DNA of 40,365 nucleotides from contig JACUUL010000013.1 in assembly GCA_014859345.1 (NCBI GenBank), positions 1 to 40,365 of the forward strand, in the 5' to 3' direction. This DNA is from Thermoleophilia bacterium. GTDB lineage: Bacteria; Actinomycetota; Thermoleophilia; BMS3ABIN01. Under the pieces are notes generated by a model. That model made no database searches. It saw only the letters and a program-made list of their open reading frames with translations, and was not told the origin of the DNA. This document shows positions 1 to 40,365 of the stretch, piece after piece (within the stretch, counting starts at the first letter, position 1; each line of letters starts with the position of its first letter). A program made the translations under genes and the position numbers.

Positions 1-57
1 ACGGCCCGTAAAGGACTTGCACCTCCTAGAGCAGCGCCATGCCTGGCGCACAAAGGA

Positions 58-82
58 GGGGGGCTTGCTGCGCAAGCCCCCC
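58..82. terminator. Strong hairpin downstream of hppA
   Basis: GGGGGGCTTGC-TGC-GCAAGCCCCCC, 11-bp perfect stem, about 50 nt past the hppA stop; only a short T-rich tail (CTCCTTTG) on the minus strand. Confidence 0.7.
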
Positions 83-134
83 GGCATTTGTCATTATCTG
101 TGGCGCCCTGAGGCGCTCATGAATCGATTCCGCG

Positions 135-2225
135 CTACCCCAGGAAGGGGATGATCAGCAGCGCCACGATGTTGACCACCTTGATCATCGGGTTGATGGC
201 CGGGCCGGCGGTGTCCTTGTAGGGGTCGCCAACGGTATCGCCGGTGACCGCGGCCGCATGGGCGTCGGAGCCCTTGCCGCCGAACTCGCCGTCCTCGATG
301 AGTTTCTTGGCGTTATCCCAGGCGCCGCCGCCGCTGGTCATGGAGATGGCCATGAAGATGCCGGTGACGATCGTGCCCACGAGCACGCCGCCCAGCATTT
401 CGTAACCGAGAGTCTCGGCCCCCAACAGCCGCGGTATGATTCCCACTACCAGGGGAGCGCCGACTGCCAGGCTTGCCGGCCGCATCATCTCACGCAGAGC
501 CGACTTGGTGACGATGTCAACACACTTGCCATATTCAGGACGCCCGGTGCCTTCCATGATTCCCGGAATCTCCCGGAACTGGCGCCGGACCTCCTCGACC
601 ACCTGGCCGCCGGCCTTGCCCACTGCCTCCATGCAGTAGGAGGAGAACAGGAAGGGCAGCAATCCACCGATGAAAAGGCCGACGATGATCGCCGCGTTTG
701 AGAGATCGAACGGAATTTCCTCGAATCCAAGCCTCTCGCTCAAATCAATGGTATACGAAGCGAACAGCACCAGCGCGGCCAGTCCGGCAGAGCCGATGGC
801 ATATCCCTTGGTCACGGCCTTGGTGGTGTTGCCCACGGCATCCAGCGGGTCAGTGACACCGCGCACCTCTTCCGGCAGATCTGCCATCTCGGCGATGCCG
901 CCGGCGTTATCGGTGATGGGCCCGTAGGAATCGATGGCTACCACGATGCCGGTCATGGAGAGCTGGCTCATGACGGCCACGGCGATGCCGTAGATGCCCG
1001 CCAGCTCGTTGGCCAGCAGGATGCCGCCGCCGATCACCAGCACCGGCGCCGCGGTGGATTTCATGCTCACGGCCAGGCCGGCAATGATATTCGTGCCGTG
1101 GCCGGTCACCGATGCCGCGGCGATGCGCTTGACTGGCCTGTATTTGGCTGAGGTGAAGTACTCGGTGATGACGACAATCGCGCCGGTGACCACCAGTCCG
1201 ATGAGAGCGCAGACATAAAGCCTGTTGACGGTGAACTCCTGGCCGTTGACAACCGGCAGATCTCCCATGACCCATCTCGTAACCGGGTAAAATCCGAGCG
1301 CGGCCAGAATGCCGCTGGCGGCCAGGCCCTTGTACAGAGCGGTCATGATGCCGCCGCCCTTGCCTATCCGAACGAAGAAAGTGCCGATGATGGAGGCGAT
1401 AATCGAAACAGCGCCGAGAAGCAATGGAAATATGATCGCGCTGGTCCCGGCAACGGTAGTGGCACCGAAAGTCAGGGCGCCCAGAATCATGGCGGCAACC
1501 GCGGTAACGGCATAGGTCTCGAACAGGTCGGCCGCCATGCCGGCGCAGTCGCCGACGTTGTCACCGACATTGTCGGCGATTACGGCCGGGTTACGGGGAT
1601 CGTCCTCGGGGATTCCTGCTTCGACCTTGCCCACGAGGTCGGCGCCCACGTCGGCGCCTTTGGTGTAGATGCCGCCACCCAGACGGGCAAATATGCTGAT
1701 GAGGCTGCCCCCGAAACCAAGGCCGATAAGAGGCCTAAGGTCGCTAAACTCTTCAATGCCCCTCAGGCTGATCACGCCATAAAAGCCGGCCACGCCCAGA
1801 AGCGCCAGGCCGACAACCAGCAGACCGGTCACAGACCCGCCCCGGAATGCGACGCTCATTGCGGACTTCAGGCCGCTTCTGGCGGCTTCTGTGGTGCGCA
1901 CGTTGGCCCGAACGGAAACCATCATGCCGATGTAACCGGTGGCTGCCGACAGCACCGCTCCCAACACGAATCCGATGGCTGTCAAGTAACCCAGACCGAT
2001 GCCCAGGGCAATGGTCAGTACAACTGCCACGATTGCCACAGTCGTGTACTGGCGGTTCAGGTACGCCTTGGCGCCCTCCTGGATCGCTCCGGCGATCTCC
2101 TGCATCTTCTCGTTGCCGGCGGGAAGCCGTAATACCCACGAGATCAGGATCACACCGTAAACGAGGGCTGCAATAGCGCTCAAAACTGCGAAAGTTACGG
2201 CATTGTCATATAATAGATCCTCCAA
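135..2225 (-). CDS. hppA: Membrane-bound proton-translocating pyrophosphatase (H+-PPase)
   Basis: 696 aa, multi-[52 protein letters not shown] and GGAWDNAKK...[28 protein letters not shown] motifs. Confidence 0.97.
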
Positions 2226-2515
2226 CTATCCTCTCCTTTCTTCCGGGCTGCCCCGATAGCGGTTGGCACGCCTCCCCTTTACCCTTGCAGAGCGGAGCGC
2301 GCTGAAACGAATTCAAATCGTCGGATTTATATCAGACTGAGGGAAAAAGGTAAAGACGGCGCTGAGAATAGTGAATACCAGATATCAGATAAAGCGATGA
2401 AGAGTTTGGCCCAAGAGATTAAATTCCCGTACACGTTTATCGGCATGAAACCGCAGCGGAGAATTGGATCTTTTTAAGTCAGATCCCTCAGGATTGAAAC
2501 CGGGGAAGGAGAAGC

Positions 2516-3436
2516 TCAGACAGAAGGCGCAAGCAGCCGGTAGGCGTCGCTATCCCGGAGCATCTCCATAAATTTGGTGGAAGCAGGAGAGGCGTAGCGC
2601 TCCGCCACGGTGATCAGATAAAAATCGCGTTCGAGAATGACTTCATGGATGGAGACCTGCCTGATGATGCCGCTTTTCAGTTGCGGCTCTATGGCGCGGC
2701 GAGACAGGATCGAAACGCCCAGCCCCGCCTGCACCGCCGTTTTGATAGCGGAGGAATTACCCAGCTCCATGGCCACGTTCAGCTTGGTGACGCCCTTCTC
2801 GGCCAGGGTTTCCTCGATCACGTCCCGGGTGCCCGAGCCCTGTTCACGCGTTATGAACGGTTCCTCCATGAGTTCTTCCTTGGTGATTGATCCCTGGTCC
2901 GCCCACGGGTGCTGCGGCGAGACGAACAGGATGAGCTCATCCCTCTCGATGGGCTCCCTGATCAGGGAAGGATTCTGCACTTCATGCTCAACCATGGCCA
3001 GCTGGAAGAGGCCCGCCAGCAGCTGGTCCTCGATTATGCGGGTGTTCTCCACGATCAGGGACACCTTGACGTCGGGAAAGAGGCGCTTGAACTCGCCCAG
3101 GTAGAATGGCATCAGGTAATTGCCGACGGTTGTGCTGGCGCCCACGTGCAGTTCTCCTCCCTTCAGGCCACGCAGATCGTCAAACTCGTGGTTGATCTCG
3201 TCTTCTATATCGAGCATCTTCTGGGCCTTTTCGAACAGGATCCGGCCGGGTTCCGTGAGAGTGGCGCCTTTGCTGCCCCGGTCGAAAAGCACAACTCCGT
3301 AACGGCGCTCGAGGGCCTGGATCTGCTGGCTCACGGCAGACTGGGACATAAACAGATCCTCGGCCACGGCGGAGAAGTTGCCCTTCCGGGCGATGGAGCA
3401 GAAAGTCCTTAGTTTAGTGAGATCCAATTCAGTCAC
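2516..3436 (-). CDS. LysR-family transcriptional regulator
   Basis: 306 aa; N-terminal HTH LRTFCSIARKGNFSAVAEDLFMSQSAVSQQIQALERRYGVVLFDR plus LysR substrate-binding domain. Confidence 0.95.
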   Translation of the reverse strand: MTELDLTKLRTFCSIARKGNFSAVAEDLFMSQSAVSQQIQALERRYGVVLFDRGSKGATLTEPGRILFEKAQKMLDIEDEINHEFDDLRGLKGGELHVGASTTVGNYLMPFYLGEFKRLFPDVKVSLIVENTRIIEDQLLAGLFQLAMVEHEVQNPSLIREPIERDELILFVSPQHPWADQGSITKEELMEEPFITREQGSGTRDVIEETLAEKGVTKLNVAMELGNSSAIKTAVQAGLGVSILSRRAIEPQLKSGIIRQVSIHEVILERDFYLITVAERYASPASTKFMEMLRDSDAYRLLAPSV

Positions 3437-3758
3437 CCTTGAGTCGCGCGGCTCCGGGAAAAAAAGGCCTTAATATTTAATGGAAGCTATGAAAATATCT
3501 TATCATAAGTCAGATTAGGTATAACCAGCTTGAAAATCAAGGTTTTTGTGCAGGCAGATTGGGAAGCCACGAGCCGGCAAGGGCTTTTCCGCCCGGAGGA
3601 TTCTAAAGCGGCCAGATTGTGCTTGGCCGGCGCCGCACAAGGATGGGCATACAAGGCGCACATTCGCCGCCGGCTCAAACGCCAGCCGTTCAGCAAAACG
3701 TGCTGCAAATCACAGTTTTAAGCGTCCTACCGGCACTTTCCCGAGGTACAATAAACGC

Positions 3759-4322
3759 ATGAAGGTCCCCGCAAGAAAAACCAACGGACGGTTGATGTCC
3801 AGGCTGGGGCTCTCGAGCATAATCCCGGGAGGCGCCAACGCCTCGGAGATAATCTGGTCATGGCTGGGGGCCGTGCTGGGAATCGGGCTTTGCGCCTTTG
3901 TTTCATCATATCTTTTCGAGCCCCGGGAACTGACTCTTGTCATCGGCTCGTTCGGCGCTTCGGCGGTGCTGGTTTACGGCGCGGTCCAGAGCCCGCTCGC
4001 CCAGCCCCGAAACCTGGTCGGCGGCCACATCATATCGGCTTTCGTGGGAGTCCTTAGCTGGAAGATATTCGGCGATACGGTCTGGCTGGCCGCGGCCATG
4101 GCCGTCGCCTTCGCCATGGCCGCGATGCTGGTTACCGGCACGGTGCACCCGCCCGGCGGGGCCACGGCGCTGATCGCGGTTATCGGCGGGGAACAGATAC
4201 ATGATATGGGCTTCCTTTATCCTCTCGTCCCTGTGGCAGCCGGAGCCCTTGTGCTTCTGGCGGTGGCGCTGGTTGTGAACAACATCTGTCCCCACCGCAA
4301 GTATCCCCTTAGCTGGTTCTAG
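3759..4322 (+). CDS. HPP-family integral membrane protein
   Basis: Start trimmed to MKVPARKTNGRL within ORF 3546..4322; FGASAVLVYGAVQSPLAQPRNLVGGHIISAFVGV and TGTVHPPGGATALIAVIGG are HPP-family signatures. Confidence 0.9.
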   Translation: MKVPARKTNGRLMSRLGLSSIIPGGANASEIIWSWLGAVLGIGLCAFVSSYLFEPRELTLVIGSFGASAVLVYGAVQSPLAQPRNLVGGHIISAFVGVLSWKIFGDTVWLAAAMAVAFAMAAMLVTGTVHPPGGATALIAVIGGEQIHDMGFLYPLVPVAAGALVLLAVALVVNNICPHRKYPLSWF

Positions 4323-4524
4323 CCCGTCAGCGCCCGCCTCTTTGGCCCGTGCCGTTCTTTAATCCGTTCCGGGAAGCTTCCTCGAGTCCGGGGACTCGTG
4401 ATTTCACGAAAGGCCCCGTCAAACCAGTCCAGGAACCGGTACTGAATTTTCGATGCTTTGGATTCTGGCATTTATTTAATAATTAGCTATGAGCTTTAGC
4501 CTGCTCCCCAAACCATCCTGAAAG

Positions 4525-5283
4525 TCAGGGACGTGTACCGGGATAGCCGACCGCTTCCAGGCATAGGCCGCGGGGCGGAGCAGTGACGCCGGCGGCAGGA
4601 CGTCCGGCTCCCAGTAGCAGCGAACGCAGCTCATCCAGGGGCCGGTAACCCCTGCCGACTTCCAGCATCGTACCCACGATGACCCGCACCATGTTGCGCA
4701 AAAAACTGGATGAGCCGATCCAGTAGACAAGCAGCTCGCCCTCCATCCGCCATTCAGACAGGACTATCTCCCGCTCGAAAAAACCGTGTTCGGTGACGGT
4801 GGGCGTAAAGGCGGTGAAATCATGGTGGCCCAGCACCAGGGCGGCGGCGTCGCGCAGCAGCTGCTTGTCCAGAGTTCCGGGGTAATAGAAAGAATAACGG
4901 GCCTGAAAGGCCGACGGAAAGGGCCGGTTGAGCACCGAGTAGGAATATGTCCTTGAGAGGGCGCTGCGGCGGGCATCAAAACCGGGGGGCGCCTCGACGG
5001 CGCCGGTGATGACGACGCCCTCCGGAAGCAGTTTGTTGGCGGAGCGCATCAGCCGGTCCGGTTCGACGGGGCCGGCCACCCGCAGGCTGGCCACCTGGCC
5101 CCGGGCATGCACGCCGGCGTCGGTGCGGCCGGCCACGGAGAGCCCGACCTCCTCCTGGAGGATCCGGCCCAGCGCCTCCTCCAGGGCTCCCTCTATGGTC
5201 GGCAGCCCCGGCTGCTTCGCCCAGCCGGCGAAGCCGGCGCCGTCGTATTCGAGGTCGAGGCGTATGTTGCGGAGCTTATCCAT
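4525..5283 (-). CDS. truA: tRNA pseudouridine(38-40) synthase TruA
   Basis: LDLEYDGAGFAGWAKQPGLPTIEGALEEAL and AGRTDAGVHARGQVASL motifs; downstream of rplQ. Confidence 0.96.
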   Translation of the reverse strand: MDKLRNIRLDLEYDGAGFAGWAKQPGLPTIEGALEEALGRILQEEVGLSVAGRTDAGVHARGQVASLRVAGPVEPDRLMRSANKLLPEGVVITGAVEAPPGFDARRSALSRTYSYSVLNRPFPSAFQARYSFYYPGTLDKQLLRDAAALVLGHHDFTAFTPTVTEHGFFEREIVLSEWRMEGELLVYWIGSSSFLRNMVRVIVGTMLEVGRGYRPLDELRSLLLGAGRPAAGVTAPPRGLCLEAVGYPGTRP

Positions 5284-5355
5284 CCGCTATCCATCCCGGC
5301 ATTGACTGTTCGTCATATTGGCCGGCCAGGCGCCATGAATTTTGCCTAAACGAAG

Positions 5356-5376
5356 AAAGGCGCCACGGGCGTCTTT
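5356..5376. terminator. Hairpin 1 of a tandem pair between rplQ and truA
   Basis: AAAGGCGCC-ACG-GGCGTCTTT. Confidence 0.55.
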
Positions 5377-5390
5377 ATGACAAAAGTTGA

Positions 5391-5410
5391 AAAGCGCCAC
5401 GTGGCGCTTT
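5391..5410. terminator. Hairpin 2 of a tandem pair; likely terminator of the S10-spc-alpha operon
   Basis: AAAGCGCCACGTGGCGCTTT, perfect 20-bp palindrome, followed by TTCAACTTTTG on minus. Confidence 0.7.
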
Positions 5411-5446
5411 CTTTGAAAGCCTCATCTTTTTGCTTTGCCGGGCGCC

Positions 5447-5800
5447 TCAGTCCACCAGCTCCAGAAAGACCATCTCGGCGGCGTCGCCGGGTCGCTGGCC
5501 GATGCGGATGATGCGGGTGTAGCCGCCGGGACGGTCGGCAAATCGGGGCGCCACTTCATCAAACAGTGTATGAACCGCGTCCTTGCTCCTGAGCCGGGCC
5601 ACCGCCTGCCGCCGCGCGGCCAGGTCGCCCCTCTTGCCCAGGGTGATCATCTTCTCCGCCAGAGGCCTGGCCTCTTTGGCCTTGCTCACCGTGGTCCTGA
5701 TGCGGCCGTGCTCGAACAGGGAACAGACCATGTTTCCCAGCATCGCCTTGCGATGCGCCGCTGTCATTCCCAGTTTCCTTCCCTGTCTTGCGTGTCTCAT
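5447..5800 (-). CDS. rplQ: 50S ribosomal protein L17
   Basis: [65 protein letters not shown]. Confidence 0.97.
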
Positions 5801-5877
5801 ATCCGGTTCTCCAACTAGATAGCTTCCGCCATGGCTTTAAAAGTTCTGTCCGGCAACAGCGAGGGCGCCGGGCGTTG

Positions 5878-6885
5878 CTACTCTCCTCTTAAGGACAGTC
5901 CGAGCTTGGCCAGGTTCTCTTTCACTTCCTCGATGCTCTTCCTGCCGAAATTCGGGATGTTCATAAGTTCCGCCTCGCTGCGCTTGACGAGGTCTCCCAC
6001 AGTCTGGATACCCTCGCGTTTGAGGCAATTATAGGAACGGACGCCGATCTCCAGCTCCTCTATGAGGATTTCATCCTCTCCGGCCCTGGCCGCCTCGGCC
6101 GGCGCCTCGGCAAGCGCCTCGGCAGTCAGCTCCGCGACGCCCCCGGCCTCATGGGCGCCAGTAAATATCTGCAGCGATGAAATCAGGATGCCGGCGGCGC
6201 TGCGCAGGGCGTCTCCCGGAGCCATGCTGCCGTCTGTGGTAATCTCCATTGTCAGTTTGTCGAAGTCCGTGCGCTGCCCCACGCGGGCCCTGTCCACCTC
6301 GTAAGAAACGCGCGAGACCGGCGAATAATTCGAATCCACGGGAATGACCCCGATGGCTGCTCCCGCAGCCTTGTTGCTCTCGGCGGCGGCATAGCCGCGG
6401 CCGCGGCGTATTGTGATGGTCATCTCCAGCTTGGCTTTTTTGCCGAGCGTGGCTATATGGAGATCTGGATTAATGATCTCCAGCTCGGACGGCGCCTCGA
6501 TATCAGCGGCTGTCGCCTCTCCCGGCCCGGACTTGACCAGGCTGACCTCGACTTCTCCCTGTTCGCCATGCAGCAGGCAAACCAGTCTTTTCAGATTGAG
6601 GACGATGTCCGTGACGTCCTCCTTTATGCCCGGTATGGTGGAAAATTCGTGCGAAACTCCTTCTATCTTCACCAGGCTGACCGCCGCGCCCTCCAGGGAA
6701 GACAGGAGCACACGCCTCAGGGAATTGCCAAAAGTATGGCCGAACCCGCGGTCAAGCGGCTCCACCACGAATATGCCTTTGTTTTCTTCTTCCTGCTCAT
6801 GCGTGATCTTGGGGACCTGGAATGTGAGCAATTGATCCTCCGTCTTGAAAAACTGGTTTCCGGTTTCCTTTTCTCCGGTTTCCAA
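5878..6885 (-). CDS. rpoA: RNA polymerase alpha subunit
   Basis: 335 aa; GFGHTFGNSLRRVLLSSLEGAAV (NTD) and IEELEIGVRSYNCLKREGIQTVGDLVKRSEAELMNIPNFGRKSIEEVKENL (CTD). Confidence 0.98.
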   Translation of the reverse strand: METGEKETGNQFFKTEDQLLTFQVPKITHEQEEENKGIFVVEPLDRGFGHTFGNSLRRVLLSSLEGAAVSLVKIEGVSHEFSTIPGIKEDVTDIVLNLKRLVCLLHGEQGEVEVSLVKSGPGEATAADIEAPSELEIINPDLHIATLGKKAKLEMTITIRRGRGYAAAESNKAAGAAIGVIPVDSNYSPVSRVSYEVDRARVGQRTDFDKLTMEITTDGSMAPGDALRSAAGILISSLQIFTGAHEAGGVAELTAEALAEAPAEAARAGEDEILIEELEIGVRSYNCLKREGIQTVGDLVKRSEAELMNIPNFGRKSIEEVKENLAKLGLSLRGE

Positions 6886-6958
6886 ATTAACTTCAGCGCC
6901 TGATTTCGGTTTCGGTCGTCCTTTTCAAAATAAAATGACCCGCAAACCAGGAGCCGTT

Positions 6959-7579
6959 TTATTTCGAATACAGCTCCACAATGAGCTGTTCCTGCACGGG
7001 CACATCGATCTCTTCCCGTTCCGGATATTTAAGAATTTTTCCCATGAGATTGTCGTGATCGGCCTGAAGCCACGGCGAAACCGAGGCTGTCAGATCGGTA
7101 GCCTCACGAATCGCGTCACGGGCCGCAGAATTGCCCGTGACCGCGACCACATCATCGGGCTTTACCTGATACGAAGGGATATCCACCCTTCTTCCATTCA
7201 CCGTGAAATGGCCGTGCATAACCAGTTGCCTGGCCTGGCGCCTGGAAACTGCAAAGCCCAGACGATAGACAACGTTGTCCAGCCTTGTTTCCAGCATCTT
7301 CAGCAGGTTCTCGCCAGTGATGCCCGATTGCCGGTTTGCCTTCTCGTAATAGTTCCTGAACTGCTTCTCGAGAATTCCGTAATAACGCCGCGCCTTCTGC
7401 TTCTCGCGCAACTGTGTCAGATATTCAGTCTGCTTGGTCCGGCGGCGCCCGTGTTCTCCCGGCGCGTACGACCGGCGGTCGATAGCGCAGCGGTCAGTGA
7501 GGCAACGTTCCCCTTTCAGGTACAGCTTCAAACCCTCTCTGCGGCACTGTTTGCATGCTGGTGAAGTATCCTTGGCCAA
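6959..7579 (-). CDS. rpsD: 30S ribosomal protein S4 (C+ form)
   Basis: [70 protein letters not shown]. Confidence 0.98.
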
Positions 7580-7589
7580 ATCAGATCAC

Positions 7590-7991
7590 CTAAACTCTTC
7601 TTCTCTTGCGCTGCCGGCAGCCATTATGCGGCACCGGCGTCACGTCCTTAACGCTCATTATCTCGATCCCTGCCGCCTGCAGCGAGCGGATGGCGGTCTC
7701 GCGGCCCGAGCCGGGACCCCTGACATAACAGTCAACTTTCTTCAGGCCATGTTCCATGCCTTTTTTGGCGCAGGAATCGGCGGTCACCTGGGCGGCAAAC
7801 GGAGTGCTCTTGCGAGAGCCCTTGAATCCCGCGGAGCCGGCGCTCTCCCAGGCGATTACGTTCCCTTCCTTGTCGGTGAGGGTTACAATCGTATTGTTAA
7901 ACGAAGTCTTGATGTGGGCCTGACCCACCGGTATGTTCTTTTTTGCCTTGCGGCGGGTGCGGCTTTTCGCGCCTTTTTTTGGAACTGCCAT
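7590..7991 (-). CDS. rpsK: 30S ribosomal protein S11
   Basis: [44 protein letters not shown] ... [18 protein letters not shown]. Confidence 0.98.
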
Positions 7992-8014
7992 TTACATCCC
8001 TCGGTTTCCTGTTG

Positions 8015-8386
8015 CTATTTCTTTCTCCTGATACCCACGGTGCGGCGGGGCCCCTTGCGGCCGCGGGCATTTGTTTTTGTGCGCTGCCCCCTCACGGGCA
8101 GACCGCGCCGGTGACGGATGCCCCGGTAGCAGCCGATTTCCATGAGGCGCTTGATATTCTGCGAGCGATCTCTCCTGAGGTCGCCTTCCACTATCACGTC
8201 GCGGTCGATATATTCCCTGAGCCGGGATATCTCCTCCTCGGTCAAGTCGCGAACGTACGTGTCCTTGCTGATCCCCAGATCGTCGAGAATCTTCTGCGAG
8301 ATCGAGCGTCCCACCCCAAAGATGTAGGTGAGACCGACCTCGACCCTTTTGTCGCGGGGTATGTTTACTCCGGCGATACGTGCCAA
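8015..8386 (-). CDS. rpsM: 30S ribosomal protein S13
   Basis: [26 protein letters not shown] ... [37 protein letters not shown]. Confidence 0.98.
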
Positions 8387-8426
8387 AATTTACCTCCAGG
8401 CCTTCACTGTGCTTGCCGGTCGCGGG

Positions 8427-8540
8427 CTATCCCTGCCGCTGCTTGTGCCGGGGGTTGACACAGATGATCCGCAGCTTGCCGCCCCGGCGCACCAGCTTGC
8501 ATTTCTCACAAATCGGTTTTACTGATGAACGTACTTTCAT
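8427..8540 (-). CDS. rpmJ: 50S ribosomal protein L36 (C+ form), absent from the ORF track
   Basis: Manual translation: [37 protein letters not shown] (37 aa). Confidence 0.96.
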
Positions 8541-8624
8541 TTCAATTTTCCTGTTTCAAGGCTCCCTGGTGCCAGTTTCACTTGCCGGCTTCAAGCCGGG
8601 AAAGGAAACAGGGAATCCGGAATC

Positions 8625-8873
8625 CTATTTAAATCTGTATGTGATCCTTCCCCTGCTCAGGTCGTATGGAGACAGCTCCACCTTGACCCTGTCCCCTGGC
8701 AGGATGCGGATATAGTGCATCCTCATCTTGCCGGAGATGTGAGCCAGGACCACGTGATCGTTGTCCAGCCGCACCTTGAACATGGTGTTCGGCAGGGCCT
8801 CGATAACCTCGCCTTCCAGTTCTATGGCTTCTTCTTTTTCCGTAACAACCTCCATCAGCGACCAAACGGGCAT
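8625..8873 (-). CDS. infA: Translation initiation factor IF-1
   Basis: [68 protein letters not shown]; start could be the internal Met at 8855. Confidence 0.95.
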
Positions 8874-8874
8874 T

Positions 8875-9666
8875 TTACCACAGCAGGGAAGATGCTTCCA
8901 AGCCTGCCTGTTTTTCGCCGGCGGCCATTGTCAGAACCCATGGCCCCTGAGCCGTGACCGCCACCGTGTGCTCAAAATGAGCCGACAGGCTGCCATCCGC
9001 CGTGGATACTGCCCATTCGTCCTCACCCACGCTTACCCGGTGCGTGCCCGCGTTCACCATGGGCTCGATGGCCAGAACCATGCCTTCCTTGAGCTCCGGC
9101 CCCTCCCCGGGCGTCCCGAAATTGGGGATCTGGGGCGCCTCGTGCATCTTGCGCCCGATGCCATGGCCCACGAGTGTCCGCACCACGGAAAAACCGTTGG
9201 CCTCAACATAATCCTGAATCGCCGAGGACACATCGCCCAGGCGGTTTCCTGGCCGGCACCTGGCGATGGCGCGATTCAGCGATTCACTGGTCACATCCAT
9301 GAGCGTGCGCGCCAGCTTCCCGGCGTCGCCTATTTCCACTGTTATGGCGGCGTCGCCCACCCAGCCTGCCAGCGTCACGCCCACGTCCAGGCTGAGAATA
9401 TCGCCATCCCTGAGCCGGTATGGACCAGGGATGCCATGCACCACCGTGCTGTTCGGCGAGGCACAGATGGCCGCGGGATACCCTCTGTAACCCTTGAACG
9501 TCGGGACGCCCCCGCGCTCCCTGATAAACCTCTCCGCCAGGCGGTCCAGTTCAATGGTGGCCACCCCGGCCCGGCAATGCTCCTTGAGCATCTTGAGGCA
9601 ACCGGCCACGATTGCTCCGGCTGCGGCCATTTTTTCCAGCTGGGCCGGCGTCTTGTTTTTTATCAA
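8875..9666 (-). CDS. map: Methionine aminopeptidase type I
   Basis: [74 protein letters not shown]. Confidence 0.96.
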
Positions 9667-9701
9667 TTGACAGCCCAGCCCATAGAATGCTCCCGGATAG
9701 C

Positions 9702-10373
9702 TTACTCCTCGCGGTCCCTCGTCTCGATAAGCCTGTCTGCGATCCTTTTATAAATCTCATCCGGATGGCCGACACCGTCAATCCGGGCCAGCACCCCCCG
9801 GGCCTGGTAATACTCAATCAGTGGTTCGGTCTCGCTGCGATAAACCCGCAGCCGGTTGCGGACCGTCTCCTCGGTGTCGTCGCTGCGCTGATAAAGCTCT
9901 CCGCCGCACTCGTCACATATGTCTTCAGCCGCTGGCTGCTTGAATACGGTGTGATAAGGCCGGGCGCATTCCCGGCAGAGACGCCGGCCGGTGAGCCTTT
10001 GCACCAGTTCTTCATCATCAACGCTCATGGCCAGAGCCAGCTCGATCTTCCGGCCGCTGGCGGCCAGCGCCTTGTCCAGCTCCTGGGCCTGCACCAGGCT
10101 GCGCGGGAACCCGTCCAGCAGAAATCCGTTTTTACAATCCGGCTCGTCGAGCCGCTCCACGACGATGCCGATCACTACTTCATCGGGAACCAGATCACCG
10201 GCGTCCATATAGCCCTTGGCCTCTAGTCCCAGGCTGGTGCCTTTGGCTACCGCCTCCCGGAGCATGTCGCCGGTGGAGACGTGCGGCAGCCCGAACTCGT
10301 CCCGGATTCTCTCCGCCTGGGTTCCCTTTCCTGCACCGGGAGGGCCAAGCAAAATCACATTGAGCTGGGCCAT
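9702..10373 (-). CDS. adk: Adenylate kinase with four-Cys LID
   Basis: LLGPPGAGKGTQAERI; DGFPRSLVQAQELD; CRECARPYHTVFKQPAAEDICDECGGELYQR zinc-type LID. Confidence 0.97.
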   Translation of the reverse strand: MAQLNVILLGPPGAGKGTQAERIRDEFGLPHVSTGDMLREAVAKGTSLGLEAKGYMDAGDLVPDEVVIGIVVERLDEPDCKNGFLLDGFPRSLVQAQELDKALAASGRKIELALAMSVDDEELVQRLTGRRLCRECARPYHTVFKQPAAEDICDECGGELYQRSDDTEETVRNRLRVYRSETEPLIEYYQARGVLARIDGVGHPDEIYKRIADRLIETRDREE

Positions 10374-11620
10374 TACTTCAGAAATCCTTCATAATGACGC
10401 ATCAGCAACTGCGACTCCATCTGCTTCATCGTCTGCAGGGCCACGCCGACTACGATCAGGATCGAAGTGCCCCCGAAAAAGAACGGGATGTTGAGCAAAA
10501 TTATCAGAACATTAGGCAGCGTGGCAACGGCTGCCAGAAACAGGGCTCCCGGCAGGGTGAGCCTGGTGAGAACCCGGTCCAGAAACTCAGCAGTAGGCCT
10601 TCCCGGCCTGATGCCGGGAATGAAGCCCCCGTATTTTTTCAAATCGTTCGCCCGTTCCAGGGGATCAAACTGCACTGCCGTATAGAAATAAGTAAAACCG
10701 ACGATGAATATCGCCTGCAGGATCAGGAACGGGGCACCCGAGGGGCCAAGGAAGTCGGAAACGCTCTTCATGAACTCTCCGGGGAAGAACTGCGCCAGCG
10801 TCGGAGGGAACATGAGGACCGAAGACGCGAAGATGACCGGGATAACTCCTGCCATGTTGATGGAAAGCGGCAGGTATGTGCTGCCGCCGGTGGTCATCCT
10901 GCGCCCCACCTGCCGCTTGGCGTACTGGATATTGATGCGCCTTTGCCCCTCCTGAACCAGGACGATGCCCACGACTACGACGGCGCCGATGACAACCAGA
11001 ATGATGATGGGCACCAGAGACATGGTGAAAAGCCTGGGGACGGCGGGAACAAGGCCGGCGACAATGCTGGCGAAGATCAGCAGCGAGATGCCGTTGCCGA
11101 TTCCCCGCTGGGTGATCAGCTCGCCGATCCACATCAGCAGGGCGGTGCCGGCGGTCAATGTCAGAACAATAGTGTAGAACTTCATCGGAGTCAGATCCGG
11201 GATAGCTCCCTGGGCCTGAAACAGGGCGGTATAACCGATAGCCTGCGCAAGAGCCAGCACGATAGTGAGATAGCGGGTGTACTGGGTTATCTTGCGCTGT
11301 CCGGCCTCGCCTTCGCGGGCCAGCTCCTTGAGCCTCGGGAACGCCATCGTCATCAACTGCAAGATAATTGAAGCCGTGATGTATGGCATGATGCCCAAGG
11401 CGAACACCGCGAACTGAGAGAGCGCCCCTCCTGAAAAAAGATTGAGGAATCCGAGCACGCCGGCCGCGCCTTCCGAGATAAACTCCTGAACGGCCTCGAT
11501 ATCAACACCCGGCACCGGCACATGCGCCCCGAAACGGTAGATTATGATCATGGCGCCGGTGAAGATCAGCTTTGTCCTGAGCTCCGGGATCTTCCACGCG
11601 TTTGCCATCGCAGCAAGCAA
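10373..11620 (-). CDS. secY: Protein translocase subunit SecY
   Basis: 415 aa; IYRFGAHVPVPGVD, LGIMPYITASIILQLM, ITQRGIGNGISLLIFA; stop overlaps adk start by 1 nt. Confidence 0.97.
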   Translation of the reverse strand: MLAAMANAWKIPELRTKLIFTGAMIIIYRFGAHVPVPGVDIEAVQEFISEGAAGVLGFLNLFSGGALSQFAVFALGIMPYITASIILQLMTMAFPRLKELAREGEAGQRKITQYTRYLTIVLALAQAIGYTALFQAQGAIPDLTPMKFYTIVLTLTAGTALLMWIGELITQRGIGNGISLLIFASIVAGLVPAVPRLFTMSLVPIIILVVIGAVVVVGIVLVQEGQRRINIQYAKRQVGRRMTTGGSTYLPLSINMAGVIPVIFASSVLMFPPTLAQFFPGEFMKSVSDFLGPSGAPFLILQAIFIVGFTYFYTAVQFDPLERANDLKKYGGFIPGIRPGRPTAEFLDRVLTRLTLPGALFLAAVATLPNVLIILLNIPFFFGGTSILIVVGVALQTMKQMESQLLMRHYEGFLK

Positions 11621-11621
11621 C

Positions 11622-12155
11622 TCAGATGACCTCCGCCTTGCCGCCGGCCGCCTCGATTTTTTCCCTGGCCGATTTACTGAAACCTTGCGCCTTCACAATC
11701 AGGGCGACCTCCAGCTCTCCGTGGCCAAGAATCTTCACGGGCAGCTTGGTATTCTTGATGATGCCCGCCGCCACGAGAGCTTCCGGCGTTACCTCGGTGC
11801 CCGCCTCGAAGCCAGCCAGTCGCGCCACGTTCACACCCGTCGTGCTGGTGCGGAACGGGCCGAACGGCATGCTCATCTTCTTGTTGGGTCCCCGCAGTTT
11901 GGACACCCGCATATAAAGAGGCATCTGGCCGCCCTCATAGCCGGGCCGGACTCCGCCGCCGGACCTGCTGTTAAATCCCTTGTGCCCGCGGCCGGAAGTC
12001 TTGCCATGGCCGCTGCCAAGGCCGCGGCCCAGACGTTTCCTGACGTGCCTGGCCCCGGCGCCGGGCTTGAGATTATGAAGGCCGATGTAGCCCTCTGCTT
12101 CTGCAGCTTTTTCTGCTTCAGCTTCTTTTTTTTCTTTTTTTTCTTCTGCGCTCAT
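11622..12155 (-). CDS. rplO: 50S ribosomal protein L15 with charged N-terminal extension
   Basis: IGLHNLKPGAGARHVRKRLGRGLGSGHGKTSGRGHKGFNSRSGGGVRPGYEGGQMPLYMRVSKLRG preceded by MSAEEKKEKKEAEAEKAAEAEG. Confidence 0.97.
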   Translation of the reverse strand: MSAEEKKEKKEAEAEKAAEAEGYIGLHNLKPGAGARHVRKRLGRGLGSGHGKTSGRGHKGFNSRSGGGVRPGYEGGQMPLYMRVSKLRGPNKKMSMPFGPFRTSTTGVNVARLAGFEAGTEVTPEALVAAGIIKNTKLPVKILGHGELEVALIVKAQGFSKSAREKIEAAGGKAEVI

Positions 12156-12255
12156 GCTTAATCAGGTTTCCTGTTTCCGGGTCAACGCGTTATCGCTTCC
12201 GTTTGAATTTGGCAGCCGGGTCCCGGGAATTATGGAAGCCCGGAAACCGGAAACG

Positions 12256-12453
12256 CTACTTGACTTCCTCTACCTCGAGCAGGTACCGGACCTTGTGAAC
12301 CATCCCTCTGATCTGCGGCGTGTCGTCATGAACCACGGAATCGTTGATGCGCTTCAGCCCCAGGGCCCTGACGGTACGGCGATGGTCCTGCTTTCTGCCG
12401 ATAATGCTCTTTCTTTGAGTTACCTTAAGCTTCAACTTGCTTCTCCGCTTCAC
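12256..12453 (-). CDS. rpmD: 50S ribosomal protein L30
   Basis: [57 protein letters not shown]; overlaps rpsE end by 29 nt. Confidence 0.95.
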
Positions 12454-12988
12454 CCTGATCCTGCTTTTCGCTTCCCAGTATCTCCGTTATGGTCTTCCCT
12501 CTGAGTCTGGCCACCTGGACCGGATCCTTCAGGTTGCTGAGACCATCGATGCTGGCCCGCACCATGTTGATGGGATTGGTTGTCCCCAGGCATTTGGCCA
12601 GCACGTCACGGACACCCGCCAGCTCCAGCACCGCCCGCACGCCGCCGCCGGCAATGATGCCGGTGCCCGGTGAGGCGGGCTTCAGCAGCACCCGGCCGGC
12701 GCCGTAATGGCCTGTTACCTCGTGGGTGATAGTAGATTTGTACTTGGGAACGCGGAACAGATTCTTCTTGGCATCCTCAACCGCCTTGGAGATCGCCAGT
12801 GGCACCTCCTTGGCCTTGCCGTAGCCGACTCCCACGCGGTTAACTCCATCGCCCACGACCACCAGAGCCGTAAAGGAGAACCTCCGGCCGCCCTTGACGA
12901 CCTTGGCCACGCGGTTGATGTGAACCACTTTCTCCTGCAGCTCGGGCGCCCTGGGTCCAATCTCGATTTTATCGAATTCGTCCGCCAT
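12425..12988 (-). CDS. rpsE: 30S ribosomal protein S5
   Basis: [58 protein letters not shown]. Confidence 0.98.
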
Positions 12989-12989
12989 C

Positions 12990-13358
12990 CTAGAAATCTA
13001 AACCTCCCTTTCGCACCCCTTCAGCCAATGCCTTTACGCGGCCATGGTAAAGGTAACCGCCACGATCAAAGACAATCTTTTCTATGTTTTTTTCCTTCGC
13101 CCTGCCGGCGAGTATCTCTCCCACCTTCTCCGCCATCTTGCTCTTGTCGAGACCGGCATCCTTAACTTCCCGGGAGGAAGCTGAAACCATTGTCTTTCCT
13201 TCCAGGTCATCAATGACCTGGGCGAAGATGCCTCTGTTGCTACGGAACACGGTCAGGCGCGGACGCTCAGCTGTTCCCTGAACGCGGCGGCGCACCCGCC
13301 GTTGGCGGCGCACCCGCTGCCGGCCCCTGCCTATGATCTGCTCTTTGGTCTTGGCCAT
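12990..13358 (-). CDS. rplR: 50S ribosomal protein L18
   Basis: [42 protein letters not shown] ... [27 protein letters not shown]. Confidence 0.97.
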
Positions 13359-13373
13359 GACGTTAATCCTTGT

Positions 13374-13907
13374 TTAGGCTCTCTTGCCGACCTTGCGGCG
13401 GATATGTTCCTCAGCGTATTTGATGCCCTTGCCCTTATAGGGCTCGGGTGGCCGCAGGGAACGAATTTTCGCAGCCAGTTGCCCCACAACCTGTTTGTCG
13501 ATTCCCTTGACGATGATCTGGGTGTTCTTGGGCACTTCGAACTCCGTGTCTGGCTCGGGGTGGACAAGCTCGGGATGCGACTTCCCCAGCAGCAACTCCA
13601 GATTCTTCCCCTTCAGCTGGGCACGGTAACCTACGCCATTAATCTCGAGCTCCCGGACGAATCCTCTGGTTACACCTTCCACCATGTTCGCGATCAGGGT
13701 CCTGGTCAGCCCGTGCAACGCCCGGTGGGGACCCCGGTCCGAGGGCCGGCGGACCAGCACCGCGCCTTCCTCCATGACGATTTCCATCTCCGGTGAATAG
13801 TTGCCGGAGAGATGCCCCTTGGGGCCTTTGACATGCACGTCATGACCGTCGATTCTTACCTCGACGTCTTCCGGTATTGGTATTGGCGCTCTTCCGATTC
13901 TTGACAC
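13374..13907 (-). CDS. rplF: 50S ribosomal protein L6
   Basis: MSRIGRAPIPIPEDVEVRIDGHDVHVKGPKGHL ... PPEPYKGKGIKYAEEHIRRKVGK. Confidence 0.98.
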   Translation of the reverse strand: MSRIGRAPIPIPEDVEVRIDGHDVHVKGPKGHLSGNYSPEMEIVMEEGAVLVRRPSDRGPHRALHGLTRTLIANMVEGVTRGFVRELEINGVGYRAQLKGKNLELLLGKSHPELVHPEPDTEFEVPKNTQIIVKGIDKQVVGQLAAKIRSLRPPEPYKGKGIKYAEEHIRRKVGKRA

Positions 13908-13934
13908 TGACTAATTGCTCCCGTTTCTTTTCTC

Positions 13935-13994
13935 TGTCATTCTGAGGGGCGAAGCCCGAAGAATCCCGTGATCCTTCGCCCGCTCAGGTTGTCA
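13935..13994. repeat. REP-like palindromic element in the rpsH-rplF gap
   Basis: TGTCATTCTGAGGGGCGAAGCCCGAAGAATCCCGTGATCCTTCGCCCGCTCAGGTTGTCA; imperfect inverted repeat with a nested GGGC-GAA-GCCC hairpin. Confidence 0.7.
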
Positions 13995-14016
13995 AACTTG
14001 CGATATCCGATGATGT

Positions 14017-14415
14017 TTACCATATGAAACAGACAACCTCGCCGCCGATGCCCTGCTTCTCGGCCTGGCGACCGGTCATCAACCCTTTCGATGTGGATAA
14101 GACCGCGGTGCCCAGCCCTCCAAGAACGCGGGGTATCCGATCCTTGCGGGCGTATACCCGGCGACCCGGCTTGCTGACGCGCTTGAGGCCGGAGATCACC
14201 CGCTGCTTGTCGCGGCCGTACTTGAGATCCAGGACGATGTTGTCAAAGCTCTCGCCCCGGACAATCGCGTAGTCGTTGATGTAGCCCTCTTCTTTCAGAA
14301 GCCTGGCTATCTCCGCTTTTAGCGTCGACGAGGGCATTTCGACGCTGTCCTTGAAGCCGTTGTTGGCGTTCCGGATACGCGTGAGCATATCGGCTATGGG
14401 ATCGTTAACTGTCAT
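14017..14415 (-). CDS. rpsH: 30S ribosomal protein S8
   Basis: MTVNDPIADMLTRIRNANNGFKDSVEMPSSTLKAEIARLLKEEGYI ... AVLSTSKGLMTGRQAEKQGIGGEVVCFIW. Confidence 0.98.
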   Translation of the reverse strand: MTVNDPIADMLTRIRNANNGFKDSVEMPSSTLKAEIARLLKEEGYINDYAIVRGESFDNIVLDLKYGRDKQRVISGLKRVSKPGRRVYARKDRIPRVLGGLGTAVLSTSKGLMTGRQAEKQGIGGEVVCFIW

Positions 14416-14431
14416 TTCCTTTGACTTCCTC

Positions 14432-14620
14432 CTACCAGCTGGACTTGGTCAGGCCTGGAATAACTCCCCGGTGCGCCAGCTCCCTCAGGCAAATCCGGCA
14501 AAGACCGAACTTGCGATAGTAGCCGCGAGGCCGGCCGCACCGGCGGCAGCGGTGATAGCCCCTGCTGCTGTACTTTGGTTCCCGGCTGGATTTGACCTTT
14601 AATGATGTTTTGGCCATCAA
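14432..14620 (-). CDS. rpsN: 30S ribosomal protein S14 type Z (C+ form)
   Basis: [46 protein letters not shown]; start 14620 or 14617. Confidence 0.97.
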
Positions 14621-14626
14621 ACTCTC

Positions 14627-15169
14627 CTAACGCTCACGGAAGGGCATTCCCAGCCCGGCAAGCAGGGCGCGGCCCTCTTCGTCAGTCCGGGCTGTGGTAG
14701 TGATCGTCACGTCCATTCCCCTGGTCTGGGTCACCTTGTCGTAATCGATTTCCGGAAAGATGATCTCCTCCTTCAGGCCCAGGGACATGTTCCCTCTGCC
14801 GTCGAACGATTTCAGGCTTATGCCTCTAAAATCACGGATGCGGGGCAGGGCGATCGAAACCAGCCTGTCGAGAAACTCGTACATGCGCCGGCCTCTGAGG
14901 GTGACGGTGCAACCGACCGGCATTCCTTCACGCACCTTGAAGCCGGCTATCGATTTGCGGGCCCGCGTCAATTTCGGCCTCTGCCCGGTAATGGTCGACA
15001 TTTCCTCCATGGCTTCATCCAGCAGTTTGGCATCCGTCTTGGCCTCGCCGATACCCATGTTGACGGTGATCTTGGCGACCCTGGGCACCTGCATGACGTT
15101 CTTGTAGCGCAACTCTTCACGCAGCTGCGGCAATATCTCGTTTTCGTATCTGTCTTTTAATCTGGCCAT
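14627..15169 (-). CDS. rplE: 50S ribosomal protein L5
   Basis: [68 protein letters not shown]. Confidence 0.98.
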
Positions 15170-15191
15170 AATATGTTTTTTAGTTTGCTAC

Positions 15192-15231
15192 CAGGCATGA
15201 GTTTCCGGGTTTTCCCCCGGAAACCGGCCTG
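15192..15231 (-). repeat. Inverted repeat upstream of rplE
   Basis: CAGGC-atga-GTTTCCGGG-ttttcc-CCCGGAAAC-cg-GCCTG; 9-bp perfect inner stem plus 5-bp outer stem. Confidence 0.75.
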
Positions 15232-15247
15232 AAAACCGGGAACTCCC

Positions 15248-15568
15248 TTATTCGTACTCCCCGCCGCACTGCTTGCAGACTCGCAGGCGTCCCCCGTCGG
15301 TCCGCTTGATGCCCAGGCGAACAGGCTCATTGCAGCTCGGGCAGAGGAACATCACGTTGGACATGTGGATGGACGCCTCGCGCTCGATGGTCCCCTGGGG
15401 ATTCTTGCGCGACGGTTTGGCATGCCGTTTCACCATGTTCAACCGCTCCACAACCACCCGCTGCTTCTCGGGCAAGACCCTGAGGATCTTGCCGGTCTTG
15501 CCCCGGGCCTTGCCGCTTATCACCTGGACGGTGTCGCCCTTCCGTATTTTCATTTTGGTTGTTTTCAT
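15248..15568 (-). CDS. rplX: 50S ribosomal protein L24 with C-terminal CxxC...CxxC
   Basis: [48 protein letters not shown] ... [33 protein letters not shown]. Confidence 0.97.
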
Positions 15569-15644
15569 ATTACCGTTGCTACTTTTTTGCCGTTATTCTT
15601 TTCAGTACCAGGTATCTGGCAGCCCGTTCAGGACCCGAAAACAA

Positions 15645-16013
15645 TCACAACACTTCCGGCGCCAGCGAGACGATCTTCATGAAATTCCTGTCCCTCAGCT
15701 CGCGGGCCACGGGGCCGAAGATACGGGTGCCCCGCGGGTTTTGAGCGGCGTCAATGAGCACCGCCGCGTTCTCGTCAAAGGCAATGAAGGTCCCGTCCTT
15801 GCGTCCAAACTCCTTCTTGGTACGGACTATGACAGCTTTTACAACCTCGCCTTTCTTGACAGATCCTCCAGGCGCGGCTGTTTTGACCGTTCCCACTATG
15901 GTGTCGCCAACACTGGCCGAACGCCGCCGGGATCCGCCCATGATCCTGATGCAGAGAATCTCCCGGGCGCCGGTGTTATCCGCAACTTTTAGCCTTGTCT
16001 CAACCTGTATCAA
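15645..16013 (-). CDS. rplN: 50S ribosomal protein L14 (TTG start)
   Basis: [44 protein letters not shown] ... [29 protein letters not shown]. Confidence 0.98.
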
Positions 16014-16029
16014 TCGAAGAAGTGTCCTG

Positions 16030-16092
16030 TTTCCGTTCCGGTTTCATGGTTTCCAATGCTTCTCCGGGTTCGTTGAAACCGGGAACCGGAAA
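16030..16092 (-). repeat. Inverted repeat upstream of rplN
   Basis: TTTCCGTTCCGGTTTC (16030-16045) versus GAAACCGGGAACCGGAAA (16075-16092), two 1-nt bulges. Confidence 0.65.
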
Positions 16093-16097
16093 TAATC

Positions 16098-16370
16098 CTA
16101 TTTTGCCTTTTCCAGTATCTCCACCAGCCGCCAGCGCTTGTTCTTTGACAATGGCCTGGTCTCGCAAATCCGCACAAGATCGCCGACGCCGGCATCGTTG
16201 TTCTCGTCGTGCACGGCCAGCTTGCGCGACTGGCGCACGGTTTTTCCGTAAAGCCGGTGCGGTTTCGAGATATCGATGCGAACAGTGATGGTTTTGTCCA
16301 TCCCGTCACTGGTCACAACCCCGCGCCGCTCCTTGCGCGGGTTGACCCCTTTTACTCTTTCCTTAGCCAA
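16098..16370 (-). CDS. rpsQ: 30S ribosomal protein S17
   Basis: [75 protein letters not shown]. Confidence 0.97.
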
Positions 16371-16386
16371 TCCCTGTCCTCCCGGG

Positions 16387-16599
16387 TTAAGTCCCGGCCT
16401 TCCGGGTCTCGCCGGCCAGCCGCTGGTTCTTCACAGTCAGGATGCGGGCAATGTCCTGCCGCACCAGTCTCAATTTCCTGGGATTATCCAGCTGGCCCGT
16501 CGCCTGCTGGAATCTCAGGTTGAACAGCTGTTTGCGAGAATCACTCAATTTCTCACTCAGCTCGTCATCGCTCAAATCACGCAGTTCGTTGGCTTTCAA
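16387..16599 (-). CDS. rpmC: 50S ribosomal protein L29
   Basis: [60 protein letters not shown] overlap with rplP. Confidence 0.96.
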
Positions 16600-17015
16600 T
16601 GGAGATCCCCCTCCCGGCTGACGAATTTACACTTCACCGAAAGCTTGTGGGAAGCAAGCCGCATGGCTTCCCTGGCCACCGGCTCAGGCACTCCGGAGAG
16701 CTCGAACATCACCCGCCCGGGCTTGACCACGGCCACCCATTGCTCGGGAGAGCCCTTGCCGCCGCCCATGCGCGTCTCGGCGGGTTTCTCGGTGACCGGC
16801 TTGTGCGGGAATATATTTATCCATACCTTGCCACCCCGTTTTATGTGACGCGTGATGGCGACCCGGGCCGATTCGATCTGCCGGTTGGTGATCCAGCCGG
16901 GCTCCAGCGCTTTCAGGCCATATTCTCCGTACTCCACCCGGTTGCCGCCCTTGGATTGACCCCGCATGCGGCCCCTGTGCTGCTTCCGGTATTTTAATTT
17001 CTTGGGTAAAAGCAT
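16596..17015 (-). CDS. rplP: 50S ribosomal protein L16
   Basis: [66 protein letters not shown]. Confidence 0.98.
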
Positions 17016-17106
17016 CTAATCCATTTTCCTCTTCTGTCTTTCCGGGACAGGCCCAAATGATCTAATGACCTGAGATCCTTTGCCTCGCCCGGGACGACAT
17101 TTAACC

Positions 17107-17808
17107 TTACTTCCGCCTCTGCTGGTCGACTCCGCCCAGGGTGCGCGCGTTTCTCTTGTCGGCAGCATCGCTGCTGAAGCCGGCGGGCATGATCTCGCCC
17201 TTGTTTATCCATACCTTGACGCCGATGCGTCCGAAGGTGGTACGGGCTTCAGTGAAACCATAATCGATATCTGCCCGCAGGGTATGCAACGGCACGCGCC
17301 CCTCGCTGTAGCCCTCGGTGCGCGCCATCTCCGCGCCTCCCAGGCGTCCGGCACAGGCGACCTTGATTCCCTCGGCTCCGGACCGGATTGCCGATGTTAT
17401 CGCCCGTTTCATGGCCCGCCGGAAAGCGACCCGGCCCTCCAGCTGCTCGGCGATGGACTGGGCCACCAGATTGGCATCCAGCTCCGGCCGCTTGACCTCG
17501 ATGATGTTGGCCTGTATCGCCTTGCCGGTCATGTCATGCAATTCCTTGCGCAACGCATCCACCTCGGCTCCGCTTTTTCCGATGACGATGCCGGGACGGG
17601 CGGTGTGTATGTCGACGGTGATCTTCTGGGCATCTTTTTTGATGTGAATGTCCGAGAGCGCCGCGTGTCGCAGCTTTTTTCGTATATGCGCCCGGATCTC
17701 CAGATCCTCGATTAAAAAATTGGCAAATTCTTTCTCGGTATACCAGTGAGATTTCCAGTCATGGATGATTCCCAGCCTCAGGCCGCCTGGATGCACTTTC
17801 TGACCCAC
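17107..17808 (-). CDS. rpsC: 30S ribosomal protein S3
   Basis: [46 protein letters not shown] ... [31 protein letters not shown]. Confidence 0.98.
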
Positions 17809-17809
17809 T

Positions 17810-18196
17810 TTATCCCTCCTTTCTCTCGGCCAGTTCCACAGTCAAGTGGCTGGTCCGTTTGCGGATACGGGTGGCGCGCCCCATGGCCCGCGGCCGGAAC
17901 CGCTTCAGAGTCGGGCCTTCGTTTACAAGAATGTTCCTTATGTAGAGCTCGTCGCTGCTGAGATCGTGATTGTTTTCCGCGTTGGCGGCGGCGGAAGCAA
18001 TCGCCTTGTCGACGATTTTAGCGGCAGCTTTTGGAGAGAACGCCAGAATCGACCGGGCATCAGCCAGGTTCTTGCCGCGCACCTGGTCCGCCACCAGCCT
18101 CATCTTGCGCGGCGACACCCGGACATACCTGGCAATCGCGGTGGCTGAGCCCGCTTCTTCAACTGTCTCTTCGATTTTCATTTCGCCCTTAGCCAT
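17810..18196 (-). CDS. rplV: 50S ribosomal protein L22
   Basis: [58 protein letters not shown] ... [27 protein letters not shown]. Confidence 0.97.
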
Positions 18197-18320
18197 AAAA
18201 GTCTCTTGTTTCTGATTACAGCTTCTTTTCAGCTGGCGCCTTGCAGTTCCGGGCTCGAAGCAGGTGGAATCTCGCTAACAGATCCTTCGCGCTTACCCCC
18301 AGACGGCATTTATGGCGCCT

Positions 18321-18605
18321 TTACCTAAGTGCCGTACTCCTCTCCGTACGATGTCCGTGCCCGCGAAACGTGCGGGTGGGCGCGAACTCGCCCAACTTAT
18401 GCCCCACCATGCTCTCGGTGATAAATACAGGCACGTGCTTGCGGCCATCGTAAACAGCGATGGTGTGTCCCACCATCTCCGGGAAGATAGTAGAAGCGCG
18501 GGACCATGTCTTGATCAACTGCTTCTTGCCGGATTCGTTCATGGCCTCGATGCGCATAAGCAGCTTCTCGTCCACGAACGGCCCTTTTTTGACAGATCTG
18601 CCCAT
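18321..18605 (-). CDS. rpsS: 30S ribosomal protein S19
   Basis: [83 protein letters not shown]. Confidence 0.98.
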
Positions 18606-18615
18606 CCGGTTCCTC

Positions 18616-19464
18616 CTACCGACCTTTGCTCTTGCCGCGTTTGCGGCCGCGAACTATATAACGGTCTGAATCCTTGCCTTTCTTGCGCGTGCGGTAGCCC
18701 AGGGTCGGCACGCCCCACGGCGTCACCGGGTGGCGTCCAGCGGTGGCCTTGCCCTCGCCGCCGCCATGCGGATGATCGACCGGGTTCATTACGGTACCCC
18801 GCACTTCGGGCCTCTTGCCCTTCCAGCGGCTGCGCCCCGCTTTGCCGCCGGCCAGGTTCTCGTGCGTGGGGTTTCCAACCTCGCCTATGGTGGCCCTGCA
18901 GTTGACATCCACCAGCCGCACCTCCCCGGACGGAAGCCTCACGTGGGCCATCTTGCCTTCCTTGGCCATCAACTGCGCGGAGGTGCCGGCGCCGCGCACC
19001 ATCTGTGCCCCGCGCCCGGGCTTCAACTCCACGCAGTGGATAGTGGTTCCGACCGGAATGTTAATGAGCGCCATATTGTTGCCCACCCGGATATCCGAAC
19101 CCGGGCCGGATTGAACCACGGATCCCACTTTGAGTCCCAACGGCGCAGGTATATAGCGTCTGTCGCCATCCGCATACAGGAGAAGGGCGATGCGTGACGA
19201 GCGGTTAGGATCGTACTCGACCGCCGTAACTTTCGCGGGAACCCCATCCTTGACCCGCTTGAAATCTATCTCGCGGAAGCGTCTCTTGTGGCCGCCGCCG
19301 GTGCGGCGCTTGGTGATGCGTCCGTAAACGTTGCGGCCGCCCTTTTTGGAGATTCCCCTGGTAAGTTTCTTCTCTGGCTTGGAACGGGTGACCTCCTCGA
19401 AAGTCGAACCAGTCATGAACCGGCGGCCCGGGGAAGTCGGTTTGTATGTTTTTACTCTCGCCAT
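18616..19464 (-). CDS. rplB: 50S ribosomal protein L2
   Basis: Start trimmed to [34 protein letters not shown] within ORF 18616..19500; [39 protein letters not shown]. Confidence 0.97.
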
Positions 19465-19522
19465 AAAATCAAGTTCCTGGTTTCTCGCTCCTCTTCCCAT
19501 TTAAGCGGGAAGACCGCAGTGG

Positions 19523-19810
19523 CTACATCGTTTCGAAAAACTCTATCTTCTGTCCTTCACGCAGTTTGACGATGGCTTTTTTGCCGGAATTGGTCCGTCC
19601 CCAGACCATGCCGCGCCGCTTGGGCTTGGCCCTCATCTTGACGATGTTTACGCCCACCACGTCCACATTGAAGATCTCCTCGACGGCCTGGGCGATGGCA
19701 GTTTTATGCGCTCTCGGATCAACCTTGAAAGTGTACTTGTTCTGCTCGATGAGTTGATAGCTCTTCTCCGAGATAACCGGGCCCAGGATTATGGAGTGCG
19801 CGTGTCTCAT
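19523..19810 (-). CDS. rplW: 50S ribosomal protein L23
   Basis: IILGPVISEKSYQLIEQNKYTFKVDPRAHKTAIAQAVEEIFNVDVVGVNIVKMRAKPKRRGMVWGRTNSGKKAIVKL. Confidence 0.97.
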   Translation of the reverse strand: MRHAHSIILGPVISEKSYQLIEQNKYTFKVDPRAHKTAIAQAVEEIFNVDVVGVNIVKMRAKPKRRGMVWGRTNSGKKAIVKLREGQKIEFFETM

Positions 19811-20718
19811 TTTACGCCACCCAGCCTTTGATTGAGCTGTTCGATCACGCCGGCTGTTGTCAGAACCGTCCGCGCCGCCATGACATCATTGACATCCAGC
19901 TCGCCCGGGACGGTTACGCCCACCCGGGGCAGATTCCTGAACGCCAGCATAGCGTTGGTGTCGCTTTCATCCAGCAGGACGAGCAGCGGATAACTGATTT
20001 CGAGCCCGTCAAGCACCGCGACGGCGGCCGCCGTCCTGGGTTCCTCAAAAGAGAGGTTGTCGACCACCTTGAGTCTGCCTTCCCTTACCCGGGCGCTCAG
20101 AGCCATCTTCATGGCCTTGCTCCGCGCCTTCCGGTTGACTTTAAAATCGTACGTCCTCGGCCTGGGGCCAAAAGCAACGCCGCCGCCGGTCCAGTGAGGC
20201 ATTCTGATGGAGCCCGCGCGGGCCCGGCCGGTTCCTTTCTGACGCCATGGTTTGGCGCCGCCGCCTCTCACCTCGCTGCGAGTCTTTGTGGAAGCGGTGC
20301 CCCGCCTGAGCGCCGCCATCTCGGCGCGAACCACTTCATGGATGACTCCCACGTTTGGCTCCACGTCGAACACCGCCGCGTTGAGTTTCGCTTTTTCCAT
20401 TTCCACGGCCTTGACTGCCGGCGCTTTTACGTAAGCCTTTTCCCTTACTGCTTTCTTCCTGGGTTTGGCGGCCCTTTTGGGAGCCTCCTTTTTGGGAGCA
20501 GCTTTGGCGGTTTTTTTCGCCCCGGCTTTTCCGGCAGGCGCTTTGCCGGATGCTTCCCTTGCCGTCCGGGCAGGCTTTTTGGCTTTTTTTTCGCCGGCTG
20601 CCGGCGCGGCGGGCGTCTTTTTAGCGCCTGCTTTCTCAGCAGTTTCCGCGGCCCGCGCCTGTTTTTTCTCTGCCTCTATCGCAGCTTCTTCGGATTTTTT
20701 TGTCTTGTCTTCTGCCAT
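19807..20718 (-). CDS. rplD: 50S ribosomal protein L4 with about 105-aa Lys/Ala-rich N-terminal extension
   Basis: RGTASTKTRSEVRGGGAKPWRQKGTGRARAGSIRMPHWTGGGVAFGPRPRTYDFKVNRKARSKAMKMALS; extension in frame. Confidence 0.96.
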   Translation of the reverse strand: MAEDKTKKSEEAAIEAEKKQARAAETAEKAGAKKTPAAPAAGEKKAKKPARTAREASGKAPAGKAGAKKTAKAAPKKEAPKRAAKPRKKAVREKAYVKAPAVKAVEMEKAKLNAAVFDVEPNVGVIHEVVRAEMAALRRGTASTKTRSEVRGGGAKPWRQKGTGRARAGSIRMPHWTGGGVAFGPRPRTYDFKVNRKARSKAMKMALSARVREGRLKVVDNLSFEEPRTAAAVAVLDGLEISYPLLVLLDESDTNAMLAFRNLPRVGVTVPGELDVNDVMAARTVLTTAGVIEQLNQRLGGVK

Positions 20719-20749
20719 CTGAATCCGCTATGTTTTCCGGCCCTTGAAT

Positions 20750-21583
20750 CTAGTCGGTCTGGATAAAAATTATGCCGTTTTTTCCGCCCGGCACGGACCC
20801 TTTCAGAAACAGGAGATTATTCTCCGGATCAGTTTTGACAACGGTCAGGCCGCGCTGGGTGGATCTGCGATTTCCCATCTGCCCGGGGAGCTTCAAACCC
20901 TTGAAAACCCTTGAAGGTGATGCACTGGCCCCCACCGAGCCCGGCGCCCGATGGAAGTGGGCACCATGAGAACCAGGGCCGCCGGCAAAGCCATGCCGTT
21001 TGATAACTCCTGCAAATCCCTTGCCCTTGGAGATGCCCGAGGCTTTCACCAGCTGGCCCTCTTTAAAAGCCTCGACGGTGATCACATCGCCGGTTCTCGG
21101 TACGCCCTCTCTCTCCGCCCCAGGAACCGCTTCAGGCTCAACAGGTTCCGCTGCCTCCTGCACGGGCCCGGCCTCCGCCGCTTCCTCGGCCCCGGCAGCT
21201 TGCGAAGCTTCCCCTTCTTCCGCTTCAGCCTCCCTGGCCTCTTCTTTTCTGGCCCTTGCCCTGGCTTTTTTCTCTTTTTTCTTCCCGGGTTGCTCGCCAG
21301 GCTTCACCCATCCGGCAACCTCTTCGAGATCGACGCGGATTTCCGCCAGGTGCCTGAGAGGCTTAACCCCCGCCTTGCCGAAGTGCCCCGCCATCGGCTT
21401 GCCTGCTTTCCGTTCTTTCACCTCGCCGAAGCCCATCTGCAATGCGGTATACCCGTCACGGTCCCGGGTCTTAACCTGCGTGATCACGCACGGGCCCGCT
21501 TCGATCACGGTGACCGGCAGCCGGTCTCCATCCTCGGTGAATATCTGGGTCATGCCCAATTTTTTTCCCAGAATCGCCGCCAT
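20750..21583 (-). CDS. rplC: 50S ribosomal protein L3 with about 65-aa low-complexity insertion
   Basis: MAAILGKKLGMTQIFTEDGDRLPVTVIEAGPCVITQVKT ... GISKGKGFAGVIKRHGFAGGPGSHGAHFHRAPGSVG. Confidence 0.97.
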   Translation of the reverse strand: MAAILGKKLGMTQIFTEDGDRLPVTVIEAGPCVITQVKTRDRDGYTALQMGFGEVKERKAGKPMAGHFGKAGVKPLRHLAEIRVDLEEVAGWVKPGEQPGKKKEKKARARARKEEAREAEAEEGEASQAAGAEEAAEAGPVQEAAEPVEPEAVPGAEREGVPRTGDVITVEAFKEGQLVKASGISKGKGFAGVIKRHGFAGGPGSHGAHFHRAPGSVGASASPSRVFKGLKLPGQMGNRRSTQRGLTVVKTDPENNLLFLKGSVPGGKNGIIFIQTD

Positions 21584-21587
21584 GTCC

Positions 21588-21896
21588 CTATAGTTTGATC
21601 TCTATATCCACGCCGGCCGGCACGTCGAGGCGCATCAGCGAATCAACGGTCTTCGGCGTGGGCTGATGGATGTCTATCAACCGCTTGTGCGTGCGCATCT
21701 CAAAATGCTCTCGTGAATCCTTGTCCTTGAAAGGGCTCTTGATAACGCAATACACGTTCTTCTCCGTGGGCAGGGGCACAGGACCGACGACGGTGGCTCC
21801 GGTGCGCTGGGCCTGCTCCACGATGAGCCGCGCGCTACGGTCTATAAGTTCATGATCGTAAGCCTTCAGTCTTATGCGTATTTTCTGTTGCGCCAT
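21588..21896 (-). CDS. rpsJ: 30S ribosomal protein S10
   Basis: [76 protein letters not shown]. Confidence 0.98.
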
Positions 21897-21908
21897 TTGC
21901 TTTCCATT

Positions 21909-21937
21909 AAAAAGCCCGCCGCTTGCTGCGACGGGCT
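21909..21937 (-). terminator. Intrinsic terminator/attenuator between tuf and rpsJ
   Basis: Minus: AGCCCGTCGC-AGCAA-GCGGCGGGCT-TTTTT; 10-bp stem including one U-G, then U-tract. Confidence 0.85.
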
Positions 21938-21947
21938 GTTTTCGTCA

Positions 21948-23153
21948 TTACGATATGATCTCGGTTACCGAGCCGGCTCCCACGGTATGGCCACCCTCAC
22001 GGATGGCGAAGCGGAGGCCTTCCTCCATGGCGATCGGCGTGATCAGCTCGACCTCCATGACAGTATGGTCTCCCGGCATTACCATCTCGACGCCCTCTTC
22101 CAGCTGAATGGAGCCGGTCACGTCGGTGGTCCGGAAATAAAACTGCGGCCGGTAGCCGGGGAAGAAAGGCGTATGACGGCCGCCCTCCTCCTTGGACAGC
22201 ACATACACCTGCGCCTTGAACTTGGTGTGCGGCGTGATGGAACCAGGTTTGGCCAGAACCATGCCGCGCTGGATGTCCTCGCGCTTGGTGCCGCGAAGCA
22301 GCACGCCGATGTTGTCGCCGGCGCGTCCTTCGTCGAGCAGTTTGCGGAACATCTCCACGCCAGTGCAGACGGTCTTGTCGATCTTGTCCTGCATGCCGAC
22401 GATCTCGACTTCCTCGCCCACCTTGACGATTCCGCGCTCGACGCGGCCAGTGGCCACGGTGCCGCGGCCGGTGATGGTGAACACGTCCTCGACCGGCATC
22501 AGAAACGGCTTGTCAATATCGCGCTCCGGCTCCGGCAGGTACTCGTCCACGGCGTGCATCAGCTCAAGGATCGATTTGCAGGCCTCGCACTCGGACGTGC
22601 CGCAGGCGCACTCCAGCGCCTTCAACGCCGAACCGGCCACTATGGGAATGTCATCCCCGGGGAACTCATACTCGGAGAGCAGCTCGCGCACCTCGATCTC
22701 CACCAGTTCCAGGAGCTCGGGGTCGTCCACCATGTCCACCTTGTTGAGGTAGACGATGATATAGGGCACACCAACCTGGCGGGCCAGCAGGATGTGCTCG
22801 CGGGTCTGTGGCATGGGGCCATCGGCCGCGCTCACAACCAGGATGGCGCCGTCCATCTGGGCCGCGCCGGTAATCATGTTCTTGATGTAGTCGGCGTGGC
22901 CGGGGCAGTCAACATGCGCGTAATGACACTTCTCAGTTTCATACTCCACGTGGGCGGTGGCGATGGTTATGCCGCGCTCACGCTCTTCCGGAGCATTGTC
23001 GATCGAGTCGAAGCTGCGCACCTCTACATTCTCGCCCGAGCCGGCCAGGCAGGCCGTGATCGCCGCGGTAAGGGTCGTCTTGCCATGGTCGATGTGACCG
23101 ATGGTGCCGACGTTCAGGTGCGGTTTTGTTCTTTCAAATTTTTCCTTAGCCAT
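21948..23153 (-). CDS. tuf: Elongation factor Tu with a Cys4 insertion
   Basis: [94 protein letters not shown]. Confidence 0.98.
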
Positions 23154-23235
23154 TTCTTTGCTCCCTCCTTAATCCGAGCAAAATTTCTGATTAATCAACC
23201 CCGGTGCTTCCCCGTTTCTAACCAAAGAGCGAATT

Positions 23236-23265
23236 ACTATATATCAAACCGATCCGGCAAGGCAA
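23236..23265 (-). promoter_or_regulatory. Putative sigma-70-type promoter for tuf
   Basis: Minus: TTGCCT (23265-23260) with TATATA (16-nt spacer) or TATAGT (18-nt spacer), in the fusA-tuf gap. Confidence 0.45.
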
Positions 23266-23296
23266 GCGCTTGTAACGGGTAAATCCGCCCAAGTTC

Positions 23297-25438
23297 TTAC
23301 CTGCCGTTTACCTGCTCCACTATGCCGCCGGCGATGGAGGCCGGAACCTCTTCATACCGGTCGAACTGCATGGTGTATTGCGCTCGTCCCTGGCTTATGG
23401 AACGCAGGTCGGTAGCATATCCAAACATCTCCGCCAGCGGCACGCGGGCGCGGATGATCTGCGCCGGACCGCGCGGCTCCATGCCCTCGATCTTGCCTCT
23501 GCGGGAATTGAGGTCCCCGATGACGTCGCCCATGTATTCCTCAGGCACGACGACCTCCACCTCCATCACCGGCTCCAGCAGAGCCGGCTTGGCCCTGGCA
23601 ACCGCGTTCTTGAGCGCCATGGAGCCGGCGATTCGAAAGGCCATCTCGGAGGAGTCGACCTCATGATAGGATCCATCGATAAGGAACACCTTCATGCCCA
23701 CCATCGGATAACCGGCCAGAACCCCGTTTTCCATGGCTTCCCTGATGCCCTGGTTGACCGCGGGTATGTAATCCTTGGGGATGACCCCGCCGGTGATCTC
23801 TTCCTCGAACTCATAGCCTTCGCCGGGGGCGCTGGGCTCGACGTTGATGACAACATGTCCGAACTGGCCGCGGCCGCCCGTCTGGCGCACGAACCTGCCT
23901 TCCACCTTATTAACGGGCTTCCTGATTGTTTCCCGGTAGGCTACCTGGGGCTTTCCTACGTTGGCATCGACCTTGAATTCCCTCAAAAGGCGGTCCACGA
24001 TGATCTCCAGATGCAGTTCGCCCATGCCGGAGATGACCGTCTGGCCCGTCTCCTCGTCTGTGCGCACCTGGAAGGTCGGATCTTCCTCAGCCAGCTTGTG
24101 CAGGGAGGAGCCGAGCTTCTCCTGGTCTGCCTTGGTCTTGGGTTCGATCGCCACCGCAATTACCGGCTGCGGGAAATCCATTGACTCCAGAATGATAGGC
24201 TTGTCGGCCACGCAAAGCGTGTCTCCGGTTGTAGTGACTTTGAGCCCTACCGCGGCGGCCAGCTCTCCCGCATATATGACGTCCCGCTCTTCGCGGTGAT
24301 TGGCGTGCATCTGCAGGATTCGGCCGATCCGCTCCTTGCGATCCTTGGAGGTGTTATAGACATGGCTCCCGGCCTTCAGTTCTCCGGAGTAGACCCGGAA
24401 ATAGGTCAGCTTGCCGACGAAGGGATCGCTCATAACCTTGAAGGCCAGCGCCGCGAAAGGCTCGCTGTCATCCGCCTTCCTGACCTCCTCGGCGCCGGTA
24501 TCGGGATTGACACCCCTGATCGCCGGCACTTCCGTGGGGGAAGGCAGGTAATCGATGATGGCGTCCAGAAGCGGCTGCACGCCCTTGTTTTTAAACGCGG
24601 TGCCGCAAAGCACTGGCGTAATGGCGATGTCGACGGTGGCCTGGCGCAGAACCCTCTTTATCAGGTCCGCACCGATGTCTTTGCCCTCCACATAGAGCTC
24701 CATGAGCTCATCGCTCTGGTCGGCCAGCTTCTCGATCATGTGGCTGCGCCATTCCTCGGCGAAATCCTTCATATCCTCGGGAATTTCCCGGATTTCCCAG
24801 GTCTCGCCCTTCTCGCTCTCACCGGGCCATACCAGGGCTTTCATCTGAATCAAATCGATTACTCCCTGGAACGCGTCCTCGCGGCCGATAGGCAGCTGGA
24901 TTGCCACCGGATTTGCTCCCAGCCTGCTTACCATCATGTCCAGCACCTGGAAGAAATCGGAGCCCATGCGGTCCATCTTGTTCACGTACGCGATGCGGGG
25001 CACTCCATATTTATCGGCTTGCCGCCAGACGGTCTCCGATTGGGGCTCAACCCCGCCAACAGCGCAAAACAGCGCTATGGCGCCGTCAAGCACACGCAGA
25101 GAGCGTTCGACCTCGACGGTAAAGTCCACGTGCCCGGGAGTGTCTATAAGGCTAATGCGGAAATCTTTCCATTGGCAGGTGGTAGCCGCAGAAGTGATGG
25201 TTATGCCCCGCTCCTGCTCCTGCGCCATCCAGTCCATCACAGCGGCGCCGTCGTGGACCTCGCCGATCTTGTGAGTGATTCCCGTGTAATACAGAATACG
25301 CTCGGTCGTGGTGGTCTTGCCGGCGTCGATATGGGCCATGATGCCGATATTCCTGGTTTTCTCCAAAGAGAATTTTCGAGTCATGACTGGTTTCTTTTTG
25401 TCCCTGGTTGTTGCCGATACCTGCGTCATATATTTCAC
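23297..25438 (-). CDS. fusA: Elongation factor G
   Basis: [61 protein letters not shown]; start may be the internal Met at 25384. Confidence 0.97.
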
Positions 25439-25529
25439 ACAAACTTTCTTTTTTATTTGCCGTTACAGCTAACGGCTTCTATCACGCACATTCAAGGTCT
25501 TACTCCCTGTCCGTTGCCGCGATTCCTGC

Positions 25530-26000
25530 TTACCAGCGGTAGTGAGCGAAAGCCTTGTTCGCCTGCGCCATCCGGTAAAGATCGTCCTTCTTCTTCCAGG
25601 CGCCTCCCTGGTTGGCCAGGGCGTCGAGGCACTCGTTCGCCAGCCGCTCGGCCATTGTCTTTTCACGCCGGTCGCGGGCGTAGCCCACCAGCCACCGCAC
25701 CGCCAGGGTGCGGGCCCGGCGGGACGGCACCTCAACAGGCACCTGATAGGTGGCGCCGCCTACCCGGCGGGACCTGACCTCGAGCTGGGGTGTTACCGTG
25801 TCCACGGCCTGCTTCAGCACCGACACGGGGTCTTCGCCCTTTTTCTCGCCAATGATCTCCAGTGCCCTGTAGGTGATCTTCTCAGCGGTGGATTTTTTGC
25901 CGCCCAGCATGACCTTGGTGACAAACTGGGCCACCAGCTGGCTGTTATACACCGGATCCGGCGTAATTTCTCTTTTTTGGGCTGCGGCTCTTCGCGGCAT
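25530..26000 (-). CDS. rpsG: 30S ribosomal protein S7
   Basis: Start trimmed to [50 protein letters not shown] within ORF 25530..26147. Confidence 0.97.
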
Positions 26001-26019
26001 ATTGACCCTCGCCGGCGCC

Positions 26020-26388
26020 TTATGGCGTCCTGGCTCCGTATTTGGACCGGGCTTTGCGGCGATCGGTAACTCCAGCTGTGTCAAGAGCCGCCCTGACCAC
26101 CTTGTAGCGCACGCCCGGCAGATCCTTGACGCGGCCACCCTTGACAAGGACCACGGAGTGTTCCTGGAGGTTATGGCCGATGCCCGGGATATACGCTGTC
26201 ACCTCGATGCCGGAAGTAAGCCTGACACGACAGACCTTGCGCAGAGCCGAGTTCGGCTTCTTGGGCGTAGTGGTGTAGACACGGGTACAGACACCGCGCC
26301 GTTGCGGGCTGCCTTTAAGAGCCGGCGTCGAGGCCTTTTCTTTCTTGGTGACCCGTCCTTTTCTTATCAACTGGCTTACAGTTGGCAT
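26020..26388 (-). CDS. rpsL: 30S ribosomal protein S12
   Basis: [12 protein letters not shown] ... [74 protein letters not shown]. Confidence 0.98.
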
Positions 26389-26474
26389 CGCTGCTTATTT
26401 CCTCGCTTTTTTTCCGGGTTCTCAGTCCAAAACCGGCGGCGCCTGAATGCCGGTTCTCTACGCACAAACAAGCA

Positions 26475-26519
26475 GCAGGCCCTTTGCCTCTGGCTCCTGC
26501 AAGCCCAGAGGATGCCTGC
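26475..26519 (-). promoter_or_regulatory. Two-stem leader hairpin in the rpsL 5' UTR
   Basis: Outer GCAGGC/GCCTGC and inner CCTCTGG/CCAGAGG, both perfect. Confidence 0.6.
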
Positions 26520-26576
26520 AGCTGTTTTTGATACCCGGTTTTTACAGACGAAACGCCCTATGGGGCGCAAACTGAC

Positions 26577-26605
26577 ATTATAGAAAAAGGCAAATGGAGA
26601 GTCAA
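26577..26605 (-). promoter_or_regulatory. Near-consensus promoter of the str operon (rpsL)
   Basis: Minus: TTGACT-CTCCATTTGCCTTTTTC(17)-TATAAT. Confidence 0.85.
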
Positions 26606-26633
26606 GCGCCCCGGGGTCCCCCCGGGGCGCTTG
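26603..26633. terminator. Strong hairpin downstream of rpoC
   Basis: CAAGCGCCCCGGGG-TCC-CCCCGGGGCGCTTG, 14-bp perfect stem; weak T-tract. Confidence 0.75.
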
Positions 26634-26657
26634 CTTGGTTCTGGGTTGGAGGGCCGA

Positions 26658-29600
26658 TTACCCCGCTTCTGTTTCCTCCCCCTCAGCCGGGGCGCCCACC
26701 GAAATTACCTCTTCCACCTCTACCGGTTCGATGGCAGAGATAACCTCAAGCGTTCTGTAGTGCCTGAGCCCTGTTGACGCCGGAATAAGCTTGCCGATGA
26801 TGACGTTTTCCTTGAGGCCTTGCAGGCGGTCGATCTTGCCCTCGATTGCCGCGTCAGTGAGCACCTTGGTGGTTTCCTGGAAGGAGGCTGCCGACAGGAA
26901 GCTCTCGGTCGCCAGGGAAGCCTTGGTGATGCCCAGGATGGTCTGCTCGTACTCCGCGGGCTGGCCGCCGGCAGTCACGGCCTGTTCGTTCTCGCGCTTG
27001 AGCTGAATCTTGTCGGTCAGCTGGCCCGGCAGAAAATCTGTGTCGCCTCGCTGGTTTATCTTCACCCTCTTCATCATCTGGCGGCAGACGATCTCTATAT
27101 GCTTGTCGTTGATGTCCACTCCCTGGCGACGGTAGACGTCCTGCACCTCGTTCACCAGATACAGCTCCGTGGCCGTGTTGCCGCGGTGCTCCACGAGGTC
27201 GCCCGGATAGAGGGAACCCTCTGAGAGCTGGTCGCCCTGCTTGACCTTGTCGCCGTCCTCAACGAACAGCCTGGTATGGCGGGGGAAGGTGTAGCTATTC
27301 TCCTCGTCCTTCGCCCGGATGACCAGCTTTACGCTCTTGTCGGTCTTGATGACCTCCGCCTTGCCGGAAATCTCGGCGATCTTGGCCTGCCCCTTGGGCT
27401 TGCGGGCTTCGAACAGCTCGACTACCCGAGGCAGGCCGTGGGTAATGTCCTCGCCGGCTATGCCGCCCCGGTGGAAGGTGCGCATGGTCAGCTGGGTGCC
27501 CGGCTCGCCGATGGACTGGGCGGCGATGATCCCCACCGCGTCTCCCAGCTCCGCCAGTTCGCCTGAAGCCAGGTTGACGCCGTAGCAGTGGCTGCAGACG
27601 CCGGTCTCGGCCTCGCACTTGAGGACCGACCGCACCGGCACTATGTAACCTTCCTTGGCTCCGTGCACCTCGTCCATGCGCTGCAGCACCGCCTGGTTGA
27701 TTACCGTACCTTTCTCCGCCACCACCTGCGGCTTGCGCTTCCCCGGAATATCCAGGGCCACGACCCGCCCCAGCAGGCTCTCATTTAGTTTTGTTCCCTT
27801 TGATTTCTTGTCGATCTTCCTCAGCGGCAGCTCCAGGTATTCCCCGGTGCCGCAGTCATCCGTGCGCACGATGACGTCCTGCGCCACGTCCACCAGCCGC
27901 CTGGTCAGATATCCGGAGTCGGCGGTTCTCAAGGCGGTGTCGGCCAGCCCCTTGCGGGCGCCATGCGTGGAGATGAAGAATTCCAGGACACTCATGCCCT
28001 CCATCAGGCTCGACTTGATGGGGCGCTCGATGGTCTCTCCTTTGGGATTGAGCATCAGTCCCCTCATGCCTGCCAGCTGGTGCATCTGATCCGGATTGCC
28101 GCGGGCACCGGAGTTAGCCATCATGAACATCGGATTAAGCTCGTAGAGGTTCCTGTCCATGGCCTCGGCGACCTCGTCGGTGGCCTCGCCCCAGAGCCGG
28201 ATGATCATCTCCTTGCGTTCGCCCTCCGTGATGAAGCCGCGCTCGTACTGCTGGTGGATCTTTTTCACCTCGTCCTCGTATCGGTCCAGAATCTCGTCCT
28301 TGTCGGAGGGCACCACGATGTCGTTCTTGCCGATAGTAACGCCTGACAGGGTCGCCTGCTTGAAGCCCATATCCTTGATTACGTCCAGAACCCGGGAAAC
28401 AGCGACCGCGCCATAGCTGTCGATTAGGTCGGTGACCACTTTTTTCATCTGGGACTTGTCCAGGGTGACGTTCACAAACGGGCGCTCGCCCGGCTGGTAT
28501 TCTTCGCCCAGGTGGCCTGCCAGGGCCTTGTCGATCTCATCGTTGAAGATAACCCGGCCGGCGGTAGTGAGGATGCTCTCGCCGTTGCGCCTGTACCTGA
28601 TCAGCTGCTGCAGGCCGATGACTCCCTCGTCCTCAGCCCGCACCACCTCGTCCGCCGAACCGTAGACCGGTGGAACCTGCTTCATTTTCTTGATGTCGAT
28701 GGATTCCAGTTCCTTCAGTTCGCAGTAGGTGAGCCAGTATGCGCCCAGCACCATGTCCTGGGACGGAATCGCCAGCGGCCGGCCGTGAGCCGGTGACAGG
28801 ATGTTGTTTGAGGAGAGCATCAGGATGCGGGCCTCCGCCTGCGCTTCTACCGATAGCGGCACGTGCACTGCCATCTGGTCGCCGTCGAAGTCGGCATTGA
28901 AGGCGGCGCACACCAGCGGATGAATCTGGATGGCTTTGCCCTCAACGAGGATCGGTTCGAAAGCCTGGATGCCCAGCCGGTGCAGAGTGGGCGCCCGGTT
29001 GAGCATCACCGGATGCTCCGAGATGACTTCCTCGAGCATATCCCAGACTTCGGGCACCATGCTCTCCACCATCTTCTTGGCGGCCTTGATGTTCTGCACC
29101 CGCTCGCGTTCCACCAGCCGGCTCATGATAAACGGCTTGAAGAGCTCCAGCGCCATCAGCTTGGGCACGCCGCACTGATGCAGCTTGAGCTGAGGGCCGG
29201 CCACGATAACGGAACGGCCCGAGTAATCGACACGTTTGCCCAGCAGGTTCTGGCGGAAACGGCCCTGCTTTCCTTTGAGCATGTCGGACAGCGATTTCAA
29301 GGGGCGGTTGCCAGGGCCGGTCACGGCCCTGCCGCGACGGCCGTTGTCAAAGAGCGCGTCCACCGCCTCCTGCAGCATGCGCTTCTCGTTGTTGACGATT
29401 ATCTCGGGCGCGCCCAGGTCCAGCAACCTCTTGAGGCGGTTGTTGCGGTTGATCACCCGCCGGTAAAGGTCGTTCAGGTCGCTGGTGGCGAAACGGCCGC
29501 CATCCAGCTGCACCATGGGCCTGAGCTCCGGGGGAATCACCGGCACCGATTCCAGGATCATCCAGGCCGGATGGTTCTCGGAGCGCCGGAAGGCGTCCAC

Positions 29601-30590
29601 TACTTTCAGGCGCTTGAGCGCCCGCTGGTGTTTCTGGCCCTTGCCGGTTTCAACGATCTCGTTGAGCTGGGCGACCTCTTCCTCCAGGTCCACCTGCTCC
29701 AGCAGCTCGCGGATGGCTTCCGCCCCCATTCCGCCCCGAAAGTAGTTGCCGAAGCCGAAGGGGCTGCCGAACTTGTCCTTTAAATCCCGGAAAAGCTGCT
29801 CGTCCCCGATGATCTGCTTGGGCTCGATTTCCTGGAATTTCTCCCAGATCTCCATCAGCCGCACGGACTGCTCTTCAGTGTACTGCTCGTTATCGGCGAT
29901 ATCGTCGTCGATCTCGCGCGTCATCTGCGTTCGTTTCTTTTCGGTTTCAGCCTTGGTGAGCTTGCGATCCTTCTTCTCGGTGCTGCCGTAGACCGCCAAA
30001 GCCTCGTCTTCGATCTCTTCCGGAGTAGCCTCGCCGTCAAGCACCCGCAGGCGCCGCTCGCGCGCCTCCTCAAGCTCGGCTATGCGCTCCTGCTTGTCGG
30101 TGTGCAGCTGCTCGATGGCGGCATCCACCTTCGCCCTCAGCAATTCGGCGTCGGCCGCCCGTTTCTCGTAATCCACAAAAGTGACGATCGAGGCCGCGAA
30201 GTAGAGCACCTTCTCCAGCTCCTTGGGGGCGATGTCCAGCAGGTAGCCCATGCGGGAGGGCACGCCCTTGAAAAACCAGATGTGGGATACCGGAGCCGCC
30301 AGGTCGATGTGGCCCATGCGCTCGCGGCGCACCTTCGACCTGGTCACCTCTACGCCGCAGCGCTCGCAGATGATGCCCTTGTAGCGGACGCGCTTGTACT
30401 TGCCGCAATAGCACTCCCAGTCCTTGGTGGGACCGAAGATGCGCTCGCAGAAGAGCCCATCTTTTTCCGGTTTTAAAGTCCGGTAGTTGATCGTCTCGGG
30501 CTTGGTTACCTCGCCCGACGACCAGGCCCGGGTCTTCTCCGAGGAAGCCAGGCCGATCCTGATGGCATCAAAGTTATTGATGTCTAACAA
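26658..30590 (-). CDS. rpoC: RNA polymerase beta' subunit
   Basis: 1310 aa; [82 protein letters not shown]. Confidence 0.98.
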
Positions 30591-30652
30591 GTTTTCCTCC
30601 CGTAATCCCTACGCTTGACAATTCTGGAGGTTGATAACAGGTATCCGGCAGA

Positions 30653-33600
30653 TTACTCTACCTCGATCTGCTCTTCTGCTTCCGTTTCCACTTCCAGCTC
30701 CTCTTCCTCTCCCGACTGCGGGGCAGGCATGAACTCCGGCAGAAGCTCTTTCTCTTCTCCCTCTTCCTCTCCTGCTTCCTTTTTGAGACCGCCTTGCGAG
30801 AGATCGATGCCGAGTTCCTCGGCGGCGCGCCTGAGCTCGTCATCCTCTTCAACCAGCTCCACGCTCTCGCCCTCTTCGGAGACGATACCCACATCGAGGC
30901 TCAGGCTCTGCATCTCTTTCAGCAGCACCTTGAACGACTCCGGGATGTTCGGTTCGGGGATGTTCTCGCCCTTGACAATCGCCTCGTAGGCCTTCACGCG
31001 GCCGATTGTGTCATCAGACTTGATGGTGAGCATCTCCTGCAAGGTATGGGCAGCTCCATAGGCCTCCAAAGCCCAGACTTCCATCTCGCCAAAACGCTGG
31101 CCGCCGAACTGGGCCTTGCCGCCCAGAGGCTGCTGCGTCACCAGTGAATAGGGGCCGGTGGAGCGGGCGTGAATCTTGTCATCCACAAGGTGCAGAAGCT
31201 TCAATGTATACATATATCCTACGGTGATCTTGTCCCCGTAAGGCTCGCCGGTGAGGCCATTATAGAGCTTGACCTTGCCGGAAGCGGGGTTGGGCTCCTC
31301 GCTGTTCAAGGTGTAGCTGATCTTTTTTTCCGGATCATGCTCATAGCATTTTATGAGCGCCTCTTCCACCTCGCCGACCGCGGCGCCGTCGAACACCGGC
31401 GTGGCGACATGAACCGGCGAAGTGAAACCGTTGCCGTCATCCCAGCCGCGGGCCGAGGCCCAGCCCAGGTGCGTCTCCAGAATCTGCCCTATGTTCATCC
31501 GCGAAGGGACACCAAGCGGGTTGAGGATGATGTCCACCGGGGTGCCGTCCTCGAGGAACGGCATGTCCTCCTCGGGCACGATCTTGGAGATGACGCCCTT
31601 GTTGCCATGGCGGCCGGCCAGCTTGTCGCCTTCCGCTATCTTGCGTTTTTTGGCCACGTAGACCCGGACCAGCTTGTTGACGCCAGGGGACAGGTCGTCG
31701 CCCTTGTCCCGGGAGAATATCTTCACGTCGATGACACGGCCGCCTTCGCCATGGGGAACTTTCAGCGAGGTGTCCCGCACCTCGCGCGCTTTCTCCTTGA
31801 ATATGGCGCGGATAAGTTTCTCCTCGGCTGTCAGCTCGGTTTCACCCTTGGGCGTTACCTTTCCCACCAGCAGGTCGCCGGAGATTACCTCGGCGCCCAC
31901 CCGAATGATGCCGTCCTCGTCCAGATCCGCCAGCGATTCCTCGCTGCGGTTGGGGATGTCTCTGGTGATCTCTTCGTCACCCAGTTTGGTGGTCCGGGCC
32001 TCTACTTCGTATTCCTCGATATGAATCGATGAGAGTGTGTCATCCTTGACCAGGCGTTCGCTCAGGATGATGGAGTCCTCGAAGTTGTAGCCTTCCCAGC
32101 TCATGAAGGCGACCAGCAGGTTCTTGCCCAGGGCCATCTCGCCCTGGTCGGTGGACGCGCCGTCGGCCAGCACCGCACCCTTCTTGACCCGCTCGTCTTC
32201 CCTGACCAGCGGCTTCTGGTGGATGAGAGTGCCCTGGTTGGAGCGCAGGTACTTCGATAGCTCATAAGTGTCGTCGCCCTTGCTGGTCTCGACGACGATG
32301 AACCCGGCGTCAACCTCCCTGACCCGGCCGGGATTGCGGGCCATGACGACGTCACCCGTATCCACAGCGGCACGCAACTCCATGCCGGTGCCGATCAGCG
32401 GCGCTTCGGAGACCAGCAGCGGCACGGCCTGGCGCTGCATGTTTGATCCCATCAGGGCCCGGTTGGCGTCGTTATGCTCCAGGAAGGGGATGAGCGCCGT
32501 GGCCACAGAGACGATCTGCTGCGGGGCGACATCCATGTAATCGACGTCTTTGGGTTTGACCGTGACGGCGTCGCCATCGAGGGAGCGCGCCAGGACGGTG
32601 TCGGCCAGGAACTTGCCCGTCTTGGGATTGAACTCGGCGTTGGCCTGGGCGATGACGTACTTGTCCTCCTCGCTGGCGTCCAGGTAGACGATCTCGTCGG
32701 TTACCTTGCCCTTCTCCACCTTGCGGTAGGGGGTCTGGATGAAGCCGAACTCGTTGACAGTGGCAAACGACGAAAGCGAGCCGATGAGACCGATGTTCGG
32801 ACCTTCGGGGGTCTCGATCGGGCACATGCGGCCGTAGTGGGTCGGGTGCACGTCGCGCACCTCGATGGGGGCCCGCTCACGGGTAAGCCCGCCCGCGCCC
32901 AGGGCGCTCAGGCGGCGGCGGTGGGTCAGGCCCGCCAGGGTGTTTGTCTGGTCCATGAATTGGCTAAGCTGCGAAGAGCCGAAAAATTCTTTAAGAGCCG
33001 CAACCACAGGCCGGATATTGATGATATGCTGAGGTGTGATGGCGTCCACGTCCTCGGTGGTCATCCGCTCCTTGACCACACGCTCCATGCGGTAAAGACC
33101 GATGCGGAAAGCCTCCTGCACCAGCTCGCCCACGGTGCGCAGGCGGCGGTTGCCGAAATGCTCGTACTCGTCGAGGTCGTGGATGATCTCCTCCCGGGGG
33201 AGGCTGGCCGCCTCGGCTGCGTAGTCCGCGGAATCCTCGGGCACGCCCAGCTTATCGGGCAGCTTGACGAGTTCGCGGATGAGTTCAATGATGTCATCAT
33301 GGGTGAGCACGCGCGTGGAAAGCGGCACATCAAGGCCCAGCCGGGTGTTGAGTTTGTAACGGCCGACCTTGGTCAGATCGTATCGTTTAGGGTCGAAGAA
33401 CAGCGCGTTCATCAGTGAACGGGCGCTCTCCAGGCTGGGCGGTTCGCCGGGGCGCTGCTTTTTGAACAGTTCGATGAGCGCCTCCTCGGGCGAGGTGGTG
33501 CCGTCCTTGTCGAGGGTATTCTTTATATATATGGAGCCGCCGAACATCTGCAGGATCTCTTCATCCGGACCGTAGCCCAGCGCCCTCAGCAGCACCGTCA

Positions 33601-34180
33601 CCGGCAGCTTGCGCTTGCGGTCGATACGGACGTTGATGACGCCCTTCTTGTCGATTTCCAGCTCCAGCCAGGAGCCCCGCGATGGCATCAGGTTGGCCAC
33701 GAACACCTGCTTGGACGGATCCTTGGGTTCCATGACGTACGCGCCCGGGGACCGGACCAACTGGGTCACGACAACCCTTTCCGTGCCGTTGATGATGAAG
33801 GTGCCCCAATCGGTCATCATGGGGAAATCGCCCATGAACACGGTTTGTTCACGGATCTCCCCTGTCTCCTTATTGATGAAACGGATAGTCATGAACAGGG
33901 GCGCGGCATAGTTGCCGTCCTTGTCCCTGCACTCATTGATCGACTGTGCCGGCTCCTCAAAATAATGATCCCCGAACTCAACGGCGAGCGTGCCGGTGTA
34001 ATCTTCAATCGGGGAAATATCGGCAATGGTCTCCCTGACGCCTTCGGTCAGAAACCATTGGTATGAACTTTTCTGGATATCGATTAGGTTGGGCACCTCC
34101 AATATCTTTTCCAGCTTGGAGAAGGTTCTCCGGTAGCGAGGACATTCTGCGTGAAGAGAAAGTTGCTCCAAAAGGCTCAC
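30653..34180 (-). CDS. rpoB: RNA polymerase beta subunit
   Basis: 1175 aa; [67 protein letters not shown]. Confidence 0.98.
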
Positions 34181-34377
34181 CCCTCGAGGATGGATTCATT
34201 GCATGGTAGTACGACGTGCTTTAGGCACGAACTAAGAAATATAGCATACTGGACCGTGGGAAGCAAGAAATATTTGGCTTCCGCCATCACCCGACCGCTC
34301 CGGAGATGCAAGGTGTTTCGAACTTTTTATTGTTACCCGGTACCAGAGGATTCAAACACGGCAACTTGGGTTCCTCC

Positions 34378-34400
34378 GGCCGGGCGTGTCCGGCCCGGCC
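34378..34400 (-). promoter_or_regulatory. Stem-loop in the rplL-rpoB gap
   Basis: GGCCGGGC-(7 nt)-GCCCGGCC, 8-bp perfect stem, no T-tract. Confidence 0.5.
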
Positions 34401-34500
34401 TTCCCCCGGGGGCGGCTATCTTGACATGATCCCGGCTCCCGGCCCGCCGTTTCTGCTTTAAACAGCCTGCCGAGGCCATCCACTGCCAAATGACGGTTTG

Positions 34501-34884
34501 CTATTTGACTTCCACGGTGGCGCCGACCTCTTCGAGTTTGGCCTTGACGTCCTCGGCCTCCTCCTTCGACACTTTCTCCTTGACCGGCTTCGGTGCTCCG
34601 TCGACGACCTCCTTGGCCTCTTTAAGGCCGAGACCGGTGGCCGCGCGAACGACCTTGATGACCTGGATCTTCTTGTCGCCCACAGCGGCGAGCACCACAT
34701 CAAACTCGGTCTTCTCCTCCTCGGCGGCGCCGGCCTCGGCGGGCGCGCCGGCCGCGGGACCGGCGGCCACGGCCACCGGAGCGGCGGCGCTAACGCCAAA
34801 CTCTTCCTCCAGCGCCTTTACCAGCTCGGCCAGCTCGGTGACGCTGAGCTTCTTGATTTCTTCTATCAGGGTATCAACTGCCAT
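34501..34884 (-). CDS. rplL: 50S ribosomal protein L7/L12
   Basis: Start trimmed to [32 protein letters not shown] within ORF 34501..35280; [47 protein letters not shown]. Confidence 0.98.
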
Positions 34885-34960
34885 CTTTCTCCTCCTGCGT
34901 GTAGGTCTCTTTAAGTGCGCTCCAGGCGGGATGCCTCCCGCAACGACGTTCTGCCGGCGA

Positions 34961-34991
34961 CCGGCCATTCCTTTATGTGAGCAATGGCCGG
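34961..34991 (-). promoter_or_regulatory. Stem-loop in the rplJ-rplL gap
   Basis: CCGGCCATT-(13 nt)-AATGGCCGG, 9-bp perfect stem. Confidence 0.55.
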
Positions 34992-35000
34992 CGTCTGGCG

Positions 35001-35525
35001 CTAGGCCGCCTCCTCCTTTTGTTCCTGTATCCGCGTCAGCACGGTAACCAATCCCCGGATCGGTCCGGCGCAAACCGTGGCGAGGCCTCGGACCGGCCCC
35101 ATCATGGCGCCCAGCAGCTGCGCCTGCAAAACCTCCTTGGCTGGCAGCGACGCCAGAAACTTGATCTTTTCCGCGTCCACGATTTTGCCCTCGAGGATGC
35201 CGCCCTTGATCTCCAGCGGCTTGAAGTCTTTGGCGTACCTGACCAGGCTCTTGGCAGGGCCGACAGCGTCTTCGGGGCAAAAAGCGATGGCCGTGGGTCC
35301 TTCCAGCAGCTCCTTTATCTGGCCCGAGCCTGCCTCTTCGGCGGCCAGGATCATCAGCCTGTTCTTGACTACTTCATAGCTGGCGCCAGCTTCCCGTATG
35401 CCATTCCTCAATTCCTGCGCCTCAACCACGGAAAGTCCGCGGTAATCGGCGAGCAGCATTGCGGCGCTGCCCCTTGCCAGCTCCGCCAGTTTGGCAACCC
35501 TTGCTTCTTTCTCCTTCCTGTTCAT
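35001..35525 (-). CDS. rplJ: 50S ribosomal protein L10
   Basis: [62 protein letters not shown]; precedes rplL. Confidence 0.97.
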
Positions 35526-35611
35526 CTCTCACCTCCCGCAAAATCATATCCATCGCCCCCTGGCGTTTTCGCCAGGAGTGACAAAATACGCGTATCTGGC
35601 AGATAAACCGT

Positions 35612-35790
35612 TCCGCAAAACAAAAAGCCTGCCGCTCCGGCAGACTCAGAGGGACAACGCCATCGCGCGCATAGCGCTGTCGGATAATCCCTTAATCCAC
35701 CTCGGCGGGCGGGCCCTTGGGGGGCCCCTTGGGCCTGCTTCGCGCATCGGCGCGGACAACAGGCACCGGCTTTCTCTGGTGCTATTTCTA
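35612..35790 (-). ncRNA. L10 leader-like ribosomal protein autoregulatory region, boundaries approximate
   Basis: In the 331-nt rplA-rplJ gap; minus strand contains GCCCGCCGAGGTGGATTAAGGGATTATCCGACAGCG, similar to recalled L10-leader sequences, then an intrinsic attenuator. Confidence 0.6.
35616..35645 (-). terminator. Intrinsic attenuator in the rplJ leader
   Basis: Minus: GTCTGCCG-GAG-CGGCAGGC-TTTTTGTTTT. Confidence 0.8.
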
Positions 35791-35856
35791 TTTAATTTTC
35801 AGTTCGGCTTTCCCCTACCCGGTTTTATGCGCCCAGGACAGACATCCGAAAGCAGC

Positions 35857-36573
35857 TCAGGCGCTTTCTTCCAGAAAATTCCTCGTTATCATGGGATTGA
35901 TGCGCACGCCGGGGCCCATGGTAGTGGTCATCACGACAGACTTCATGTACCGGCCCTTGGCCGCGGCCGGCTTGGCCCGGATGAGCTCTTCCATCACAGT
36001 GCCGTAATTCTCCACCAGTTGTTCCCCGGTAAACGACAGCTTGCCGATGGCGATATGCACGATGCCGGTCCGGTCGGTGCGGTATTCCACCTTGCCGGCT
36101 TTGGCATCCTTTACAGCCTTGCCGACATCGAAGGTGACAGTGCCTGCCTTCGGATTGGGCATCAGTCCCCGGGGGCCAAGCGCCCGGCCCAGACGGCCCA
36201 CGACCTTCATCATATCCGGAGTGGCGATCGCCACGTCGAAATCAAACCAGCCACCGTCAATTTTTTTGGCCAGATCCTCACTGCCCACGAAATCGGCGCC
36301 GGCATCCCTGGCCTCCTTTTCCTTCTCTCCTTCAGCAAAGACCGCTACCCGCATCTCTTTGCCCGTGCCATGGGGAAGCATGGTGGTGCTGCGGATCATC
36401 TGGTCGGCTTTGCGGGGGTCAACCCCCAGCCGGAAATGCACTTCGACCGTCTCGTCGAACTTGGCGGCCGGCAGGCTTTTGACCAGGCGCACTGCCTCCA
36501 GCGGAGAATAAAGTTTTTCCCGTTCTATTTTCTGACGCGACTCGCGCAGCCTTCTGCTCATCCTGACGCCCAC
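35857..36573 (-). CDS. rplA: 50S ribosomal protein L1
   Basis: [83 protein letters not shown]. Confidence 0.98.
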
Positions 36574-36996
36574 CTACCGCACCTCGATTCCCATGCTCCG
36601 CGCCGTGCCGGCGATGATCTTCATGGCCGCCTCGACGTCATTGGCGTTCAGATCCTTCATCTTGAGCTCGGCTATCTCGCGCACCTTGGCCGCCGGAACC
36701 GTAGCCACCTTTTCGCGGTGGGGTTCGCCGGAGCCTTTTTCGATGCCCGCGGCTTTTTTCAACAGGATCGCCGCCGGCGGGGTCTTGGTGATAAAAGTGA
36801 AGGAGCGGTCTTCAAATACCGTTATCTCCACGGGGATTATCGTGTCGCCTTCCTGATTCGTCTTCTCGTTGAAGACCTTGCAGAAGTCCATGATATTGAC
36901 TCCGTGCTGGCCCAGCGCAGGGCCAACCGGCGGGGCCGGATTCGCCTGGCCCGCGGGAATCTGGAGCTTGATCAGTGTCATTACTTTCTTGGCCAT
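36574..36996 (-). CDS. rplK: 50S ribosomal protein L11
   Basis: Start trimmed to [46 protein letters not shown] within ORF 36574..37143. Confidence 0.97.
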
Positions 36997-37148
36997 AAAG
37001 TTACCGTTCCGGGTTATGTCCCGTTTCCGTATCCGCAGCCCGGAGCCATCCCGGACCCGCGAAAAAAAATGGAAGCCCGCCTTTGGCGCAAGAGTGAAGG
37101 ATACAGCAAAAACAGCCCGGGCCGCAAGCCGCGCCCGGGTCAAGATTC

Positions 37149-37673
37149 CTATACTTTCTTCACCTGGTCGAAACTGAGCTCCACCGGAGTTTCCCGGCCG
37201 AAGATATTGACCAGCACCTTGAGCTTGCTCTGGTCCTCGCTGATTTCGGCTATCTCGCCGTTAAAGTCGGACAGCGGGCCGCTCATCACCCGCACGGTCT
37301 CTCCCACGCTGAACATGGCCACGGCTTTGGGCTTCTCCACCGTGGTCGTGTGAAGAATGCGGTCCACTTCCTGCGGATTCAAGGGGATGGGCTTGTTTCC
37401 CGAGCCTACGAAACCGGTGACGCCGGGGGTATTCTTCACCAGCCCCCATGAATCGTCGTTCATATTCATGTTCACGAGCACATAACCGGGGAAGACCCTT
37501 TTCTCGGTCTGCACCTTCTGGCCGTTCTTCGTCTCGACCACCTGCTCGGTGGGAACCACGACCTCCTTGACGTACTGCTCCTGGTTCATGGTTTTGATCC
37601 GCTGCAGCAGGTTCAGCCGAACCTTGTTCTCGTGGCCGGAGTAAGTATTTATGACGTACCAGTTAAACGGCAT
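37149..37673 (-). CDS. nusG: Transcription termination/antitermination protein NusG
   Basis: [69 protein letters not shown] region [18 protein letters not shown]. Confidence 0.98.
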
Positions 37674-37694
37674 AGCCGCTTTTTGCTCCCTTCC

Positions 37695-38081
37695 TCAACC
37701 AAAAAGACCTGCGATAAATGTTATGAATCTGGAGAAAATCTCGTCAAAAATGAAAATGTAGACGCCGGCGATGGCAACGGCGATCAGAACCACCACGGTC
37801 GACTGGGTTAGTTCTTCCCGGTTGGGCCATGTAACCTTGGTCAGCTCCAGACGGACCTCGCGCAGGAAACGGACGGCGCTCCGCTTTTTTTTGGCGCCTG
37901 CTTTCGACGGCTTGGCGGTCCTTGCCGCTCTGGCGGTGGTAGCGCGGGCCTTCAGGCCCTTGGCCTCCGGCTTTGTCTTGACGTCTTTGCCTTTGGCGGC
38001 TGTCTTCGGGGCGGCCTTCTTGCCGCCCTTCTTAGCGGGCACAGCCGCCTGTTTCTTTTTTGCCCTGGCTGGTTTAGCCAA
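37695..38081 (-). CDS. secE: Preprotein translocase SecE with about 67-aa Lys/Ala-rich N-terminal extension
   Basis: FLREVRLELTKVTWPNREELTQSTVVVLIAVAIAGVYIFIFDEIFSRFI. Confidence 0.95.
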   Translation of the reverse strand: MAKPARAKKKQAAVPAKKGGKKAAPKTAAKGKDVKTKPEAKGLKARATTARAARTAKPSKAGAKKKRSAVRFLREVRLELTKVTWPNREELTQSTVVVLIAVAIAGVYIFIFDEIFSRFITFIAGLFG

Positions 38082-38118
38082 AACCGTTCCTTTGTCTGCC
38101 TGTTACGGTATAGATTTA

Positions 38119-38195
38119 TGGCAGGGCAGGAGGGACTCGAACCCCCAACATCCGGTTTTGGAGACCGGCGCTCTACCAGTTGGAGCTACTGCCCT
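38119..38195 (-). tRNA. tRNA-Trp (anticodon CCA), encoded 3' CCA
   Basis: AGGGCAG acceptor pairs with CTGCCCT; anticodon arm CCGGT-CTCCAAA-ACCGG; T arm GGGGGTTCGAGTCCCTC; ends GCCA. Confidence 0.96.
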
Positions 38196-38293
38196 TTAAA
38201 GGCCCCGAAAGGCCTGCTTCAGGGTTGAATTATAACCCTGCCGCCGAGCCTTTCGCAAAAAAAGCCGCGGCGTCCCGGACGGGACTTGACGGC

Positions 38294-38455
38294 CTAGCGC
38301 GTCTCCTTGTGCGCAGTATGCTTCCGGCAATAAGGGCAATATTTCCTGAGCTCCAGCCGGTCCCTGTCGTTTATCTTGTTCTTGGTGGTATTGTAATTTC
38401 TATGCTTGCACTCGGTGCAGGCAAGAGTTACCATCGGTCGTTTGTCAGACGCCAT
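38294..38455 (-). CDS. rpmG: 50S ribosomal protein L33 (C+ form), absent from the ORF track
   Basis: Manual translation: [53 protein letters not shown] (53 aa). Confidence 0.96.
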
Positions 38456-38635
38456 TCTGATTCCCTGCTTTCAAGCATTATAAAAGACGGCCAAGCCGTC
38501 CGTTCCAACAGAACAAAGATAGCAGAACCACAGCCGGATGCGCAAGAAATCGTCGTCATCGCTGCTCCGCTGCAGAAAAGTCCCGGGCAAAGAAGAAAGA
38601 GTCCATAAAAAGGCTCTACTCTGCCGCAGTTATAC

Positions 38636-38664
38636 GTAAAAGGACCGCCTTGCGGTCCTTTTAC
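38636..38664. terminator. Bidirectional intrinsic terminator separating rpmG from the upstream membrane protein gene
   Basis: GTAAAAGGACCGC-CTT-GCGGTCCTTTTAC, 13-bp perfect stem. Confidence 0.85.
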
Positions 38665-38700
38665 AGCCAAGCAGATGTGTTATGTGGAGCGGTCCGTCAA

Positions 38701-39357
38701 TCAAGCGGCCCTGCGCTCGGCCCGCTCTTCCTCAACGGCCATGCTTCCCGCCCGCCGGACAGCCAGCCTGGAACCCAGCCAGCCACCGAAGACTGCCGCC
38801 GCCAGGCTCAGCAGAGCCGCCAGCAGGAACAGTCCACTGGTCGCTGTGGCGACATCAGTGGCCGTTTCCAGCTCCACGGGGGTGGCATCGACAGTGAAGG
38901 TCTCCACCAGGTTGGTTGCCACCAGCCCGAAGCCAAGGATGCCCGTGACTCCGATTGTTGCCAGGACAACTCCGCCCACAATAAGGAGCGACCACACCGA
39001 TATGCCATGCCATATGCCGTCTCCACGAGTCATGGAGCCTCCGATTCTGGCAGCTACCCACGCTCCTATGAATGTGGCTATCAGCACACTGGCAGCTGTC
39101 CAGATGCCGATACCGATATTGACATCGTTAAGTTCGGTCAGATTCGTGATGGACGCGGCCCCGTAACCGACGAACGTGCCCAGGGCTACCAGCACCAGCT
39201 GCACCGCCAGGGCTACAAATACGCCGACGAGGATTGCTCCCCAACTGATCCGCCTCATAAAGCCAAAACCGGTAGGCATCATGCGCCGGCTCTCATATAC
39301 ATCCGCACTTTCATGCCACTCTGGACGCGGCCCCGCATGTGTCTCTTTCTCCTGCAT
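38701..39357 (-). CDS. Conserved hypothetical multi-TM membrane protein
   Basis: 218 aa; FMRRISWGAILVGVFVALAVQLVLVALGTFVGYGAA ... IGAWVAARIGG ... AAVFGGWLGSRLAVRR; GGAGGTGT Shine-Dalgarno. Confidence 0.85.
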   Translation of the reverse strand: MQEKETHAGPRPEWHESADVYESRRMMPTGFGFMRRISWGAILVGVFVALAVQLVLVALGTFVGYGAASITNLTELNDVNIGIGIWTAASVLIATFIGAWVAARIGGSMTRGDGIWHGISVWSLLIVGGVVLATIGVTGILGFGLVATNLVETFTVDATPVELETATDVATATSGLFLLAALLSLAAAVFGGWLGSRLAVRRAGSMAVEEERAERRAA

Positions 39358-39429
39358 TTCCTACACCTCCTTCCGGCAATGCAATTTGTTTCTTAATTAG
39401 GATTTACCGGTTTTTTGGAGAGTTAAACA

Positions 39430-39452
39430 GGAAAAAAGCTGCCAGAGCGGCT
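39430..39452 (-). terminator. Possible intrinsic terminator upstream of the membrane protein gene
   Basis: Minus: AGCCGC-TCTG-GCAGCT-TTTTT, one mismatch in the stem. Confidence 0.4.
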
Positions 39453-39667
39453 TGGCTCCGGGTGTTCCCCCAGGCTCGTTTCTTTTTTTGTAAGAATGCG
39501 AACGCCGTGCTTACAAGGAGGCGTCCGGTTGGGGCCGGCAAGGGCTTGCGGGCTTCACCAGGAAAGTTATCCAGGCATCCGGGGAAAACATGGCAGATCA
39601 GCGCCGAGAGCCGCTAAAATGAGTAAGGAATAAGTTATATGAGAACATATTGACAATAGTAATATTA

Positions 39668-39855
39668 TTATATAAGTGGTTTCTCGTCTGGTGACGCCTT
39701 GGTATCCTCCTTTATCACTTCCTGTATTTTTGGTTCCGGTTGCATTTCCGGTTGCTCGCCAGGCTCTTCAGCGGGATGCCGTTTCATGTACTCCTGAACT
39801 TTTCGTTCCTCCCAATCCGAGCCGAATATCCGATCCTTTAGAAATACATCGTCTT
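39668..39855 (-). pseudogene. Possible C-terminal fragment of a decayed gene
   Basis: Minus frame reads DDVFLKDRIFGSDWEERKVQEYMKRHPAEEPGEQPEMQPEPKIQEVIKEDTKASPDEKPLI*, with an in-frame TAA just upstream and no good start. Confidence 0.3.
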
Positions 39856-39904
39856 AAGAGATTTAAAGACAAGATGTTGTTTCCACCAAGTCGACTATTT
39901 AACC

Positions 39905-40087
39905 TTGTGGATGCATGTTTTATCGGGAAGGGAGGGTATAGGACCGAAGGTCGTTTACCTTTCGCATAGGGTGGATGCTGAAAAAACGATGGTAGACCAG
40001 GTGCTACGCTATTCGAACAGGTATAAAGATGAGATTTACCTGCTGAATTCGCTAAGGCAGCTCACAGAGAAGACTTCTGCCTTTTAA
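39905..40087 (+). pseudogene. Possible C-terminal fragment, perhaps frameshifted
   Basis: GPKVVYLSHRVDAEKTMVDQVLRYSNRYKDEIYLLNSLRQLTEKTSAF* looks coding; the upstream frame (ORF 39676..39969) would join by one frameshift. Confidence 0.3.
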
Positions 40088-40139
40088 TCCTTGCCGACAA
40101 TCTCATTTCTCGTGAAAAAAAGAAACCCGGGGAAGACTC

Positions 40140-40365
40140 TTAATCCTTGTGTTTGTTCCCAATGATTCTGTGCTCATTTAATAATCCTGAATTCTTTTTA
40201 TCTCGCCAAAGGTTTACAAGTAACTGTTCGAACAGCAAAGCGTCGTCGTGATCTTCGGTAACAACGAATTTGAATGTGTAATTTTCTGAAAGCCAGCACG
40301 GTATTTCTGACAGGACTTTAAGAGATAACCCGCCGCGACCTCGCAATTTCCCGATGGCTACGCGG
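40140..40365 (-). CDS. Hypothetical protein, 5' end beyond window
   Basis: Frame open to the window edge: ...RVAIGKLRGRGGLSLKVLSEIPCWLSENYTFKFVVTEDHDDALLFEQLLVNLWRDKKNSGLLNEHRIIGNKHKD*. Confidence 0.45.
   Translation of the reverse strand, partial: RVAIGKLRGRGGLSLKVLSEIPCWLSENYTFKFVVTEDHDDALLFEQLLVNLWRDKKNSGLLNEHRIIGNKHKD

Follow-up and report, generated by a model that had tools for sequence, protein, structure and literature searches.

What is the palindrome that lies between rpsH and rplF in this Thermoleophilia genome, and how did it get there? The window, a stretch of 40,365 nt that covers positions 1 to 40,365 of contig JACUUL010000013.1 (assembly GCA_014859345.1), carries a 60-base palindrome inside the 109-nt rpsH-rplF gap, at the place and with the sequence given in the original prediction, which had described it as an inserted, dispersed, REP-like element (Table 1). 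The palindrome is probably a doublet from a REP family, bare and partly decayed, that entered the spacer by insertion in the lineage of this genome.

The element is composed of two units, A and B, that face each other across 4 nt. Unit A consists of GTCATTCTGAG, an inner GGGC-GAA-GCCC hairpin and GAAGAATC, in this order; the nested hairpin and its ATTCT/AGAAT flanks had been anticipated. The tag of unit B reads TGAC on its own strand, a decayed TGTC. The TGTCA/TGACA-like ends that had been postulated do not form a clean pair: on the + strand, TGTCA stands at both the left and the right end.

Table 1. Features of the rpsH-rplF spacer and its flanking genes (window coordinates)
Feature	Position	Strand	Basis or remark
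rplF, downstream gene	13374..13907	-	gene call
Presumed rplF ribosome-binding site ACGGGAG	13918..13924	-	sequence reading; outside the element; same position in relatives without the element
Whole REP doublet, tags outside (HH), inserted in the rpsH-rplF spacer	13935..13994		sequence, fold, genome search, relatives' gaps
Unit A, GTCATTCTGAGGGGCGAAGCCCGAAGAATC, zero mismatches to consensus	13936..13965	+	consensus match
Outer stem of unit A, left arm ATTCT	13939..13943	+	sequence; Y/R covariation
Inner hairpin of unit A, GGGC-GAA-GCCC	13947..13957	+	sequence
Outer stem of unit A, right arm AGAAT	13960..13964	+	sequence; Y/R covariation
4-nt spacer CCGT between units	13966..13969		shortest in the bacterial-family set (range 4 to 48 nt)
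Unit B, TGACAACCTGAGCGGGCGAAGGATC, tag and outer stem decayed	13970..13994	-	comparison with consensus
rpsH, upstream gene	14017..14415	-	gene call

A genome-wide search bears out the predicted dispersal. In the 2.08 Mb of this genome (122 contigs), GTCATTCTGAG occurs 11 times and its reversed control 0 times. Several of these 11 short matches fall short of a complete unit; the unit pattern GTCANNCTGN{4,28}GAAGNATC yields 9 matches versus 0 for the control. These copies, set against empty controls, show that the window element is no chance match. Inside the window, a search for GTCATTCTGAG that allows up to 2 mismatches shows no excess (11 found versus 8.5 expected), and the repeat is visible only on the genome scale. 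The copies examined lie mostly between co-directional housekeeping genes, which we named by reading their translations: rpsH-rplF, pyrR-pyrB, purB-purC, gap-pgk and ybaB-recR, with further copies near rbfA in the infB cluster and upstream of a gltD-like gene. At gap-pgk, where this genome has a REP unit, two g6 relatives (L249 and L250) have a GC-rich palindrome, GGGATGTTCCCGCC...GGCGGAAACATCCCG.

The unit folds as a hairpin with covariation in its stem, and the YGTC tags lie outside. Its consensus is YGTCATYCTGAG-(variable stem)-CGAAGRATC, with an outer stem of 5 bp that begins A, T, followed by an internal loop and then by the variable inner stem. At the Y/R position of the outer stem, units of the bacterial family to which the genome belongs have CG 55, TA 22, TG 4, CA 3 and CT 1 times (p 3e-13); in other phyla, GC (5) and AT (2) are also seen among 101 units in which this position is not fixed by the search pattern. 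The inner stem is highly variable (GAGCGAAGCGA, CCGCTTCAGCGG, CACTTGAAAAGTGC and others), and a shuffle test of its pairing is weak in the bacterial family (2.79 bp versus 2.64) and clear across phyla (2.94 versus 2.29). The YGTC tag (T or C before GTC) is present in 70 of 73 bacterial-family units and in 193 of 201 units of other phyla, TGTC being far commoner than CGTC. The units have CTG, CTC, CTT or CCC tails; CCA is outside the eight commonest tails in the bacterial family and is found in 13 of the 201 units of other phyla. Doublets across phyla have their tags outside in 56 cases versus inside in 15.

The element is absent from the rpsH-rplF gap in all 18 same-family relatives compared, none of which is of the same genus; their gaps of 23-169 nt contain other sequence. 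This absence identifies the element as an insertion, as had been proposed. In G007, which has a gap of 26 nt, the aligned flanks come within 5 nt and 19 nt of the two ends of the element; the insertion ends are placed to within these additional nucleotides at the window site. Other units also have orthologous sites that lack a unit: upstream of leuB, between pyrR and pyrB, and downstream of an ilvB-like gene. The unit pattern is found 0 to 38 times in the 18 same-family relatives, with no control matches, and 0 to 3 times, mostly off consensus, in other families of the class. In ribosomal operon gaps of g3-genus relatives (L211-L216; rpsH-rplF of L043, L045 and L046) another repetitive sequence occurs, with motifs GAACTTTGAACTT or GGATNNTGGATAA.

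Does the operon use the palindrome or merely tolerate it? Both had been suggested. The whole element folds with -27.2 kcal/mol on either strand (z -3.9 on +, -2.9 on -, relative to dinucleotide shuffles), units A and B folding jointly and nearly all shuffles folding worse; in the mRNA the palindrome would form one long hairpin of -27 kcal/mol. Such a hairpin may play a part in processing the mRNA or in its stability. A hairpin selected to set rpsH and rplF expression would agree with this fold in the transcribed strand, with the location of this genome's copies mostly between co-directional genes, and with independent doublets in the ribosomal protein operons of two relatives (rpoA-rplQ and rpsS-rplV in G002, rpsQ-rplN in G010). 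These doublets occupy other gaps, however, and the position of the window copy is not common to relatives, unit B has lost its tag, and the preference for sites between co-directional genes would also be left by selection against gene disruption. Rfam finds no match at the element, either at the gathering threshold or at E 1; the sole Rfam match of the window is a tRNA gene (38122-38195, - strand). The element contains no promoter-like or terminator-like site, its stem lacks a T-run tail, and it is not an intrinsic terminator. We regard a selected RNA hairpin as quite unlikely. Tolerance is the best-supported, the simplest and most likely reading of the insert: one unit is half-decayed, the copy is seen only in this genome, and the insert sits past the rpsH stop and ahead of an intact presumed rplF ribosome-binding site, which itself lies in a stretch that resembles the one ahead of rplF in relatives lacking the element.

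We then asked what could have moved the repeat. The usual suspect for REP movement, and the one named in the original prediction, is RAYT, the REP-associated Y1 transposase. The genome does contain one Y1_Tnp gene (L027 554-1216, contig C95), yet this gene is flanked by TATTTCGGGGACA repeats and not by the REP units described here; its surroundings resemble the published TIRYT, in which GGGGWSAS repeats lie beside the gene. Within the bacterial family, Y1_Tnp shows no positive association with REP copies (4/9 versus 7/10), and the copy-rich relatives G014, G012 and G016 have no Y1_Tnp. In other phyla, units are near 4 of 30 Y1 loci, and the 8 units found within about 1.5 kb versus 2.4 expected would favour a link; half of them, however, come from a single locus, the GTAG tag is missing from the units, and 9 of 38 copy-bearing genomes, one of them with 408 matches, lack Y1_Tnp. 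Since copies are found in genomes devoid of Y1 genes and the Y1 gene of this genome carries another repeat, RAYT was rejected as a requirement: a Y1 transposase is not required. That RAYT moved this REP at all is highly improbable.

A different transposase is tied to part of the copies. Some doublets of the bacterial family lie in elements of 140-167 bp with ends of the ACTGATCATCCAAYTRGCTCAGG type, and at least one doublet of this genome is in such a MITE (G000:C38, locus L261; flanks TTAAGATC/TTAAGATA). Ends of the same type also bound IS1595-family transposons (L402, with a perfect 8-bp duplication, L403, L404 and L407). Of the 12 MITEs with both arms, 7 show an 8-bp target duplication, their flanks agreeing at 7 or all 8 positions, versus 2.4% of random pairs. 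Downstream of a comM-like gene, a whole MITE in G016 faces an empty sister site in G012; at the copy upstream of rng in G016, half of the MITE has gone through internal deletion. IS1595 matches track REP copies (8/9 versus 1/10, p 0.001; the contrast is also seen within two genera), in a comparison that counts MITE-borne copies as REP copies and in which related genomes are not independent. These data give good support to a second route in the bacterial family, by which some doublets would serve as the core of IS1595-type MITEs and be moved in trans by a DDE transposase. In G012, G018 and G010, IS1595-type arms lie about 100 bases from many contig ends, as if the assemblies had been broken by near-identical copies, and the copy counts of these three genomes are probably lower bounds.

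The window copy could itself be the left-over core of a 140-167 bp IS1595-type MITE that was placed by a DDE transposase and whose outer arms have decayed or been deleted. MITEs with exactly such a core and 8-bp duplications exist in relatives and in this genome, the rng-upstream copy documents loss of half a MITE, and in Coxiella burnetii truncated copies of QMITE2 resemble REPs. The fact that IS1595 matches accompany REP copies in the bacterial family leaves room for such an origin by loss of MITE arms, although the association test includes MITE-borne copies. The flanks of the window element argue otherwise. They have no inverted arms (score 6), and the bases beside 13935 and 13994 (TTTTCTC and AACTTGC) are unlike, with neither an 8-bp duplication nor an arm-defined end. 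By eye, the window flanks had appeared similar to IS1595 arms; this likeness was rejected, given the score of 6 and an rplF-side stretch that matches the native leader of relatives. The genome has MITEs but no IS1595 match. Most doublets are bare: 21 of 27 in the bacterial family have no detected arm, and bare doublets are the majority in other phyla as well. We therefore consider a MITE remnant somewhat unlikely at this site.

The favoured reading, a doublet that arrived bare, calls for a route of its own. The doublet itself may be the mobile unit and, like a REPIN, be copied with no duplication of its target; around bare doublets, the best signal for a target duplication had a z of 2.5 among several hundred settings, which we take as none. 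Copying by an enzyme might proceed via the hairpin of the doublet in single-stranded DNA. As the search found no enzyme for bare doublets, we infer this enzymatic step.

Capture of doublets by transposons may be more general than the IS1595 case. Among 72 doublets from other phyla, inverted arms that exceed the 99% control flank 11. A few of the 11 are tandem repeats of the unit itself, and the arms of the remainder vary in sequence. When the inverted-arm test is applied among relatives, many share the same arms. In Anaerolineae/Chloroflexi (L304, L312 and L326), doublets or units have other arms, TAGTACTACAACG, and in Betaproteobacteria (L314) and Clostridiales (L320) they are flanked by GTTTGTTGAA and TTTATAGTAAACG. 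These five loci look like MITEs, with different transposon ends around the same core.

The closest described relatives of the repeat are the CGTC-tagged REPs, which were reported in 2013 from 5 phyla with no transposase and with the warning that bulged types had possibly been missed (Di Nocera et al. 2013, PMC3733652). Both sets share a CGTC or TGTC tag, a stem that starts with AT, a predominance of HH doublets, heterodimers, and an intergenic location mostly between co-directional genes. In the window, unit A has the tag, which is decayed in unit B. Two features differ: the stem of the published superfamily is a plain 8-9 bp, whereas here 5 bp precede an internal loop and the variable inner stem, and its 3-nt unpaired tail is mostly CCA, in contrast to CT or CC, seldom CCA, here. 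Because it lacks both the 8-9 bp stem and the CCA tail, we classify the repeat as a variant and not a member of the CGTC-tagged REPs. As for transposases, the present repeat shows no association with Y1_Tnp, and part of its bacterial-family copies are in IS1595-type MITEs. dRS3 of Neisseria and RPE-4/RPE-6 of Rickettsia, placed in CGTC-1 and CGTC-4 (PMC3733652), are alike in superfamily layout, the feature compared here. Read on the opposite strand, the ATGAC motif noted in RPE-4, -6 and -7 (PMC3767692) gives the GTCAT end of the present units.

REPINs and GTAG REPs (PMC3116915, PMC2817692) likewise have inverted doublets as the apparent mobile unit and no target duplication. They carry a GTAG tag and come with RAYT, whereas the present units carry YGTC, many genomes that bear copies have no RAYT, and units do not flank the gene. 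QMITE2 of Coxiella burnetii (PMC5896051) offers a parallel for the MITE-borne copies: this MITE, 150-190 bp long, contains direct repeats and a REP, and its shortened copies look like bare REPs. Its REP is of the GTAG type, however; the MITEs described here have IS1595-type ends, and for most bare copies no MITE origin can be traced. A literature search for the literal sequence returned only oligonucleotides and unrelated matches and no repeat paper; we found no paper that names this repeat in a search that covered mainly openly available papers, and an earlier description in the subscription literature is possible.

The original prediction held that palindromes of this type are seen in many bacterial genomes, and the scan of other phyla agrees. 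Genome contigs were scanned with GTCATTCTGAGN{6,20}CGAAGAATC, and the phylum was taken from the record title. At least 120 stretches match this 20-letter unit pattern, and the matches listed spread over more than 20 phyla, including Bacteroidota, Chloroflexota, Bacillota, Campylobacterota, Acidobacteriota, Omnitrophota, Patescibacteria, Elusimicrobiota, Planctomycetota, Verrucomicrobiota, Armatimonadota and Actinomycetota. A looser pattern is found in all 38 whole genomes chosen, with 2-437 matches each versus 0-1 for the control; these genomes were picked for having at least one copy, and the counts give no frequency among all genomes. Named strains include Helicobacter marmotae (408 matches), Sedimentibacter hydroxybenzoicus (85) and Campylobacter troglodytis (84), and an Armatimonadota MAG recorded as one chromosome has 24.

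We tentatively suggest that these repeats form one YGTC REP family with a near-fixed 20-letter consensus, which may be mobile in more than 20 phyla through a conserved host process with no dedicated transposase and may have been captured repeatedly as the core of MITEs whose transposon ends are unrelated. In 2013 the CGTC-tagged REPs had no known mover; the present sample is much wider, more than 20 phyla among the matches listed versus 5, with up to 437 matches per genome. It shows that RAYT is not required and, in one bacterial family, connects some of the copies with an IS1595-type DDE transposase. Across phyla, a 20-letter consensus that stays the same stands against an inner stem that is free to vary: both the constant letters and the fold must be recognised in some way, a prediction that can be tested directly. 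In IMG/VR viral contigs, at least 120 stretches have the 20-letter unit pattern (L417-L496), and phages, or mis-sorted host DNA, may carry the unit between phyla.
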